Positions 1 to 64,000 of a stretch of 64,000 nt of DNA are shown piece after piece; position 1 is the stretch's first letter, and each line of letters begins with the position of its first letter. The DNA is from an uncultured Spirochaetota bacterium. Lineage in GTDB: Bacteria; Spirochaetota; UBA4802; UBA5550. The notes beneath the pieces were generated by a model. It worked only from the letters and a program-made list of their open reading frames with translations. It made no database searches and had not been told where the DNA came from. The position numbers and the translations under genes are program-made. The DNA lies in assembly GCA_937872225.1 (NCBI GenBank), contig CALMRZ010000052.1, forward strand, positions 1 to 64,000. Reading direction: 5' to 3'.

Positions 1-53
1 TCAGACATTTATAGTAGCATGCGGACTGTGGAATTATTATATGGCAACAAAAT

Positions 54-533
54 AGCAGTTTCCTGAAAAACCACTATTTTGCTGTTTGATTTCTTTATCA
101 AACGATTGATATTGGATCTGTATTGTTTACTTATGAGCCTTTCTATAATAAATCTGAATTATTTCTTCATATGATTCAAATAAAGGCCACTCTTTCAATT
201 GCTTGCCACCATAATATTTCTTATTCGTAGAATATTATAAACGCTTACTGCCAACTTGAAAAGATATTCAATTCCATCCAGACCTCGGAAGCGAGGTTGT
301 CGCATAATTGAAAATGCCTTCAGCCATCCGAATATTTCTTCTACTCGCTTTCTTTTCCTCTGGCTGATCTCATATCCGGGATGACGTGTTGTGCGCCCAT
401 AAATGGCACTCCTGAATTTCCGGGCATGTATATTTGCCGCAACATGCGGCGCAACGTTTCTCTTCCTTAATCTTTCACTTCATGTTTTGGCAATTAATTT
501 CTATACTTTAACCGAGTTTTTCAGGAAACTGCT
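54..533 (-). mobile_element. Decayed IS5-family element with intact inverted repeats
   Basis: An 18-bp sequence at 54-71 (agcagtttcctgaaaaac) is repeated exactly and inverted at 516-533. If the outermost base pair is read as part of a TA duplication, the ends fit TA-targeting IS5 subgroups. Only about 480 bp lie between the ends, too short for a full IS5 element (about 0.8-1.5 kb). On the minus strand the interior still encodes the C-terminal tail of a DDE transposase. The element is therefore internally deleted and could move only with help from an intact relative. It is far more AT-rich than the genes that follow. Confidence 0.85.
195..449 (-). pseudogene. IS5-family transposase, C-terminal fragment
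   Basis: The minus-strand translation ending in TGA at 195-197 reads as the conserved IS5 transposase tail: a SAIYGRTTRHPGYEIS segment, then QRKRKRVEEIFGWLK and RQPRFRGLDGI, then a hydrophobic helix and an Asn-containing end. The final catalytic Glu of the DDE triad falls in the EEIFGW segment in this family. No start codon and no N-terminal catalytic Asp regions are present between the inverted repeats, so this is about 85 residues of a protein normally over 250 long. It is a non-functional remnant. Confidence 0.85.
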
Positions 534-548
534 AGTACAATGAGATAA

Positions 549-583
549 TAAAAAGGCGACGGTTTGATACCGTCGCCTTTTTA
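549..583. terminator. Bidirectional intrinsic terminator
   Basis: An 8-bp GC-rich stem (ggcgacgg at 555-562, ccgtcgcc at 570-577) is flanked by A-runs on the left and T-runs on the right, so it works as a rho-independent terminator on either strand. It lies downstream of the minus-strand deacylase gene and shields it from the IS relic. Confidence 0.85.
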
Positions 584-647
584 TTGATTGGGGGTCTTGC
601 AGGTGCGGGGTGTGGGCGTCCCCGCAGTGCTTCTCAAGCCGCAGTAG

Positions 648-1958
648 TTACGCCCGATAGTATTCCTTCTTCACCCGGTCGATGACCTGGATGGTGTTGT
701 ACTTCCCCGACTTCTTCGCGCTGTTCAGGAGCTTCACCCCTTCTTTAATGCACGACTTGCACGCGCCGATGGGAAACTCGATCCCGAGGGAGAGCGAACA
801 GACCGTGGAATAGGTCTCCAGACTGTAGAGGCCGGAGCACTCCTTGCACCGCATGATCGATTCGATCTGGGTTTCCCGTATTCCGTCGGTATCGTAGAAG
901 ATGTTTTTCTTCCTCGTCATGAACTGGCCGTAGGGCGGCAGGTCATCGTATTCCGGCGGGTTGTGATACGCCTGCAGGACCACGTCCTTGAGCTTCTTGA
1001 TATAATCGCTTATGCGCGGGTCCTGGCGGAGGGAGCTCTTGTTGTAGTCGGGCTCGCGCACGTGGGAGTAGTCCACGCCCGCCATGGCCAGGATGATCCC
1101 CAGGTTCACGTAGGGGAGCGCGCCCTGGATGGAGTAACCGCCCTCGAGCACGGCGATGTCCGGGTTGAGCTTCTCATTGAGCAGCGCGTAGCCCTGGGCG
1201 GAAAAATTCATATTGGTGATGGGGTCGGTGTAGTGGTTGTCCTGGCCGGCTGAGTTCACGATGATCTCCGGCTTGAAGTCCGAAAGTATCGGGAGCACGA
1301 TCTCGTCGATGGCGTAGAGGAACCCCTCGTCGCAGGTCTCCGGCGGCAGGGGGATGTTGATGGTCTTGCCGACGGCGTTGGGGCCGCCGAGCTCGTTCAC
1401 GTGGCCCGAGCCGGGGTAGAGGGTGCGTCCGTCCTGGTGTATGGATATGTAGAGAACGTCCGGGTCGTTCCAGTAGATATCCTGGGAGCCGTCGCCGTGA
1501 TGGCAGTCCGTGTCCACCACCGCTATCTTCCTGGTGCCGTAGTGGTCCCGGATATACTCGATCATGATCGCTTCGTTGTTGATGTTGCAGAATCCCCGGT
1601 TGCCGTGGACCGATTTCATGGCGTGGTGCCCCGGCGGCCGCACCAGGGCGAAGGACTTGTCCACGGTGCCGTCCATGACGATGCGCGCCGCCTTGATGGC
1701 GCCCCCGGCGGAGATCATGTGCGATTCAGTGGTCACCGTGGCCACGTCGGGGAAGCAGAAATGGCAGCGCATCACGTCCTCTTCGGTGGCGATGTCCGGC
1801 TTGAACTCCATGAGGCCGTCGATGTCGAAGATCCCCTCCTCCTTCAGCTGGTCCTGGGTGTAGAGGAGCCGCTCCTCCCGCTCGGGATGGGTGGGCGATA
1901 TGGCCCAGTCGAAGGCGGGGAAAAAGATGAGCCCCATGCTGTTCTTCGCTTTTATCAT
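648..1958 (-). CDS. Histone-deacetylase-fold deacylase with C-terminal Cys cluster
   Basis: Zinc-dependent amidohydrolase of the arginase/deacetylase fold (AcuC/HDAC-like/acetylpolyamine amidohydrolase superfamily); the natural substrate is unknown. With the start chosen here (436 residues), RPPGHHA is at 107-113 and DTDCHHGDG at 149-157. Zinc ligands would be D151, H153 and D240 (SAGQDNH), and the catalytic Tyr is Y275 in LEGGY, so the active site looks intact. A tail after residue 350 carries C371, C374, C387, C400 and C403, possibly a second metal site that ordinary family members lack. The ATG overlaps the stop of the upstream hydantoinase-like gene as ATGA with a Shine-Dalgarno AGAGG, which indicates translational coupling. 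A longer in-frame start at 1994 lies inside the upstream gene and is less likely. Confidence 0.9.
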   Translation of the reverse strand: MIKAKNSMGLIFFPAFDWAISPTHPEREERLLYTQDQLKEEGIFDIDGLMEFKPDIATEEDVMRCHFCFPDVATVTTESHMISAGGAIKAARIVMDGTVDKSFALVRPPGHHAMKSVHGNRGFCNINNEAIMIEYIRDHYGTRKIAVVDTDCHHGDGSQDIYWNDPDVLYISIHQDGRTLYPGSGHVNELGGPNAVGKTINIPLPPETCDEGFLYAIDEIVLPILSDFKPEIIVNSAGQDNHYTDPITNMNFSAQGYALLNEKLNPDIAVLEGGYSIQGALPYVNLGIILAMAGVDYSHVREPDYNKSSLRQDPRISDYIKKLKDVVLQAYHNPPEYDDLPPYGQFMTRKKNIFYDTDGIRETQIESIMRCKECSGLYSLETYSTVCSLSLGIEFPIGACKSCIKEGVKLLNSAKKSGKYNTIQVIDRVKKEYYRA

Positions 1959-3628
1959 GACAGCCTCTTGATCACGCCCGGCTTGATCTGGCATTTGACC
2001 CTGATGTCCCTGCCCGCGGTGTAGTATCCGTCAACCATGTTGAAGGACGACGACTCGATGATCTCCGTGTCCGCCTCCGAGGAAACGGCGCCGACTTCCT
2101 TCAGGTGGGACGCCAGGTGCTTCTTCGCGTCCCGCTCAGCGTCCTTCACGGTGTAGGCGGAGGCGATCTTCCGGCGCACGCCGATGTTGGGTATGATAAG
2201 CTCGCCCCTGCCGGTGTCGGCGTAGAGCTCTATCTCGATGGTCGTCTTCGCCAGGGCGGCCCCGATGGCGTTGGCGACGTCGTAATTTTCCGGGAGGACC
2301 GTTTCCACGCCGAAGGCGCCGGCCAGCTTCTCGCGGAAGGCCTTCGCGGGCCCCCCCATGACGTAAACCTTCCGGGGTATTATTTTCTTCCCTTCCAGCA
2401 TCTCATGGATGGTGTAGACGGGCCGGTTGTTGATCCCGTCGATCATGGCCTGCACCTCTTCCCTGATTCTTTCCACGGCGCAGTCAAAGGCGCCGCCGGC
2501 AAGTTTCGCCGCCGAAAGGCCGGCCTTCTTCGCCATGGCGGCGATACCGGCCGCGGAGGCGCCGGTGTCCATGTAGCTGATGATCTTCAGGGAGTTGAGG
2601 GCGTCCACCAGGGTCGGCTCATTTCCGCCGGCCGCCATGGCCGGCCCCTTCCGGTCCGGCCCCACCGTTATCGCCTTGCCCTTGACGCGGATGACGGAAT
2701 CGCCGCCGACGCCGATGGACCTCGTCTTCAGCGCCCGCACCAGGGTGGGATACGACTGCAGGGAAATCCCCTCGTTTTCGATCAGGGGCACGCCGTCGGC
2801 GAAGACGGCGATGTCCGTGGTGGTGCCGCCGATGTCCAGCATGACGCAGTCCTGGGTGATGTCGCAGAGGGCGGCGATGCCCATGACGCTGGCGGCCGGC
2901 CCCGACAGGATCGATTCAACGGGGATGTCCCGGGAAAAGGCGAAGGGCATGGTGCCGCCGTCCGCCTTCAGCACATTGACCTCGGCGCTGATCCCCAGCT
3001 CATCCAGCCCCCCCGCTATGGCGTCGGCGAAGGAATTGTACAGCCGCCACACCGCCGAATTGAAATAGGCGGTGACGATGCGGCGCGGAAAAGAAAGCTG
3101 CCCGGAAAGCTTGTGCCCCAGGGTTATGAAATCGGACGAGGATCTTATTTTTTCCGCGATCTGGTTCTCGTGGTCCGGGTTCCTGGTCGAGAACTTGGTG
3201 ACCGCGGCGAAGGTCTTTATCTTCTTTTTTACCGCGTCCGAACCGATGCCGGCGACGGCCTTCGCGTCAATGCCCTTGACTTCCTTTCCCCGGTGGTCAA
3301 TGGACCCCTCGATGAGGTTGAATGATTTACCGATCCTGAAATTGTCCGGGTCGATGCCGGGCCCGGAGGAGATGATGACGCAGACATCTTCAAGCTTGTC
3401 CTCGACGATGGCGTTGGTCGAGAGGGTGGTGCTGAGGTTGATCCGCCTTATTTTCTTCCTGTCGACGTCCCGGGTTATTTCTTCGATGGCCCTGCGGACC
3501 GACAGGAGCAGATTGGTGTGTTCGGTTACCGCTTTGTAATGCGATACTATGCCCTTATCGCCGATCAGGACCGCGTCGGTATGGGTCCCGCCGACATCCA
3601 GGCCGAGATACAGATCTGATGCAGCCAT
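1955..3628 (-). CDS. Hydantoinase/oxoprolinase (HyuA) family protein
   Basis: ASKHA-fold ATPase-like protein related to the A subunit of hydantoinases, 5-oxoprolinase and acetone carboxylase. The phosphate-binding motifs are visible: GLDVGGTHTDA near residues 9-19, STTLSTNA near 66-73 and LDIGGTTTDIA near 265. At 557 residues it is shorter than HyuA of about 680, and no HyuB partner is adjacent, so classical hydantoin hydrolysis is uncertain. It is the middle gene of an operon: the Cys-rich mini-protein ends 16 nt upstream and the deacylase start overlaps its stop. A role in ATP-dependent amide chemistry coupled to deacylation is only an inference. Confidence 0.85.
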   Translation of the reverse strand: MAASDLYLGLDVGGTHTDAVLIGDKGIVSHYKAVTEHTNLLLSVRRAIEEITRDVDRKKIRRINLSTTLSTNAIVEDKLEDVCVIISSGPGIDPDNFRIGKSFNLIEGSIDHRGKEVKGIDAKAVAGIGSDAVKKKIKTFAAVTKFSTRNPDHENQIAEKIRSSSDFITLGHKLSGQLSFPRRIVTAYFNSAVWRLYNSFADAIAGGLDELGISAEVNVLKADGGTMPFAFSRDIPVESILSGPAASVMGIAALCDITQDCVMLDIGGTTTDIAVFADGVPLIENEGISLQSYPTLVRALKTRSIGVGGDSVIRVKGKAITVGPDRKGPAMAAGGNEPTLVDALNSLKIISYMDTGASAAGIAAMAKKAGLSAAKLAGGAFDCAVERIREEVQAMIDGINNRPVYTIHEMLEGKKIIPRKVYVMGGPAKAFREKLAGAFGVETVLPENYDVANAIGAALAKTTIEIELYADTGRGELIIPNIGVRRKIASAYTVKDAERDAKKHLASHLKEVGAVSSEADTEIIESSSFNMVDGYYTAGRDIRVKCQIKPGVIKRLS

Positions 3629-3644
3629 GGCGGTCCCGGTTCAA

Positions 3645-3830
3645 TCAGGCTTCGTGGGCCTTCTTGCCGTAGACCCTTTCATAGGCCGCGCAGTACGGGC
3701 ACAGACCGTTCTCGATGTTCTTGACGAACCAGAAGGCCAAGCCGCGCTGTTTTTTTCTCGCCCGTGAGCAGACCGGGCACTCGACGCAGCGCTGCGCCAT
3801 CTGCCGGTCTTTTTCAGATACATTATTCAT
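3645..3830 (-). CDS. Small Cys-rich (zinc-ribbon-like) protein
   Basis: A 61-residue protein with a CVECPVC motif followed by LCPYC, giving four or five cysteines arranged like a small zinc ribbon. It matches no family I can name. It is the first gene of the HyuA/deacylase operon and ends 16 nt before the HyuA start. The chosen ATG (MNNVSEKD) is preceded by AGGACGG on the minus strand. A longer in-frame start at 3902 would add residues encoded by a 15-bp tandem repeat and is less likely. It could be an accessory metal-binding subunit or a nucleic-acid-binding peptide. Confidence 0.7.
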   Translation of the reverse strand: MNNVSEKDRQMAQRCVECPVCSRARKKQRGLAFWFVKNIENGLCPYCAAYERVYGKKAHEA

Positions 3831-3866
3831 GGGTTGCCGTCCTGTCGTAATATCACCCGGATCAAT

Positions 3867-3900
3867 CCGCGTGACGGCATGCCGCGTGACGGCATGCCGC
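3867..3900. repeat. 15-bp tandem duplication
   Basis: The unit ccgcgtgacggcatg occurs twice in direct tandem (3867-3881, 3882-3896), followed by a partial third copy (ccgc). It lies just upstream of the Cys-rich mini-gene start on the minus strand, so it may affect the leader of that operon. Confidence 0.8.
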
Positions 3901-3954
3901 ACCTCTACGCACCTTGCACCACCATCATCAGGATGTCAATATAATTAATAATAA

Positions 3955-3985
3955 ATAAAAGAGTCCGGCGTCATGGGGCGCCGGA
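3955..3985 (-). terminator. Intrinsic terminator of cheW
   Basis: Stem tccggcg/cgccgga (3964-3970, 3979-3985) with an 8-nt loop is followed on the minus strand by a T-rich run (ctcttttattt). It lies 35 bases beyond the CheW stop. Confidence 0.65.
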
Positions 3986-4019
3986 AGGGAATTGTGCACA
4001 GGGGGTTAAGAAAGTGTAT

Positions 4020-4526
4020 CTATTCGCCTTTCTCGATCTCGCTGGTATTGAGGATCCTGTCGACGTCAAGAATGATGATAAGCTTGTCATCCTTCCTGCC
4101 GACGCTCTGGATGAAATCTTCCCTGATGTTGTCGCTGTAGTGGGGGCTTTCATGGATACTTTCCACCTTTATGTCAACGACGTCGGAGACCGAATCCACG
4201 ATCATGCCGATGTATCGCCCCTTCACCTCGACGACAATGATGACCGTCCCGCTGTTGTATTCGCGCTCCTTCATCCGGAACTTAAGCCTGAGGTCGACGA
4301 CCGGCACGATGTTGCCCCGCAGGTTGATGACCCCTTTCACGAAATGGGGGCTCTTCGGCACCGGGGTGATATCGGTAATGCCGATGATATCGCGGACCTT
4401 CAGTATGTCCACGCCGTAGGTTTCTTCGCCGATCATGAAGGTGGCAAATTCCTCATGCTCCTCTTCAACCTCGACCATCTGCTCCCGCAAGTCTTCTTTC
4501 CTGTTTTTTATCTTCTTTCCCTTCAT
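4020..4526 (-). CDS. cheW: CheW-like chemotaxis coupling protein
   Basis: Scaffold linking chemoreceptors to the histidine kinase CheA in the cytoplasm. It is a single CheW domain of 168 residues: FMIGEETYGVDILKVRDI opens the fold, NLRGNIVPVVDLR is the core signature, and the domain ends in IIILDVDRIL. An acidic stretch (EVEEEHEEF) precedes it. The start was chosen because AGGA lies 7 nt upstream; in-frame codons at 4559 and 4589 lack such support. No cheA, cheY or receptor gene is adjacent, so this copy stands alone and may serve a dedicated receptor set. Confidence 0.9.
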   Translation of the reverse strand: MKGKKIKNRKEDLREQMVEVEEEHEEFATFMIGEETYGVDILKVRDIIGITDITPVPKSPHFVKGVINLRGNIVPVVDLRLKFRMKEREYNSGTVIIVVEVKGRYIGMIVDSVSDVVDIKVESIHESPHYSDNIREDFIQSVGRKDDKLIIILDVDRILNTSEIEKGE

Positions 4527-4872
4527 GGCGCCATCCTGCTGAAATATATGCCGCTTCATCAAACTTGAGACAGTATGAAGGTAGCACATAAAAAGGTCCC
4601 TGTAAATAGGGATTTGTCTGTTTTTGGAATACTTGTTCCGGGAATTACCCTGTAGGATAAAGTCCTACAGAAAACAGCACAATTTTCACCATCCAGCGCA
4701 GTCTGACTGGCCATAATCCGTAAAAAATAATTGATAGTCCCGCGGGACGCTTTTTTGCATAATGAATTGTTCAATTATTATTGTATATTTTTCCAATTAT
4801 CAATTGGACATCCGCTGTTATTAATAATTGATATTTCTTCATCAAAAAAATCATTAAAAAGATGTATATCAC
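4527..4872. other. AT-rich divergent intergenic region
   Basis: About 350 bases between the divergent cheW and ompA-like starts. Promoters for both genes should lie here, but I could not single out a convincing -35/-10 pair in the AT-rich stretch. No open frame with coding-type codon use was seen. Confidence 0.5.
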
Positions 4873-5382
4873 ATGAAAAAAGCTTTAACTCTGATGCTTG
4901 TTCTCTGCGCCACCGCCGCTTTCTCTCTTGACCTCGGCGGAATTAAAAGCGCAGCTAAAGACAAAGCAAAAGAAAATGCCAGCGTCGACGCGACAGACGT
5001 TGCGATGAAAGAGCTCACCAAAAAGCTGAAAAACGTGCAGGCGCAAAAAGGTCTTATAGTCTTTAAATCCGGCAGCGCCGAAATTGACACCGTCAAATCG
5101 AAAGTCGTTCTCCAGGCGATTCATCAAATCATCGTAGCAGCCCCGGGCTTTAAAGTCCAGATCGAAGGCCACACCGACAGCGTCGGCGATCCCAAAGCCA
5201 ACATGAAACTGTCCGAAAAGCGCGCGGAAGCGGTCAAGAAGTACATCGAGGACGTATGCAAGACCCCGTCCAACAGGCTGAAAGCCAAAGGCTTCGGCGA
5301 CACCGTTCCCGTAGCAGACAACAAGACTCCCGCCGGCCAGGCGAAAAACAGGCGCGTTGACTTCTCTGTAACAAAAATCTAG
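4873..5382 (+). CDS. OmpA-family peptidoglycan-binding protein
   Basis: Exported 169-residue protein. A signal peptide (MKKALTLMLVLCATAAFS) is followed by a short helical linker and a C-terminal OmpA domain. Visible OmpA features are LIVFKSGSAEID, the IEGHTDSVGDP signature and KAKGFGDTVPVADNKTPAGQ...NRRV, which normally bind diaminopimelate in peptidoglycan. No beta-barrel is present, so it is probably a periplasmic or membrane-tethered anchor protein, not a porin. It is monocistronic and followed by a strong hairpin. Confidence 0.9.
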   Translation: MKKALTLMLVLCATAAFSLDLGGIKSAAKDKAKENASVDATDVAMKELTKKLKNVQAQKGLIVFKSGSAEIDTVKSKVVLQAIHQIIVAAPGFKVQIEGHTDSVGDPKANMKLSEKRAEAVKKYIEDVCKTPSNRLKAKGFGDTVPVADNKTPAGQAKNRRVDFSVTKI

Positions 5383-5390
5383 CGATCCCC

Positions 5391-5420
5391 CGTCAAGGAG
5401 GGCCCCGGCCCTCCTTGACG
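5391..5420 (+). terminator. Strong hairpin after the OmpA-like gene
   Basis: A perfect 14-bp inverted repeat (5391-5404 against 5407-5420, cgtcaaggagggcc and its complement) begins 9 bases after the stop codon. It lacks a clear T-run, so it may act as a rho-assisted terminator or mRNA 3'-end stabiliser. Confidence 0.6.
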
Positions 5421-5776
5421 TTGCATAGGCACATCAAAAAACTCCCCGGCCCTTCGCCCCGTCCCTGCAATTTCCGGATAACCACGGATAATAGTGGCAC
5501 CACTGTTGAAAACACGATGCTGGAGCCATCGAAGTAAAATGTCTTTACGCGATCATGAACTTCGAGTGATGCGGCGTCCCGTCGGTTTTCTGCGCCCGTC
5601 AGCCCGTCAGTGGTTGCTTCACTTCAAAAAGCGCTGGACAGGCTTCATGGAAATCCCGTACACTGTGCCGCACTATTTCACAATAGCGCGGACCGGGGGA
5701 ACTGCTGACGCCACTGGTCCCCCGCCCGAAGCAGGACGGTACTATACAAACATATTGCCTTAAAAGGAACGACGTC
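5421..5776. other. Intergenic stretch without recognisable content
   Basis: About 355 bases before the steroid-reductase-like gene. Short open frames exist on both strands, but none shows a ribosome binding site, conserved motif or the strong G/C third-position bias of the neighbours. Nothing functional is seen. Confidence 0.4.
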
Positions 5777-6541
5777 ATGGAAGAACTCACGCTGTATTAT
5801 ATCGTCTTATTCACTTTCCTGGCCCTGGGGGTCGGGGTATTCATCGCGCTCCAGCACATGGCCGCGCCCTACGGAAGATACGCCACCAGGAAATGGGGGC
5901 CGATGCTTAACAACAGGTTCGGGTGGATCATCCAGGAAGCGCCTGCCTCGGTCATGATGTTTTTCTATTTCTTTATCAGCGGCCGGCCCTCGACAATTGC
6001 GACCGTTCTGCTCCTTGCCATCTGGCAGGCGCACTACTTCCACCGCGCCTTCATCTATCCCTTCAGCTTGAGGGGAAGCAATCCCGTGCCGCTCACCACG
6101 GTCCTCCTGGCCTTCCTGTTCAACATGGTCAACTCCTACGTGCAGGGACGTTGGATCTTCACCCTTGCACCGGAATCGAGGTATACCGCCGCATGGCTCG
6201 CCGACCCCCGCTTCATAATCGGCGTCCTTCTTTTTTTCACCGGCTGGGCCGTTAACAAGCATTCGGACCATGTCCTCGCCGCCCTCCGCGCCCCCGGCGA
6301 AAAGGGATACCGGATACCCCATGGCGGCCTCTACGAATACGTTTCGTGCCCCAACTATCTCGGCGAAATGATAACCTGGCTCGGCTGGACCATCGCGACC
6401 TGGTCGGTCGGAGGGATATTCTTCCTTCTCTGGACGATCTTCAACCTGGGGCCACGGGCCTTCCAGCACCACGCGTGGTATAAGAAAACATTTCCCGATT
6501 ATCCGGCCAAAAGGAAGGCCCTGATACCGTTTGTTATATAG
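5777..6541 (+). CDS. Steroid 5-alpha-reductase family membrane protein
   Basis: Integral membrane protein of 254 residues with about six hydrophobic segments. The C-terminal signature of 3-oxo-5-alpha-steroid 4-dehydrogenases is clear (GYRIPHGGLYEYVSCPNYLGE, then AFQHHAWYKKTFPDYP). Family members reduce enone or enoyl double bonds with NADPH, or methylate isoprenylcysteine in related branches. The bacterial substrate is unknown and could be a fatty-acyl or isoprenoid lipid. The ATG follows AAAAGGAACGACGTC. A hairpin separates it from truA. Confidence 0.85.
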   Translation: MEELTLYYIVLFTFLALGVGVFIALQHMAAPYGRYATRKWGPMLNNRFGWIIQEAPASVMMFFYFFISGRPSTIATVLLLAIWQAHYFHRAFIYPFSLRGSNPVPLTTVLLAFLFNMVNSYVQGRWIFTLAPESRYTAAWLADPRFIIGVLLFFTGWAVNKHSDHVLAALRAPGEKGYRIPHGGLYEYVSCPNYLGEMITWLGWTIATWSVGGIFFLLWTIFNLGPRAFQHHAWYKKTFPDYPAKRKALIPFVI

Positions 6542-6561
6542 CCCGGGGTTTTAACCCCGGG
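6542..6561 (+). terminator. Hairpin between reductase gene and truA
   Basis: The 20-base sequence cccggggttttaaccccggg starts directly after the TAG stop and folds into a 9-bp stem. It has no T-tail, so it may be an attenuating or processing structure, not a full terminator. Confidence 0.5.
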
Positions 6562-6577
6562 TCCATGGGGTTTACCT

Positions 6578-7354
6578 ATGCACCGATATAAAATGGTCCT
6601 GGAATATGACGGCGCCAATTACCGCGGATGGCAGGCGCAGAAAAACGCGAAGAGCGTCCAGGGGACGCTGAAGGCGGCGGCGGAACAGTACCTGGGGGAG
6701 ACAGTGGATATCCAGGGGGCCGGGAGGACCGACGCCGGGGTCCATGCCCTGGCACAGACGGCCCATCTGGAGACGTCCCGGATCGTTGAACCCGAAACGC
6801 TCCGCGCCGGGATCAACGGCAACCTGCCGGAAACCATTGCCGTTCTTTCCCTGGAAAACGCCCCGCCGCGATTCCACGCCCGCCATCACGCGAAGAGCCG
6901 GAGCTATCTCTACCTCATTTCAAAACGGCGTTCCGCCATCGCCAGGAAATACGCCTGGTGCCTTGAAGACCGTCCCGACCGCGAACGGATGAAGCATGCC
7001 CTCAATGTCTTCCGGGGCCTCCATGATTTTGCATCCTTTGCCGATAAACGAATGAAAAAAGGGACATCAACGACGGTCGATATTGAAGGCGTGCGGCTGG
7101 AGGAGTTCGGCGACATCATTGCCATACGCATAGTCGGTTCGCATTTTCTCTGGAAAATGGTAAGGCGCATAATAGGGATAACCGTGGAAGCGGGCCGCGG
7201 CGCCATCACCGAAGGCGATATAGCACAGATGCTCCTTTCCTACTCGGAAACGCCGAAGAAATTCACCGCCCCCGCCCACGGTCTCTTTCTTGAGAAGGTA
7301 TTGTACGAAGGCGACACCCTGCCGGATATCAAACCGCCGATTTCCCTGTCTTGA
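6578..7354 (+). CDS. truA: tRNA pseudouridine synthase A
   Basis: Converts uridines 38-40 of the tRNA anticodon stem-loop to pseudouridine. The 258-residue length fits bacterial TruA. The active-site motif GRTDAGVHA holds the catalytic Asp at residue 52. YDGANYRGWQ at the N-terminus, ARHHAKSRSYLY in the middle and FLWKMVRRIIG near the end are further family signatures. The ATG follows GGGG at 8 nt. It is convergent with the DUF2817 lipoprotein, whose stop is 3 bases away. Confidence 0.95.
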   Translation: MHRYKMVLEYDGANYRGWQAQKNAKSVQGTLKAAAEQYLGETVDIQGAGRTDAGVHALAQTAHLETSRIVEPETLRAGINGNLPETIAVLSLENAPPRFHARHHAKSRSYLYLISKRRSAIARKYAWCLEDRPDRERMKHALNVFRGLHDFASFADKRMKKGTSTTVDIEGVRLEEFGDIIAIRIVGSHFLWKMVRRIIGITVEAGRGAITEGDIAQMLLSYSETPKKFTAPAHGLFLEKVLYEGDTLPDIKPPISLS

Positions 7355-7357
7355 GAA

Positions 7358-8578
7358 TCAGAAATCCTTCCTCTGCAGCCGGTCCCACCGATCGAGGAAC
7401 GCGGTAAAAACCTCCCGGGACTGTCGGATGACTTCGGACCTCCATGCCGGTGACTGCGGGTAATACATTTCCATCGTCATGGCCTCGAGGGCGCGGCGGT
7501 CATCATCACTGGCATACCCGTTCATCATGCCCTGGGTCCCGAGAATGACGGTCTTCAGGGACCTGATGCCGCCCGGGATGGTCTGGGAGTCAAGGGTCCC
7601 GTACTCAAAGGTAAGGGGCAGCACCGGGAGGCCCGGCACCAGGTTGTACAGGAACATGTTCAAATCGCCGTAGGTCTGGTAAAAGTCCTTGTCCGACGAC
7701 CAGTCGATGGGGCGCCCGGGGAACAGCGACTCCATGGTCCTGTTCTTTCTGTCGTCCAGCGGCGTCAGGAAGAGGTGAAGGTATCCCCTCCTGCCGTAGC
7801 CGGTGTGCAGGTCAATGTTCGCTGCGAAGCGGTATTTCGGCATGACCGAGGAGAGGATCCGCGTCATCTCGGCGATCTGGGGCGCCGGCTTTTTCCCGCC
7901 GTAGAATATGCCCTTCGGGTACTCGTGCTGTCCGCTCAGGGCCGCCCGCATGAAATCCTTTTTTCCCATCGTCAGGTTGTACCATATCATCTTCAGGGTG
8001 ACGGCCGCGCCGGCGATGATTCCCGCCGACGCCTTCCCCTCCGGTTCGAGGAACCCCCTCAGCCGGGCGTACCCCCTGTTCGTGATGCCGTAGAGTTTGG
8101 GGTCGTTCATGCAGTTCCGGTTAAGGTCGATGTTGTCTTCCGTGGCGCGCCAGAAATGCTTCATCCCGTAGGGATTGACGGCGTGGAACACGATGACCCC
8201 CGTGGTGTCGCAGTTCATGGCGGGGAACATTTCCTTGAAAAAAAGATCCAGCACCGCGCTCCCCGCGTAACCCTCGATGCCGTGCAGGCCGGCGGTGATG
8301 ATCAGGAGCTTTTCCTTGCTTTTTGTCGCCGGCACATACACATAGTCCACGGCAAGGTCTTTGTCGGCGCCGCCCGGGACCGCGATGGAGCCGCGCACGG
8401 CAAAATCGTACCTGGCGGCGACCTTCTGGGCATTTGCCTGGAAAGTCACCCTGCAGTCGCGGTAATTGTCTTTGAAATAGTTCAGATCGGCCGTCCGCAC
8501 CGTGATTGCATCGTCCCACCTGGAACAGGCGGTCAGAAGGACAAGCATGAAAGCTATGGTAAAACCTGTTTTTTTCAT
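7358..8578 (-). CDS. DUF2817 family M14-like lipoprotein
   Basis: Putative envelope metallopeptidase-like lipoprotein of 406 residues. The signal peptide ends in a lipobox (LLTAC, lipidated C18). The DUF2817 hallmark HGIEGYAGS near residue 97, FHAVNPYGMKHFWR with NIDLNRNC after it, and NIDLHTGYG further on supply the His/Glu zinc ligands expected of the carboxypeptidase-A-like fold. Members are thought to hydrolyse peptides or amides, but no substrate is established. The ATG follows GGGAG at 7 nt on the minus strand; the in-frame start at 8608 is less likely because it would spoil the signal peptide. Confidence 0.85.
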   Translation of the reverse strand: MKKTGFTIAFMLVLLTACSRWDDAITVRTADLNYFKDNYRDCRVTFQANAQKVAARYDFAVRGSIAVPGGADKDLAVDYVYVPATKSKEKLLIITAGLHGIEGYAGSAVLDLFFKEMFPAMNCDTTGVIVFHAVNPYGMKHFWRATEDNIDLNRNCMNDPKLYGITNRGYARLRGFLEPEGKASAGIIAGAAVTLKMIWYNLTMGKKDFMRAALSGQHEYPKGIFYGGKKPAPQIAEMTRILSSVMPKYRFAANIDLHTGYGRRGYLHLFLTPLDDRKNRTMESLFPGRPIDWSSDKDFYQTYGDLNMFLYNLVPGLPVLPLTFEYGTLDSQTIPGGIRSLKTVILGTQGMMNGYASDDDRRALEAMTMEMYYPQSPAWRSEVIRQSREVFTAFLDRWDRLQRKDF

Positions 8579-8676
8579 TGAGCGCTCCCGGTTCCTGCGA
8601 ATTTCCATATTAAATATGAAACGGCACGTCGTCTGTCAACCGCTATTACAGTTATTTTAACAATATCGGATATCTC

Positions 8677-8705
8677 TTGACGCAACAGCCCGATGTTACT
8701 ACATT
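8677..8705 (+). promoter_or_regulatory. Sigma-70-like promoter of the coiled-coil gene
   Basis: TTGACG at 8677-8682 and TACATT at 8700-8705 are separated by 17 bp and lie 41 bases before the ATG at 8747. This is a good match to a housekeeping promoter. Confidence 0.6.
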
Positions 8706-8746
8706 CAGAGGTGAAACAGAAATCTCATATCAGAGGTGGATACGCG

Positions 8747-9706
8747 ATGAAGATAATGATAGGTACGGTGCTATTCCTTTGCGCGGCCGCTTTTCCCTAC
8801 GCCGGGACTTCTCCCGAGGCCTTCCTGGCCCAGATACCGGCCGTGCCCGGTAATTGCTGCGGCATTATTGAGAAGGAAAAAAACTCCTTTAAGAAATCAG
8901 TCAGTGATCTTGACGAAAAGATGGAAAAGGAGTTCCGGGAAAGGAACAGGGAGTGCAAGGCCTACATGGAGAAGAACAGGGAAGCCATCGCCTCAAAGAT
9001 GATAACACTCCCGGATGGAGTGGATGTTAAAGAGAAAAAAAACAAGAAGATGACAAAGGAAGAAAAGAAGGCCATGGCCGAGAAGATGATGCGGGAATAC
9101 GGCCTGTCACCGGACGATCCGAAGAGGCTTAAAGGCATGACAAAGGAAGAGAGGATCGAATGGGCCGAAACCTACGTCTCCGGCGCGGACAAGAAATTGA
9201 AGGATGACCAGAAACACCAGGAGGCGAGGAAGGGTGCGAGGGAAAACCTTGGCCTGCTGCAGGAGCAGCAGGCCCTGCTGGCAAAGATCAATAACCGCAT
9301 GGCCGGCTTCGACAATAAATTCAAGGACCTGGAACGGATGGCAGATGCCCTGGAGAAAAAAGAGCTGGAGCCCCTCAGGAAAAAGCTGGCTTCCTACGGC
9401 GAAATACGTACCAGCAAGGAGCAGGAGCTCCGCGCGATGCAGGACGGTAAACAGCTGGATGCCGCCAAGCAGCGATACTGCGAAACGATGTCCCCCCGGT
9501 ACCGTGCCCTCCTGGCCGAATACCTTGCCGCCGTCAAGGCATGCCTGCCGGATTACAAGCGGCTGGAAGTGATCACGGCCAGGATACAGATGGGCCTTGA
9601 CAAACCCATAGAAGCGGCGGACGGCCTGATGACCATCGAGCCGCTCCGTAAATACCTCGACCTCCTCGGGGACGTCTATAAATTCGACCTGCTGAACAGA
9701 CAGTAA
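8747..9706 (+). CDS. Exported coiled-coil protein of unknown function
   Basis: A 319-residue protein with a signal peptide (MKIMIGTVLFLCAAAFPYAG) and a mature part that is almost all charged helix (long K/E/R-rich runs, heptad-like Leu spacing), so probably a coiled coil in the periplasm. Cysteines occur as CC shortly after the signal and singly later. No family is recognised. The start was chosen for AGAGGTGG seven nt upstream; an in-frame ATG at 8693 precedes the promoter-to-signal-peptide arrangement. Its 3' end overlaps a convergent frameshifted gene by about 30 bases. Confidence 0.75.
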   Translation: MKIMIGTVLFLCAAAFPYAGTSPEAFLAQIPAVPGNCCGIIEKEKNSFKKSVSDLDEKMEKEFRERNRECKAYMEKNREAIASKMITLPDGVDVKEKKNKKMTKEEKKAMAEKMMREYGLSPDDPKRLKGMTKEERIEWAETYVSGADKKLKDDQKHQEARKGARENLGLLQEQQALLAKINNRMAGFDNKFKDLERMADALEKKELEPLRKKLASYGEIRTSKEQELRAMQDGKQLDAAKQRYCETMSPRYRALLAEYLAAVKACLPDYKRLEVITARIQMGLDKPIEAADGLMTIEPLRKYLDLLGDVYKFDLLNRQ

Positions 9707-9967
9707 GGGCGTACCGACGCCCAGTTCCCGAACATCGGTCCCGACGGGCCCAGGTGACAGGAATAGCAGCCGAAGCCGCGCCGGGTCACGATGCCGAAGG
9801 ATTTCTTCCCCAGGGCATCGGACATGAGGGGCACCAGGCGGTCCAGCTTCAGCCCGGTCGTGTCCGGAAATTTTTTTACATTCGGGAACCAGGGTCCAAT
9901 CGCCGTGAAGCAGCGGCAGATAGGCGGTCGGCATATCGAAACCGCCCGTCGCCGCCCCGCATCCCAT
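9676..9967 (-). pseudogene. Frameshifted small haem-motif (CXXCH) protein
   Basis: Two adjoining minus-strand frames show the neighbours' strong G/C third-position bias. The first starts at the ATG at 9967 (MGCGAATGGFDMPTAYLPLL...) and the second continues FPDTTGLKLDRLVPL...RGFGCYSCHLGPSGPMFGN to TAG at 9676. They join across a run of seven A (T on the plus strand, in ggaaatttttttacat). Deleting one A restores a single frame of about 96 residues with one c-type haem motif CYSCH. This is either a recent pseudogene, a sequencing error in the homopolymer, or a slippage site. There is no obvious signal peptide, and no family is recognised. Confidence 0.6.
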
Positions 9968-10040
9968 CAGTTCCCGTCAATGGAAGAGCGGCCTGAAAAT
10001 TATATTGTACATTTTACCGCAGGGTCCCATACTCCGTTCC

Positions 10041-10757
10041 ATGGGCAAAGAGAAGGAAAAAACCGACGCGCCGGGCGTCCGGGTCGTGGTAATGGAGCCG
10101 ATGGGGCACATCAATGTCGGGTCCATAGCCCGGGTGATGGCCAATTTCGGCTTCAGCGACCTGGTCCTGGTGTCCCCGGCCGACATCGAGGATGTCGAAG
10201 GAAGGGGCGCCCGCATCGCCATGGGCGGCCTCGGCGTCTACAATTCCCGCCGCGTCGTCGCCACCCTCGATGAAGCCCTTGCCGGGTGCGGCCTGGTGAT
10301 CGGCGCCACCCGGAGGGCGCGGAGCGACGAGACCCGCATCGATTTCAGGGAAGCCTCCGCGATCGCCGCCCGCAGGGCTGCGACGTCCCGGGTCGCTCTG
10401 CTCCTGGGCCGCGAGCGTGACGGCCTTTCCCGCGAGGAACGCGGCCGCTGCCATATCCTGGCCGAAATTCCGTCGGTCCCGGGGCCGGCGGGGTCGCTGA
10501 ACATCTCCCATGCCGCGGCCCTTATCCTGTGCGGCATCTTCATCGCGCCCCGGGACAGGGAAAGCCGGCCGGCCGCCGACATGGAGGCCCTCGCCGCGGA
10601 ATTCGGCAACCTCTTCAAACGGTGCGGCATCGACGGGGAAAGCGGCAAAGCGCAGATTGTCTTCAGGGGGCTGGTGGAGCGGTCGGGCCTCACGGAGGAA
10701 GAGGCGCAATTGCTGGAGAAATCCTTCAGGTTTTTCGGCTCCAGGATCCGGAAATAG
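10041..10757 (+). CDS. SpoU/TrmJ-type RNA 2'-O-methyltransferase
   Basis: SAM-dependent SPOUT methyltransferase of about 239 residues, closest in layout to TrmJ, which methylates the 2'-OH of nucleotide 32 in tRNA. Motif 1 is VVVMEPMGHINVGSIARVMANFG, motif 2 is LLLGRERDGLS and motif 3 is IPSVPGPAGSLNISHAAAL; together they form the knotted SAM site. A C-terminal helical tail follows, as in TrmJ. The ATG at 10041 gives a normal N-terminus; an upstream TTG at 10005 is possible. The exact RNA target cannot be read from sequence. Confidence 0.85.
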   Translation: MGKEKEKTDAPGVRVVVMEPMGHINVGSIARVMANFGFSDLVLVSPADIEDVEGRGARIAMGGLGVYNSRRVVATLDEALAGCGLVIGATRRARSDETRIDFREASAIAARRAATSRVALLLGRERDGLSREERGRCHILAEIPSVPGPAGSLNISHAAALILCGIFIAPRDRESRPAADMEALAAEFGNLFKRCGIDGESGKAQIVFRGLVERSGLTEEEAQLLEKSFRFFGSRIRK

Positions 10758-10855
10758 TCTCTGAAAAATCCACCGGGCAAAAGAACTTGACACTTCCCCG
10801 GTTGCCGGGCACACTCAAGGCAGATGACATCATTACACGGACCCGACCGCGCCCC

Positions 10856-11899
10856 ATGGAAGACCATGACCTGCAACATCTCGCCGCCAGGCTGGAAAAA
10901 GACCCGCCGCTACTGAAGTTCCCCGACGAGCTGGAAGAGCTGTATATCCGCCACCACGCGGACACGCGCCTCATCGTGTCAAACCGGGTACTCTTCATCG
11001 GCATGACGGCGTATCTTCTTTTCACCGTTCTCGACTATATCGCGTTCCCCTTCAACGCAGCGGTGACCGCGTGGATGATACGGGCCCTGACCGCGGCGCT
11101 CATCGTCCCGCTCATATACCTCTCAAGGCGCCTCGGCGACGTGCGCACGACGTACACCATGGTGTCTGCGTCGATGGTCATCGTTAACGCCTCGGTCGTG
11201 GCAATTGACGTCATCGGCGTCAACTCCGCTGGATACGACCTGCCCCTCGGGTCGCTCTTCGTGATCATATTCTCCTCAACGCTCATCCGCTTCCCCTTCT
11301 GGATATCGCTGGCCGTCATCGGCGTGATGATGCTCACCCAGGTGGCCGGCCTGTCCCTTTTCACCGGCCTCGGCATATCCAACGTGCTCCGCAACGTCCT
11401 TTTTTTCAGCTTCATCATAATCATGCTGCTCTTTTCAAGCTTCAGCACCGACGCCGACAGCAGGAGGATCTTTCTCCTGAACATGCTCAGGAGAAAATAC
11501 GACCGGTCGGGGCTGAAGGAATCGAACGCCGAAGAGTATGCCGCGGCGCTCGACGGCTACATGCGCGAAAAAAAACCGTACCTAGACCCGGAGCTCCGCA
11601 TCGGGGACGTGGCCCGGGCCCTGCAGATAAAACGGCACCACCTGACCCAGATCATAAACGAGAAGTACAATAAAAATTTCTTCATGTACGTGAACGAATT
11701 CCGGATACGGGACGCGCAGAAGATGATGGCCGATGAAAAATACCGGGACACAACGGTGCTGCGGATAGCCTACGATACCGGCTTCAATTCAAAGGCCACG
11801 TTCAACAGGATGTTCAGGACCTTTACCGGCCTGACCCCGACGGAATACAGGAAAAGGCTCTGGCATCCCACAAAAAAACAGTCTCACCTTAGCGGATAA
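10856..11899 (+). CDS. Membrane-anchored AraC-family transcriptional regulator
   Basis: A 347-residue protein. Residues 1-45 are soluble; about six hydrophobic segments follow to residue 205, then a C-terminal AraC/XylS domain of about 100 residues with two helix-turn-helices (RIGDVARALQIKRHHLTQIINEK and LRIAYDTGFNSKATFNRMFR, ending GLTPTEYRKR). The DNA-binding half is intact. Membrane AraC proteins of this layout are common in spirochaetes and probably sense a membrane or extracellular cue. The ATG is near the end of the methyltransferase region (99 nt downstream of its stop). Confidence 0.85.
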   Translation: MEDHDLQHLAARLEKDPPLLKFPDELEELYIRHHADTRLIVSNRVLFIGMTAYLLFTVLDYIAFPFNAAVTAWMIRALTAALIVPLIYLSRRLGDVRTTYTMVSASMVIVNASVVAIDVIGVNSAGYDLPLGSLFVIIFSSTLIRFPFWISLAVIGVMMLTQVAGLSLFTGLGISNVLRNVLFFSFIIIMLLFSSFSTDADSRRIFLLNMLRRKYDRSGLKESNAEEYAAALDGYMREKKPYLDPELRIGDVARALQIKRHHLTQIINEKYNKNFFMYVNEFRIRDAQKMMADEKYRDTTVLRIAYDTGFNSKATFNRMFRTFTGLTPTEYRKRLWHPTKKQSHLSG

Positions 11900-12184
11900 G
11901 TCGATTAATAGTGTTACCTGTAATATTTATTACATGCGTCCGGACTGATTGTCCCGCGGGTATATGCAGAAAACACGAGAAGATCCCCGCAAACACGCAG
12001 GGACACAGAGAAAGAATAAAGATCTTTGTTTATATTAGACTTGTTGCATAACTGCTTAAAATCAATATATACTGCTCCGCCGCCTTCGGCGGCGGAGGCA
12101 AAATTAAATAATTATTAAGTTTCGCAACAAGTCTATTGTATATGATTGTATATGGCAAAACAAAATACATCGGGAGAACAGATT
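11900..12184. other. Intergenic region carrying a MITE-like element
   Basis: These 285 bases between the AraC gene and the GH5 gene contain the 100-bp inverted-repeat element listed separately. The rest (11900-12035) is AT-rich with no open frame, and probably holds the promoter of one or both neighbours. Confidence 0.5.
12036..12135. mobile_element. MITE-like inverted-repeat element
   Basis: tagacttgttgc at 12036-12047 is exactly inverted at 12124-12135 (gcaacaagtcta), and similarity extends a few bases inward (ataact against gaaact). TA at each outer edge could be a target duplication. The 100-bp interior has no coding capacity but holds a 10-bp GC hairpin (12075-12097, ctccgccgcc/ggcggcggag). 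This fits a non-autonomous transposon derivative. Confidence 0.6.
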
Positions 12185-13609
12185 ATGATAAAACGTTTGA
12201 TGCGCGCATCCGCGGCTTTTCTCGCCCCGGCCGTGATCCTGTTCCTGTCATGCGACTCGTCCACCACCACGGCCGGCCCAACAGGTCGGACCAGCGGCAC
12301 ATATTTTCTTGATGAACGGGGCGGCGTCGTCGTCTACCGTGGGCTCAATGTCGCGGGGAACGCCAAGGTCCCGGATTTCATGCCCATCAAGGAAGCGAGT
12401 CTGCTGGACCCCCTGCCGGGCTGGGGCGTCAACGTGATCAGGCTCCTCTTCACCTGGGAAGCCTTTGAGCCCGTCATGGGATCGTACAACAGTGAATATC
12501 TCGATTACATAGCCAGAGTGGTCTCCTGGGCCGGTGAACGGGACATCAAGGTCATCATCGACTTCCATCAGGACGCTTTTTCCCGCTACCAGGTCCATGG
12601 ATGCGGCGAGGGATTCCCCGAATGGGCCGTGCCCCCCGAAGTGAAAAAGGACAAGCCGTGCAACGACAGCAGCTGCAGGGTCTGGGGCGCGGAGATGATA
12701 TGGGATTTCGACATGCATACCTGCTGGAACCGCTTTTACCGCGATACATACGGCGTGCGCGCCAGGTTCCTGAAAATGATGGATGCGGTCAGCGCCCGTT
12801 TCGGGAGCAATCCCACGGTGCTCGGCTATGACATCCTCAACGAGCCGTGGGGGGACGAAGTGAAAGAGATCGCCGTCCTCTATGAAGACGCGGCCAAGAT
12901 CATCCGTAATAACGACCCAGACTCTGTTATGTTCCTCTGCCCCCACGCCCTGATCAGCGCGGGCAACGCTTCGGAGCTCCCGAAGATGTCCTTCGGGAAC
13001 TACGCCTACGCCCCCCACTATTACGACGGGAGCATCATCGTCCTCAACATGTGGCTCGGCACCCCGCCGGCGGGCGCCCTCACCAGGCAGAAGAAAAAAT
13101 CCGACGCGTGGAACGTTCCCCTGTTCTGGGGCGAGTTCGGCGTTAACGCCACGGCCCTGGGCGGCGCGAAATACATGGATCTCTTCTACGCATGGCTGGA
13201 CGCCAACCACGCCTCGGGCACGCAGTGGAACTACACCCCCGGGTGGACGCCAGACGGCTACGACGGCTTCAACGACGAAAACCTCAGCATCGTGGACAAC
13301 ACCGGCGCGCTCAGGGCCAATTACCGCGTCCGCCCCTATGCCCGGAGGACCGCCGGGACGCCGGTCAAGTTCGAGTTCTCGGGAAGCGACAGCGGCGCGG
13401 TTTCGGTGCGCATGGAATGGGACCACGACCCTTCAAAGGGGGAGACGAGGATGTTCCTGCCGCGCGAGGCCCTCTTCGGCGCCGGCGGATACGCGGTGGC
13501 CGTTACGGGCGATTCGCTGGAATATTCATATGACAATGAAGAGCTCTACCTTATCTGCGAGTCGTCCGTGGCCGGACGGAAAAGCATAACCATACGCTCG
13601 GAGAACTGA
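12185..13609 (+). CDS. GH5 glycoside hydrolase lipoprotein (endoglycoceramidase-like)
   Basis: Secreted, lipid-anchored retaining glycosidase of 474 residues with a signal peptide and lipobox (LFLSC, C23). The TIM barrel starts with YRGLNVAGNAK and has NVIRLLFTWEAFEP and IIDFHQDAFSR. The acid/base Glu is E220 in YDILNEPWG and the nucleophile E317 in FWGEFG. The FHQD and ILNEPWG context resembles the endoglycoceramidase branch, which releases glycans from glycosphingolipids; a steryl or lipid glycoside substrate is equally possible. The start was chosen for GGGAG upstream and because the signal peptide begins there. The next gene starts 2 nt after the stop. Confidence 0.85.
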   Translation: MIKRLMRASAAFLAPAVILFLSCDSSTTTAGPTGRTSGTYFLDERGGVVVYRGLNVAGNAKVPDFMPIKEASLLDPLPGWGVNVIRLLFTWEAFEPVMGSYNSEYLDYIARVVSWAGERDIKVIIDFHQDAFSRYQVHGCGEGFPEWAVPPEVKKDKPCNDSSCRVWGAEMIWDFDMHTCWNRFYRDTYGVRARFLKMMDAVSARFGSNPTVLGYDILNEPWGDEVKEIAVLYEDAAKIIRNNDPDSVMFLCPHALISAGNASELPKMSFGNYAYAPHYYDGSIIVLNMWLGTPPAGALTRQKKKSDAWNVPLFWGEFGVNATALGGAKYMDLFYAWLDANHASGTQWNYTPGWTPDGYDGFNDENLSIVDNTGALRANYRVRPYARRTAGTPVKFEFSGSDSGAVSVRMEWDHDPSKGETRMFLPREALFGAGGYAVAVTGDSLEYSYDNEELYLICESSVAGRKSITIRSEN

Positions 13610-13611
13610 CG

Positions 13612-14058
13612 ATGAAAACAGCGGCGCAGATTTTTTCCGTTATGTCCCTGAGCGCGGTCTTTTTCTGGGGCGGGTTCCCCGCGGCGCTGGCGTTCAAATT
13701 CCACCTTATGGCCGCCGGCCTCATCACCGCGGCCGGGGCGGAGGCCGCGGTCCTGCTGGTGCTCCTCATGGGAAGGCCCATACAGGCCTACCTTCTGCGG
13801 AGGTTCCCCGCATGGCTTGAAAAGACCCGGAACGGAAAGGCGGGCGCCATCTTCCAGAAATACGGCATGCCGGGCCTGGGGCTGATTGCGCCCGTGATGC
13901 CCGGGGCGCCCCAGGCGGCGCTCATCGGCCTCGTTTTGAGCGCTAAGCCCGGCATGATCCTGCTCTGGATCACCGCCGGCATTGTGTTATGGGCCGTTAT
14001 TGTGACAGCAGGGCTGGCCTTCGGCCTTGAATTCGTGCGGGTCTTCTTTGAGCGATGA
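13612..14058 (+). CDS. Small-multidrug-export-type membrane protein
   Basis: A 148-residue integral membrane protein with about four hydrophobic segments. The segment KYGMPGLGLIAPVMPGAPQAALIG resembles the re-entrant loop of the Pfam family called small multidrug export, a family named by inference and related to DedA-like proteins. Its real transport role is unknown. It starts 2 nt after the GH5 stop and ends 22 nt before the hydrolase start, so all three are probably one operon. Confidence 0.7.
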   Translation: MKTAAQIFSVMSLSAVFFWGGFPAALAFKFHLMAAGLITAAGAEAAVLLVLLMGRPIQAYLLRRFPAWLEKTRNGKAGAIFQKYGMPGLGLIAPVMPGAPQAALIGLVLSAKPGMILLWITAGIVLWAVIVTAGLAFGLEFVRVFFER

Positions 14059-14080
14059 CAACGGGCCCGGGCAGGCGACC

Positions 14081-14848
14081 ATGAAAGAGAAATCCCTATC
14101 CCCCATCATGAAAAATTCCCGGGCGGTGTTGAAAATCACCAGCAAGGAACGGGGCGTGCTGCTGATCCATGGCTTTAAAGGGTCCCCCCACGAAATGAAA
14201 TTCCTGGGGGAAAAAATAGCCGCGCACGGTTATTCCATCAGCATACCGCGGCTCCCCGGCCACGGCACCGTCATCGAGGACCTGACGCGCGTCACGGGCA
14301 GGGACTGGCTGACGGCGGCCCGGGAGGCCCTGGTTGAGCTGAAGAGCCATTGCCGCGAGGTTTCCATAGCGGGCCTTTCCATGGGCGGGATATTGACCCT
14401 TCTCCTCGCCCGGGACTTCCCGGTAAAAAAAATCATCCTCCTGTCGGTGCCCCGCACGATCAAGGAAAAAAGCATCTACCTCGCGCCGTTCATCGGCCTG
14501 TTCAAAAAAATTTTGTGGCGGGAGGATGCGACGAAGGGACTCGCCTCGGAGGAGGCCCGGCGCGTCCACGAATGCTACAGCTCGGGAACGCCGATCCGGC
14601 AGTCGTGGCACCTCTTCAGGCTGATAAAGAAAGCGATGAAGGCCCTCCCCCGTATCGACGCCGATCTCCTCGTCATCCAGTCAACGGAGGACCGGGTGAT
14701 ACCGCCTGATTCGATGGAATACATTTTCTCACATGCGGCATCGCAAAAAAAGGAAATGTTCCCGCTGCAGAAGAGCAACCACGCCATCACCGCGGACCTG
14801 GAAAAAGAGCTGGTTGCGGAGCAGGTCATCGGGTTTCTCAACCGTTAA
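14081..14848 (+). CDS. Alpha/beta hydrolase (carboxylesterase/monoacylglycerol lipase type)
   Basis: A 255-residue cytoplasmic serine hydrolase. VLLIHGFKGSPHEMK is the oxyanion-hole loop, GLSMGGIL is the nucleophile elbow, and the Asp and His of the triad are plausibly in IQSTEDRVIPP and KSNHAIT. The layout matches Est30-type carboxylesterases and monoglyceride lipases that act on medium-chain acyl esters. The start was chosen just after the preceding gene because the upstream in-frame codon (14027) lies inside it. It is convergent with the UspA gene. Confidence 0.85.
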   Translation: MKEKSLSPIMKNSRAVLKITSKERGVLLIHGFKGSPHEMKFLGEKIAAHGYSISIPRLPGHGTVIEDLTRVTGRDWLTAAREALVELKSHCREVSIAGLSMGGILTLLLARDFPVKKIILLSVPRTIKEKSIYLAPFIGLFKKILWREDATKGLASEEARRVHECYSSGTPIRQSWHLFRLIKKAMKALPRIDADLLVIQSTEDRVIPPDSMEYIFSHAASQKKEMFPLQKSNHAITADLEKELVAEQVIGFLNR

Positions 14849-14865
14849 GGAGCGGGACATCTCCT

Positions 14866-15318
14866 TCACCGTTTGACCACGAGACAGGGCTTCTTCGATT
14901 TCCGCACGACCTTTTCCGTGACGGAACCGAGGAGCATATCCTCAATATTGCTTTTACCGTGCGACCCGATCGCGATCAGCGACACCTTTTCCCTTTCCGC
15001 GCAGGCGACGATCTCTTTGAACGGCACGCCTTCCGCGAGGAGCGTCTTCACCTTGAAATCTTTTCCCAGCCTGTTCTTCAGCAGGGCCAGCTTTCTGGCC
15101 GCCGATTTTTCCATGACGGCAAAGAGTTCCACATCAAAGTTCTGTCCTCCCATCTCCCCCATTGCATGGGTCGTTTCGAAGACTCCGCTGTACCTCATGT
15201 CGAGGACATGGAGGATGACGATTTCCTTCGTCCCGGACAACTTCAATTTTTTAAGATACGGCATGATGGCATAGGAATTCTCCGAGAAATCCGTGGGAAA
15301 TAATACTTTTTTAAACAT
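14866..15318 (-). CDS. Universal stress protein (UspA family)
   Basis: A single Usp domain of 150 residues. KVLFPTDFSENSYAI opens the fold, and the ATP-binding signature is present as AIGSHGKSNIEDMLLGSVTEKVV (G-x2-G-x9-G-S). Such proteins usually bind ATP, dimerise and modulate stress tolerance. It stands alone, convergent with the hydrolase gene (17 nt apart). Confidence 0.9.
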   Translation of the reverse strand: MFKKVLFPTDFSENSYAIMPYLKKLKLSGTKEIVILHVLDMRYSGVFETTHAMGEMGGQNFDVELFAVMEKSAARKLALLKNRLGKDFKVKTLLAEGVPFKEIVACAEREKVSLIAIGSHGKSNIEDMLLGSVTEKVVRKSKKPCLVVKR

Positions 15319-15454
15319 GGCCCTACCTCGATATCAAACTATCCGCCCAATATCAAGGAAACACCGGCTCCAGGGAATTTCAAGAATAAAACCGGCTTGC
15401 CTCACAATATAACAATCGCCCGACAAGGCGCCGGGATCCCCCGATTTTTATTCA

Positions 15455-15483
15455 TTGACAAATGGGCCGCCCATCCGTTAGGT
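15455..15483 (+). promoter_or_regulatory. Possible promoter of the parA-like gene
   Basis: TTGACA at 15455-15460 is followed after 17 bp by a weak -10 (TTAGGT, 15478-15483). It lies 17 bases before the ATG, with GAGGTAACC as ribosome binding site. The -10 is poor, so this is tentative. Confidence 0.35.
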
Positions 15484-15499
15484 TAATTGCGAGGTAACC

Positions 15500-16243
15500 A
15501 TGAGAATAATCGCCATTTCCAACAACAAGGGGGGGGTGGGTAAAACCACGAGCACCGTCAATATCGCCGCTGCGCTCCAGCTAAAAGGGAAGAAGGTCCT
15601 GATCATCGACCTTGACCATCAGGCGCAGGCCACATACCACCTGGGCTACAACCCGAAACAGATAAAAAAATCAATATTCCATGTCCTGAAGGGCGAGCTG
15701 CCCTACGATGAGATACTGATCGACCGGAACGATCTCCACCTGCTGCCGGCAAACCAGGACCTGAAAGACATAGAGTTCCTTCCCATCCCCGCCAAAGAGT
15801 TCCTCCTCCGCGATTCCCTGGAAGAAGTGAACAGCTATGATTTTGTCCTGATAGACTGCCCGCCGTCCCTGGGCATTCTGACCCTGAACGCCATGGCCTA
15901 TTCAAAGGAGATACTCATCCCGCTGCAGGTCCAGTTTCTTCCCTTTCACGGGATGTACAACCTCTTCGAAGCGGTGCAGGTGGTGAAGCGGCGCCTCAAC
16001 AAGGAGATCGACGTGACCGGCATCATCGGCACCATGTTCAACGCCAAGCGCGCCATCAACCGGGAAGTCATCGAGGAGACCGAGAACCGCCTCCCGGGGA
16101 AGCTCTTCGAGACCCTCATCAGGGAGAACGTCGCCCTCCAGGAAGCCCCCAGCTGGGGCAAGACCATCTTCGAGTACAAGCCGGGGAGCACCGGCGCCGA
16201 CGACTACATGAAGCTGACGGAAGAAATCATGGACCGGGAATGA
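15500..16243 (+). CDS. Orphan ParA/Soj-family ATPase
   Basis: A 247-residue deviant-Walker ATPase. Walker A is NNKGGVGKTTSTVN, A' is IIDLDHQAQAT and Walker B is FVLIDCPPSLGILT. Family members move plasmids, chromosomes or protein clusters by ATP-dependent binding to DNA or membrane. No parB or centromere-like repeat is next to it, so it may position another cargo such as chemoreceptors or flagella, or be the chromosomal Soj split from Spo0J. The start has a good GAGGTAA ribosome binding site. Lone ParA genes are frequent, so function is uncertain. Confidence 0.85.
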   Translation: MRIIAISNNKGGVGKTTSTVNIAAALQLKGKKVLIIDLDHQAQATYHLGYNPKQIKKSIFHVLKGELPYDEILIDRNDLHLLPANQDLKDIEFLPIPAKEFLLRDSLEEVNSYDFVLIDCPPSLGILTLNAMAYSKEILIPLQVQFLPFHGMYNLFEAVQVVKRRLNKEIDVTGIIGTMFNAKRAINREVIEETENRLPGKLFETLIRENVALQEAPSWGKTIFEYKPGSTGADDYMKLTEEIMDRE

Positions 16244-16403
16244 CGCACGGGGGACGGACCCCGGGCGTCAATAACTCCTTGAAGTAAGCGGCTTCACCGG
16301 AACACAACCGATTCGCATTCCGCCTGCCGGGGTCAGCATTACCGGGAAACCATTCAAATAGAAGTATCCCGGACCGCGGTCGCATCAGGACATACCATTA
16401 AAC

Positions 16404-17404
16404 ATGAACGGCGAAAAGAAAAAGACCATCCTCCTGGTCGAAGACCAGGCACTCCCGGCCGCACTCTGCATCGCGGGGCTGAAGGATTATAAAATAATCG
16501 AGATCAACGACACGCTTGTTAAAAGGTCCGGGTTTTACGCGGAAGGAGCTCATCTATAAAACGGCGCCTTAATTGTTTTTATGGGACAATCCCGCCGACC
16601 GCCAGGAGGTCCAGCAGGCCCTGCTGACAAAGGGGGAAAACCGGGAAAGAATATGTATTCCGGATGAAGGACCGGTCGATCGTCATAGGGGAATACTCGG
16701 CCTTCATAATCACCATCGCGGGGGAAAAGCACATCATGGTCACGATCGTCGATATCACCGAACGCAAATGCGCCGAGGAACGGATCCGGGCCCTCCTGGC
16801 GGAGAAGGAGCTTCTCCTCAGGGAGGTGAACCACCGCCTCAAGAACAACATGAACACCATGATCAGCCTGCTTTCCCTGCAGGCGGGGACACTGAACGAG
16901 CAGGCCACGATCAACGCGCTCCTGAAAGCCAGGGGCCGCATACAGAGCATGTCGGTCCTCTACGACACCCTCTACCAGACCGAGAATGTCGGCGAAATGT
17001 CCATCGAACACTATCTCACCCCGCTGGTGGAGAGGATTGTACCGCTGTTTCCCATAAGCACGGCGGTGACCATCGACATGCGCATTGAAAATTTTCCGGT
17101 GAAGGTAAAAACGCTGCTTCCCCTGGGCATCATAGCGAACGAACTGGTCACCAACGCCATGAAATACGCCTTCACGGGAAGGGAGAAGGGGACGATAACC
17201 GTGTCGGCATTGAAAGAGGGAAGCCATGCGGCAATGGTAATCGAGGACGACGGGATCGGCATCCCGGAAACGGTCAACCCGGAACAGCCGACCGGGTTCG
17301 GACTGAAGCTCGTTGGCATACTGGTGAAACAGATCGGTGGCGCCATCATGACCGGGCGTCCCGGCGGCGCGAGGTTCATGATCACATTTCCCCTGCCATC
17401 GTAA
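16404..17404 (+). pseudogene. Decayed hybrid histidine kinase (REC-PAS-HisKA_2-HATPase)
   Basis: Three broken pieces of one gene. At 16404-16559 a receiver start (KKTILLVEDQA) runs without its phospho-Asp region straight into a PAS start (KDYKIIEINDTLVKRSGFY) and stops. The PAS continues in another frame (KELIYKTAP, in-frame TAA, LFLWDNPADRQEVQQALL), and shifts again near 16640-16650 to EYVFRMKDRSIVIGEYSAF. From the ATG at 16664 the rest is open to 17404: PAS end, IVDITERK, the HisKA_2 motif EVNHRLKNNMNTM with the phospho-His, and an HATPase with NELVTNAMKYAF and EDDGIGIP. The last 246 codons could still give a soluble kinase core, but the sensor part is dead. Confidence 0.8.
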
Positions 17405-17419
17405 ATCCGGCCTTGTTGA

Positions 17420-17896
17420 TTACCTGTTCTTTGAGGCCTCTTTCAGGTAGGTCATCATCTCCAGCAGGTTGTTCACCTCGGCAAAGGTAATGGCCGTATT
17501 GCCGAGATCGTCCTTCGCGTGAACATTCGCCCCGGCATCAACCAGGACCTTGGCCAGGACCCGGTAATCGTAATACGCGCACAGCATGAGGGGCGTCGTC
17601 CCTTTCGTGAAGGGGCCATAGGAGTCAACGGTGACACAGTTGGGGTCAGCGCCCTTTGCAAGCAAATACTTCACGGCGTTCATCTGGCTGTAATACGCGG
17701 CCCAGTGGAGCGGCGTCCAACCGTACCGGTCATGCTGGTTGACGCGGTCCCCCATCTCCAGGCGCCTGGATATCGCCCCCACGTCGCCGCTTGCCGCGGC
17801 CCGGTGGAGCGTTACGGCCAGCGTGCAGGACACAACAGGCATCAGAAGAGCGGTTATTACAGCCGCAATGATGCTTTTAACGGGATTTCGTTCCAT
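17420..17896 (-). CDS. Ankyrin-repeat lipoprotein
   Basis: A 158-residue envelope protein. The signal peptide ends in a lipobox (MPVVSC), followed by about three ankyrin repeats (LHRAAASGDVGAISRRLE, GWTPLHWAAYYSQMNAVKYLL, GTTPLMLCAYYDYRVLAKVLV, then LGNTAITFA). Ankyrin repeats mediate protein contacts; the partner is unknown. The start was chosen because it begins the signal peptide and has AGGAAATTGAA upstream; in-frame codons further upstream (17977) lie in AT-rich leader. Confidence 0.8.
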   Translation of the reverse strand: MERNPVKSIIAAVITALLMPVVSCTLAVTLHRAAASGDVGAISRRLEMGDRVNQHDRYGWTPLHWAAYYSQMNAVKYLLAKGADPNCVTVDSYGPFTKGTTPLMLCAYYDYRVLAKVLVDAGANVHAKDDLGNTAITFAEVNNLLEMMTYLKEASKNR

Positions 17897-18011
17897 TTCA
17901 ATTTCCTGTATACATGAAGTTGATGCACAATGAATCATCACTGTATTTGTATATAAAATAAAAAATATATATGACAATGTTTTTATGGAAAAGTAAATCT
18001 TTCTTACGGCC

Positions 18012-19628
18012 TTAAAAATGGCTCAGCACGTATTTCCTGATGGCGTGCTTGATCCTTTCTATTTTTCCGCTCACAAGGCCCAGGACGCCGCGGTACGTGC
18101 GCAGGGTTCTCGAGTTGATGCCCCGGTACTGTTCTTTCATTCCGGACAGTTGTTTATTTGCTCCCTTGGACACTTTCGCCTCAAGGGCGGCAGGGTTCTC
18201 CCTGCGGCTCCCCGTTTCGATTTCGGCCGGCCCGCGCCTGTCGAATGAGAGGCCGTCAATAGAGACCATGGAGGCGCGCCTATGTTCCCCGGGGAACATA
18301 TCGGTGCGGGCCGGGCCGGGGGATTCACGCTTTACATTGCTCTCAACCTTCAGGACCTGCCGAATCGCGGAACTCCTGCGTTCCTCGTCCGGAAACAGAT
18401 ACTTTTCTCTTTTCTGGACGTTGCGTTCCGCTGACGCGAGGTTTTTCCCTTTTGACAGGGGAGGGAAAATGTCCGGACTTTTGGCCCTGTCCCGCCCGGC
18501 CGCGTCACGGTCCATTTCGGGCGCCGGTTTTTTTTCTTTTACAACAGCCTTCTCCGCGTTCGCCGCGGCGGGATCAGAGTCTATACCTGTCTTTTTTTCG
18601 ATTTTTTTTTTAGTGCGAGATTCCCTGATCTGCTTTCCGTTTTTTTCCGTTTTTTCGTCCGCCATGGCCACCCTGTCTATCCGTTCCGTGAGACGGGAGG
18701 CGAGCTCCGCTGCCGGGTCGTGGCGTACAGACGGGGCCCTGCCCATGGCCGTCATGTCGGGCTTTTCCATGGACTCTCCGCCGACGGCGGCCACCTTGCA
18801 GGATGTCTTATGGCGCGCGTTCCGAACGACGCTGTTGAAGCAGTATTTCCAGCTGGTCCTGGTGACCATGTACCGGGGCAGTTCGAAGGGCCTGTCGCCG
18901 GCCCCCAGGGGGATGTCGATCCTCCCGTTGTTTATGGTGAAAGCGTAGCGATAGCCGGCCTCCCTCAGGGTCTTGATGGTGAGGTCGTCCCTGAGGCCGA
19001 AGGGATACACGAAGACCGTGATCTTCCGGTTCAGCTTCTCTTCAAGGACCTTCTTGACCAGGAATATTTCCTTCTTGAAATAACCCGGATTCTTGTCATA
19101 GAGCTTTCTGTTTATCTTCAGGTGGAAGTAACCGTGGGCCGCGATATCGCACCCGCTGTTCGCCAGCTCGGTGAGCTGCTCCCAGGTGAGGGCGTAATGC
19201 TTCTTGTTGATGATGATATTCGGGTAAATGCCCAGGAGGGGCCTGATGCCGTTGGGTTTGAATACCTTCCGGTACGCATCGTACACGCTCTTGTTGCCGT
19301 CATCGACCGTTATCAGCACGTTCTTGGTCCCGGTTATCCTCCCGCCGATGACATCGTTGATGGACACGAAGCGGAATCCTTCTTTTTTAAGCTGCAGTAT
19401 CTGGGAATTCAGCTCGTCAACGGTGAAGCTGAAGGGGTCCATTTTTTTCTTTTCAAGAAATGAATGATAGCAGAGGACGCTGACCGAGGCCTCGGCGCGG
19501 GCCTCGGGGATAGAAACCGACGATGACCATGCCATGATGCAGGCAGCCAGGGCAAGCACGGCGGCGCCCCCCGAAAAACCGCGGACGGGACCCGCCGTCC
19601 GCCGCAGCCTGTTACGAGTTGTAGTCAT
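18012..19628 (-). CDS. Exported polysaccharide deacetylase with long charged tail
   Basis: A 538-residue NodB-fold enzyme that would remove N-acetyl groups from a glycan. A signal anchor lies at about 20-45. The NodB domain (about 50-290) starts VSVLCYHSF, has the catalytic and metal pair in ITVDDGNKS, the metal motif HGYFH and VYPFGLRDD. Residues 300-510 are low-complexity and rich in Lys, Glu and Arg, not typical of the family, and may bind the wall or membrane. The start overlaps the stop of the upstream lipoprotein gene by 17 nt, so the two are co-transcribed. An in-frame codon at 19706 is possible but lies inside that gene. Confidence 0.8.
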   Translation of the reverse strand: MTTTRNRLRRTAGPVRGFSGGAAVLALAACIMAWSSSVSIPEARAEASVSVLCYHSFLEKKKMDPFSFTVDELNSQILQLKKEGFRFVSINDVIGGRITGTKNVLITVDDGNKSVYDAYRKVFKPNGIRPLLGIYPNIIINKKHYALTWEQLTELANSGCDIAAHGYFHLKINRKLYDKNPGYFKKEIFLVKKVLEEKLNRKITVFVYPFGLRDDLTIKTLREAGYRYAFTINNGRIDIPLGAGDRPFELPRYMVTRTSWKYCFNSVVRNARHKTSCKVAAVGGESMEKPDMTAMGRAPSVRHDPAAELASRLTERIDRVAMADEKTEKNGKQIRESRTKKKIEKKTGIDSDPAAANAEKAVVKEKKPAPEMDRDAAGRDRAKSPDIFPPLSKGKNLASAERNVQKREKYLFPDEERRSSAIRQVLKVESNVKRESPGPARTDMFPGEHRRASMVSIDGLSFDRRGPAEIETGSRRENPAALEAKVSKGANKQLSGMKEQYRGINSRTLRTYRGVLGLVSGKIERIKHAIRKYVLSHF

Positions 19629-20175
19629 TTTTCCAGATTTCCTCGAATTCTTTGCGGTACATGTCGTATTCCGTTTTCTTGTCAAGGGACTTCCTTCTCT
19701 TTTCAATATTGATCATGTAGTCCCTGTCTCTTTTCATCGCCTGTTTTTCCATCATGCTTGAATAAAAATCTATGGGCGGAAGCAGGTATTTATTGATGAG
19801 CGTATAATTGTTCCACTGCCCCGCCGACCGGTAGTACTCCATCCTCATGACCGTCATCTTCTTGAGGCGGTATATCTTTTCGCTGTAGGCGATCAGGGTC
19901 CTGCTGTCCACGGTATCGAGGACCTTCGACAGCTCCCGGTCTCCGGCCTTGAACTCGGTGTAGCCGCTGGTTACCGGGAACACGTAGTCCAGGTCGAGGT
20001 CAGCGTTATAGCCGTAATCGAACTCGATCGATTTCGTGGTCTTTTCCAGGAGCTCCCGCTCTTGGTCCGTGTAATACGTGCTCTTCGGCACGGTGAAGCT
20101 GAACATATGGTAATAGGTGGCGCACCGCGTCAGGAAGAGGCACATGATGGCCATTACCGCTATTCTGATTTTCAT
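19612..20175 (-). CDS. Lipoprotein of unknown function
   Basis: A 187-residue protein with a lipoprotein signal (MKIRIAVMAIMCLFLTRC) and a mostly helical, charged mature part (Tyr- and Lys-rich). No known domain was recognised. The ATG has GAGGAG upstream. It is first in an operon with the polysaccharide deacetylase, which overlaps its 3' end, so it probably acts in the same envelope process. Confidence 0.65.
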   Translation of the reverse strand: MKIRIAVMAIMCLFLTRCATYYHMFSFTVPKSTYYTDQERELLEKTTKSIEFDYGYNADLDLDYVFPVTSGYTEFKAGDRELSKVLDTVDSRTLIAYSEKIYRLKKMTVMRMEYYRSAGQWNNYTLINKYLLPPIDFYSSMMEKQAMKRDRDYMINIEKRRKSLDKKTEYDMYRKEFEEIWKNDYNS

Positions 20176-20205
20176 TGACGATACACTCCTCTGATTCATT
20201 GAAAG

Positions 20206-20284
20206 CCCCAATCCCCCGGAGGGGGACTTATGTGACCAGAACGTGCCTTAAAAAGCCCCTTTCAGGAGGGTGGTGGGGTGTTCT
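20206..20284. repeat. GC-rich palindromic (REP-like) repeat
   Basis: An interrupted palindrome (cccaatcccccggaggggg) starts at 20208, and a ggggtgttct tail ends at 20284. Related sequences occur near 25442 and 45850-46036, which suggests a dispersed intergenic repeat family. Confidence 0.45.
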
Positions 20285-20312
20285 GAGACCGAGCCTTCGC
20301 GCCGGCCATTTG

Positions 20313-21353
20313 TCAGGAACCGGCAAGGTGCTCCTTTCGTATTAAATGGTCGGCCGGTATGTCCACCCTGCTCCGTTTCCCCACCACCAGGGCCAGGTCG
20401 CTCGGCGGGATACCGACGCCCGGCCTGAGGGCCACCAGGTCATCACCGTCTATGGCCTTCCCCGCCGGGATGAGGCGCCTCGCGAAGAGGCTCCGCCGGG
20501 CACCCCGCGCCGTGCCGGCCTCCTCCCTGCCGAAAGCCACGGCGCCGCTTCCCGTCATGACCACGGCGCGTTCCACGGAATCTATTATTCCGGCGAACTC
20601 TTCCGGCGTGCAGGATATATCTTTATCAGGACATTCATGAAATCTGTCAATAGTAAAATGCTTTTCAAATATCCTCGCGCCCACGGCTGCCGCCAGCATC
20701 GGCGCTGTCGCCTCCCGGGTATGATCGGAAAATCCGACCGGCAGGCCGAAGCGCTTCGCCAGGGCCGGTATACGGGCAAGGTTCACCTGGTCTGCCGGTG
20801 TAGGATAGAGCGACACGCAGTGGAGCAGGACCAGTTCCGTGCCGCCTGCCTTCCGGTACAGGTCCACTGCCGCGTCTATTTCCTCTTCCGACGACATGCC
20901 GGTGGAGAGTATCAGCGGCTTCCCTGTCACGGCAACCGCCCGGATGAGGGGATGATTGGTCACCTCTGACGAAGCCAGCTTGTAGAGGGGCAGATCAAGC
21001 CCTTCCATCATTTCCAGCGACTCCGTGTCGAAGACCGAGGTGAAAAATATCAGACCCTCCGCCGCGGCAGCCTTTTGCAATGCACGGTATTGCTCCCCGT
21101 CAAAGACGAAGGTCTTGAAAAAGTCCACCAGGCCGGAATCCCTCTGCCGTTCAACGCCTGAATCCATCAGGTCTTTCGTGTACACGGAACTCATCAGCTC
21201 CGGCACAAAGGTCTGGAATTTCACCGCGTCGGCCCCCGCCCGCGCGGCGGCCTGTATCATCCGCATCGCCACATCCGGGTTCCCGTTATGGTTAAGGCCG
21301 ATTTCAGCGATGTAGATCGCGTTCCTTCTGTTTTGTATGATTGCATCCAGCAT
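20313..21353 (-). CDS. NeuB/SpsE-family nonulosonate synthase
   Basis: Condenses phosphoenolpyruvate with an N-acylated hexose to form a nine-carbon sugar such as sialic, legionaminic or pseudaminic acid. The 346-residue length fits. The TIM barrel shows AEIGLNHNG, DAVKFQTFVPE, KLASSEVTNHPL, LSTGMSSEEEI, LHCVSLYPTP and GFSDHT, and the C-terminal SAF (antifreeze-like) domain RSLFARRLIPAGKAI...GVGIPP is present. No NeuA, NeuC or PseB genes are adjacent, so the product is undefined. Flagellin decoration is a common fate of these sugars, but the link here is only inferred. Confidence 0.85.
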   Translation of the reverse strand: MLDAIIQNRRNAIYIAEIGLNHNGNPDVAMRMIQAAARAGADAVKFQTFVPELMSSVYTKDLMDSGVERQRDSGLVDFFKTFVFDGEQYRALQKAAAAEGLIFFTSVFDTESLEMMEGLDLPLYKLASSEVTNHPLIRAVAVTGKPLILSTGMSSEEEIDAAVDLYRKAGGTELVLLHCVSLYPTPADQVNLARIPALAKRFGLPVGFSDHTREATAPMLAAAVGARIFEKHFTIDRFHECPDKDISCTPEEFAGIIDSVERAVVMTGSGAVAFGREEAGTARGARRSLFARRLIPAGKAIDGDDLVALRPGVGIPPSDLALVVGKRSRVDIPADHLIRKEHLAGS

Positions 21354-21572
21354 GGATTGTTACCGTTATCGTCATCCGAATAATTTGCGGGCTCCCTCGC
21401 CCGATTTCGCCCCCATTAAACGTACAGCGGCGGAACAGGCATGTCGATATTATTTTATCGACAAAACCGGATACGGCGCCAAGAAAAAAGCCCGGCCCCT
21501 CACCCGGTGCATAGGCGCTTGCCCTATATATAAATTTTTATATCGCGGGTACGGGGCGGGATTAATTTTTAA

Positions 21573-21602
21573 TTGACATTGTTTTTTGATAACAGGTAGT
21601 AT
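21573..21602 (+). promoter_or_regulatory. Sigma-70-like promoter of glpK
   Basis: TTGACA at 21573-21578 and TAGTAT at 21597-21602 are spaced by 18 bp and lie 40 bases before the glpK ATG. The ribosome binding site AGGA follows at 7 nt from the start. Confidence 0.6.
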
Positions 21603-21641
21603 CGGCCTGCGGTTAACAATATTATTTTCCAGGATCAGCGG

Positions 21642-23129
<1,488 letters not shown>

Positions 23130-23180
23130 AATTATCAGGGCACGACATCATGTTGCCACATTAATACCGGGAGGATCATC

Positions 23181-23375
23181 ATGGCGAGACCATTACTGGG
23201 TGAGATACTGCTTGAAAACAAGGAAATATCGAAGGAACAGCTGGATAAAGCCATAGAAATCCAGAAAAAGGAAGGCGGATTGATCGGGATCATCCTCGTC
23301 ACCATGGGGGCGATAACCGAGCAGACCCTGGTCAAGTACCTCGCGATCCAGGCGGAACGGGTCACGTCATCATAG
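23181..23375 (+). CDS. Stand-alone MshEN-like domain protein
   Basis: A 64-residue protein that matches the short N-terminal domain found on type II secretion and type IV pilus ATPases (GspE/PilB/MshE): LGEILLENKEISKEQLDKAI, then GGLIGIILVTMGAITEQTLVKYLAIQ. In MshE, this kind of domain binds cyclic di-GMP, but the full binding motif is not certain here. It follows glpK and precedes a terminator. A role as a small c-di-GMP-responsive adaptor is inference. Confidence 0.7.
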   Translation: MARPLLGEILLENKEISKEQLDKAIEIQKKEGGLIGIILVTMGAITEQTLVKYLAIQAERVTSS

Positions 23376-23434
23376 CAGGGCACCGTCACGGTTCGGCCGC
23401 AGAAACGTGATCCAGCCTTTTCACCGGCATGAAG

Positions 23435-23456
23435 AGAGCACCCATGTGCTCTTTTC
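23435..23456 (+). terminator. Intrinsic terminator
   Basis: Stem agagcac/gtgctct (23435-23441, 23446-23452) with loop ccat is followed by a T-rich run (tttctt). It closes the glpK/mini-protein unit. Confidence 0.75.
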
Positions 23457-23577
23457 TTATGGCATGTGACCGCCGGAATTTCTTGTTGACACCCCGCGAA
23501 AACCTGTCTTTCATACGATCACACGGCGCCGTCACTTTCTTTCACGGCGCAAATAACCGACAAGGACAAATCCATCC

Positions 23578-24246
23578 ATGATCCTGAACATGGCGGCGGT
23601 AAAAAAAATCCACGTTCTGACCCTTCCGATCCTCATGGCGGCCTTCCTCGCGGGCTGCGCGGCGCGGCAATCGAAGTACCGAATATTTACCGACCATGTA
23701 AAGAAGCTGCAGGAAACAAATAAAAAATCGTGCATTGCCGGCTGTACCCTCTTCGAGGGCGACAGCAACGTCGAGCTTATCAGCGTCCAGGAATACCTGA
23801 CCGGACCCGCCTGCAACTACGGCTACCGGGGCAGCACGACAAGGGCATTGCTGCAGCGCAGGGATAAGGTTTCCCTTCTCAAACCGGCCGTTATCGTTGT
23901 CCTTGTCGGCGGAAATGACCTTATCGCCAGGGTGCCCCCCGCAGACACGGACCGCAATTACGATGAGCTGTTCAGGTATTACAAGACCGTGACGGGCAGC
24001 GTGTACTGCATAAGCAACCTGCCGGTGGCCCCCGCCGTATTCGTCAAGAACTCGACCCTAATGGAACTGAACGCCCGCCTCAGGAGCATCTGCGAAAAAA
24101 CGGGCGTGACCTACGTTGATGTGTATCCCCATCTTCTGAAAAACGACGGCCTGAACCCCGATTACGCCATTGACCCCGTCCACCTGAACAGGGCCGGGCA
24201 GGACGTCCTGATGGACGTGCTCATGAAAAACCTGCGGAAACAGTGA
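23578..24246 (+). CDS. SGNH/GDSL-family hydrolase lipoprotein
   Basis: Lipid-anchored esterase-like protein of about 222 residues. The lipobox is FLAGC. SGNH blocks are visible: FEGDSNVEL (block I, catalytic Ser), VVLVGGNDLI (block III) and the final DPVHLNRAG with the catalytic Asp and His. It may deacylate surface lipids or glycans. Two close ATGs (23578, 23590) are possible; neither changes the signal peptide much. Confidence 0.8.
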   Translation: MILNMAAVKKIHVLTLPILMAAFLAGCAARQSKYRIFTDHVKKLQETNKKSCIAGCTLFEGDSNVELISVQEYLTGPACNYGYRGSTTRALLQRRDKVSLLKPAVIVVLVGGNDLIARVPPADTDRNYDELFRYYKTVTGSVYCISNLPVAPAVFVKNSTLMELNARLRSICEKTGVTYVDVYPHLLKNDGLNPDYAIDPVHLNRAGQDVLMDVLMKNLRKQ

Positions 24247-24283
24247 TTCCGGGCGGTGATACCGGGCGCCGGGATACCGGCGC

Positions 24284-25318
24284 CTACTTCACCTCGTAGA
24301 GCCAGCCGAACTTGTCTTCGTAATCGCCTGTCTGGATCTTCGTCAGTCGGTCATAGAGCTTCTTGACCACCGGGCCTGGCTCGTCACCGTTCCCGAAGGT
24401 GTAGTTGCGGTCGCGGAACCTTATCAGGTTAACCGGGGTGATGACGGCCGCGGTGCCCACGGCGCCGACCTCGTCGAAGCTCTCCAGCTCGGACGCCTCG
24501 ACGGGCCTCCGCTCAACGATCATCCCCATGTCCTGGGCGATGATGGAGAGGCTGTCGTTGGTGATACTCGGCAGGATGCTGCCCGATTTCGGCGTTACAT
24601 AGGTGTTGTCCTTGATGCCGATGAAGTTCGAAGTGCTGAACTCGTCAATGTAGCGGTGCTCCTTGGAATCGAGGTAGAGCACCACCGGATACCCGTGATC
24701 ATGGCCGTACTCGCCGCCGGCGAGGCCTGCGGCGTAGTTGCCGCCCACCTTGCAGTCCCCCACTCCCTGGGGAGCCGCCCGGTCAAACTGCTCGACCACC
24801 AGGGCCTTTACCGGCTTGAACCCGCCCTTGTAGTAGGGGCCCACCGGCGTGGCGAACATGATGAAGATATATTCCGATGCCGGGCCCAGGCCGACGCGGG
24901 CGCCGATCCCGATCGCCAGGGGACGCAGGTACATGCTGGCGCCGGTGCCGTAGGGCGGCAGGAACCTCCTGTTCGCCGCGACGACCTTCTGGACCGCGTC
25001 CATGAACATATCGTCCGGTATCTCGGGGATGAATATGCGCCTGCAGCTCTTCTGCAGCCGGTGCGCGTTCTCGATGGGCCGGAACACCACCGCCCTGCCG
25101 TCTTTCGTCTCGAAGGCCTTGAGGCCCTCGAAGGCCTCCTGGCCGTAATGAAGGCACGGGGCCGCCATGTGAAGGGGTATTATTTCGTCGGATACCAGCT
25201 CTCCGGCCGACCACGTGCCGTCCTTGTAGTAATAGCGGACGTTGTAATCGGTTTTTTCGTAACCGAAGGGTAGGTTTTTCCAATCAAGCTGGGCTCGTGT
25301 CTTATCTTGCATGTTCAT
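24284..25318 (-). CDS. ilvE: Branched-chain amino acid aminotransferase
   Basis: PLP-dependent fold-IV transaminase that interconverts Leu, Ile and Val with their keto acids. At 344 residues it matches the longer IlvE class. LHYGQEAFEGLKAF, RPIENAHRLQKSCRRI, the PLP-Lys region CKVGGNYAAGL and EFSTSNFIGI are visible. The start at 25318 has AGGATACGGAA before it; MNM allows 25312 too. It is not joined to other ilv or leu genes. Confidence 0.9.
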   Translation of the reverse strand: MNMQDKTRAQLDWKNLPFGYEKTDYNVRYYYKDGTWSAGELVSDEIIPLHMAAPCLHYGQEAFEGLKAFETKDGRAVVFRPIENAHRLQKSCRRIFIPEIPDDMFMDAVQKVVAANRRFLPPYGTGASMYLRPLAIGIGARVGLGPASEYIFIMFATPVGPYYKGGFKPVKALVVEQFDRAAPQGVGDCKVGGNYAAGLAGGEYGHDHGYPVVLYLDSKEHRYIDEFSTSNFIGIKDNTYVTPKSGSILPSITNDSLSIIAQDMGMIVERRPVEASELESFDEVGAVGTAAVITPVNLIRFRDRNYTFGNGDEPGPVVKKLYDRLTKIQTGDYEDKFGWLYEVK

Positions 25319-25441
25319 TTCCGTATCCTGCCGATAATCTGGTTGCGGCCATCGTCGGTCCTTGGCGCCGATCCTGTCCACAGAAATTTTGATTAAGGGA
25401 TAGTTTTTATGGATAGCGGGGGAGTTGTCAAGGATAATAAT

Positions 25442-25463
25442 GCCCCACCCCCGCAGGGGGACA
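25442..25463. repeat. Short GC-rich palindromic repeat copy
   Basis: gccccacccccgcaggggga at 25442-25461 is a short palindrome resembling those near 20206 and 45850, between the ilvE and argH genes. It overlaps no gene and may be a reduced copy of the same intergenic repeat. Confidence 0.35.
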
Positions 25464-25470
25464 GAGGGGT

Positions 25471-26859
25471 CTATATCTTCTTCCTGATCGACTCTATCTG
25501 CGCCAGCACCTCTTTTTTTGCCGTACTGCCGGCCGAGACCTTGCGCTCCACGCTGGTCTCGGGGTTGACGATATCGGCGATGTCATCGCCGAACTCCGGG
25601 GCAAATTTCCTGAAATCCGCGGCCCCCATGGCGAAAAAATCCGTCCCCTGCTCCTCGCAGGTCCTGACGATGGTGCCGACGATCTCATGGGCCCTGCGGA
25701 ACGGGACCCCCTTGCGCACCAGGTAATCGGCCAGGTCAGTGGCGGTGGAGAAGTTGCTGTACACGGCCTGTCTCATCCGGCCGTCCTTCACGGTCATGGT
25801 CGAGATCATCTCCACCATGCCGGCCAGGGCGAGCCTGATGGTGTCCATGGAATCGAAGAGGCGCTCTTTGTCCTCCTGGAGATCGCGGTTGTAGGTCATG
25901 GGGAGCCCCTTGAGCAGGGTGAGGAGCGACACGAGGTTCCCGATGCTCCTCCCCGATTTCCCCCTGATGAGCTCGGCAATGTCGGGATTGCGCTTCTGGG
26001 GCATGATGGAAGAGCCGGTGGTGACCCCGTCCCCCAGGCGGATGAACCCGAACTCCGATGTTGACCAGAGGACCAGCTCCTCGCAGAAGCGGGAAAGACG
26101 CACGGCACAGACCGCCGCGAAATAGCAGAAATCGAATATGAAGTCACGGTCGCTCACGGCGTCCATGGTATTGGGGACGATTTCATCGAAGCCCAGTTCA
26201 TTGCGCACGAACTCGCGGTCCACAGGGTAATTAACCCCCGCCAGGGCGCCGGACCCGAGGGGGAGTTTAGAAGAGGCGCGGACCGCGGCGTCGAGGCGCT
26301 CCGCGTCGCGCAGGAACCCCCAGGCGTAGGCGAGGAGGTGCTGGCTGAAGCGCACCGGCTGGGCCACCTGGAGGTGGGTGTATCCGGGCATGATCACGTC
26401 GATATTCTTCTCGGCGGTCCCGACGAGGAGATTGACGAGGCCGGTGAGGAGCGCCCGGATCTCTGCCGCCTCATCGCGGATATAGAGGCGCATGTCCAGG
26501 GACACCTGGTCGTTGCGCGACCGGGCCGTGTGGAGCTTTCTGCCGGCATCGCCGATACGCTCCGTGAGGACGGTCTCTATGTTCATGTGGATGTCCTCGA
26601 GGGACTCCTTGAAGGCGAAAGCCCCTGCTTCGATCTCTTTTCCTATCCGGTCAAGACCCTTCAGAATGTCGGCCAGCTCCCCGTCGGACAGGATGCCGAT
26701 TCGGTTGAGCATCTTCGCGTGGGCCTGCGATCCGCGGATGTCCTGGCGCCAGAGGCGGGAGTCATAGCTGATCGACGCCGACAGCTTTTCGGCGATGTTC
26801 GACAGGGAACCGGTAAAACGGCCCCCCCACGGTTTTTTCCGGTCCTTGTCCTTTCCCAT
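25471..26859 (-). CDS. argH: Argininosuccinate lyase
   Basis: Last step of arginine biosynthesis: argininosuccinate to arginine and fumarate. The 462-residue length and the fumarase/aspartase signature GSSIMPQKRNPDIAELIRGK (with the catalytic Ser) are diagnostic; KPWGGRF at the N-terminus and LHTARSRNDQVSLDMRL are further ArgH motifs. It is convergent or tandem with no other arg gene in view. Confidence 0.95.
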   Translation of the reverse strand: MGKDKDRKKPWGGRFTGSLSNIAEKLSASISYDSRLWRQDIRGSQAHAKMLNRIGILSDGELADILKGLDRIGKEIEAGAFAFKESLEDIHMNIETVLTERIGDAGRKLHTARSRNDQVSLDMRLYIRDEAAEIRALLTGLVNLLVGTAEKNIDVIMPGYTHLQVAQPVRFSQHLLAYAWGFLRDAERLDAAVRASSKLPLGSGALAGVNYPVDREFVRNELGFDEIVPNTMDAVSDRDFIFDFCYFAAVCAVRLSRFCEELVLWSTSEFGFIRLGDGVTTGSSIMPQKRNPDIAELIRGKSGRSIGNLVSLLTLLKGLPMTYNRDLQEDKERLFDSMDTIRLALAGMVEMISTMTVKDGRMRQAVYSNFSTATDLADYLVRKGVPFRRAHEIVGTIVRTCEEQGTDFFAMGAADFRKFAPEFGDDIADIVNPETSVERKVSAGSTAKKEVLAQIESIRKKI

Positions 26860-26965
26860 GGCGACGGTTCCTATATGATCGGATATCGGCTGCGGCGGGG
26901 CCGGCGGCCCCGCATGCGCTACTGTTGATACGCGGCAGGAAAAAAATCAAGACATTTTAGAAAGG

Positions 26966-26980
26966 GCCGTTTTCAACGGC
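26966..26980 (-). terminator. Weak terminator after the unknown flagellar-island gene
   Basis: gccgttttcaacggc forms a 6-bp stem followed on the minus strand by ccctttct. It lies about 10 bases beyond the stop at 26991 and is a modest candidate. Confidence 0.4.
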
Positions 26981-26990
26981 GTTCCGGGAA

Positions 26991-27986
26991 CTACTTCACC
27001 GTTATCTTTTCCAGCAGTTGTTCCATGTATTCCCCGAGATTTTCCAGGGCGGGTTTAATCTCGTATTCAAGGATATCGGAGAGGCTGATGATGTCGTTGT
27101 TTTCCATGACGCTGATGATTTCATGAAGCAGGTTCCGCACGTCGCGGTTCTTCTGCTCCAGGCTTACCCCGCCGACTGCTATTTCAGCGAGGTCGACGCG
27201 GAACATCGGCACCAGCTGGTAACAGGTCCTGGTATAGCGGTACACGAAATCGACAAAAGCCTTCAGGCGCTCGGACCCCTCCGCGTCCTTCCCCATCTGG
27301 TAGGCAATGGCGGCCGCCTGCACGCTCGCAAGCTGTTGGGGAAGCTCCTCCCTCGTCTGCCTGACCGATGCGATAAGCACATCGGGGGAATCGATGCTCT
27401 GCACTATGAGGGACCGCATCTCGTCGCTGAGAAGGAGCATCCTGAAGATATGCCGGATATCGCCGAAAATGCCCCGGTTCGCGCCTGCGACTTCCTTCAC
27501 GTCGGCCCCGGCAGCCGCCAGGCTGTCCCTGAACCCTTCGATGACATGGACGTAATGGTCGAGGTCGGAGTCCTTGAATTTCAGCCTGCCGTAGGCGATG
27601 CCGAGGAGGCCGGTCACCCTGGCAAGCACCTCCATGAGCCACGAGATGCCGGTCATCAGGTCGTCGATATCGCCCCGGCCGAACTCCCCCGTCTCCGCCG
27701 TGCGCTCCATGAATGCCGTCACCCGATCGCAGTAGCGGGTGGCCTCGTCCACGGAGGAGAACACGATGTCCGCCTTGGACTGCACGATGCAGTTGATCAC
27801 CTTGATATCGGCCAGGCTGGCGTCGGGCGCCCCGTCGATCGGATAATAATCGTCATCGATGTACAGCTCGTAGAACACGAGATCGCGGTCACGCGTCCAT
27901 TCGGAGACCGAATTGATGACGTCGGATATCTTCTTATCCTGCTGCAGCTCGAAATCAACCGGGCAATCGTTTATCAGTACCTGCAC
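26991..27986 (-). CDS. Unknown protein downstream of fliD
   Basis: A 331-residue cytoplasmic-looking protein with no signal peptide or membrane segment. The first 70 residues alternate strand-like stretches (MQVLINDCPVDFEL, LVFYELYIDDDYY, IKVINCIV), compatible with a small beta-grasp-like fold; the rest is long amphipathic helix. No family is recognised. It begins 19 nt after the fliD stop on the same strand, so it is probably co-transcribed. A chaperone, filament-cap or flagellar assembly role is inferred from position alone. Confidence 0.7.
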   Translation of the reverse strand: MQVLINDCPVDFELQQDKKISDVINSVSEWTRDRDLVFYELYIDDDYYPIDGAPDASLADIKVINCIVQSKADIVFSSVDEATRYCDRVTAFMERTAETGEFGRGDIDDLMTGISWLMEVLARVTGLLGIAYGRLKFKDSDLDHYVHVIEGFRDSLAAAGADVKEVAGANRGIFGDIRHIFRMLLLSDEMRSLIVQSIDSPDVLIASVRQTREELPQQLASVQAAAIAYQMGKDAEGSERLKAFVDFVYRYTRTCYQLVPMFRVDLAEIAVGGVSLEQKNRDVRNLLHEIISVMENNDIISLSDILEYEIKPALENLGEYMEQLLEKITVK

Positions 27987-28005
27987 GTCGCACCTCTTGC
28001 TTCTG

Positions 28006-30030
28006 TTATTTTTCCTTGTCGTCGGAACCGCCGCCCATCTGGTTCTTCATCCATTGCCTCTGGGCGTTGGTCTGGGATATCGCCTGCTCCATGGCGGCGA
28101 ACTTTCTCTTCAGCTTCTCTTCGTATTTCTTCAGGTGGTCCTCTTTGGCCTTTATGCTCTCGTCGGCCATCTTGATCCCGCTGTCTTCCATGTCGATTTT
28201 CGCGGCAATGATGTTCTTGCCGGGCGAAACATAGGGCTTCAGCATGGCCACGACCCTGAAGGCCATGCCGTTATCGGCCTTGTTGTCCCCGTCGGCATCC
28301 GAGCCGAAAAACTGGGTCACCCCCTCGGGATTCTCCAGTATGGTCTTCTTCAGAAGCGCCTCGTCGACGACGAGCTTGCCCGACTTGATCGATTCCCACT
28401 CGGCGTTGATCGATCCGGTCGAAACGCCCATTTCCGCGAACATCCTGATCGGTTTGTCGGCGCTGTTGGGATAGGCGCTGGTCACGGCCACTTGCAGCGT
28501 GCCCTGCAGCCTCATCAGGGTCATGTCGCCCATGAAGAGCCCCTGCTGCGAGAAGTTCTTGTCGTAATCCCCCGGCTTCTGCGACATGACCGCCTTGGTC
28601 AGGTCCCTGTGCATGTCCAGGTACTTGTTGTAGGCGTCGACGAATTTCTTTATCTTGTCGACGGATGTATCGATGCTGTGCTCCACGTTCAGGTCGACCT
28701 CATGCTGGGAGGGCCGCTTCACCGTCAGGGTAACCCCCTTGATGACGTCGGTGAGTCCATCGTTGCGGTCCCTGGTTATCTCGATGCCGTCGACCGTGAT
28801 TTTGGCGTCCTGCGCGGGGGCAATGACGTTCTTCATCGCGTAACCCGGCTTCCGGTCGGCCGGCGTGGCAAGGCGCAGGCCGGACAGCTCCATGGTCCCG
28901 CGGTTGCAGTAGAGTATGATCTTGTTGATCTTCCCGCCCTTCAGATCCCTGCCCGCCGCTATGGTCTGGGGGCCCTTCAGGTCCCTTCCGAGGGAATAGA
29001 CCTTTTCCACGCGTTTCCCGTTTTCATTCGCGACGATGCCGATTCCCATCAGGCTGTCAAGGCCCTTCAGGTCCTCCTTCTTACCCTCGCGCTTTCGCTC
29101 GACATTATAGCTTTCAAGAATAATGCCCTTGATGTTGACCTTCTCCTTCGGCCCCACCCTGAGGCGTTTCGGAACGCTCCCGTCGTCGCCGCTCTCCTGG
29201 TCCCGGTAGGAAAGATCGAATTCAAGGGTCGTATCGCCCTTCACCGCCATTTCAACCGGCAGGGCGTACTCGCGCCACAGGGCCCCGCGAACCGACACCG
29301 ACCTGCCGCCATCCTTCACACTGACGCTCCCGTTTTCAGCTTCTGGTCTTTTCTCACCCATGTAGGAGGTGAAATACCTCGAATCGAAGGACACGGCGAT
29401 CTCGTTCTTCTGCGCTCCGGCCTGTCCGCCGGTGAGCCCGATTTTATCGAGGAGCTCACGGTCGCCTGAAAGCTTTATCTCTCCCTTCTCGCCCGTCTTC
29501 TTCGACTGGATGGTGAGGATATAGGTGTCGCCGTCCTTGCGGATGTACGATGTCGAGACAAGGTCCGAAGCCGCTTCATCCAGCTTGTCCCCCAGGTTTT
29601 TCAGGGTGCCGCCTTTAAAGGTGATGGTTTGCTTCGAGCCGTCCACCTCGATGGTGAATTTCCCCGCCGGCAGCGTTTCCTTCTCCGGCACCGGGTCGGT
29701 GGACACCTTGTGCGAGGTGGCTATCTGGTTTACCTTTATCTTTCTGACGCCCTTGTCGGCCTGCATGGAGGCCTTGGCCTCAATGACTGAGTTGTCGGAG
29801 GAAACAGCGTTTTTATCGTTAAAGGATGTCCTGAAACCGTACAGGTCCTTTGCGGCGCTGTTCACATCATTGAGCAGCCTGCTCAGGGACTTGAGCGCGT
29901 CCTTGCGGGCATTATGGTTTTTCTTGCGGATTTCAAGCTGTTTTATCGGCCTGGCTTCAACATTGACCAGCTTGTCGACAATGGCGTCGGTATCCATGCC
30001 TGACGCCATTCCACTCATTGATACCGGCAT
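28006..30030 (-). CDS. fliD: Flagellar hook-associated protein 2 (filament cap)
   Basis: Caps the growing flagellar filament and guides flagellin insertion; in spirochaetes it works in the periplasm. The 674-residue protein opens with the FliD_N signature MSGMASGMDTDAIVDKLV, then IEIRKKNHNARKDALKSLSRLL. The C-terminal FliD_C part has FAEMGVSTGSINAEWESIKSGKL and a long coiled coil (MADESIKAKEDHLKKYEEKLKRKFAAMEQA, shown only in part). The start is set by GGGAGG eight nt upstream of the ATG at 30030. It is followed by the unknown 331-residue gene. Confidence 0.9.
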   Translation of the reverse strand: MPVSMSGMASGMDTDAIVDKLVNVEARPIKQLEIRKKNHNARKDALKSLSRLLNDVNSAAKDLYGFRTSFNDKNAVSSDNSVIEAKASMQADKGVRKIKVNQIATSHKVSTDPVPEKETLPAGKFTIEVDGSKQTITFKGGTLKNLGDKLDEAASDLVSTSYIRKDGDTYILTIQSKKTGEKGEIKLSGDRELLDKIGLTGGQAGAQKNEIAVSFDSRYFTSYMGEKRPEAENGSVSVKDGGRSVSVRGALWREYALPVEMAVKGDTTLEFDLSYRDQESGDDGSVPKRLRVGPKEKVNIKGIILESYNVERKREGKKEDLKGLDSLMGIGIVANENGKRVEKVYSLGRDLKGPQTIAAGRDLKGGKINKIILYCNRGTMELSGLRLATPADRKPGYAMKNVIAPAQDAKITVDGIEITRDRNDGLTDVIKGVTLTVKRPSQHEVDLNVEHSIDTSVDKIKKFVDAYNKYLDMHRDLTKAVMSQKPGDYDKNFSQQGLFMGDMTLMRLQGTLQVAVTSAYPNSADKPIRMFAEMGVSTGSINAEWESIKSGKLVVDEALLKKTILENPEGVTQFFGSDADGDNKADNGMAFRVVAMLKPYVSPGKNIIAAKIDMEDSGIKMADESIKAKEDHLKKYEEKLKRKFAAMEQAISQTNAQRQWMKNQMGGGSDDKEK

Positions 30031-30088
30031 ATGCAAGCCCTCCCTTGCTTATTTTGGCACTGTTCTAACATAGGTATCCTACATCATT

Positions 30089-30113
30089 GTTATCGACATA
30101 ATATTGGAATTTA
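30089..30113 (-). promoter_or_regulatory. Possible sigma-28-like promoter of fliD
   Basis: On the minus strand TAAA (30110-30113) is followed after 12 bases by GTCGATAAC (30089-30097), close to the sigma-28 -10 GCCGATAA. The spacer is shorter than the usual 15, so this is tentative; it lies 59 bases before the fliD ATG. Confidence 0.35.
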
Positions 30114-30165
30114 ATAAGAGGATAATGTTTTATAATAAAAAAAATGCAATTTTTTGCTTTTTGGG

Positions 30166-30341
30166 ATGGGGTCAGAGTAAATCCCGGTTCTGATGAAAAA
30201 TGGGGGTCAGGGTCTCGATAACGCGCCTTCCTGGCGCTATCGGGATTTCGGCATCCTGTCTCAATACAGTGGACATTGTCATAATTCAACCCAGACCGAT
30301 AACAATCGGGAAATTACATTAAAATATGGGGTCAGAGTAAA
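30166..30341. repeat. Direct repeat pair upstream of fliD
   Basis: The 16-bp word atggggtcagagtaaa occurs at 30166-30181 and again at 30326-30341. A variant tgggggtcagggtc lies at 30201-30214, and gataacaatcgg at 30298-30309. Words gataacaatcgg and gtcagagtaa recur together at 33609-33631, on the other side of the flagellin genes. Confidence 0.6.
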
Positions 30342-30555
30342 AGGTTTCCATTATATTCAAATTTTTATCATCAATTATAATAATAATTACATATTCTATT
30401 GAGAAAATGTTTTCGGTATGCTATTATGAATTATATAATGGACAATAACAGGAAGGTTGATAATTGAAAAAGCACATAGGTATCTTGTGAGGGCATTCCT
30501 GTCCCCTTCGCAAAAAACGATATTTTTTTCCTACACTGCCGAGCCGCGATATCAG

Positions 30556-30924
30556 CTATCGCGATTCATCAACGAGCATGCCGAGAAAATCCTGAATGTG
30601 CTCAAGGAGCTTTATCGCTTCTTTTGACGGGATTTCCCGCACTACCTCGTTGGTATCATTGTTCGTAACCTTGACAATGATACGCTGTGTCTTCTCATGG
30701 TACGAGAAGGACATGCGCTCGTGTATCTCCCGGACGCCCTTGTTCAGGCGGTCGACGATCTCGGCAACCTCCTGCCGGCTCGGCTCGCGCTGGACGGTCT
30801 GCGGCTGGACCTTCTGCGCCTGCTGGGTCTGGGCCATGCCGGTCTGTTCCGGCGACGGCTCCGCCTTCCGGGCGAAAGTCCCGCCCGGGTCCACCGAATC
30901 ATAGTTTACATTCTTGACATACAT
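30556..30924 (-). CDS. flaG: FlaG-family flagellar protein
   Basis: A 122-residue protein of the FlaG family, which affects filament length and cap assembly. The N-terminal third is Gln-rich and disordered; the FlaG core is VREIHERMSFSYHEKTQRIIVKVTNNDT...VVREIPSKEAIKLLEHIQDFLGMLVD in layout. The start is set by GGAGG six nt upstream of ATG. It sits between the flagellin genes and fliD, as in many flagellar clusters. Confidence 0.85.
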   Translation of the reverse strand: MYVKNVNYDSVDPGGTFARKAEPSPEQTGMAQTQQAQKVQPQTVQREPSRQEVAEIVDRLNKGVREIHERMSFSYHEKTQRIIVKVTNNDTNEVVREIPSKEAIKLLEHIQDFLGMLVDESR

Positions 30925-30970
30925 AGTTAACCTCCATGTTAACGGGAGAAACTCTCCCAACCTCCCTTTT

Positions 30971-31035
30971 AAAAAAGCCCCCTCACCGGCTTCCGGCCTG
31001 GGCAGCGCTACCCGTGCCGGCGCCGGAGAGGGACC
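30971..31035 (-). terminator. Terminator between the first flagellin and flaG
   Basis: On the minus strand a GC-rich branched inverted repeat (ccctctccggc ... gccggtgaggggg) ends directly in a run of T (ggggg then tttttt). It begins about 45 bases after the flagellin stop, so strong flagellin transcription would end before flaG. Confidence 0.5.
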
Positions 31036-31078
31036 GGGGACATCCGCACTGCCGGGACACCCCGTTTAAAGTTAATCC

Positions 31079-31921
31079 TCATTCAAACAGTTTCATGATC
31101 AGCTTCGGCTTGGTGTTGGCCTGAGCCAGCATCGCCGCGCCTGTTTGAACGAGAATGCGGTCCTTTGTGAATTCAACCATTTCAGCTGCCATGTCCGCGT
31201 CACGCAGACGTGAATCGGCTGACATCATGTTCTCATATGTCTGGGTCAGGGCTTTTACCGTATTTTCGAGCCGGTTGTAATACGCTCCAAGGTCTGCCCG
31301 TTGCCGGTTCAGCCTGTCTAAGGCCGAATCGACATACCCTATCATCGCGTTCGCGCCGGCCACCGTTGAAACTGTCCGCTTGCTCCCCTCATTTACCAGG
31401 TTGAAGGCTTTCGAGCTTACAGTGGCGATATACACCCTGACACGCTGGTCCTGATTTGCGCCAACATGGAAAAACATGCTGCCGGCTTTGCTGTTCTTTG
31501 CATATTCTCCCCGGAGCATCTTCATCCTGTTGAACTCTGCGGAAGAGGCGATACGGTCGACTTCGTCAATAAGCTGAGATACCTCAACCTGTATCTGAAC
31601 GCGATCGTCCCTGGAATAAATTCCATTGGCCGACTGGACCGACAGGACCCTTATCCGCTGCATGATCTCGTTGATCTGCTGGTATGACCCCTCGGCGACC
31701 TGGATAAAAGAAAGCCCGTTCTGGGCGTTCTTCTCAGCCTGGACCAGGCCGTTGATCTGGGTCCGCATCTTTTCGGACACGGCCAAACCCGTGGCGTCAT
31801 CGCCGGCAGTGTTGATCCGCTCGCCGGATGAGAGCTTTTCGATGCTCTTGTCCAGTCTGTTCTCCACCTCCGACAGGTGCCTGCTAGCGAAAATGGCACT
31901 CATGTTGTGATTGATTCTCAT
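31079..31921 (-). CDS. FlaB-type flagellin 1
   Basis: Core filament subunit of 280 residues. It opens MRINHNMSAIFASRHL, then [25 protein letters not shown], and has the spirochaetal [18 protein letters not shown] and HVGANQDQRVRVYI segments; the C-terminus carries RLRDADMAAEMVEFTKDRIL and LAQAN. No D2/D3 hypervariable domain is present, as in periplasmic FlaB proteins. The ribosome binding site is GGGAGGG. It differs considerably from the second flagellin, so the two are old paralogues, not a recent copy. Confidence 0.92.
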   Translation of the reverse strand: MRINHNMSAIFASRHLSEVENRLDKSIEKLSSGERINTAGDDATGLAVSEKMRTQINGLVQAEKNAQNGLSFIQVAEGSYQQINEIMQRIRVLSVQSANGIYSRDDRVQIQVEVSQLIDEVDRIASSAEFNRMKMLRGEYAKNSKAGSMFFHVGANQDQRVRVYIATVSSKAFNLVNEGSKRTVSTVAGANAMIGYVDSALDRLNRQRADLGAYYNRLENTVKALTQTYENMMSADSRLRDADMAAEMVEFTKDRILVQTGAAMLAQANTKPKLIMKLFE

Positions 31922-32236
31922 AGGTTCCCTCCCTTGTTATGGTCCGGGCCCGGTCCTGTCTCTGTCCGGAACCCGTGTTTTTCAGGCGCCCCATCATGGC
32001 GCGCCCGGGACCGCCCCGCGGTCCGAAGGTTGACTCCTTGGCGTGATGCCCTGACTGCCCATTATCATGACAACACCGGCCCCGGAAATTCCGGCAGCCG
32101 GTGATGCCCTCCCCGCATCACGGGCTGCCGAAACAGCCGGGTGCAGGACAGTCGGGCCTCACCGGGAGGGGTGAGAATCGCGCTGAATTTTCAAAGAACC
32201 TATGTATCTTTACTCTCGAGATGCAGCCTGGCACCG
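31922..32236. other. Spacer between flagellin genes
   Basis: About 315 GC-rich bases with several short inverted repeats (for example gtgatgc/gcatcac near 32100-32120) and no gene. It should hold the promoter of flagellin 1 and the 3' end of the flagellin 2 message, but no clear motif was found. Confidence 0.4.
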
Positions 32237-33088
32237 TTAGGAACCAAGCAATTTCATTACTGATTGACCCTGGATGTTCGCCTGAGCGAGCATGGCAGAA
32301 CCGGTATGAACGAGGATCTGGTTTTTCGAGAAACCCACCATTTCCTCGGCCATGTCGGCGTCGCGGATCCGCGATTCCGATGCCTGCGTATTTTCATACG
32401 CAACCATGAGCCCCTTCGCGGTCATCTCGAGCCTGTTGAAATAGGCGCCGAGATCGGCCCGTTGCTTGCCAAGCCTCTGCAGTGCAGCATCCATAATCCC
32501 GATGGTGTCATTGGCTCCGCCGGGGGCGGAAAGAGAAACAGCGATCTTGCCTGAGCCGTCGCGGAACTTCAAGGCCTGGGCGGTCATAGTCCCTATGTAC
32601 ACGCGCTCACGCTGATCCTTGTTGGCCCCGAGCTGAAACCACATGCTCGCCTTGGGATTGGTCCTGGAAAAATCTCCAGTCAGTACTTTAAACTTGTTGA
32701 ACTCTGCCTGAGATGCAATCCGGTCAACCTCGTCGACCAGGGCGGAAACCTCGACCTGTATAAGCTGACGGTCTTCATTGGAATAAATACCGTTGGCAGC
32801 CTGTACGGCCAGGACCCTGACGCGCTGGATGATGGCGGCAGTTTGGTTGAGGTATCCCTCGGCGGTCTGTATGAACGACATACCGTCCTCGGTGTTCCTC
32901 TCAGCCTGCCGCAGCCCCTGGATCTGGGTCCGCATCTTTTCGGATACGGCCAGCCCGGACGCGTCATCGCCCGCCCTGTTTATCCTCATCCCCGATGAGA
33001 GCTTTTCCATGCTCTTGCCTATCTCCCATTCGTTGAACTTGAGGACCCGGTTGGCATTGATCGCATTCATGTTGTGATTGATTATCAT
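32237..33088 (-). CDS. FlaB-type flagellin 2
   Basis: A 283-residue FlaB flagellin, the closer of the two to the spirochaetal consensus: [80 protein letters not shown] and the end [32 protein letters not shown]. No signal peptide, as expected for type III export. The start is chosen by AAAGGAG eight nt upstream, since the longer frame has no coding support. An 18-bp palindrome lies 225 bases upstream. Confidence 0.93.
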
Positions 33089-33312
33089 TTTACACTCCTT
33101 TGTTGAGAAAAGTATTCTGGCTTCCATGCCATTCAGCCTCCGGTGGGCGGCCGGAACTGAATGAATACACCAGTAACGTGGCTGAAGCCTTACGCAACAG
33201 CCGGGTTGAGACATTCCAGGCTTGTATTTGGGCTAATACAAGACTGGAATTCTCCAAAGAGATTTGCCTTTCCAGTTTGAAAAAGTTTTCAAAGATCTCG
33301 TAGAGTAAAGAG

Positions 33313-33330
33313 TAGGGACACGTGTCCCTA
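33313..33330. promoter_or_regulatory. 18-bp perfect palindrome (candidate operator)
   Basis: tagggacacgtgtcccta is its own reverse complement over all 18 bases. It sits in a non-coding divergent region 225 bases upstream of flagellin 2 and 409 bases before panB, typical of a dimeric regulator site. Confidence 0.5.
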
Positions 33331-33608
33331 TTCGAACTTTCGCCACCTTTGGTGACGATGTTGAGGGCGATAGCTGACATTTATTGATAATTAACGACAT
33401 TTATTAAATAATACAGTTAATTATTAATGATTTTTGACTATAGGGCAAATTTTTTTGAAATTTTTGAATTTTTACGATAAAATAATCATTACAATTTTTT
33501 TGTTAATATTTATTTTTATAATAAAGAGATGATGACTACCGATAACGATCTTCTCCATCTTCCAACCGCTATAACCGATAACCGGGACAGGCATGGGGCA
33601 ACAAGGGC

Positions 33609-33631
33609 GATAACAATCGGTGTCAGAGTAA
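33609..33631. repeat. Repeat words matching those upstream of fliD
   Basis: gataacaatcgg (33609-33620) followed by gtcagagtaa (33622-33631) repeats two words found at 30298-30309 and 30332-30340 region on the other edge of the flagellin cluster. Confidence 0.5.
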
Positions 33632-33738
33632 TCGTGTAAGCCGGAGTATACACGTCGGTGAAAAAATATTGACGAAACATGGCGGAAACCGTACTTTCCA
33701 GCTATCCGGGCTCTTTATATCCAAAAATCGAGGTAATC

Positions 33739-34575
33739 ATGAGACTCTCCGCTGAATCAATACTGGAAATGAAAACGAAAAAAGAAAAAATCGCCATGCT
33801 CACCGCCTATGATTTTTCCTTTTCGCCGATACTGGACGCCGCGGGAGTCGACATTATCCTGGTGGGCGACTCCATGGCCAATGTCGTCCTCGGCATGGAG
33901 AGCACGACCGAAATAAGCCTTGATGAAATGATCAACCACAGCAAGGCCGTGGCAAAAGGGTCGGAGCGCGCCATGGTGGTGGGCGATATGCCGTACTGCT
34001 CCTACCAGGTAAATCCCGAAGACGCCGTGGCAAGCGCGCGCCGTTTTGTCAACGAAGGGGGATGCCAGGGGGTGAAGCTGGAATGGTTTGACCATGCCCT
34101 TGACGCGACAAAAAAAATCATACAGAGCGGGGTCCCCGTGATGGGTCACATCGGCTTCACGCCCCAGACCGCCGACAAGCTGGGGAGCTCCATTGTCCAG
34201 GGAAAGGATTTTGACACGGCAAAGCGGCTTATTGATCAGGCAACGTCCCTCGAAGCCGCCGGCTGCTTCAGCATTGTCCTGGAGTGCGTGCCCTGGCAGA
34301 TAGCCAAAATCATATCAGAAAAGCTGAGAATACCCGCCATCGGCATAGGCGCCGGCGCTTTCTGCGACGGCCAGGTCCTGGTCCTGAACGACATGCTGGG
34401 CCTCTTCAAGCGTTTCACCCCGAAATTCGTGAAAATCTACGAGGACCTTTACTCCGCGTCCCTCCGGGGGATCCAGAATTACGTGAACGAAGTGAGGACC
34501 GGCGCGTTCCCGTCTGAAAAGCAAAGCTTTAACATGAAAGAAGAAGAATTCAAGAAACTGATGGATTTTATCTAG
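33739..34575 (+). CDS. panB: 3-methyl-2-oxobutanoate hydroxymethyltransferase
   Basis: First committed step to pantothenate and coenzyme A: adds a hydroxymethyl group from methylene-tetrahydrofolate to alpha-ketoisovalerate. The 278-residue length fits. Signatures are MLTAYDFSFSPILDAAGVD, LVGDSMANVVLG, VVGDMPYCSYQ, GVKLEW, VPVMGHIGFTPQ and GIGAGAFCDGQVLVLNDMLG. The start with GAGG five nt upstream was preferred to the codon at 33679. panC and panD are not adjacent. Confidence 0.95.
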   Translation: MRLSAESILEMKTKKEKIAMLTAYDFSFSPILDAAGVDIILVGDSMANVVLGMESTTEISLDEMINHSKAVAKGSERAMVVGDMPYCSYQVNPEDAVASARRFVNEGGCQGVKLEWFDHALDATKKIIQSGVPVMGHIGFTPQTADKLGSSIVQGKDFDTAKRLIDQATSLEAAGCFSIVLECVPWQIAKIISEKLRIPAIGIGAGAFCDGQVLVLNDMLGLFKRFTPKFVKIYEDLYSASLRGIQNYVNEVRTGAFPSEKQSFNMKEEEFKKLMDFI

Positions 34576-34610
34576 GATGAGCAGTTCAGGTAAAAAAGAA
34601 ACTGCTCATC
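34576..34610 (+). terminator. Hairpin after panB
   Basis: An 11-bp stem (gatgagcagtt/aactgctcatc) starts directly after the panB stop, with a 13-nt A-rich loop. There is no T-tail, so termination strength is uncertain. Confidence 0.45.
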
Positions 34611-34940
34611 TACAGTTGACGGCATGGAGAAAAATGGGGGGGGATATGAAACATTGTTGTTTGGGTAACACATTCATCCACTTCTGTTTCAAGGTGTAGT
34701 TTATTGTGCCGTATACTGTAGAGAGCAGGATAACATTCTGTCTCTTAAGCATTACTGTTACTGAAAGTAAAACCTCCATTTACAATAAGCATATTATTGA
34801 GACCGTTAACTCCTATAATATACAGCACACCCTGTATTAATTGCAATCCCTGATTAAGTTATTTGGATGAGGGAAAAAACACGAAAATAACTGTAGGGGA
34901 ATCCCCCTATGGCGGGCGAATACGGTCCTAGGCAAACCAT
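34611..34940. other. Intergenic, no recognisable gene
   Basis: About 330 AT-rich bases between the ends of panB and the NarL-type regulator. A small inverted repeat (taggggaatcccccta, 34894-34909) could end the minus-strand regulator message; nothing else is seen. Confidence 0.4.
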
Positions 34941-35597
34941 CTATTGTTCAGAGGTGCCGCATCCCTGGTTCCACTGGATCGCGAACTGCACCAGCTCTCC
35001 CGAGTCCTTCAGCTTCAGTTTTTCAATTATGCGCGAACGGTAGGTTTCGATTGTCTTGACGCTCAGGGACAGCTCCTGCGCGATATGCCTGTTAGAAAGC
35101 CCCCTGCCGATCAGCTGGAACACGTCCATCTCCCTGTTCGTCAGGCTTTCAAGGGGCGACTGCCTCACGTCCGGCGTTGTGAGGAGCCTGCCGAGGAGCC
35201 TTTCCTTCAGCTCTTCGCTTACGTAGATCCTGCCGGCGAGGATATCGCGGAGGGCCCTGATGACGACCTCCATGGACTCCTTTTTCATGACATAGCCCCG
35301 CGCCCCGGCCCGGATGGCCCGTTCCGCGTAAAAATTCTCGTCATGCATCGAGAGTATGAGAACAGGAATGTTGAAGCGCGATTTGATCGCCGCCGTCAGT
35401 TCAATCCCGCCGGTTCCCTTGAGGGAGAGGTCAGCGATGATGATGTCCGGCTTGAGCTCGTTTATGGAGCGAATCGCGCCATCGGCGTCCTCCGCGTCGC
35501 CGCAGACTATAAAATCCTCCTCGCCGTTTATGAAAGCGGCCAGCCCCTGCCGCACCACGGGATGATCATCTACTATTAATACCTTGCTCTTTGCCAT
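34941..35597 (-). CDS. NarL/FixJ-family response regulator
   Basis: A 218-residue two-component regulator. The receiver (1-120) has DD at 10-11, the phospho-acceptor Asp at 56 (IIIADLSLKG) and the Lys in VMKKE. The C-terminal LuxR-type helix-turn-helix is LTNREMDVFQLIGRGLSNRHIAQELSLSVKTIETYRSRI. The start is set by AAAGGACAGG. The cognate kinase gene ends 69 nt upstream on the same strand, so this is a matched pair; its target genes are unknown. Confidence 0.92.
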   Translation of the reverse strand: MAKSKVLIVDDHPVVRQGLAAFINGEEDFIVCGDAEDADGAIRSINELKPDIIIADLSLKGTGGIELTAAIKSRFNIPVLILSMHDENFYAERAIRAGARGYVMKKESMEVVIRALRDILAGRIYVSEELKERLLGRLLTTPDVRQSPLESLTNREMDVFQLIGRGLSNRHIAQELSLSVKTIETYRSRIIEKLKLKDSGELVQFAIQWNQGCGTSEQ

Positions 35598-35666
35598 CAA
35601 CCTGTCCTTTAAGGGAAAATATATCGCGGGCAACGGGCCTGTCAATATTTTTATGGTGCTGAAAAA

Positions 35667-38600
35667 TCATCTCCACATGCAGGTGACCGTGGTCCCGGGG
35701 CCCCTGTTCTTGGCTATTGTTATCGAAGCGCCGATCGCATTGGCCCGGTACTGCATGATCCTGAGGCCCATGCCCTTGGTGGTGTCGACCTCGGCCGGGA
35801 TGCCCGTCCCGTTGTCGCGTATAGCAAGATGTATCTTGCCCCGCAATCTCTTGAGGGACACCGTGATGCCGGTGGCCCTGCCATGCTTGATGGCGTTGGT
35901 CACCGATTCCTGCACGATATAGTGGAACTGCGTTTCAACCATGCTGTCGTTGATAGTGACGGCCGGGTCGCAGTCGAGGCTGAAGGACACCGAGTAAATG
36001 CTTTCCACGGTATGGGCAAACCGCTCCAGGGCGGCAATGATGCCGCCTGAATCGATCTCCACCGGGGAGAGGCCCCGCGAAAGCAGCCTGGTATGGTCCT
36101 TGGCCTCGTTGATGAGGGAAAAGACACCGCGGGCGTCCTCAGCCTCCGGGAGGGACTTGTTCGACAGCTTCCTCACCAGGGACTCGCAGAGAAAACCGGT
36201 CCCCGTGAGTATCTGTCCGAGGTCGTCATGAAGGTCCCGGCCGATGCGCTGCTGTTCCTTCATGCTCACCTCCAGCACCTGGCGCTCGAGATACTTGCGC
36301 TCGGTGATGTCCGTGAAGACGGCCACGATCCCCGCCAGGCGGTTCCGCTCGTCAGCGATCGGGCGCGGAGACACGATGGCGTGAGTATCCCCCCCGGACA
36401 TTGACTTCAGCTTGATCTCGAAGGGGCCTTTCCGCATGATGTTTTTGCCGCGCACGCGCTCCATGAAATTCTCCCGGTCGTCCTCGGAGAGGAGATTGAT
36501 TATCGAGCTGCCGATGATATCGTCCTTGGCGGCGCCGACCATCTCGCAGAACCGGTCGTTGACGAAGGTCACCGTGCCGGCGCCGTCGCCCATGACGAGA
36601 CCGTCACTCATCGTCTCCACGAGCACCCGATACCGCTCCTCGCTCTTCCGGAGCGCCTCCTGGGCAAGCTTGCGCAGCGTGATGTCCTTCAGCACCGCAT
36701 GTATCATGAGCTTTCCGCCGATGGGAACGACCGTGAAGGTAATGTCAACCGGCGCCTGGCGGCCGTCGAGGCAGAGATGGACCCACTCGAAGCTGAGGCT
36801 GTCCATCTCGTACACGAATTTCATGATCTCGTTCATCCGCGTTTCGGTCGGTGTGCCGTCGGGTAACAGTTCGGGCGAAAGCTCGTGGGGGGTCTTTCCC
36901 AGAAGCAGATCCTTGCTGCCGGCGCTGAAGAGGTTTACCGCCGCCATGTTGCAGTCTATGATCCGCCTGTCGTCGATAAGGAGCTGCGCGTCGGCGGACT
37001 GTTCGAAGAGATGGCGGAATTTTTCCTCGCTCTCGCGGAGGGCCATCTCGATGCGCTTGATTTCCGTGATATCGCGGATAACCTGGATGGCGCCGATGAC
37101 GGCGCCTTCCCCGTCATAGAGGGGCGACGCCTTGCCCCACAGATAGGTCTCTTTCATGGTGAAGGGCAACGACGGTATGTACGACTCTGCCATGACGGTG
37201 TCCCCGTCCTTCATAAAGGTAAGGTACTGCTCCCGGTAGCGGGACACATCCTCGCCCAGGATATCGATCAGGATGGGCCGCCGTTCCCCGAAAAACGGTA
37301 TGGCGTACTCGTAATCCCCCTTCCCGAGCATGGCATGCTTGGGGACGCCGGTCATCTTTTCCATGGCCCTGTTCCAGGCGATGACCCTGTTGTCCCGGTC
37401 TATGACGAAGGTGGCGTCGGGAAGAAAATCGATTATTTCCCCGAGCTGGCGGTGGGCCATGCGGAGACTGTCTTCGATGACCTTCCGGTCGGATATCTCC
37501 CTCGACGAAAAGACGGCGCCCATCACGGTGCCGTTGTCTCCGGCAACCACCTTGCCGTTCGATTCGAACCAGAGGACACGGCCGTCCCTGTGGATCATCC
37601 GGTATACCGCGTCGACCTTGCTCCGGCTTTTAACGCCCTTCTTCATCACCTCCACTACTCCCTGCAGATCATCAGGGTGCACCAGGGAATAGGCGGGTTT
37701 GCCGAGCAGCTCTTTTTCCGAATATCCGAGCACCATCCGGTAGGAGGGGCTGACGTAGGTGAAAATGCCCCTGATATCGCACATCCCCACCAGGTCGAAC
37801 ATGTTGTCAGCCAGGAGGCGGTACTGCCGCTCGCTCCGGCGGAGGTTTTCCTCGAACCGCAGCCTGTCGGTTATATCGTTGACAAGCATCAGCAGGCACC
37901 GCGCATCGCCCAGCTGAATCGATTCCGCCGATATGACTACCGTCCGGAGGTCGCCGGTCCTTGTCTTTACGCGCACTTCGCGGTCGCGCAGCACCCCGAG
38001 CCGGTTAATCTCATCGGAGATATTCTCCCTGTCTTCCTGCACGGCATAGTTGACAAACGAGCTTATCGATGTTCCCACGAGATCGTCCCGGCTGAAGCCG
38101 CTGATCCGGGCGAAGCAATCATTAACGTCAACGAAGGTCCCGTCGCCCATCATGACGATGGCCATGCCGGCCGGACTTGAATGAAAGGCCTTCGAAAACT
38201 TCTCTTCAGACAGCCGGATCGCCTCCTTGGCATGCACGCTATCAGTTGTGTCCTTCCCGATGGCCTGGTACTCCGCGAGGTTGCCATGCTCGTCGAAAAG
38301 GGCCTGCATCGTCCAGTGCTGCCAACGCTGGCCCGAGGGACCCGAACTCCCATGCTCATAGGTCAGAATCGGCTGCCCGGGAGTCAGGGACCCCAGGCGT
38401 TCCTCTATCTCCCGGCGCTCATGGACCGGGAGTTGATCCCGGAAACTGGTTCCGACAATATCCTCCCGGCCGATACTGAAATAGCGGCAATACTCGTCGT
38501 TGACAAAGGTTATGACATAGTCCCCGGGGAGAAAACGGCAGATCATGAGGGGAATCGTCTCCACGACCGCGCGGTAGCGCTCCTCGGTCTTCTTCAGCTT

Positions 38601-38981
38601 TTTTTCCATCTGGTGGCGGTACAGCGTGAAGTCGATGGTGATCATCAGCTCGCTGACATTGACCGGCTTCACGAGATACCCGTACGGTTTGGTCAGTTTC
38701 GCCCTCCTGACCGTGTCCGGGTCGATGTGGGCGGTCATGTAGATGACGGGCACATCATAACGGGAGAGGATCTCCCGGACCGTGTCTATGCCGTCGCTGG
38801 AGCCCTGGAGCTTGATGTCCATGATGATGCAGTCGGGATTGAGGGCGTGGATCTTTTCCACAAGCTCCTCTCCCGACATGATGATCTCCGGCACATCATA
38901 TCCCTGATCCATCAGCGTCTTTTGAAGATATCTGCCTGACACGGCGTCATCTTCTACGACCAGAATGCGCGCACCATTCAA
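35667..38981 (-). CDS. Multi-PAS hybrid histidine kinase (NarX/HisKA_3 type)
   Basis: A 1104-residue soluble sensor kinase. An N-terminal receiver (phospho-Asp D55 in CIIMDIKLQG) is followed by six PAS domains, recognisable by SEEKF or SEERY-type starts, then the HisKA_3 dimerisation helix with phospho-His in RIGRDLHDDLGQ, and an HATPase ending AIRDNGTGIP ... KGMGLRIMQYRA. No membrane segment is seen, so signals are cytoplasmic (redox, small molecule or receiver phosphorylation). It directly precedes its NarL-type regulator. A receiver at the N-terminus allows input from another kinase. Confidence 0.92.
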   Translation of the reverse strand: MNGARILVVEDDAVSGRYLQKTLMDQGYDVPEIIMSGEELVEKIHALNPDCIIMDIKLQGSSDGIDTVREILSRYDVPVIYMTAHIDPDTVRRAKLTKPYGYLVKPVNVSELMITIDFTLYRHQMEKKLKKTEERYRAVVETIPLMICRFLPGDYVITFVNDEYCRYFSIGREDIVGTSFRDQLPVHERREIEERLGSLTPGQPILTYEHGSSGPSGQRWQHWTMQALFDEHGNLAEYQAIGKDTTDSVHAKEAIRLSEEKFSKAFHSSPAGMAIVMMGDGTFVDVNDCFARISGFSRDDLVGTSISSFVNYAVQEDRENISDEINRLGVLRDREVRVKTRTGDLRTVVISAESIQLGDARCLLMLVNDITDRLRFEENLRRSERQYRLLADNMFDLVGMCDIRGIFTYVSPSYRMVLGYSEKELLGKPAYSLVHPDDLQGVVEVMKKGVKSRSKVDAVYRMIHRDGRVLWFESNGKVVAGDNGTVMGAVFSSREISDRKVIEDSLRMAHRQLGEIIDFLPDATFVIDRDNRVIAWNRAMEKMTGVPKHAMLGKGDYEYAIPFFGERRPILIDILGEDVSRYREQYLTFMKDGDTVMAESYIPSLPFTMKETYLWGKASPLYDGEGAVIGAIQVIRDITEIKRIEMALRESEEKFRHLFEQSADAQLLIDDRRIIDCNMAAVNLFSAGSKDLLLGKTPHELSPELLPDGTPTETRMNEIMKFVYEMDSLSFEWVHLCLDGRQAPVDITFTVVPIGGKLMIHAVLKDITLRKLAQEALRKSEERYRVLVETMSDGLVMGDGAGTVTFVNDRFCEMVGAAKDDIIGSSIINLLSEDDRENFMERVRGKNIMRKGPFEIKLKSMSGGDTHAIVSPRPIADERNRLAGIVAVFTDITERKYLERQVLEVSMKEQQRIGRDLHDDLGQILTGTGFLCESLVRKLSNKSLPEAEDARGVFSLINEAKDHTRLLSRGLSPVEIDSGGIIAALERFAHTVESIYSVSFSLDCDPAVTINDSMVETQFHYIVQESVTNAIKHGRATGITVSLKRLRGKIHLAIRDNGTGIPAEVDTTKGMGLRIMQYRANAIGASITIAKNRGPGTTVTCMWR

Positions 38982-39090
38982 ATTATCACCCCCCGCAAAG
39001 AATCTATACTACCGCGGCCGCATATGAAATCAAGTGATTAATAAAAAAATGGGCGCGGATGAAGTCTGAAGAAAAATTGGGGAGTGTTTG

Positions 39091-39127
39091 CCCGGCGGAA
39101 GATACCATGATCCTCCCTCCACCGGGC
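39091..39127 (-). terminator. Weak hairpin after the AICAR transformylase gene
   Basis: gcccggcgga and tccaccgggc form a 10-bp stem with one G-U pair and an 18-nt loop, 19 bases beyond the stop at 39146. There is no T-run. Confidence 0.35.
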
Positions 39128-39145
39128 GTGAATGCTCCGGAAAAC

Positions 39146-40300
39146 TTAAATATGCAGGAAGCACCGCTCCAGCGTCGCCATAAGGGCTATGGAATGCTCG
39201 TTGGCGGCCTCGATGACCAGGGCGTCATTCATCGAACCCGCCGGCCACACGACGGCGGTCACTCCCTCTTGTGCCACCGTATCGATGCTGTCGCGCTGGG
39301 GGAAGAAAGCGTCCGATGACATGACCGCCCCCCTGAGGCTGTGCCCCTTCTTCAGCGCCTTGTCTATGGCCTGTTCCACGGCGCCGACACGCTCCTGTTC
39401 GCCGGTCCCCACCGATATGGCGGCGCCGTCCTTCACGAACACGATGCCGTTGGACCTGACATTGATGTTCACATACCATGCCGTGAGGCAGTCATCGAGC
39501 TCCTTTGCCGACGGCTTCCGCTGCACGACGTAATCCTTTCCGCCGTTCTTCGCAGGGTCGGAGTTCGGGATCATGGGGTCGACGATAAAGTCCGCCGCGG
39601 AACGGATCCGGGTCAAATACGGGACCTCGAGGGTGATGGAGCCGTCGACCAGGTTGCGGATGTTGTAGTATCCTTCAACGTCGTCGCCCACGAACCTGGG
39701 CATCCGGTCCATGTTGGAAACCTTCGCGACCCTGATGGCGTTGTTGAGCTTCTTCGTCCCCTCGTTCCGCCGGAGGATGGCCAGGGCGTCCTCGTCGTAA
39801 TCAGGGGCGATGATGCCCTCGACGAAGGTTTCCATCACCGCCTCGGCCGTGGGGGCGTCCACCTTCCGGTTGAAGCCGATGATGGACCCGAAGGCGCTCC
39901 GCTCGTCGCAGGCCCGCGCGATGCGATAGATCTCCGAGAGCTGCTCGCCCTTCGTGTCGACCTTGAAGCCGCAGGGGTTGACATGTTTCATCACGGTGCA
40001 GGCAGGCTTGCCGAAGAACTTGAGGATGTTCAGGGCCTGGCTCATGTCCTGGAGGTTGGTCAGCGACAGGCCTTCCTTGCCTCCTTTCAGGATATCGAGA
40101 TTGCCCACCGATAGGGACGGATTGTTGACCGGCGCGTAGGCAATAAAGGGCTGGTGCGGGTTTGTCCCGTAGCGCAGCTGGATGCCCACTTTCTTGAGGG
40201 GGATCTTCCTGTCCCCGATGACGATCATTGCCTCTTCGGGGAAATCGCTTTGTATCGCTTTTTTATACGCGTCTTTGAATGATGATACGTCTGTTGCCAT
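39146..40300 (-). CDS. Stand-alone AICAR transformylase
   Basis: Formylates AICAR with 10-formyl-tetrahydrofolate in purine synthesis. It matches only the AICARFT half of PurH: LRYGTNPHQ near residue 43, the catalytic KHVNPCGF, ACDERSAFGSI, SSDAFFPQRDSID, GVTAVVWPAGSMND and IEAANEHSIA. The 384 residues lack the IMP-cyclohydrolase domain (about 200 residues) that precedes it in bifunctional PurH. A PurO-type cyclohydrolase is encoded 155 nt upstream and can supply the missing step. Start ATG at 40300. Confidence 0.9.
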   Translation of the reverse strand: MATDVSSFKDAYKKAIQSDFPEEAMIVIGDRKIPLKKVGIQLRYGTNPHQPFIAYAPVNNPSLSVGNLDILKGGKEGLSLTNLQDMSQALNILKFFGKPACTVMKHVNPCGFKVDTKGEQLSEIYRIARACDERSAFGSIIGFNRKVDAPTAEAVMETFVEGIIAPDYDEDALAILRRNEGTKKLNNAIRVAKVSNMDRMPRFVGDDVEGYYNIRNLVDGSITLEVPYLTRIRSAADFIVDPMIPNSDPAKNGGKDYVVQRKPSAKELDDCLTAWYVNINVRSNGIVFVKDGAAISVGTGEQERVGAVEQAIDKALKKGHSLRGAVMSSDAFFPQRDSIDTVAQEGVTAVVWPAGSMNDALVIEAANEHSIALMATLERCFLHI

Positions 40301-40412
40301 GCTGTCGCTCCATGTGTCAAGTTATTGATGCGCATCGGGGAAAAACGGACTATCATGCGATAAAAGCGGCACCGACGCCGCGTGTCAAGAAAAATGCGCG
40401 GAAAATCAGGCG

Positions 40413-40440
40413 GAAGGCGCGGTCTCGAGACCGCGCCTTC
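40413..40440. terminator. 28-bp perfect palindrome between the PurO-type and AICAR transformylase genes
   Basis: A 14-bp perfect inverted repeat (centre tctcgaga, 40423-40430) forms a very strong hairpin. The T-run (40441-40445) follows it only on the plus strand, opposite to the flanking genes; on the minus strand a weak T-stretch (attttc) comes later. It could attenuate the downstream gene or act as a terminator for antisense transcripts. Confidence 0.6.
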
Positions 40441-40455
40441 TTTTTGCGGCACGTC

Positions 40456-41175
40456 CTACTTGTTTCTGTTCTTTATGACGAATTTTATCTTGCCCGCCGA
40501 ATCCCGGTACACGGCGGCAACGGCCACGCGGTAATCGTCCTTCCCCTTTTCCGGCGCCAGGGCCTTGTACAGCGCCGCCGCCGCTTCCTTGGCGGAAGCG
40601 TAAGGGATCTCGACATCAAGCGGCTCGCCCGCGAAAACGGGGAGCGGGTCAGTGTTGACGCCGGTGTAGGTGGCGATGAGCTTCCCCTTGCCCGCGGCCT
40701 TCGGCACCTCGAAATACACCCGGAGCACCGTGCCGTCGGGAGCGCGCTTGACGATGGAAAGCGCGGCGTCGTCGATGACGCAACCGCTGATGCGGGGGGT
40801 GTGGTTCGGCGCGTCCGGCTCGAAGTCCCACTGCCGCAGCGCGTTGCCGAGGGCGGCGACGGGGGTCATGCCCTTCTTGAACTGCGCGGCGATGTCAGGG
40901 GTCTGCTTCCCGTTGCTCACAGCGATCCACTTGAACTTGCCGACGATGATTGCCGGATAGACCAGGAGGTCCGGGTTCCCCGACTGCAGCGTCTTTTCGT
41001 CCGTGGGCTTGACGAACACCGTCTTCTTTTCCTTTTCGAACTTCCGCGCCTGGCTCGAAGGGCTCCTTCCCGTGACGGCGTAAAGAACGGCATCGTCCCC
41101 TGCCGGGCTTTTCCCGATTATGATGATACGGCCTGGATATTGCATTTGCGCCAGCGCTTCAAAACCTTTTTCCAT
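40456..41175 (-). CDS. purO: PurO-type IMP cyclohydrolase
   Basis: Closes the ring of FAICAR to IMP. The 239-residue protein resembles the archaeal-type IMP cyclohydrolase family (PF07826): YPGRIIIIGKS at the N-terminus, YAVTGRSPSSQ, GNPDLLVYPAI with IAVSNGKQTPDI, NHTPRISGCV and a later ATYTGVNTD. This family, not PurH, performs the step in archaea and some bacteria. It starts 3 nt after the purN stop and precedes the stand-alone AICAR transformylase, so the three encode consecutive or near steps. The family assignment is from motifs and context, so moderately sure. Confidence 0.8.
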   Translation of the reverse strand: MEKGFEALAQMQYPGRIIIIGKSPAGDDAVLYAVTGRSPSSQARKFEKEKKTVFVKPTDEKTLQSGNPDLLVYPAIIVGKFKWIAVSNGKQTPDIAAQFKKGMTPVAALGNALRQWDFEPDAPNHTPRISGCVIDDAALSIVKRAPDGTVLRVYFEVPKAAGKGKLIATYTGVNTDPLPVFAGEPLDVEIPYASAKEAAAALYKALAPEKGKDDYRVAVAAVYRDSAGKIKFVIKNRNK

Positions 41176-41178
41176 ATC

Positions 41179-41796
41179 TCACTCCTTACCCAGAATTTTT
41201 ACCCTTCTGCCCTCGACCTTCAGTCTCCCCTCACAGTACAGCTTGATCGCCTCGGGCAGGACCTGATGCTCTATCTTGAGACCACGCTCATGAAAACTTT
41301 CAAAGGATTCCCCCTCCTCAATCGGGTTGGCTCTCTGAAGGATAATGGGACCCGTGTCGCATCCTTCATCCACGAAATGCACGGTGCACCCGCTGACCTT
41401 CACCCCGTACCGCCACGCGTCGCCGTATCCGTCCGTCCCCGGAAAGCTCGGCAACAGGGCGGGATGTATGTTGATAATCCGGTTCCGGTACGGGCCGATC
41501 ATACGGGAGGTGATCAGACGCATGTAGCCGGCCAGCACCAGCAGTTCAACGTCATGTTTTTTGAGGATCGCCATGATGGCCTCCTCGTGCTCCTCCCGCA
41601 GGGCATACCGCCTGCGGTCGACGAAATACGCGGGGACCCCGTGCGTGCGCGCACGCTCCAATCCGTAGGCCTTTTCCCTGTCGGATATGACGCAGGCGAC
41701 CTCGACCGGCAGCCAGCCCGATTCCGCCTTGTCCAGTATGGACTGGAGATTGGTGCCGGACCCGGAGACGAGTACCGCGATCTTGACTTTTTTCAT
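41179..41796 (-). CDS. purN: Phosphoribosylglycinamide formyltransferase
   Basis: Folate-dependent GAR transformylase of purine synthesis, 205 residues. VLVSGSGTNLQSILD, NIHPALLPSFPG with the catalytic Asn-His pair, HFVDEGCDTGPII and the catalytic Asp in that stretch are diagnostic. It overlaps or nearly touches the PurO-type gene downstream (3 nt) and lies 92 nt after folE. Confidence 0.95.
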   Translation of the reverse strand: MKKVKIAVLVSGSGTNLQSILDKAESGWLPVEVACVISDREKAYGLERARTHGVPAYFVDRRRYALREEHEEAIMAILKKHDVELLVLAGYMRLITSRMIGPYRNRIINIHPALLPSFPGTDGYGDAWRYGVKVSGCTVHFVDEGCDTGPIILQRANPIEEGESFESFHERGLKIEHQVLPEAIKLYCEGRLKVEGRRVKILGKE

Positions 41797-41888
41797 CCCG
41801 TGCTTTCCCGTTGCAGAGCGGGAGGACGAAAACAGCCTCCCGGTATCAAATAAGTATTATGTCCCCTGAGCTAAATGTCAAGATTAAT

Positions 41889-42443
41889 TCAATCTATAAG
41901 CCTGAGAAATTCTTCCCTGGTCCGTATGTCGCTCCTGAAGATACCCCGCACCACCGATGTTATGGTGCTGGCGCCGGGCTTCCGCACGCCGCGCATCTCC
42001 ATGCACATGTGCCGCGCCTTGACCACGACGGCCACGCCCTTCGGCCTGACGTGCTTCATGATGGCATCGGCGATCTCCGTGGTGAAGTGCTCCTGCACCT
42101 GCAGCCGCTTGCTGAAGATGTCGACGATGCGGGCCAGCTTGCTGATGCCGACTATCCTCTTGTTGTCCGGTATGTACGCGATATGGCAGACGCCGAAAAA
42201 GGGAAGCATGTGGTGCTCGCACATGGTGTGGAAGTGGATGTCCTTGACGATCACCATTTCATCATGCTCGAGCTCATGGGCCCTGCCGAGCACTTCGGCA
42301 ACGTCCTGCCTGTCGCCGCCGAAAATATCCTCGTACATGCGGGCCACGCGGTCAGGCGTTTCCTCAAGCCCGCTCCGTTTCGGGTCCTCGCCGATGGCGA
42401 GCAGTATCTCGATGACGGCCTTTTTTATCCTCTCCCTGTCCAC
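41889..42443 (-). CDS. folE: GTP cyclohydrolase I
   Basis: Makes 7,8-dihydroneopterin triphosphate from GTP, the first step to folate or, in other pathways, to queuosine. [27 protein letters not shown] (zinc ligands), [21 protein letters not shown] and [20 protein letters not shown] are clear. I chose GTG at 42443 because GGAGGAG lies seven nt upstream; an ATG at 42458 (five residues longer) has no ribosome binding site. Its pathway link to purine genes downstream is natural because both use GTP or folate. Confidence 0.92.
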
Positions 42444-42468
42444 GTCAAACTCCTCCATGCTGAGTCAT

Positions 42469-42496
42469 GAAGGCGAGGTCGGAAAACCTCGCCTTC
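42469..42496 (-). promoter_or_regulatory. Hairpin in the folE leader
   Basis: gaaggcgaggt (42469-42479) pairs with acctcgccttc (42486-42496), an 11-bp stem with a 6-nt loop, 26 bases upstream of the favoured GTG start. It could be an upstream gene's terminator (no T-run) or a translational control element. Confidence 0.4.
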
Positions 42497-42740
42497 AGAT
42501 GAAACCGGCCACGCCTTTGCAAATCATTATGGAAACATTGCGCTAATTTTCAATTAAAAAAATGATCACGGGCCAATAAATATCGGGCCCGATGTATGTC
42601 TCATCGCGCCGGTCCTTTCGCGCCGGTCGGACCGCAATGTCGCGGTCACGTAAAAGTTTTTTGGGCTGGTCCAGGAAAAATGTCTTGATTTCAGGCATAC
42701 TCTCTGATGTTACATAGTATGTTTGGGGGAGGAATGGCGC
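42497..42740. other. Divergent spacer between folE and the STAS gene
   Basis: About 245 bases expected to hold both promoters. A weak TTGATT box (42685) has no well-spaced partner. No RNA gene is seen. Confidence 0.4.
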
Positions 42741-43040
42741 GTGATTTCCATTGCGGTAAACGGTGCTGTTACTATTACCATTGCCATGAAGCTTCTGACA
42801 ATTCATAATTCGACTGAATTGCTCAAGCTTCTTCTCGAAGCCGCTCATCAATATGACAAAGAGATGGTTCTGGACTTCATCAATGTGAGTTCCCTTGACT
42901 CCACGGTCATTGCCATGCTCGTTGAATTCAACAATTACATGAATGAAAACAAAAAAAAATTAACCCTCGTCAACCTTTCCCCCTTCATAAAAAAGACTTT
43001 TGAAATACTGCATATTACAAAATTTTTCAACATCAAATGA
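42741..43040 (+). CDS. STAS-domain anti-anti-sigma-factor-like protein
   Basis: A 99-residue single STAS domain: MISIAVNGAVTITIAMKLLTIH, then VLDFINVSSLDSTVIAMLVEFNN with the typical Ser in the SSLDST loop, then KKLTLVNLSPFIKKTFEIL. Such proteins bind or sequester a switch kinase or sigma regulator depending on phosphorylation. GTG at 42741 is favoured because GGGGGAGGA is seven nt upstream. It is followed at 4 nt by the 7TM kinase gene with an RsbW-like domain, so the two are a likely partner pair. Confidence 0.75.
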   Translation: MISIAVNGAVTITIAMKLLTIHNSTELLKLLLEAAHQYDKEMVLDFINVSSLDSTVIAMLVEFNNYMNENKKKLTLVNLSPFIKKTFEILHITKFFNIK

Positions 43041-43044
43041 CCGT

Positions 43045-45174
43045 ATGAAACGATTCGTGACCGGCATGGTGCTCGTTATGCTTTTCGCTGTCGCACCGGT
43101 CTCGTCCGCCGGCGCGGCGCCGCGGCAAAAACCGACCGACCCCCGGTGCATAACGCTGGACGCCGAGAACAGCAGGATCCCGCTGGGCCTCCACATGTCC
43201 ATCCTCGAGGACAAAACGGGGGCCATGACCATCCGCGAAGCATCTTCGCCGGAAAACGCCGCGCGCTACGTCCCCTGCACGACTGAATTCCCCAGCTTCG
43301 GATTCAACAGCAGTTCCTACTGGGCCCGGTTCGACCTTCGTAACGACCTGCCACGCGACGACCGGTGGTTTCTCGAACTTGAATACCCCCACATGGACGT
43401 GTTTGAAGTCTACTACAAGGATGCCGGCGGCGCCTATGTCCGGAAGCAGACCGGCGACAGTTACAAGTTTGCCCGGCGCGAGCTCCTGTACCGGAACTTC
43501 GTCTTTTCCATACCGGTCCCGAAGGGCGCAAGCATGACCGTGTATCTTCGCTTTGCCGGATCATGCTCAAAGCAATTCTCCCTCACGCTGTGGGCCCCGG
43601 AGGCCTTTGCCGAGAAGGCGATACGCGAAAAGCTCCTCCTTGGAATTTACTACGGCATAATCATGGTCATGATGTTCTACAATCTCATACTCTTCTTCTT
43701 CATAAAGGATAAAAGCTATCTCCTCTATGTCATCTATATCGCGTCCTACGGACTTGTGCAGATGGCGTATAACGGCATGGCATTCGAATACCTGTGGCCG
43801 GATTTTCCGCAGTGGCACAACATAAGCCTCCCGTTCCTCATAGGCCTCGCCATCTTCTTCATGGCCGTCTTCACCCAGAGCTTTCTCCACGTGTGGGAGA
43901 AGGCCCGGACCATGTTCTGGCTCCTCGCGGGCGTCATGGTCATCGGCGCCGGCACGATGATCTATTCGGTCTTCGGCGACTATCTGACGGCCATAGAATC
44001 CGCCATGAAGCTGATGGTCCTTGCCGCCGTTGTCATCATAGCATCGGCCCTGGTATCGATGGCGCGCGGCTACCGGCCGGCGCGTTTCTTCATCATTGCC
44101 TGGCTTTTCTTCCTCTGTGGCCTGGTCCTCATAGCGCTGAACAAGCTCAGCATCATCCCGGTCATATTCATCACCGAATACGCGAACCAGATCGGTTCCG
44201 CCATCGAGGTCACGCTCCTTTCGGTCGCCCTGGCGGACCGGATCAACATCATCAACCAGGAAAAGAAGCAGGCCCAGCTGGCGACGATCGAGGCCCAGGA
44301 AAAATACAAGCTCCTGGTCGAGGGCTCCAGCGACATCATATTTTCCCTCGATGAAAAGTGGAATTTCATCACCGCAAACAACGCCATCATGACCCACCTC
44401 AAGGTGAATCCCGGTTCGATCGTCTCCATGAACTTCCTCGACCTCATATACGATGAAACGGACGCGGCGAAGATCAGCAAGAACCTGGTCAGGGAAAAAC
44501 TCGCGGAGCTGCTGGTGAAGCGGGAGCCCCTCAGCTTCAAGATCATGTTCAAATCCACCATCATCGCCGAGCCGAAGGAAATGCAGGTGCGCATGGAACA
44601 CGTGAACATCGAAGGGAAAAACGAGATACTCGGCAAGGCGACGAGCATCGAGGAGGACGTGCTCATCCCCTTCTTCGACAGCGAACAGCAGAACTTCTAC
44701 ATCAGCAACTACATCATGGCCGCCGAAGACGTCACCCAGCGGGTAACGCGCAACCTGAAAAAATTCATCGACATCAAGCAGGTTCACCTGATCCGCATAG
44801 CCCTCCGGGAACTGGTCATCAACGCCATCGAGCACGGCAACCTGAACGTTTCGTTCGAGGAAAAATCTGAGGCCATAATGAACGATTCTTATTTCGCCCT
44901 GATCGCCGCGCGCCGCTTGGACCCGCGCTACCGGGACCGCAGGGTCCAGATTGAATACTCCCTGAACCCGGTGAAGGTCGTATACCGCATCACGGACGAA
45001 GGGGACGGCTTCGACCACGCGGCCCTGCTCCGAAACCATTTCCAGGACGCCAACGAGCTGCTCCTGGCCCATGGGAGGGGCATTTCCCTTGCAAAGACAA
45101 TTTTCGACTCCATCACCTTCAACGAGAAAGGCAACCAGGTCACCCTTCTTAAAAAATTCCAGAATCGCGCATGA
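43045..45174 (+). CDS. 7TM sensor with RsbW-like ATPase domain
   Basis: A 709-residue membrane sensor. A signal peptide is followed by a periplasmic 7TMR-DISM extracellular domain (about 30-190, with SSYWARFDLRND and WFLELEYPHMD), seven hydrophobic helices (about 200-400), a short coiled coil, a PAS domain (KYKLLVEGSSDIIFSLDEKWNF) and a C-terminal HATPase of the RsbW/SpoIIAB type (RIALRELVINAIEHGNL, ITDEGDGFD, GRGISLAKTIFDS). No His-kinase dimerisation motif is seen, so it probably phosphorylates or binds a STAS partner, the gene just upstream being the obvious one. Confidence 0.85.
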   Translation: MKRFVTGMVLVMLFAVAPVSSAGAAPRQKPTDPRCITLDAENSRIPLGLHMSILEDKTGAMTIREASSPENAARYVPCTTEFPSFGFNSSSYWARFDLRNDLPRDDRWFLELEYPHMDVFEVYYKDAGGAYVRKQTGDSYKFARRELLYRNFVFSIPVPKGASMTVYLRFAGSCSKQFSLTLWAPEAFAEKAIREKLLLGIYYGIIMVMMFYNLILFFFIKDKSYLLYVIYIASYGLVQMAYNGMAFEYLWPDFPQWHNISLPFLIGLAIFFMAVFTQSFLHVWEKARTMFWLLAGVMVIGAGTMIYSVFGDYLTAIESAMKLMVLAAVVIIASALVSMARGYRPARFFIIAWLFFLCGLVLIALNKLSIIPVIFITEYANQIGSAIEVTLLSVALADRINIINQEKKQAQLATIEAQEKYKLLVEGSSDIIFSLDEKWNFITANNAIMTHLKVNPGSIVSMNFLDLIYDETDAAKISKNLVREKLAELLVKREPLSFKIMFKSTIIAEPKEMQVRMEHVNIEGKNEILGKATSIEEDVLIPFFDSEQQNFYISNYIMAAEDVTQRVTRNLKKFIDIKQVHLIRIALRELVINAIEHGNLNVSFEEKSEAIMNDSYFALIAARRLDPRYRDRRVQIEYSLNPVKVVYRITDEGDGFDHAALLRNHFQDANELLLAHGRGISLAKTIFDSITFNEKGNQVTLLKKFQNRA

Positions 45175-45265
45175 TCGGGAAAAATTTTTAACTATCTTGC
45201 GTCCCGTCCGTTTACCCATCACAGGCGGGCATAATGCCCGGCGACTTTCACACGGGAGAGAACCC

Positions 45266-45721
45266 ATGAAATTCAATACATATTTTCTCGACATGTGCCG
45301 CCGGACCATCGTGTTCCCGGTCATCATCATCGACGATGAAGATCTTTACAGCGCCCGGGACATGGCGCAGCTCAAGCACCTGCTGCTGCGCTGCAGGCAG
45401 CCATACGACCGTTTCATCAAATTCATTGACGCCACGGGGTACGAGTTCCTGTTCGAGCCCCCCGTCATGGCATTGATCCCCAACGTGCTGCGCCAGCAGA
45501 GCTTTCCATGGAAAAAAAAGGAGATCTACCGGCTCTACCAGGAGGCCCCCAACAGGCCCTGCGAGGTCACGGATCCCCAAAAACTCCTGAAAAAGCCGAT
45601 AGGCGACATTATCATCCACCTTGCCGGCCTGGTTAAGGACAACAGGCCGTCCCTGGCCGGACGGCTGGCGCGGCCCTTCAGGAAACGTCGTCCCTTTGAT
45701 CCGCGCCCCTGGCTCCATTGA
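45266..45721 (+). CDS. Hypothetical protein, 151 residues
   Basis: No family recognised. It has a hydrophobic strand-rich start (TIVFPVIIIDDEDLYSA), a middle with FLFEPPVMALIPNVLRQQ and a basic end (RPFRKRRPFDPRPW). No signal peptide. GGGAG lies 8 nt before the ATG. It follows the 7TM sensor gene by 91 nt on the same strand and may belong to the same response pathway. Confidence 0.6.
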   Translation: MKFNTYFLDMCRRTIVFPVIIIDDEDLYSARDMAQLKHLLLRCRQPYDRFIKFIDATGYEFLFEPPVMALIPNVLRQQSFPWKKKEIYRLYQEAPNRPCEVTDPQKLLKKPIGDIIIHLAGLVKDNRPSLAGRLARPFRKRRPFDPRPWLH

Positions 45722-45849
45722 TTTGCTTTTTTTGTTGCAGCGCGAATAGCAGTATCATACGGTATCAGCAGGCTTTCGGATTCGGCAGGCTGCGAATATC
45801 CAAAAATACATGGTCCTGTCATCGCGAGCTTTCGCCCCCCCCCCTGTCA

Positions 45850-46036
45850 CCCTGAGGGGGCACGAATGACTACATACAAAGCCTTCTTAATAAGGAGTGA
45901 AGCAATACCCCGATCTTTATATTGATTGAAAAATTTTTCATGAGATCACATATTCGTTCATGGCAAGAACAGGATTGTTTCACTGCGCTCGAAGGGTAAC
46001 TTAATACATGCCCCCTCAGGGGGGCAGGGGTGTTCT
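45850..46036. repeat. Inverted-repeat-bounded REP-like intergenic element
   Basis: A 12-bp word (ccctgagggggc at 45850-45861) is exactly inverted at 46010-46021 (gccccctcaggg), bounding about 170 bases; the outer tail ggggtgttct (46027-46036) matches one at 20275-20284. No coding capacity. It looks like a dispersed palindromic repeat. Confidence 0.45.
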
Positions 46037-46049
46037 ACGGAGGGGTCAC

Positions 46050-46730
46050 ATGGAAAACAGGGCTGTCATTCTGTTAAGCGGCGGCATCGATTCAGCCACG
46101 ACGGCGGCGATCGCCATAGACCGGGGCTTCAGTCTTCACGCCCTTACGTTCCGCTACGGCCAGAAGCATGATATCGAGGTCAACTCCGCGGAAAAACTGG
46201 CCCGGTCTTTCGGGATCGCGCGGCACGCGGTCATCGACATACAGGCCGGCATTTTCAGATCAGCGCTGACCGACGGGGACATGGAGGTCCGCAAAAACGG
46301 GGAGCCGGGACTGCCCGGCGACATCCCCGACACCTATGTGCCGGCCCGCAACATCCTCTTCCTGTCATACGCCCTCGCCTACGCGGAGTCTGCCGGGGCC
46401 GCCCGCATATTCATCGGGGCCACGGCCGTCGACTACAGCGGCTACCCCGACTGCCGTCCCGAATTCTTCGAGGCCTTCCAGGCAATGGCCGACCGCGGCA
46501 CCAGGGCGGGGGCAAGGGGCGGGCGGATCGTCATCGAAACCCCCATCATCGCCATGAGCAAGGCCGAGATCATCCGCGCCGGCGCGCGCCTCGGCGTTGA
46601 TTATTCATTGACCCACAGCTGTTATGATCCCGCCCCCGGGGGCCTTGCCTGCGGCGCCTGCGACAGCTGCATCATCAGGAAAAACGGGTTCATCGAGGCA
46701 GGCGTCCCCGACCCGACCCGGTACCGGTAA
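46050..46730 (+). CDS. queC: 7-cyano-7-deazaguanine synthase
   Basis: Queuosine precursor pathway: converts 7-carboxy-7-deazaguanine to preQ0 with ATP and ammonia. The 226-residue length is standard. The ATP pyrophosphatase loop LLSGGIDSATT, TFRYGQKHDIEV, PARNILFLSYALA and the zinc cluster in CYDPAPGGLACGACDSC are clear. The start has GGAGGGG upstream. It is followed 3 nt later by a comF-type gene. FolE in the window could supply the first common intermediate, but QueD/QueE are not seen. Confidence 0.93.
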   Translation: MENRAVILLSGGIDSATTAAIAIDRGFSLHALTFRYGQKHDIEVNSAEKLARSFGIARHAVIDIQAGIFRSALTDGDMEVRKNGEPGLPGDIPDTYVPARNILFLSYALAYAESAGAARIFIGATAVDYSGYPDCRPEFFEAFQAMADRGTRAGARGGRIVIETPIIAMSKAEIIRAGARLGVDYSLTHSCYDPAPGGLACGACDSCIIRKNGFIEAGVPDPTRYR

Positions 46731-46733
46731 CGC

Positions 46734-47438
46734 ATGCTTGGCCTGCTCCCGGACATATTGTTTCCATCCCGCTGCGCCGGGTGCGGCGATCCGGTGAGTC
46801 GGGAGAGCCATTCCCTGTGCCGCAGCTGCGCCGAGCGGATAACCATTATTGATAACGCCTGCCCGGTGTGCTCGGCCCCCCAGGACGGACCGCGGTGCCG
46901 CCTGTGCGTCGATCGTCACTGGTATATCACAAAAAATATCACCATTTCAGAATACGCCGGCACCGTGAAAAACCTCATTTGCAAAATGAAATTCGGAAAG
47001 ATCCGGGCCCTTTACGCCGCGCTGGGGTCCCTCGCCCTTCACGGGCTCGTCCGCAACGCCATTGAGGCCGATGTCATCACCTGGGTCCCCATGAACGGCA
47101 GGAAACAGTGGGAACGCGGATTCAACCAGTCGGAATTGATATCACGGTTCATATCAAAAAAGACCGGCATCCCCTGCCGCAGGCTGTTGCGGGAGAAGCG
47201 CGGCGCCGGCACCCAGCGCAAACTTGGCCTTCGGGACCGCTTCATCCACTCCCTGGGCAGGTATGAAGCTGTCGGATCCGGCATCCGGGACGTCAAAAAC
47301 GCGCTGATTGTCGACGACGTCTGCACAACCGGGGCAACCCTGAATGAATGCGCGCGCCAGCTGCGCCTGTCAGGGGTTGAGAGGGTGTTTTCCCTCACTA
47401 TTGCAAGGACGGACATAAAAAGGCTTGAAAAGTTTTAA
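46734..47438 (+). CDS. comF: ComF-family phosphoribosyltransferase-like protein
   Basis: A 234-residue protein with an N-terminal zinc ribbon (CAGCG ... LCRSC, CPVCSAPQDGPRCRLC) and a C-terminal phosphoribosyltransferase-type fold with the PRPP loop ALIVDDVCTTGATLNEC. ComF proteins act in DNA uptake in competent bacteria, often near ATPase ComFA; that partner is absent here. The gene begins 3 nt after queC, so the two share a transcript. Confidence 0.85.
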   Translation: MLGLLPDILFPSRCAGCGDPVSRESHSLCRSCAERITIIDNACPVCSAPQDGPRCRLCVDRHWYITKNITISEYAGTVKNLICKMKFGKIRALYAALGSLALHGLVRNAIEADVITWVPMNGRKQWERGFNQSELISRFISKKTGIPCRRLLREKRGAGTQRKLGLRDRFIHSLGRYEAVGSGIRDVKNALIVDDVCTTGATLNECARQLRLSGVERVFSLTIARTDIKRLEKF

Positions 47439-47475
47439 ATTTTCTCCTACAATGGCCCTTCGGCTAATATAATTA

Positions 47476-47502
47476 TTGACCCCGGCATAATGCCGGTATA
47501 AA
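47476..47502 (+). promoter_or_regulatory. Candidate promoter with palindromic spacer
   Basis: TTGACC (47476-47481) and TATAAA (47497-47502) are separated by 15 bp, and the spacer is the palindrome ccggcataatgccgg (47482-47496). The spacing is short for sigma-70. A dimer binding there could repress the STAS gene at 47584. Confidence 0.35.
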
Positions 47503-47583
47503 GATGAAAATCCCGGTGGGCATCAGAATACTATATGGTTGCAGATCCAACAATCATTACCATTACCGCATGGAGTAGACAAC

Positions 47584-47913
47584 ATGAAGAGAAAATCAAC
47601 GGACAATGTTGAAATTCTGATTTTAGAAGGAAGAATCGACCAGGAAGGATCCGAAGAGCTTGAATCCCTCCTTCAAGATTGCCTCGACAAGGGGAAAAAC
47701 AATATCTGCATCGACATGATGGACGTGAAGCATATATGCAGTTCGGCCCTGGGCGTCCTGGTGGCCATAAAACGGAGAATCAAGGACAATGAAGGCGACA
47801 TCAAGCTGGTCATCGTCAATGACAACCTGCTCCGGCTCTTCGAAACAACCATGCTCGACAAAGTATTCGAAATATACGAATCCCAGCGCGAATGCCTCTC
47901 CACCTTTGACTGA
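47584..47913 (+). CDS. STAS-domain regulatory protein
   Basis: A 109-residue STAS domain: VEILILEGRIDQEGSEELESLLQ, NNICIDMMDVKHICSSALGVLVAIKRR with the Ser-Ser loop, KLVIVNDNLLRLFETTMLD. It resembles anti-anti-sigma factors (SpoIIAA/RsbV). The ribosome binding site is GGAGTAG. It is followed by the prenyl synthase gene 14 nt downstream, which appears an unrelated function. Its kinase partner could be the 7TM/RsbW-like protein at 43045 or another elsewhere. Confidence 0.8.
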   Translation: MKRKSTDNVEILILEGRIDQEGSEELESLLQDCLDKGKNNICIDMMDVKHICSSALGVLVAIKRRIKDNEGDIKLVIVNDNLLRLFETTMLDKVFEIYESQRECLSTFD

Positions 47914-47927
47914 TACCGATACCGGGC

Positions 47928-48902
47928 ATGGACAAAGATCTAAAAGAAATACTCGCGCCCCTGGATGGCCATCTCAGGAGGGTCGATGAAGAAATTCAAA
48001 AACGCCTGAAGACCGGCATCCCGATAATAGACGCGAGCGCCACCCACCTCTTCTTGAGCGGCGGCAAGAGGATACGGGCCTCCCTGGTCATCCTCTCCAG
48101 CGGCCTGCGGGGCGAAATCCCCGAGGGGATCATAGAGCTCGCCGCCGCCACGGAAATCGTGCACGCCTCGTCCCTGATCCACGACGACATCATTGACCAG
48201 TCATTGTTCCGCAGAGGAAACATCACCGTTCCCAAGAAATGGGGAAACAAGGTTGCCGTCCTGGTGGGCGACTTCATGTACTCGGTGGCGCTGAACACCG
48301 CCATACAGGACGGCAATCCGGCACTATTCCCCCTCATGGTTGCGGGAACCAAGGACATGGTCATGGGCGAGCTGTGCCAGCTTGAATACGCCGACCTCAG
48401 CAAGGCCCGCCGCGAACATTACATGACCATCATCGAGCTGAAAACGGCGCGCTTCATGGCGTCATGCACCAGGCTTGGCGCAACGAAATCAGGCCTTCCG
48501 GAAGAGGAACGCGAATCATTGTACCGCTTCGGCCTCAACCTCGGCTTCGCCTTCCAGATCATCGACGACACCCTGGACATCATGCAGGCCTCCGAAGAGG
48601 TCGGGAAGGACGTCGGAAGCGATTTCAAGGACGGGAAAATAACACTCCCCTACCTTCACCTGATCGAAGAAGGGGGAAGCGGAGACCTGGACAGTCTGAA
48701 GCGCTATATCGAAACACCGACACCCGAAGGATGGCAAGCGATCAAGAAGCGCCTGGTTGACGCGGGCTCAATCGACTTCGCGATCCGCTGCGCCGCCGAC
48801 TATATCAACGCTGCGCGGGACATCCTGAAAGGATTTCCCGAATCGCCCTTCAGAACCATACTGTTCGAGCTTTCCGATTTTCTGCTTTTCAGAAAATACT
48901 GA
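47928..48902 (+). CDS. Trans-polyprenyl diphosphate synthase
   Basis: Chain-elongating prenyltransferase of 324 residues that joins isopentenyl diphosphates, probably for a menaquinone side chain (IspB/HepT-like). GGKRIR near residues 45-50, the first Asp-rich motif HDDIID (85-90), VAVLVGDFMY, and the second Asp-rich motif FQIIDDTLDI are present. The lipid length cannot be read. Menaquinone would fit the Qrc-like operon further on. A terminator follows. Confidence 0.9.
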   Translation: MDKDLKEILAPLDGHLRRVDEEIQKRLKTGIPIIDASATHLFLSGGKRIRASLVILSSGLRGEIPEGIIELAAATEIVHASSLIHDDIIDQSLFRRGNITVPKKWGNKVAVLVGDFMYSVALNTAIQDGNPALFPLMVAGTKDMVMGELCQLEYADLSKARREHYMTIIELKTARFMASCTRLGATKSGLPEEERESLYRFGLNLGFAFQIIDDTLDIMQASEEVGKDVGSDFKDGKITLPYLHLIEEGGSGDLDSLKRYIETPTPEGWQAIKKRLVDAGSIDFAIRCAADYINAARDILKGFPESPFRTILFELSDFLLFRKY

Positions 48903-48921
48903 CGGTTCCCGGGCAGAAAAT

Positions 48922-48949
48922 ACGGCGGGGGACTTGCCGCCGTTTTTTT
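48922..48949 (+). terminator. Intrinsic terminator
   Basis: acggcgg (48922-48928) pairs with ccgccgt (48937-48943) and runs into seven T. It closes the STAS/prenyl-synthase unit. Confidence 0.85.
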
Positions 48950-49026
48950 CAAAAAATTAAGTTGTAATTATTCGCGGCGGAATTATATTTGATTTGGGCG
49001 ATGAAACCGGGTGGAGGAAGACCGCC

Positions 49027-49248
49027 ATGATCACAAAAGAAACCGAGGAAATGCTGAAATTCTACAACCTGGGGCTTACCGCGTACAAGCAGAGAAAGTG
49101 GGACGAAGCGATCCGGGCGTTCGAGAAGGCGCTGAGTATCCAGCCCGAAGACGGGCCGTCGGAACTGTACCTGCAGCGCTCCCGAACGTTCAAGGAGAGC
49201 CCCCCGGCGGAAAACTGGGACGGCGTTTTCACAATGACGACGAAATAG
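49027..49248 (+). CDS. Cyclase-tail-like TPR mini-protein
   Basis: A 73-residue protein with one tetratricopeptide unit (FYNLGLTAYKQRKWDEAIRAFEKALSIQPEDGPS) and the ending AENWDGVFTMTTK. This combination, TPR followed by a PPAENWDGV-type end, is usual at the C-terminus of adenylate/guanylate cyclases; here it stands alone without a catalytic domain. A ribosome binding site GGAGGAAG is present. The bactofilin gene starts 9 nt later, so the pair is co-transcribed. Confidence 0.75.
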   Translation: MITKETEEMLKFYNLGLTAYKQRKWDEAIRAFEKALSIQPEDGPSELYLQRSRTFKESPPAENWDGVFTMTTK

Positions 49249-49257
49249 GACACGGCA

Positions 49258-49692
49258 ATGACAAAAAAGGTAATCCAGATAAACAAGAACCCGGTATACG
49301 ATATCGGCATGGTCACCACGGTCTTCAGCAAGGACACCGAGTTTTTCGGAGACCTCTCCTTCAAGAAATCGCTCCAGATCAACGGTTACTTCGAGGGCGA
49401 GATCGTGTCGGGGGGCTTCCTCGTCGTCGGAGAGGGGGCCGTGGTCAAGGCCAACATCAAGGCCAAAACGGTCATCCTCCAGGGGACCGTATATGGCAAC
49501 ATCGAGGCGGTGTCGCGGCTGGAAATACACGGCACCGGCAAGTTGTACGGCAATATTCGCACTGCGAAACTGCAGATCGCCGACGGCGTCGTTTTTGAAG
49601 GGACCTGCGAAATGATCAAAGGCGACGGCAAAAAATCCGACGAAAAAGACGCGGCAAGAGAATCAGCAGGCGGAGAAGCTGCACAGGCGTAG
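49258..49692 (+). CDS. Bactofilin (polymer-forming cytoskeletal protein)
   Basis: Forms self-assembling beta-helical filaments at membranes. The 144-residue protein has TEFFGDLSFKKSLQINGYFEGEI at the start of the bactofilin domain and a regular strand pattern (VVGEGAVVKANIKAKTVILQ, GTVYGNIEAVSRLEIHGTGKLYG). The tail is charged and disordered. In spirochaetes bactofilins shape cells and place envelope machinery. It is translationally close to the TPR mini-protein upstream. Confidence 0.9.
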   Translation: MTKKVIQINKNPVYDIGMVTTVFSKDTEFFGDLSFKKSLQINGYFEGEIVSGGFLVVGEGAVVKANIKAKTVILQGTVYGNIEAVSRLEIHGTGKLYGNIRTAKLQIADGVVFEGTCEMIKGDGKKSDEKDAARESAGGEAAQA

Positions 49693-49709
49693 CATCAGGC
49701 AGAGGCGTC

Positions 49710-50708
49710 ATGAACGCACACGAAGCCGCATATTACGAAAAACTGGACGGCGGCAACGTCCGGTGCAGATTGTGCCCCCACAACTGCCTCATTAAAGACG
49801 GGAAACACGGGATATGCGGCGCAAGGAAAAACAGCGGCGGCATCCTCGTCACAGAAATCTACGGCCGCCTCACCTCCCTGGCCATGGACCCCATAGAAAA
49901 AAAGCCCCTGTATCATTTCCATCCCGGCAGCAGCATTCTTTCCATCGGCACCCGGGGATGCAACATGAAATGCCCCTACTGCCAGAACTGGCACATATCC
50001 CAGGACCAGGCGGCCCGCACCTCCCTCTATTCATCATCGGACGTCGTTTCCGCGGCGGTCCGCGAAGGATCGATCGGCATCGCCTACACCTATTCGGAGC
50101 CCATCATCTGGTTTGAATACGTATACGACACCGCCGTGATGGCAAGGGAGAAAAAGCTCGCCAACGTCATGGTGACCAACGGTTTTATCAACAGGGAGCC
50201 CCTTGAACAGCTCCTCGGCGTCATCGACGCCATGAACATCGACCTCAAGACCTTCCGCGAAGAGACCATGAAAAAGGTCCAGAAAGCGAGGCTGCCCGAT
50301 GTGCTCGCGACGATACGGCTCGCCCGTGAGCGGGGATGCCACATCGAGCTGACGACCCTCGTGGTCACCGGCATCAACGACGACATGGATGAAATGAAGG
50401 ACATCATCGATTTTATCGTATCGGTGGACAAAAACATCCCCTGGCACATATCCCGCTATTACCCCAATTATCAGTATGACAGGCACGCCACTGACGTTTC
50501 CTTCATGATGAAGGTCCATGAAGAAGCTGAAAAAAAACTAAGCTTTGTCTACTGCGGCAACGTCTCTTCGAATGAGCGGGGCCATGACACGCACTGCCCC
50601 TCCTGCGGGACGACCGTCATCGGCAGGACCGGCTACTTCACCAGGATAGAGCATCTCAAGAACGGCGCCTGCGCAAAGTGCGGCCATGACCTGGGCATAA
50701 TCCAGTAA
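49710..50708 (+). CDS. amrS: AmmeMemoRadiSam radical SAM protein
   Basis: A 332-residue radical SAM enzyme of the AmrS family. A Cys pair motif CRLCPHNCLIKDGKHGICGAR lies near residues 19-38. The radical SAM cluster is C84, C88, C91 in GCNMKCPYCQNW; YTYSEPIIWFEY and NIDLKTFREE follow, then a C-terminal zinc-ribbon-like part (CPSCGTT, GACAKCGHD). AmrS is named for co-occurrence with AMMECR1 and MEMO proteins, and neither is adjacent here. The chemistry is unknown. It starts 17 nt after the bactofilin stop. Confidence 0.88.
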   Translation: MNAHEAAYYEKLDGGNVRCRLCPHNCLIKDGKHGICGARKNSGGILVTEIYGRLTSLAMDPIEKKPLYHFHPGSSILSIGTRGCNMKCPYCQNWHISQDQAARTSLYSSSDVVSAAVREGSIGIAYTYSEPIIWFEYVYDTAVMAREKKLANVMVTNGFINREPLEQLLGVIDAMNIDLKTFREETMKKVQKARLPDVLATIRLARERGCHIELTTLVVTGINDDMDEMKDIIDFIVSVDKNIPWHISRYYPNYQYDRHATDVSFMMKVHEEAEKKLSFVYCGNVSSNERGHDTHCPSCGTTVIGRTGYFTRIEHLKNGACAKCGHDLGIIQ

Positions 50709-50786
50709 CAGCCATCGCCGGCTGATAAAAAAACAACAATCATTCCTTTGAATAAAAGCACGAAACAGAGGCCCGGCCGTGACTGT

Positions 50787-51164
50787 TTACACGACTTCAA
50801 AAGATTCGTACATTGAAGGAGCCGACTGGAGGACGTAGCGGTTTTCAAAATCAGACCGCGACGTGATATTGAAATAGCGGTCAAGCTTCGCCGTGGCGAA
50901 GAGCTTCTGCAGCAGCGGGTTTAGATCGTAAAAGACAAGCATTATCCCCTGTCCCATGGCGTAATTGAAAAACTTTACGATGAATCCGATTGCCGACGAA
51001 TCAAGGGATTCAAGCTTCTGGCAGTTGATCGCGATAACGCGCGGCATTTTTCTTATCTGGGCCATCCACACGTATTCAACCTTGGTAAGGCTGTCAATGT
51101 TGAAAATGCCCTCTATATGTATGACCGCTATATCGCCGAACTGTTCTACGTGGGTATGAACCAT
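50787..51164 (-). CDS. STAS-domain regulatory protein
   Basis: A 125-residue STAS domain: GDIAVIHIEGIFNIDSLTKVEY, RVIAINCQKLESLDSSAIGFIVKFFNYA with the Ser-Ser loop, MLVFYDLNPLLQKLFATAKLDRYF. The loop matches the other two STAS proteins in this window. It is monocistronic on the minus strand and convergent with amrS. Confidence 0.8.
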   Translation of the reverse strand: MVHTHVEQFGDIAVIHIEGIFNIDSLTKVEYVWMAQIRKMPRVIAINCQKLESLDSSAIGFIVKFFNYAMGQGIMLVFYDLNPLLQKLFATAKLDRYFNITSRSDFENRYVLQSAPSMYESFEVV

Positions 51165-51412
51165 GCATTACCGAATTGTGATGATTTTAAATACTTCGAT
51201 TACATTATCGTAATATTGTCAAGCATTAAGTGCAACTTATTATTACCTGTGCCACAATGAGGGTAATCCATTACATTGAGTTCCAGTACAGGTATAGGCA
51301 CAGGTTTGTGATATATCATTACGGAGGCACAGCGATAATAGATTGCATACCGTCCAGCCGGTATTTTTTCGATTATCATGAAGACAGATCACGTGATCAT
51401 TTCATCAGTGTA
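51165..51412. other. Intergenic, AT-rich
   Basis: About 250 bases between the STAS gene start and the terminator of the respiratory operon. It should contain the STAS promoter. A palindrome gatcacgtgatc lies at 51388-51399. No gene is seen. Confidence 0.4.
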
Positions 51413-51443
51413 CAAAAAAAAGCGGCAACTGTTGCTGCCGCTT
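51413..51443 (-). terminator. Intrinsic terminator of the Qrc-like operon
   Basis: aagcggca and tgccgctt pair (51420-51427, 51436-51443), and on the minus strand a run of eight T follows the stem. It is the strongest terminator in the window and closes the four-gene operon. Confidence 0.9.
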
Positions 51444-51470
51444 TCCATTATTCGAACGTTATTTTTCCGC

Positions 51471-52754
51471 TTATTCCACAGCGTGGGCATCGCCTTCATG
51501 ATGGTGGTGGCTGTCAGCATGAGGGAAGAGTGGCGTATATTTGGCAAACCACATGTAAATCATTGCCATGATGGCGAGGCCGCCCAGCATTATGAACCAT
51601 TCCTGGATCGTCGGATTATATCCAATAAAACCCTTCCAGGGGAAATTGGGCACTGACGAACCGTTCAGGACAACATGGAGCTTGGTGGTGACCATGGCCA
51701 TGACGCCGCTGATTATGCCGTAGCGGTACATCTTCTCGTCCTCGCGGAATTTCGGCACCAAGAGAAGCACGACGGCGCCGGCGATGAAGATGAACTCGAG
51801 TATTATCATCCAGAGGCCGTAGTAGCCGCCCAGGTTTGAAATATAGGTCCTGTCAAAGAGGGGAACCCATTTCTTTGCCATGAGGATAACATCGGCCAAA
51901 CGGGCTATCAAATACACAACGAACATGATGCCGGAAACCTTGGCAATCGACATGAACGTTTCCCTGGGAAGCACTTCCTTTTTCATGACCTTGCCGGCCA
52001 CATACGCGCACAGCGTCATGAAGGAGGTGCCGCCCGCGGTCGCCAGAATGATGACCGTGAAAAAATAAAAATGATGTCCGCGAAACCACGAGGCCTTGCC
52101 GTACATGATGTCCCACATTCCGCCTCCCAGGGATCCCTGGTGAAAGAACGACAGGAAGGTTCCGGCGGCCGCGAAGATCCACATCAGCCGGTGGAGATAA
52201 TGCCCGATATAATGAAGGACCGGTATCGCATCTAAAATCTTGTGCTTCAGCACCACCGGCGTCAATTCAACGCAGAGGATCAGGAAGTAAAAGGTGAGGC
52301 ACCACGCTACTTCGGTAAGCATCGAAGCGGGCATCAGGCCGGGTCCCCAGTTCGGGTACGTATAGATGAACCACGCCCTGATCGGCTGGCCGATGTCAAA
52401 AACAAGGAAGACAAAGGTGAAAAGGTAGCAGAGGAAGCCGATCAGCACCGTTGAGCTGATCATCGGCTCCAGCTTCTCGTTCCTGAAGACATAGAGCAGA
52501 AAACCGGTCGTAAAGGCGCCGCCTCCCAGACCGACCAGCCCCAGGTCCCCGATGATCCACTGGCCGAAAGGATACATGTTGCTCATGTCGGTGTAGCCCA
52601 ATCCCCAGAAAAGGATCTGAATGGCGAAGATGAAGAATCCGGCCGTAAAGAACAGCATGACGTACAGGGCAATCTTCACGTTCCTGGAATATCCGTTCCA
52701 TTCCTTTTTGACGAACTCGATGTATTGTTTGATATAACCTATTAGTTTATTCAC
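51471..52754 (-). CDS. NrfD/PsrC-family quinone-binding membrane subunit (QrcD-like)
   Basis: A 427-residue integral membrane protein of the NrfD/PsrC family with about eight to ten hydrophobic segments; it should exchange electrons or protons with menaquinone. MVLFTAG-like first helix, LGLGYTDMSNMYPFG, FLVFDIGQPIRAWF and FFHQGSLGGGMW are visible. The C-terminus is His-rich (HADSHHHHEGDAHAVE). It is last in the operon; the Fe-S subunit ends 30 nt upstream. Confidence 0.85.
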   Translation of the reverse strand: MNKLIGYIKQYIEFVKKEWNGYSRNVKIALYVMLFFTAGFFIFAIQILFWGLGYTDMSNMYPFGQWIIGDLGLVGLGGGAFTTGFLLYVFRNEKLEPMISSTVLIGFLCYLFTFVFLVFDIGQPIRAWFIYTYPNWGPGLMPASMLTEVAWCLTFYFLILCVELTPVVLKHKILDAIPVLHYIGHYLHRLMWIFAAAGTFLSFFHQGSLGGGMWDIMYGKASWFRGHHFYFFTVIILATAGGTSFMTLCAYVAGKVMKKEVLPRETFMSIAKVSGIMFVVYLIARLADVILMAKKWVPLFDRTYISNLGGYYGLWMIILEFIFIAGAVVLLLVPKFREDEKMYRYGIISGVMAMVTTKLHVVLNGSSVPNFPWKGFIGYNPTIQEWFIMLGGLAIMAMIYMWFAKYTPLFPHADSHHHHEGDAHAVE

Positions 52755-52784
52755 AGTGCTTCTCCTTTACCAGGATATCGGAGT

Positions 52785-53600
52785 CTATTTAAATTTCATC
52801 ATTTCCTTGATCCAGGCCTTGCTGGTGAGATAGTAGACCTTGGGATTCGGGAATTGCTTAACATGCATCATCTTTTCTTTCGTCTTCTCATCCTTGTCGT
52901 CGATGGTGTGGACGAGACGGAACTTGCGTTTCTTTTCCTTTTCAAGGAGCTGGCTGATCTCGGAGTTCGAATCATTGAGGTCGCCGAAAACCATCGCCTT
53001 GGTCGGGCAAGACGCCACGCAGGCCGGGGTATAGGTCACGGCGTTGATGTCAAGCTCGCCCTTCGCCACGGCCTTGTCGCGCTCGCGTTTCCAGATGTGG
53101 GTGCAGAACTGGCACTTGACAATGGTACCGCGGGAAGCGACAGACACGTCGGTATTGAGCGACTTCTCGAAGGAACCGTCGTATCTCGGCTTCCACCAGT
53201 TGAAGGCCCGCGCCTCGTAGGGGCATGACGCCTGGCAGTACCGGCAGCCGATGCACCGGGACCAGACCTGGCTGACAACACCGTCATCGCCGACATCGGT
53301 CGCCACGACGGGACACACAGACACGCAGGGCGGTTTCGGGTTCTTGGGATCGTTCCCTTCGCACTGCTGGCACATTTTCGGAATATAGCAGACTTCCACA
53401 TTGGGATACTTGGCGTCCCGGTCGTTGGTGACCTTCATCAGATCGAGGAATTGAACGCGCTTGGGCAGGTCGGAATCATCCTCGAAAACCGGCATGTTAT
53501 TCTCCTGAGAACAGGCGATGGCGCAGGTGCCGCAGCCCGTGCACTTGTCCAGATCTATTGCCATTCCCCATCTTCTTTTCATTTTCATATTGGTATCCAC
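52785..53600 (-). CDS. Four-cluster Fe-S electron-transfer subunit (QrcC-like)
   Basis: A 271-residue ferredoxin-like protein of the DmsB/NrfC type. Four Cys groups are visible: CTGCGTCAIACSQ, CQQCEGNDPKNPKPPCVSVC, CIGCRYCQASCPYEARAF, and CQFCTH with CVASCPTKA. It should relay electrons between the molybdopterin-fold protein and the NrfD subunit. It lies 3 nt after the molybdopterin-fold gene stop. Confidence 0.9.
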   Translation of the reverse strand: MDTNMKMKRRWGMAIDLDKCTGCGTCAIACSQENNMPVFEDDSDLPKRVQFLDLMKVTNDRDAKYPNVEVCYIPKMCQQCEGNDPKNPKPPCVSVCPVVATDVGDDGVVSQVWSRCIGCRYCQASCPYEARAFNWWKPRYDGSFEKSLNTDVSVASRGTIVKCQFCTHIWKRERDKAVAKGELDINAVTYTPACVASCPTKAMVFGDLNDSNSEISQLLEKEKKRKFRLVHTIDDKDEKTKEKMMHVKQFPNPKVYYLTSKAWIKEMMKFK

Positions 53601-53603
53601 CTC

Positions 53604-55571
53604 TTAGCTGATTTTGACCCTGGTGAGCCACCAGTTCGCGGCCCCGGTCAGGGGATCGATGTCATTCGCCATGATTTCCTTGGGATTCACGCCTTTCTTT
53701 CTGGCATACTTGGTGTACGCCCTGTGGCCGAATCCCAGGGGAATCGCTATCGCATCCGGCGCCACGGTGTCGGTGAGGTGGGCCCTGACGCTGCCGATCT
53801 CGCCCCGCGATGATTCAATATCAATCCGTTCGCCTTCGCTGACGCCGTTCTTGTCAGCAGTTTCACGGTTTATCTGCACCCAGAGCTTGCCCAGCGAGAA
53901 GGTTTTGTCGTCGATGGCCTTGAGCACATAGGGAAAAGCCATTCCGTCGCCGTCGCCCACGAAGGTAAGCTCCGTCGGGACCAGGGTGAGGGGGAACTTC
54001 TCCGTTGTCTTGAGGGTTTTTTCCAGGGCGGCGAGGGTGTCTTTGAGGACTTTGGCATTGTAATTCACCGCGCCGGCGCCGACGGCCCCGCCGTAAACCT
54101 TGACCAGGTCCACGTAGCTGTTCCATTTGAAGTTGTCCCTGGCGCCGTCGACCTTCTGGGCCAGTTTGATGATGGCGTCGCCCGCATGAATCGCTTTTTC
54201 ATACGCCTTCACCGGGGCCGCGCCGGCCGCGCTCTCGGACTCGAGGAAGCTCAGTGAAGGGAAAATGTAATCCGCGTACATTGCCGAATCGTTCAGGAGA
54301 GGCATGATGCCAACGACAAAGGCGCTCTCCATCTTGGCTGCCAGGTCCGCGCCGTATACGCTCTTGTAAACAGGATCAGAACCGTTTATAAAGAGCATTT
54401 CAAACTTGCCGTTCTTGATGAAATCGTCAAGACCGGCGTACTTTTTAGCGTCTTTCAGGACGGCCGCCGCGTCCGCCGAAAGGGCCGGCTCGCCCAGGCC
54501 CTGGCTCTTTTTCAGCTGGGCCCCGCGGCTGCCGACCATCGCGTTCAGCGCGTACACCGCCATAAGTTCCGCCGAGGAGGAGGAAACGCCCGCGCCTCCG
54601 CGGCCGCCGACCGCTATCGGGTTCCTGGCGCCGGCAAAGGCGTTTGCCACATCTTCGATCTGCTTTGCCTTGAGGCCGGTGAGGGTTGCGACCTTGTCCG
54701 GGGTATACTGGTCAACTATGGCCATCCAGTCGCCGCCGCCGGCCGCGCGTCCCTTCTTTTTAAGGCAGTTGGCTATGCCCATCGCCAGGATCAGTTCGGT
54801 GCCCGGCTTGATCGGGAGCCACTGGTCAGCCATGGATGCCGTCCGGGTGCAGACCGCGTCGGCCTGTACCAGCCTGGTTCCTTTCTGTTTCATGTCCACC
54901 AGGGCCTTGTTCATGGCGCAGGCCGCTCCCCAGCCTTCAAAGAGGCGGGCGCCGAAGCTCAACACATAGTCAGCATTGCTGAAATCGTAATCAACATAAC
55001 CTCCCAGCGCCGACGTCGAAAGAGCGGTCAGCGAAGGCTCGAAAAAGGCGTTGCCGCTGCCGGCTGACTTGATCAGACGGCCAAGGAGCGCGGCGGAAAG
55101 GTCGTCGTTCTTGCTGATGCCGGCTATGAGACCGCCCTTCTTCGCGCCGATCAGCTTGTTCATCTGTTTCGATACGGCCGTCAGGGCCTCTTCCCATGAG
55201 ACTTTTTCGAAGGCGGAGGGTTTCACCGTTCCCTTCTTGCCGGTGCGCTTCAGCGGCGCATCGATACGCTCGGAGTGGTAGAGCAGCTGGAGGGCGTTCT
55301 GGCTGAAGGGGCACCCGCTGTTGGATGACTCGATCTTCACCGCCCGGTCGCCGATCATGCGTATCGACATCTCGCATTTTTCACGGCAGGCCTCGCAGAT
55401 GGTCTTCAGATATGCCTCACTGCCGGAGGCCGGAACGAGCTGGTCCTGGGTCCATTCGACCAGCCACTGCAGGCCGAGGAAGGGGGCCCCGGAGAACACA
55501 TATCCTGTCAGGCCGCCGACGACTGCGCCGCCGCCCATCATCAAGAAATCTTTTCTTTCTATCTTTTTCAT
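53604..55571 (-). CDS. Molybdopterin-oxidoreductase-fold subunit (QrcB-like)
   Basis: A 655-residue periplasmic protein of the molybdopterin oxidoreductase superfamily. The N-terminus (ERKDFLMMGGGAVVGG) is Tat-like but has RK, not RR. The Fe-S motif is C59-x2-C62-x3-C66 with C87. The domain layout (about 100-500 NAD-like halves, 520-650 barrel with YTKYARKKG near the end) fits. It has no visible conserved Cys or Sec at the usual Mo ligand position, as in QrcB, which binds no molybdenum cofactor, so it may be structural and electron-relaying. The cytochrome gene precedes it by 42 nt. Confidence 0.8.
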   Translation of the reverse strand: MKKIERKDFLMMGGGAVVGGLTGYVFSGAPFLGLQWLVEWTQDQLVPASGSEAYLKTICEACREKCEMSIRMIGDRAVKIESSNSGCPFSQNALQLLYHSERIDAPLKRTGKKGTVKPSAFEKVSWEEALTAVSKQMNKLIGAKKGGLIAGISKNDDLSAALLGRLIKSAGSGNAFFEPSLTALSTSALGGYVDYDFSNADYVLSFGARLFEGWGAACAMNKALVDMKQKGTRLVQADAVCTRTASMADQWLPIKPGTELILAMGIANCLKKKGRAAGGGDWMAIVDQYTPDKVATLTGLKAKQIEDVANAFAGARNPIAVGGRGGAGVSSSSAELMAVYALNAMVGSRGAQLKKSQGLGEPALSADAAAVLKDAKKYAGLDDFIKNGKFEMLFINGSDPVYKSVYGADLAAKMESAFVVGIMPLLNDSAMYADYIFPSLSFLESESAAGAAPVKAYEKAIHAGDAIIKLAQKVDGARDNFKWNSYVDLVKVYGGAVGAGAVNYNAKVLKDTLAALEKTLKTTEKFPLTLVPTELTFVGDGDGMAFPYVLKAIDDKTFSLGKLWVQINRETADKNGVSEGERIDIESSRGEIGSVRAHLTDTVAPDAIAIPLGFGHRAYTKYARKKGVNPKEIMANDIDPLTGAANWWLTRVKIS

Positions 55572-55613
55572 GGATTATTTCTCTCCTCTGACAAGTTTCA
55601 TGTTACCGGGACA

Positions 55614-56189
55614 TCAGTCGTGGCAGACCGCGCAGGCGTTGCTGATCTGAAGCGCGGTATGGCAATCCATACATTGTCCCATGAGCATCTTTCCGCTCAG
55701 CATCTTCGTATTGGTGGTGCTCGCCTTGTCTCCATGACATGAACCGCAGCGCGCCCTCATCCTGCCGTCTTCGTATTTCGCCGTCATGACAACCTTGTGG
55801 CTGAAGTACACCAGGTCAGGCTGCTTGGCATAGGAGCCCCACGGCTTGTCCGTGCTCTTGTATTTGTTCAGCATCGGCTTTCTGAGGGCGGTTTCCGGGC
55901 CGGCGTTCTTGGTTGGACCGTTCGGATCGTGGCACGACGTGCATTCCGCGACGGTCGGGATGCCTTTGAACCTGCCATTGTCATTATACCCGTGACATGT
56001 CTCGCAGTCATCCTTCGACATGCCGTTTGCCGGCATATACTTGGTCAGGTGGGTCTGGTGGTTAAAGGGTACTGATTTCTCAGGATGGTTTGCCATTACA
56101 TAATTGCATCCCATCTGGGAAATTACATAAGCAAAATAGAAAACAACAATAAAGGGGATTCCAATAAGAAGTATTGTACGTTTCACCAA
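55614..56189 (-). CDS. Pentahaem cytochrome c with membrane anchor (QrcA-like)
   Basis: A 191-residue protein with one N-terminal hydrophobic helix (anchor, no lipobox) and five CXXCH motifs: CETCH, CTSCH, CGSCH, CMDCH and CAVCH. His residues for bis-His ligation are present (for example FNHQTHLTKY, YFSHK). QrcA of sulfate reducers has six haems, so this has one fewer motif. It would take electrons from periplasmic c-type cytochromes or hydrogenase/formate dehydrogenase partners. First gene of the operon. Confidence 0.85.
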   Translation of the reverse strand: MVKRTILLIGIPFIVVFYFAYVISQMGCNYVMANHPEKSVPFNHQTHLTKYMPANGMSKDDCETCHGYNDNGRFKGIPTVAECTSCHDPNGPTKNAGPETALRKPMLNKYKSTDKPWGSYAKQPDLVYFSHKVVMTAKYEDGRMRARCGSCHGDKASTTNTKMLSGKMLMGQCMDCHTALQISNACAVCHD

Positions 56190-56350
56190 GCTTCTCCTTT
56201 AATATATCTTTATTAAGGCAAATTTGGTATTGATTAAATAAAATGCGGCGGCGGCAATGCCATTATTTAACTGAATTATATATTTTTATTTGGTGGCTAT
56301 ATGTCAACAAAATATTAATAATTTCTTGTAGATTTAGGCTGACGGTAGCA
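56190..56350. promoter_or_regulatory. Likely promoter region of the Qrc-like operon
   Basis: AT-rich 160 bases upstream of the cytochrome start and downstream of the terminator hairpin. The operon promoter must lie here by position, but no clear -35/-10 pair is found on the minus strand. Confidence 0.3.
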
Positions 56351-56376
56351 AAAATCAAGTAACGGTGCTCCGTTAC
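56351..56376 (-). terminator. Terminator after the GGDEF-like gene
   Basis: gtaacgg (56359-56365) pairs with ccgttac (56370-56376); on the minus strand the stem is followed by ttgatttttgct. A second short GC stem lies just upstream (56380-56396). Confidence 0.55.
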
Positions 56377-56418
56377 GCACGCGGAACAGGCTCCGCGAAG
56401 GCGGTGAACACGATTCAT

Positions 56419-57972
56419 TCATGAGCCGGACGACGCGGCCACCTGTCCCATTGCCACCGCGGACGGATCCTCGCCCGGTCCGGCGGCATCTGTCGATGCA
56501 ACCCCGACCCGGGGTTCGATCCGCACAAAGGCATCGACGCCGGTCCTGATCCGGTATTTCGACAGAACATTCACGAGCTGCTTCTTGAGCACCCCGGCCT
56601 TCCGTGATGTCGCGTCCGGCATGATCACCGCAAGGAATTCGTCATGGCGGCATATATAGCCGTCATTCCCGACAATTTTGGCGATCACCGGCGACAGCAG
56701 TTTCATGGTTCCGCCTTTTTCGCTGTTCCCGACCTGAACCGCGTCGCGGAAAAGGCCTATGAACAGTACTGAAAAATCCCTGCCCCTGCCTTTCCATTCC
56801 CTCACGCACTCGCTGTATTTCAGTTTGTAATATAATTTGCTGTTAAGGCCGGTTTCAGGGTCGGTCATCATGTCGTTGACCATGATATGATCGTGGATAT
56901 TCTTCAAAACCCCGGCAATGGCGTTCCTGATTTCGCCCATCTCCCCACCCTGGAAGCCGCCCCGCCTTTCAAGGTTAAGCGTCCCGAGGAACGTGTTATG
57001 GTACACCAGGGGCATGATGATCTTCCGCCCCTCATCGAGCACCATGGTGGCGCCGTCGCGGAGCTCGCGACCCGCCTCGTTGGCGACATCGATGGTATCG
57101 AAGCTTGCCGAGTCGATCCTGAGAAAGGTTGCGCCGACGAGCTCCATCGTCTTGACCAGCCTGCCGCTTGAGTGAAAGACATAGAAGGATATCGCGTCTG
57201 TGCCGTAGGTCCTGTGGATGGCGGTGAAGAGTTCATGGATGTAACCGCCGAGGCCGTCGGATGCCACGTTGGCCGTTTCGGTTCCCGGGGCGCCGCCGCG
57301 CCGCGACGCCGCGCCGCCCTCGATGTCCAGGTCAATGGTGCGGGCGGCGCCGCCCGTTCCCGGGTCCATCTTCTTCGTGAGGGCAATATAGGCCGCCGCG
57401 GTGATGATTGTTACGAACAGCGTCAGGAGCGCCACTTCCAGCGCCGACCTGGTTATCACCGGGCCCGCGACTGCGTGGGGATAGACCACCAGGAGGCGGT
57501 ACGGGCCTATTTTATTGAGAAAGATGTAAAACTTGAGCTGCTCCGGCGCGCCCCCCGATTTCTCCTCGTAGTAGCGGACCGCATAGGGATTGGTTTTGGT
57601 GATGTTGAATTTTTCCTGGGTGAAGTCCTTCAATATCGCCTCGAAAAGCTCCGGGGAGCGGATATAACGGTCGTTTTTGCTGGACAGCCGCAGCGAAAGT
57701 GCGCCGTCCGTGACGGCCATGAGGGCGACCTGCGGGTATTTCCTGTGCGTAAACTTGAGAAAGGAGGAGAGGTCGTCAGGGGAAGGGACGCGGTTTTCGC
57801 CGGTCAGGCGCTTTTCCATCTCATGGTAGTCCCTGACGATATCGTTGGTTGAGACCACCAGGGAGCCGATCCGGTCCCTCTCGACAAAGCCGAACCGCAC
57901 CGTACAATAAATGAACAAGGTGACGACCAGAAAAACGGCCCCTGCCGCAATGACCTTGGCTTTCTTGGACAT
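56419..57972 (-). CDS. Membrane sensor with degenerate GGDEF domain
   Basis: A 517-residue protein: transmembrane helix at about 7-28, a periplasmic sensory segment to about 180, a second helix at about 182-205, a GAF-like central part (GYIHELFTAIHRTYGTDAISFYVF ...) and a C-terminal GGDEF-like domain from NDMMTDPETGLNSKLYYKLKYS. The catalytic GG(D/E)EF loop reads CRHDEF, so cyclic di-GMP synthesis is unlikely; it could bind a nucleotide or a partner. It begins 9 nt after the MORN lipoprotein gene and ends in a Gly/Ala-rich tail. Confidence 0.75.
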   Translation of the reverse strand: MSKKAKVIAAGAVFLVVTLFIYCTVRFGFVERDRIGSLVVSTNDIVRDYHEMEKRLTGENRVPSPDDLSSFLKFTHRKYPQVALMAVTDGALSLRLSSKNDRYIRSPELFEAILKDFTQEKFNITKTNPYAVRYYEEKSGGAPEQLKFYIFLNKIGPYRLLVVYPHAVAGPVITRSALEVALLTLFVTIITAAAYIALTKKMDPGTGGAARTIDLDIEGGAASRRGGAPGTETANVASDGLGGYIHELFTAIHRTYGTDAISFYVFHSSGRLVKTMELVGATFLRIDSASFDTIDVANEAGRELRDGATMVLDEGRKIIMPLVYHNTFLGTLNLERRGGFQGGEMGEIRNAIAGVLKNIHDHIMVNDMMTDPETGLNSKLYYKLKYSECVREWKGRGRDFSVLFIGLFRDAVQVGNSEKGGTMKLLSPVIAKIVGNDGYICRHDEFLAVIMPDATSRKAGVLKKQLVNVLSKYRIRTGVDAFVRIEPRVGVASTDAAGPGEDPSAVAMGQVAASSGS

Positions 57973-57981
57973 GACGGCTGT

Positions 57982-59946
57982 CTATTTTTTCTCTTCCGTC
58001 GACATGTCGTATTCCTCGTCCTCTTCCCACACGAAGGTCCCCTTTCCGCTCTTGTTTTTGTCCGGGCAGACCTTCATGATATATTTTTTCTCGTTGGGCC
58101 AGAATGCGTTCTTCTGGCTGTGGTAATAGCTGTCCAGGTCGCTGACGTATTTCATGCCGTCGTTCCAGATCTTGGTGCCCCGGCCGTCGCGCTCGCCGTT
58201 CTTGAACCGGCCGATGTAGCGGGAGCTGTCGATGTAGAACCAGACGCCCTTGCCGTGTATCTTTCCTTCCTTGAACTCGCCCACGTATTTGTCTCCGGAG
58301 GGAAGTATGAGGGAGCCCTGCCCGTTCTGCCTGTCGTTCTCGAACTGGCCGATGTACTTGGCGCCGAACCATTCCGACTTCTTTCCCCATATGTAGGTGC
58401 CGAAGCCGTGCTTCTGCCCGTTCTTCCAGTCGCCGGTATAGGAGTCGCCGTCGCCGACGGTCAGCTTTTTTTCCTTCATCATCACGCCGTAGCTCCAGTT
58501 CGCGTAATACTTGCCCACGATGTTGCCCTTCTCGTCGTAGACGAACAGCGAGCCGTCGCCGTGCATCTTGCCGTCGAAGAACTGGCCGATGTATTTCGAC
58601 TTAAGCCTGCCCTCTTTGTCGTAGAGGAGAAGCGTGCCGTCGCCGTTGGGCTTGCCGTCGATGACCTGGCCGAGATAATGCGACACCAGGACCCCGTTGT
58701 CGTCATAGATGAGTATCGAGGCCTCGCCGGTCTCCTTGTCGTTGAGGTACATTCCCAGGTACTTGCGGACTATCTTGCCCTTCTCGTTGTAGACAAATTC
58801 CGAGCCCTGGCCGTCGCGCATGCCGTTGCTGAATTCGCCCACGTATTTCTTTATGAGCCTGCCGTTCTCGTCATAGGTGTAGAGGGTGCCGTCGCCGTGC
58901 CTGAGGCCGTCCTTGAACTTGCCCTCGTACTTGCTCGTCATCACGCCCCTGTCGTTATAGGCAACGAGAACGCCGTCGCCCTCGGGCTTGCCGTTCCTGA
59001 AGGTGCCCGTATATTCCTCTATTATAGCGCCGTCCTTGTTGTACTTGACCAGTTTCCCTTCGCCGTCCGGTTTCCCGTTGCGGAAATTGCCGGTGTACTT
59101 GCCGGTCATCTTCCCGTTCTTGTCATAGGTGACGAGGGTACCCTCGCCCTCGGGCTTGCCGTCCTTCACCTTGCCGGTGTACTTGCTGATCACGTTCCCG
59201 TCCCTGTCGTAGGTAAGAATGGTGGCCTCGCCGTCGATGGTGCCGTTGAGATACTTGCCGGTGATCTTGCTCACCAGTCTCCCGTCCTTGTCGTAGGCAT
59301 AGACGTCGACCAGGCCGCTGGGCCTTCCCTCGTAGAAGGTGCCGACGATCTTGGAAACCATTTTTCCGTCCTTGTCGTAGGTAATGAGGGTCCCCTTGCC
59401 GTCGGGCTTGCCGTTTTCAAAACTGCCCGTATACTCGCTCCTGAGGACGCCCCGCTCGTCATAGGTCTTCAGGGTGCCTTCGCCGTGGGGCCTGTTGTTC
59501 CGGAAGGTGCCGGTATAGGTGCTGGCCACCTTGCCGTTTTCATGGTAGGTGACCAGGGTCCCCCGGTCGAAATCGCCGTTTTTATCAAGGGTGCCGGTAT
59601 ACTTGCTGATGAGCCTGCCCTTCGAGTCAAATTCAGAAACGACCACTTCCCCCACCGGCTCGCCGTTTACGAAGGCGCCTTCTATGGTCTTGACGACATT
59701 GCCGTTTTTATCCAGTATATAAAGGATACCCTTGCCGTGGGGCTTGCCCTTCTTTGTTTCGCCCACGTACCTGCCCCCCTTCCAGGGAATGCCTTTTTCG
59801 GTCCCGGCTTCCTTTTTCTCTATCCGGGACTCACGTTCTTCAACGGGCTTCCGTTCCTGTTCCGTGCGCAGCTGTTTTTTTGCGGTATCGCAGGCCATGG
59901 TAATGCCTATCAGGAAGGCAATGGCTATAATTGCAGTTCTTTTCAT
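57982..59946 (-). CDS. Giant MORN-like-repeat lipoprotein
   Basis: A 654-residue lipoprotein (lipobox IGITMAC, C19) made of fifteen tandem 28-residue MORN-like units (residues 61-480, consensus TGTFRNGKPDGEGTLVTYDK then GKMVSKY) followed by four classic 23-residue MORN repeats (about 500-610). MORN repeats bind lipids or scaffold proteins in eukaryotes and bacteria. The repeats are long-period and not identical, so they are old. It is the first gene of a pair with the GGDEF-like sensor, so it probably presents an outer-surface scaffold to that sensor. Confidence 0.85.
   Translation of the reverse strand: MKRTAIIAIAFLIGITMACDTAKKQLRTEQERKPVEERESRIEKKEAGTEKGIPWKGGRYVGETKKGKPHGKGILYILDKNGNVVKTIEGAFVNGEPVGEVVVSEFDSKGRLISKYTGTLDKNGDFDRGTLVTYHENGKVASTYTGTFRNNRPHGEGTLKTYDERGVLRSEYTGSFENGKPDGKGTLITYDKDGKMVSKIVGTFYEGRPSGLVDVYAYDKDGRLVSKITGKYLNGTIDGEATILTYDRDGNVISKYTGKVKDGKPEGEGTLVTYDKNGKMTGKYTGNFRNGKPDGEGKLVKYNKDGAIIEEYTGTFRNGKPEGDGVLVAYNDRGVMTSKYEGKFKDGLRHGDGTLYTYDENGRLIKKYVGEFSNGMRDGQGSEFVYNEKGKIVRKYLGMYLNDKETGEASILIYDDNGVLVSHYLGQVIDGKPNGDGTLLLYDKEGRLKSKYIGQFFDGKMHGDGSLFVYDEKGNIVGKYYANWSYGVMMKEKKLTVGDGDSYTGDWKNGQKHGFGTYIWGKKSEWFGAKYIGQFENDRQNGQGSLILPSGDKYVGEFKEGKIHGKGVWFYIDSSRYIGRFKNGERDGRGTKIWNDGMKYVSDLDSYYHSQKNAFWPNEKKYIMKVCPDKNKSGKGTFVWEEDEEYDMSTEEKK
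58507..59766 (-). repeat. Fifteen tandem 84-bp coding repeats
   Basis: Inside the lipoprotein gene, fifteen 84-bp units encode 28-residue repeats with shared positions (Gly at 2 and 11 or 13, NGKP-type turn, Tyr or Phe at 18, Gly at 22). The nucleotide sequences have diverged, so the array is not a recent expansion. Confidence 0.8.
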
Positions 59947-60312
59947 GGTTAACCCTCTTTATTTTAAGATAGCGGGGGCTGTATCACCCGATCCAGCCAT
60001 TCCCGGGGCGTTTTTCATTGAACCGGCCCGCGTGCACCTTAACCGGGCAGTCTTTAAAAAACCGCTCCCGGATACCCGATTATGCGATGCAGGGATGTTT
60101 GGGGAAGTGATACAACAATATCAATGGTAAGATGTACCGCGCCGCGGCGCTTATTGTCAAGATTTTTCAAATCCACGGTGCCTTTTTTTGCCTGGGTACC
60201 GCTAATTATTTAGCCATGAAATACGTCTATTCTATTCAAGAAAAGCGCCTTATTTACCGATATTTTATCCAAATATAAGGATTAGATCTAAATCTGATAT
60301 AATGGTGCTGCC
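59947..60312. other. Divergent intergenic region
   Basis: About 365 bases between the MORN gene start and the next plus-strand gene, GC-rich at the left and AT-rich at the right (TATAAT at 60298-60303 lies only 9 bases before the next ATG, too close for an ordinary leader). No gene is seen. Confidence 0.4.
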
Positions 60313-61227
60313 ATGAAATTAAAAAAACAACGGATATTCATAACCGGCCTGCTCGTCGTCATTGTCATATCATGCACGATAAGCCTCTTCTCGCGCCAGT
60401 TCGACTTCATTCCCATCGACATAAAGAAAATTTCCTCGTATGACAGTGACCGCGTGGTGTTCCAGCACGTCGAAAAATTTTTCGATGTCGCCAAGGACAA
60501 CTCCTACGAGACGCTGATGGTCATCAAGGACCGGAAGACATTCCTGCTGGTTGACGGCTATGACGATCCCAACGACGCGAAGGTGAGACGGTGGAAGGCC
60601 CAGATGCAGAACGAATACGGCGAAAACGAATACGACCTGGTGTGGACCAACAAGATCAACACCAAGCCCGATTACATAGAGATATGGGACCGCAAGGTGA
60701 TGGTCATGAAAAACGCCAATGAGGAATTCGTTTCATCCAATTTCGGCACCTTTTATAAATCGATCCGCGACAAGTTCATCAAGGAGCACGTGGACAAGTT
60801 CCACCAGATACTGAGGAACCGGCGCGAGGCCGACATATATGTTGACCGGAAAGCCCTTCCCCGGCCAATCTACATCGAGGACATGAACAAGTATGCCGAC
60901 AAGTACTACACCTTCGTCAAGGCGCGGGCCTTCGACGGCACCCAGTACAGCTGTGAAGATGCCGACGGCGACGGCGTCACGGAGACTTTCATGGTCTCGG
61001 CCAAGGACGGCTTCAACTGGGGATATAAATCCGGCCCGGACCTCATCTTCATCATCAAGAACACGGACAAGGACATTGAGACACTCATCGGCAAGCTGGC
61101 CAACGAGGTGGTCTTCGGCAGCGTCGAGGACGAAAAAGACATGATCGAGACTTTCCCCAAGGAGAAAGACATCAACGACATGATCAAGTGGGTCACGCCG
61201 AAGGACCCCAACGAAAAAATTAGATAG
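60313..61227 (+). CDS. Membrane-anchored hypothetical protein
   Basis: A 304-residue protein with one N-terminal hydrophobic helix (about 9-26), then a soluble domain with Asp-rich and Lys-rich stretches (DRVVFQHVEKFFDVAKDN, SCEDADGDGVTETFMVSAKDG, the last resembling a single Ca-binding-like loop DADGDG). No family is recognised. It is probably periplasmic-facing. A terminator follows. Confidence 0.65.
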   Translation: MKLKKQRIFITGLLVVIVISCTISLFSRQFDFIPIDIKKISSYDSDRVVFQHVEKFFDVAKDNSYETLMVIKDRKTFLLVDGYDDPNDAKVRRWKAQMQNEYGENEYDLVWTNKINTKPDYIEIWDRKVMVMKNANEEFVSSNFGTFYKSIRDKFIKEHVDKFHQILRNRREADIYVDRKALPRPIYIEDMNKYADKYYTFVKARAFDGTQYSCEDADGDGVTETFMVSAKDGFNWGYKSGPDLIFIIKNTDKDIETLIGKLANEVVFGSVEDEKDMIETFPKEKDINDMIKWVTPKDPNEKIR

Positions 61228-61269
61228 CCGCAGGCCGGCCCAGCCGGCACTTCATGTAAACCTCCAAGG

Positions 61270-61295
61270 GCCCCCTCAGCACCAGGGGGCTTTTT
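61270..61295 (+). terminator. Intrinsic terminator
   Basis: gccccct (61270-61276) pairs with agggggc (61284-61290), loop cagcacc, followed by five T. Confidence 0.85.
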
Positions 61296-61364
61296 ACGTC
61301 CATCGGCAGGCATAACTTCTTGACAGTTCACTTCGGCCGATGCCAGGATAGTTAATAAACAGGC

Positions 61365-61682
61365 ATGCGGAACAAACCCGAAAAATTCGAATGCACCCAG
61401 TGCGGCTCAACGGCATTCATAGACGAAGGAAACGCCCGCATGAGGTGCGCCTACTGCAACAGCCTCTACCGGATACCGGAGCAGGACACCGGCCCTTCCG
61501 GGCCCAAGGTCATCATAAAAAAGGGGGCTCATGTCATATTCGGGAAAAACTCCAACGTCACGATCCGGGGAGGGATGCTGATCGAGGACGGGGCCAACGT
61601 GTCCTTCCTCGGAAAACTGGAGTTGATTGAAAAGAGCGATGACGCTGCCATAGAAGATGCGAAAAGGAAATTACGCCGGTAA
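61365..61682 (+). CDS. Zinc-ribbon protein with short beta-repeat tail
   Basis: A 105-residue protein: a zinc ribbon (CTQCGSTAFIDEGNARMRCAYCNS) followed by hydrophobic strand repeats (VIIKKGAHVIFGKNSNVTIRGGMLIEDGANVSFLGKL), which look like a short beta-helix or polymer-forming segment similar to bactofilin-type repeats. No family is recognised. It may link a nucleic-acid- or protein-binding ribbon to a small scaffold. No strong ribosome binding site is seen before the ATG. Confidence 0.65.
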   Translation: MRNKPEKFECTQCGSTAFIDEGNARMRCAYCNSLYRIPEQDTGPSGPKVIIKKGAHVIFGKNSNVTIRGGMLIEDGANVSFLGKLELIEKSDDAAIEDAKRKLRR

Positions 61683-61728
61683 AAAACGGTCAATCCGCGG
61701 AGTTTGACCCGCACCTCCTGTTTAATCT

Positions 61729-61757
61729 TGACATCAGGGAATCCTTTCTTTAATTTT
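61729..61757 (+). promoter_or_regulatory. Sigma-70-like promoter of the SH3 lipoprotein gene
   Basis: TTGACA at 61729-61734 and TAATTT at 61752-61757 are separated by 17 bp, 34 bases before the ATG at 61792. Confidence 0.6.
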
Positions 61758-61791
61758 GCCGAAATCATCATCCCCACTGGGAGAACGAACC

Positions 61792-62490
61792 ATGAAAAAA
61801 AATGCCATATCCAGATATTCTGCCGTTATGATCGTGCTGTTCCTGGCGACGGCCTGCTCGAAACCGGGGAAATCCTCGCAGGAAGTCGATGTCCCGAGAA
61901 TTGAAAAAGGGTGCCTTTCGGGGCAGTGCGTGAAGGGGCAGTTCGCGACGGCCTACCAGCGCTTTGTCCTGGTCACCGGCAATGTCGTGAACCTCCGCAC
62001 CCGTCCCGAGGTCACGTCAAAAGTTATCACCCAACTGCCGGTGAGCAGGAAGGTGACCGTGCTGTACGTCAAGTCCGAGGAGACCGCCATCGGCGGCATA
62101 AAGGGGAAATGGGCCTTCGTGCGTGACACCGTCGACATATCGGTCCAGGGATGGGTCTTCGACCATTTCCTGGCCTTCGCCGATAGCTTTTCGCGGCCCG
62201 ACCGGTGGAAGATCCGGGAGATCCGCACGGTCCTGGGCGGACGCCTGATCGTGTATAAATGCACGCCGGACGGCACGTTCAGGGTTTCGCAGAACGAAAT
62301 GATGTTCAAGAGGGACGGCAATAAACTTCCGGAAAAGGCGACGGGGGAGATACTCCAGCACAAAAACCTCGTCTGGCTCAAGAAGGACAAGCCCGATGAT
62401 TACCCGGTTTTCTTCTATTTTACGGACGACGGCAAGCTTTCATTTCCCGATCAGTACAAGGACAAACGGGGAACCATCCTGGTGCGTTGA
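61792..62490 (+). CDS. SH3-domain lipoprotein
   Basis: A 232-residue lipoprotein (lipobox LATAC) with a bacterial SH3 domain (about 60-130: VTGNVVNLRTRPEVTSKVI ... KWAFVRDTVDISVQGWVFDHFLAF), usually a cell-wall or ligand binding module. The C-terminal part is of unknown fold. The ATG has GGGAG nine nt upstream. It may bind peptidoglycan at the envelope; no enzymatic domain is seen. Confidence 0.75.
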   Translation: MKKNAISRYSAVMIVLFLATACSKPGKSSQEVDVPRIEKGCLSGQCVKGQFATAYQRFVLVTGNVVNLRTRPEVTSKVITQLPVSRKVTVLYVKSEETAIGGIKGKWAFVRDTVDISVQGWVFDHFLAFADSFSRPDRWKIREIRTVLGGRLIVYKCTPDGTFRVSQNEMMFKRDGNKLPEKATGEILQHKNLVWLKKDKPDDYPVFFYFTDDGKLSFPDQYKDKRGTILVR

Positions 62491-62520
62491 CGCACTGGCG
62501 CACGGTTTCGATGGGCGCCT

Positions 62521-63396
62521 TTACTTTTCTGAAGCCGCGGAGCTTTTTTCGGGGCCCGGACCGTTGATGTCATAACCGCCGGGATCGGCGACCACGGGGA
62601 GGACCAGGAGACGCGGCAGGGAAAGCCCGCTCTCGTCCCGGTATTGCCTCAGGCCGGTCCCCATGCCCTCGTGGCCGGCCGCCGGCAGCGGCCGGTAGGT
62701 GCCGAAGAAGCGGTCCCACCACGAAAGAATAAACCCGAAATTGCTGTTGGTTTCCCGTATCACCGCGGAATGATGGACGCGGTGCATCTCCGGCGTGACG
62801 AATACAGAGCGGAGGATCCCGTCGGCGCCGGCCGGGAGGCGCACGTTGCCGTGGTCAAACATCAGCATGCCGTTCAGGGCTATCTCGTACACGGCCACCG
62901 CAAGGGGATCGGGACCAATCACCGCAACCGCCGAAAGCCTGGCCATGAAGGAAATGATGATCTCGACCGGGTGATAGCGCAGGCCGGTAGTGACGTCGAC
63001 ATCAAGGTCGGCGTGGTGCACCAGGTGAAGCCTCCAGAGCGGCGGCAGGACATGGTACATGACGTGCTGGAGATACACCGACAGGTCCAGGAGGACCAGG
63101 GCGATGACGAACTCCAGCCATGACGGCCCGTTGAAGCCGTTGAGAAGGCCCCAGCCCCTGGCGCCGGCCGCGACGGCCAGGGCCACGGGCATCACCGGGA
63201 AAATCACGCGGACGAGGATCGTATTGATGAAAACGATCACCAAATTGGAGAACCATCGGCCGGCCCTTCCTGTGGCGAGGGCCCGCCGGGGAGCGGCAAT
63301 CTCCCATACCGCCATTGCGGCAAAGAGTATGATAAAAACCGTCATGCGCACGGCCGCTTCGCTAAACTGAAATAGAGACATCAGCTGTTCCGTCAT
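62521..63396 (-). CDS. Sterol desaturase/fatty acid hydroxylase family protein
   Basis: A 291-residue integral membrane di-iron enzyme. His motifs typical of the family are visible: HVMYH near the middle, HLVHHAD, and HRVHHS, with LRYHPVEI between them. About four or five hydrophobic segments surround them. Members hydroxylate or desaturate fatty acids, sphingoid bases, sterols or carotenoids, and need oxygen, which is notable for a genome that otherwise looks anaerobic. Lipid substrate unknown. Confidence 0.88.
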   Translation of the reverse strand: MTEQLMSLFQFSEAAVRMTVFIILFAAMAVWEIAAPRRALATGRAGRWFSNLVIVFINTILVRVIFPVMPVALAVAAGARGWGLLNGFNGPSWLEFVIALVLLDLSVYLQHVMYHVLPPLWRLHLVHHADLDVDVTTGLRYHPVEIIISFMARLSAVAVIGPDPLAVAVYEIALNGMLMFDHGNVRLPAGADGILRSVFVTPEMHRVHHSAVIRETNSNFGFILSWWDRFFGTYRPLPAAGHEGMGTGLRQYRDESGLSLPRLLVLPVVADPGGYDINGPGPEKSSAASEK

Positions 63397-63420
63397 CGGG
63401 ATCCTCTTAAAGATATGAAT

Positions 63421-64000
63421 TCAAATTACCGCCACAAGGTCGACAAGGCCGTGCAGGATATCATGGTATTCCGCCGATACGGCAAGGTCGGCAAGGCGCC
63501 ACCGCGACTGCTCCACGAATTCCCAGTGCCGTTCCTTCGCCGAATCAAGGGAACCGCTCCGCTGGATCAGTTTCCGTATGGCGGCAACATCGCGCTTCTG
63601 CTTGTGCTTCTTGGTGAAAAGCGACACGAACAGGTCGAGGTCCTTACCCCGCAGGCTTTCGATGGCGTTGCTCACCAGGAGCGTTATCTTCCCTTCCATG
63701 ATGTCCGAATCGGCCGACTTGCCGGTGGCGTCCTCCTTGCCGAAAACGCCCAGGATATCGTCCCTGATCTGGAACGCCTGGCCCAGGGGGAGCGCGAAGG
63801 CCCTGATGCGCTCCTTTTCCTTCGGCGAATCCTTGCCGGCAAGGGCGTATCCCATGAGCATCGGGTAGTAAATGGTATAATAGGCCGTCTTCATCATGGC
63901 GATCCGCGTCGCGGTCTCCTGCGGCGAATCGATGGCCCGCGAGGCTGAATGGAGGATGTCCAGGGTCTGCCCCCACGCGGTTATCTCCAGGGCCGAGGCG
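63421..64000 (-). CDS. Polyprenyl diphosphate synthase family, 5' end beyond the window
   Basis: Partial gene: the frame stays open to the window edge, so the N-terminus and start are missing. The visible part has GQTLDIL, RIAMMKTAYYTIYYPMLMG (a stretch seen in trans-prenyltransferases), the second Asp-rich motif RDDILG and GKSADSDIMEGKITLL. Together these place it in the farnesyl/geranyl diphosphate synthase class, distinct from the synthase at 47928. The first Asp-rich motif would lie outside the window. Confidence 0.85.
   Translation of the reverse strand, partial: ASALEITAWGQTLDILHSASRAIDSPQETATRIAMMKTAYYTIYYPMLMGYALAGKDSPKEKERIRAFALPLGQAFQIRDDILGVFGKEDATGKSADSDIMEGKITLLVSNAIESLRGKDLDLFVSLFTKKHKQKRDVAAIRKLIQRSGSLDSAKERHWEFVEQSRWRLADLAVSAEYHDILHGLVDLVAVI

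Follow-up and report, generated by a model that had tools for sequence, protein, structure and literature searches.

The window analysed here is a 64,000-nucleotide stretch of a contig (CALMRZ010000052.1) from a metagenome-assembled genome (MAG) of an uncultured Spirochaetota bacterium. The initial annotation had presumed a spirochaete host, and the closest named records are indeed MAGs deposited as Spirochaetes or Spirochaetae bacterium. Between positions 51471 and 56189, the minus strand carries an intact operon of the qrcABCD type, with four genes in the order A, B, C, D. The qrcA-like gene (55614..56189) encodes a pentahaem cytochrome c of 191 amino acids (aa) with an N-terminal membrane anchor, read from a TTG start codon; a GTG one codon on (56186) is equally placed behind an AAGGAG box and is an equally likely start. 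It is followed on the same strand by the qrcB-like gene (53604..55571), encoding a 655-aa protein with a Tat signal and a molybdopterin-oxidoreductase (MopB) fold without a Mo ligand, the qrcC-like gene (52785..53600), encoding a 271-aa Fe-S protein with four clusters, and the qrcD-like gene (51471..52754), encoding a 427-aa quinone-reactive membrane subunit of the NrfD/PsrC family. The genes are tightly spaced, with intergenic gaps of 42 (A/B), 3 (B/C) and 30 (C/D) bases. This succession of multihaem cytochrome, MopB-like protein, Fe-S protein and NrfD protein is the four-gene layout of Qrc, a complex known mainly from sulfate-reducing bacteria; it had been recognized in the initial annotation, the coordinates of which proved exact, and the order is kept in the relatives examined. 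A further feature noted at that stage, the RK in place of RR in the signal of B, is present (MKKIERKDFL). However, relatives of the same order (L076, L078, L083) carry RR, so it means little and was dropped as a real difference from Qrc. Upstream of qrcA, a minus-strand gene (57985-59946) encodes a 654-aa protein with many MORN-like repeats, which stays beside qrc in most relatives of the same genus (L064, L065, L067, L068).

The four proteins were compared with the NCBIfam profiles NF041781 (QrcA), NF041783 (QrcB), NF041782 (QrcC) and NF041784 (QrcD), the curated cut-offs of which are 180, 440, 400 and 570, respectively. The Qrc model was the best NCBIfam match for each subunit, and for B, C and D it led by a wide margin. 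Subunit A scored 86.9 bits (runner-up TmcA, 35.4), B 280.9 bits over residues 4-655 (runner-up PhsA, 155.9; ArrA, 101), C 269.9 bits (runner-up DsrO, 139.7) and D 277.2 bits (runner-up HybB, 102.6). None of the four reached its curated equivalog cut-off. D also matched the Pfam NrfD family (31.6 bits, cut-off 25.8). In the aligned homologues of A, B and D, the Qrc models were likewise the best match in 17 of 17. Three sets of controls indicate how these scores are to be read. In an alternative complex III (ACIII) locus from a Planctomyces plasmid (L178), ActA gave 68 bits on QrcA and ActB gave 96 on QrcB and 215 on QrcC, while ActC had no match to QrcD. An Arr-type operon from Cereibacter gave 197 on QrcB vs. 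438 on ArrA, 179 on QrcC, and no QrcD match for its NrfD protein; a PhsA control gave 162 on QrcB vs. 1379 on its own model. HybB-like membrane subunits of hydrogenases and formate dehydrogenases from relatives scored 71-83 bits on QrcD and 274-411 on HybB. Since ActC and the Arr-type NrfD protein do not match QrcD at all, and the HybB-like subunits reach only these low values, it is D that separates the families best by profile score; the assignment of B is also clear, whereas A and C could not settle the matter by themselves.

Scans of viral records with C and D returned no Desulfobacterota Qrc sequence, and plasmid records gave only relatives of PhsA, Arr-type enzymes, ACIII, HybB and DsrO. 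In a small tree, which had several long outgroup branches and no true Qrc reference, the spirochaete D proteins formed one group (93/93 support), a result that adds little to the profile scores. A series of Bacteroidota matches (L014-L033) was first read as ActB. The two inspected (L017, L020) have a NuoG-like N-terminus beside an NADH-dehydrogenase-like gene and, from these features, look like cytosolic formate dehydrogenases; the series was left out as ACIII references, yet was included in the alignment for the structure model of B.

Residue conservation in C and D was compared with what is known for Nitratidesulfovibrio vulgaris. Mutation of QrcC Y113 and of QrcD D70, Y110, S138 or Y150 abolishes Qrc function in this organism, and a QrcD R358A mutant retains growth and about half of the activity (PMC13059093). 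Sixteen cysteines of the spirochaete C protein, enough for four clusters, are invariant in 17 of 17 homologues, as is Tyr121 in its CRYC motif in 17 homologues. Tyr121 is likely the equivalent of Tyr113 of N. vulgaris QrcC, an assignment made from its described position between two Cys ligands and not from an alignment. For D, the list of QrcD residues of Calisto and Pereira (PMC8076601) was used. Up to position 202, 12 of the 16 N. vulgaris residues match D of the window at offsets of 0 and +6, vs. six matches for the best of 300 shuffled sequences. Asp70, Tyr110, Ser144 and Tyr156 of the window protein correspond to D70, Y110, S138 and Y150 and are invariant in 17 homologues, as are D120, E148, E163, H188, S202, H205 and S208. 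Hence, the counterparts of all five residues on which Qrc function depends in N. vulgaris, the QrcC tyrosine being placed by its motif, are invariant across 17 spirochaete homologues. Agreement at a fixed offset is poor for the C-terminal half of D, where R358 has no clear counterpart. An AlphaFold model of D, built from five sequences, was not used (mean pLDDT 52.9).

One order accounts for every homologue of B at E < 1e-30: 34 of its 46 genomes have one, vs. none of 347 genomes sampled from the rest of the phylum. A periplasmic hydrogenase or formate dehydrogenase had been predicted to accompany the complex, and both were located. The genome of the window encodes an exported [NiFe] hydrogenase large subunit, a small subunit with a Tat signal, a lipoprotein-like tetrahaem cytochrome (L088:11640-12050; Pfam Cytochrom_CIII, 39.8 bits) and a maturation protease; neither a C-terminal membrane helix on the small subunit nor a cytochrome b was found at this hydrogenase. 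It also encodes an exported selenocysteine-containing FdhA, truncated by the contig end. In three sister species, where FdhB could be read, the operon consists of FdhA (with selenocysteine), FdhB, MobA and FdhE, with FdhD adjoining on the opposite strand, and contains no gamma subunit. Thus, no quinone-reactive subunit accompanies either enzyme. A single family search found no [FeFe] hydrogenase. Two other hydrogenase-related loci occur in the same MAG (G000). One (L090, G000:C49) combines NuoCD-like hydrogenase-type, antiporter-like and Fe-S subunits with a formate-dehydrogenase-like MopB protein, and looks like a membrane complex of the formate hydrogenlyase type; the other (L089:7036-12039, G000:C61) is a cytosolic-type [NiFe] hydrogenase with NuoEF- and NuoG-like diaphorase subunits, of the bidirectional NAD-linked type.

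Across the 46 genomes of the order, the Tat-exported hydrogenase and Qrc occur together in 30, Qrc alone in four, the hydrogenase alone in two and neither in 10 (Fisher p = 1.3e-5, a value that ignores shared ancestry). FdhA is present in three of the four Qrc-only genomes, the fourth being 71% complete, and completeness is 73% for both hydrogenase-only genomes. The genes are also physically associated in two relatives: G174 has a single cluster of cytochrome, protease, hydrogenase and qrcABCD genes, and in G112 the hydrogenase adjoins qrc. Where Qrc is present, the operons examined for hydrogenase and formate dehydrogenase contain no membrane subunit of the HybB/NrfD type. In two genomes without Qrc, G020 and G154 (L160, L162, L163, L164), genes for an Fe-S protein and for HybB lie within the hydrogenase operon, and a HybB/HmcC-like subunit is encoded after a formate dehydrogenase. 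There are exceptions to this pattern. In G087 and G170 (L157, L158), which lack Qrc, the FdhAB genes, without an in-frame stop and so without selenocysteine, have no membrane subunit next to them, and a second FdhAB locus in each of G020 and G154 also lacks one. Two groups of neighbouring genes were considered and set aside, namely proteins of about 800 aa near qrc in relatives, which are methionine-synthase-like and not dehydrogenases, and multi-transmembrane proteins near some fdh genes, which look like AI-2E-type transporters and not NrfD.

We conclude that the operon very probably encodes a divergent periplasmic cytochrome c:quinone oxidoreductase of the Qrc type, a pentahaem variant belonging to one order of Spirochaetota. 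This reading draws on the operon itself, the profiles, residue conservation, co-distribution, gene clustering and the absence of membrane subunits from the partner enzymes; the electron path, its direction and electrogenicity are inferred from N. vulgaris (PMC6303296, PMC13059093). By this analogy, the soluble Tat-exported [NiFe] hydrogenase and the exported FdhAB would pass electrons to a small tetrahaem cytochrome of the class III type, from which QrcA, with five haems, would take them. QrcC would relay them through its four Fe-S clusters to QrcD, which would reduce quinone at the periplasmic face with protons drawn from the cytoplasm, making turnover electrogenic. QrcB would perform no Mo chemistry and would be a structural relic of a molybdoenzyme. 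The link between periplasmic hydrogen or formate oxidation and the quinone pool, proposed in the initial annotation, is thus supported by profiles, residues and partners, with menaquinone as a predicted identity of the quinone only.

The genes for making that quinone are sparsely represented. In single family searches of the genome, neither MqnA/MqnD (PF02621) nor a MenD above cut-off was found, and a MenA-like prenyltransferase (L149:7533-8495) was the only menaquinone-pathway enzyme seen. The quinone may be made by another route or salvaged, or the genes may have been missed in an incomplete genome. As for electron acceptors, a quinol-dependent NrfHA nitrite reductase is present. In addition, a 3.2-kb contig of the same MAG (L156, G000:C42, 1-3232) carries dsrA (541 bits, cut-off 393) divergent from dsrM (375 bits, cut-off 300) and a partial dsrK. 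By tetranucleotide pattern, this contig agrees with the genome (r = 0.888), yet its G+C content is higher (62.7%), and both sulfite metabolism in the spirochaete and contamination are possible. Published studies describe dsr genes in Spirochaetota, with MAGs from Zodletone spring among the carriers (PMC10591310, PMC9040765).

The same complex may instead run mainly in reverse, with quinol oxidation via QrcD, C and A driving H2 or formate production during fermentative or syntrophic growth, at the cost of proton motive force. This differs from the preferred reading in direction only and would need identical genes and partners, and Qrc is needed for syntrophic growth of Desulfovibrio (PMC6303296). 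Although direction cannot be told from sequence, the NrfHA nitrite reductase provides an oxidant for quinol, and we regard predominantly reversed operation as a real possibility, if one short of even.

The cytochrome bears on a second alternative. Subunit A is the sole multihaem open reading frame of the window and has five CXXCH motifs, as the initial annotation had counted, and not the six haem motifs of QrcA. Five CXXCH motifs are found in 19 of 20 QrcA-like homologues, and the twentieth has CX3CH replacing one; a non-canonical sixth haem in A is possible. Five CXXCH motifs are also present in ActA of ACIII, for which the QrcA model gives 68 bits, and a phmmer search with A retrieves ActA chains from ACIII. 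The operon could accordingly be taken for a reduced ACIII, a quinol:cytochrome c oxidoreductase with an ActA-like pentahaem cytochrome. However, B and C are separate genes and not a fused ActB, and neither a second NrfD protein nor ActD or ActE lies nearby at the window locus, as judged against the L178 control. Further, D reaches 277 bits on a QrcD model that ActC does not match, and B reaches 281 on QrcB vs. 96 for ActB. A reduced ACIII is therefore largely refuted and highly improbable. QrcA-like pentahaem paralogues are encoded with a second formate dehydrogenase at L171:2329-3718 and L172:11288-11830, one of them 60% identical to QrcA of the window; these may serve as alternative cytochrome subunits or act as dedicated acceptors.

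Subunit B was compared in an alignment that included FdhA, PhsA and a further three MopB proteins encoded by the same genome. The column facing the FdhA selenocysteine is variable in B and has no conserved Cys, Sec, Ser or Asp; ahead of the fourth cysteine, B is shorter than catalytic enzymes by about seven residues, and the K/R that normally comes after this cysteine is missing. A clear Mo ligand, or affiliation with the polysulfide or arsenate reductases, had been named beforehand as evidence against a Qrc assignment. The alignment gave no such ligand, and B prefers QrcB (281) to PhsA (156) and ArrA (101), while the PhsA and ArrA controls prefer their own models. B is thus predicted to be a QrcB-like subunit without Mo cofactor. 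The four cysteines (Cys 59, 62, 66 and 87) are present in the window protein with shortened spacing, and most spirochaete homologues retain some of them. Because several homologues (L068, L073, L074, L080, L081, L083) have lost at least one, the alignment suggests that an Fe-S cluster in B may be dispensable. The AlphaFold model of B (mean pLDDT 65.6, with poorly predicted ends) has a MopB fold, the best structural match being 6cz7_A, an ArrA (Z 22.0, rmsd 4.7 A over 466 residues), followed by PsrA (Z 18.9) and subunit B of ACIII (Z 17.1-18.4); as modelled, this fold is common to these families and so cannot tell them apart. That the operon encodes a catalytically active molybdoenzyme of the Psr/Phs/Arr group, supplemented by a cytochrome, as the fold, the ArrA match and the four N-terminal cysteines of the window copy might suggest, is hardly credible given the missing Mo ligand, the shortened cluster loop without the K/R conserved beside the cluster at bis-PGD sites, the cysteines lost in several relatives and the 125-bit lead of the QrcB profile.

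In comparison with QrcABCD of N. vulgaris and other Desulfobacterota, the spirochaete complex is alike in gene order, subunit types, a MopB protein without Mo ligand, a four-cluster C, the essential QrcC and QrcD residues, soluble hydrogenase and formate dehydrogenase partners and a tetrahaem cytochrome. It differs in having five haem motifs instead of six, in the scores of all subunits below the curated cut-offs, in its spirochaete host and in the Fe-S cysteines, some of which most B homologues keep. By all signs that could be tested on sequence, it appears to work like Qrc, while it fails the curated cut-offs and the six-haem feature. ACIII (ActABCDEF) shares a pentahaem A subunit, a MopB protein without Mo, an Fe-S domain and an NrfD subunit, but in ACIII the MopB and Fe-S parts are fused in ActB, and additional subunits occur, among them a second NrfD protein. 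HybB, of the Hyd-2 type hydrogenase (HybOABC), belongs to the family nearest to D after QrcD; that system differs in carrying its own hydrogenase and no multihaem cytochrome, and is found in Qrc-less genomes within this order.

Calisto and Pereira found QrcD only in Deltaproteobacteria (PMC8076601). Since Qrc has been reported in other phyla, its occurrence outside Desulfobacterota is not new: putative QrcABCD has been described in the FCB phyla Blakebacterota, largely without DsrABC, and Orphanbacterota (PMC9727166), and likewise in an acidobacterial MAG (PMC10564751). These resemble the present case in having a host outside Desulfobacterota, in phyla other than this one, and are compared here from the reports and not by sequence. 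A search of open literature, which takes in few subscription journals, turned up no account of Qrc in spirochaetes.

A more far-reaching interpretation, which we consider doubtful, is that the spirochaete complexes represent an early-branching Qrc lineage, pentahaem like ActA, in which B is losing its Fe-S cluster and a shared quinone port replaces the private HybB/NrfD subunits of hydrogenase and formate dehydrogenase; in some members, QrcA paralogues encoded together with a second formate dehydrogenase (L171) would extend this system. The finding that the operon is very probably of the Qrc type extends Qrc-based energy conservation into spirochaetes. In addition, the eroding Fe-S motif of B suggests a route from a catalytic to a structural subunit. 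The order also offers a natural comparison between genomes with Qrc and soluble enzymes and two Qrc-less relatives with membrane subunits of their own, and because it holds both kinds of relatives, the shared-port and private-port designs can be tested by comparison.
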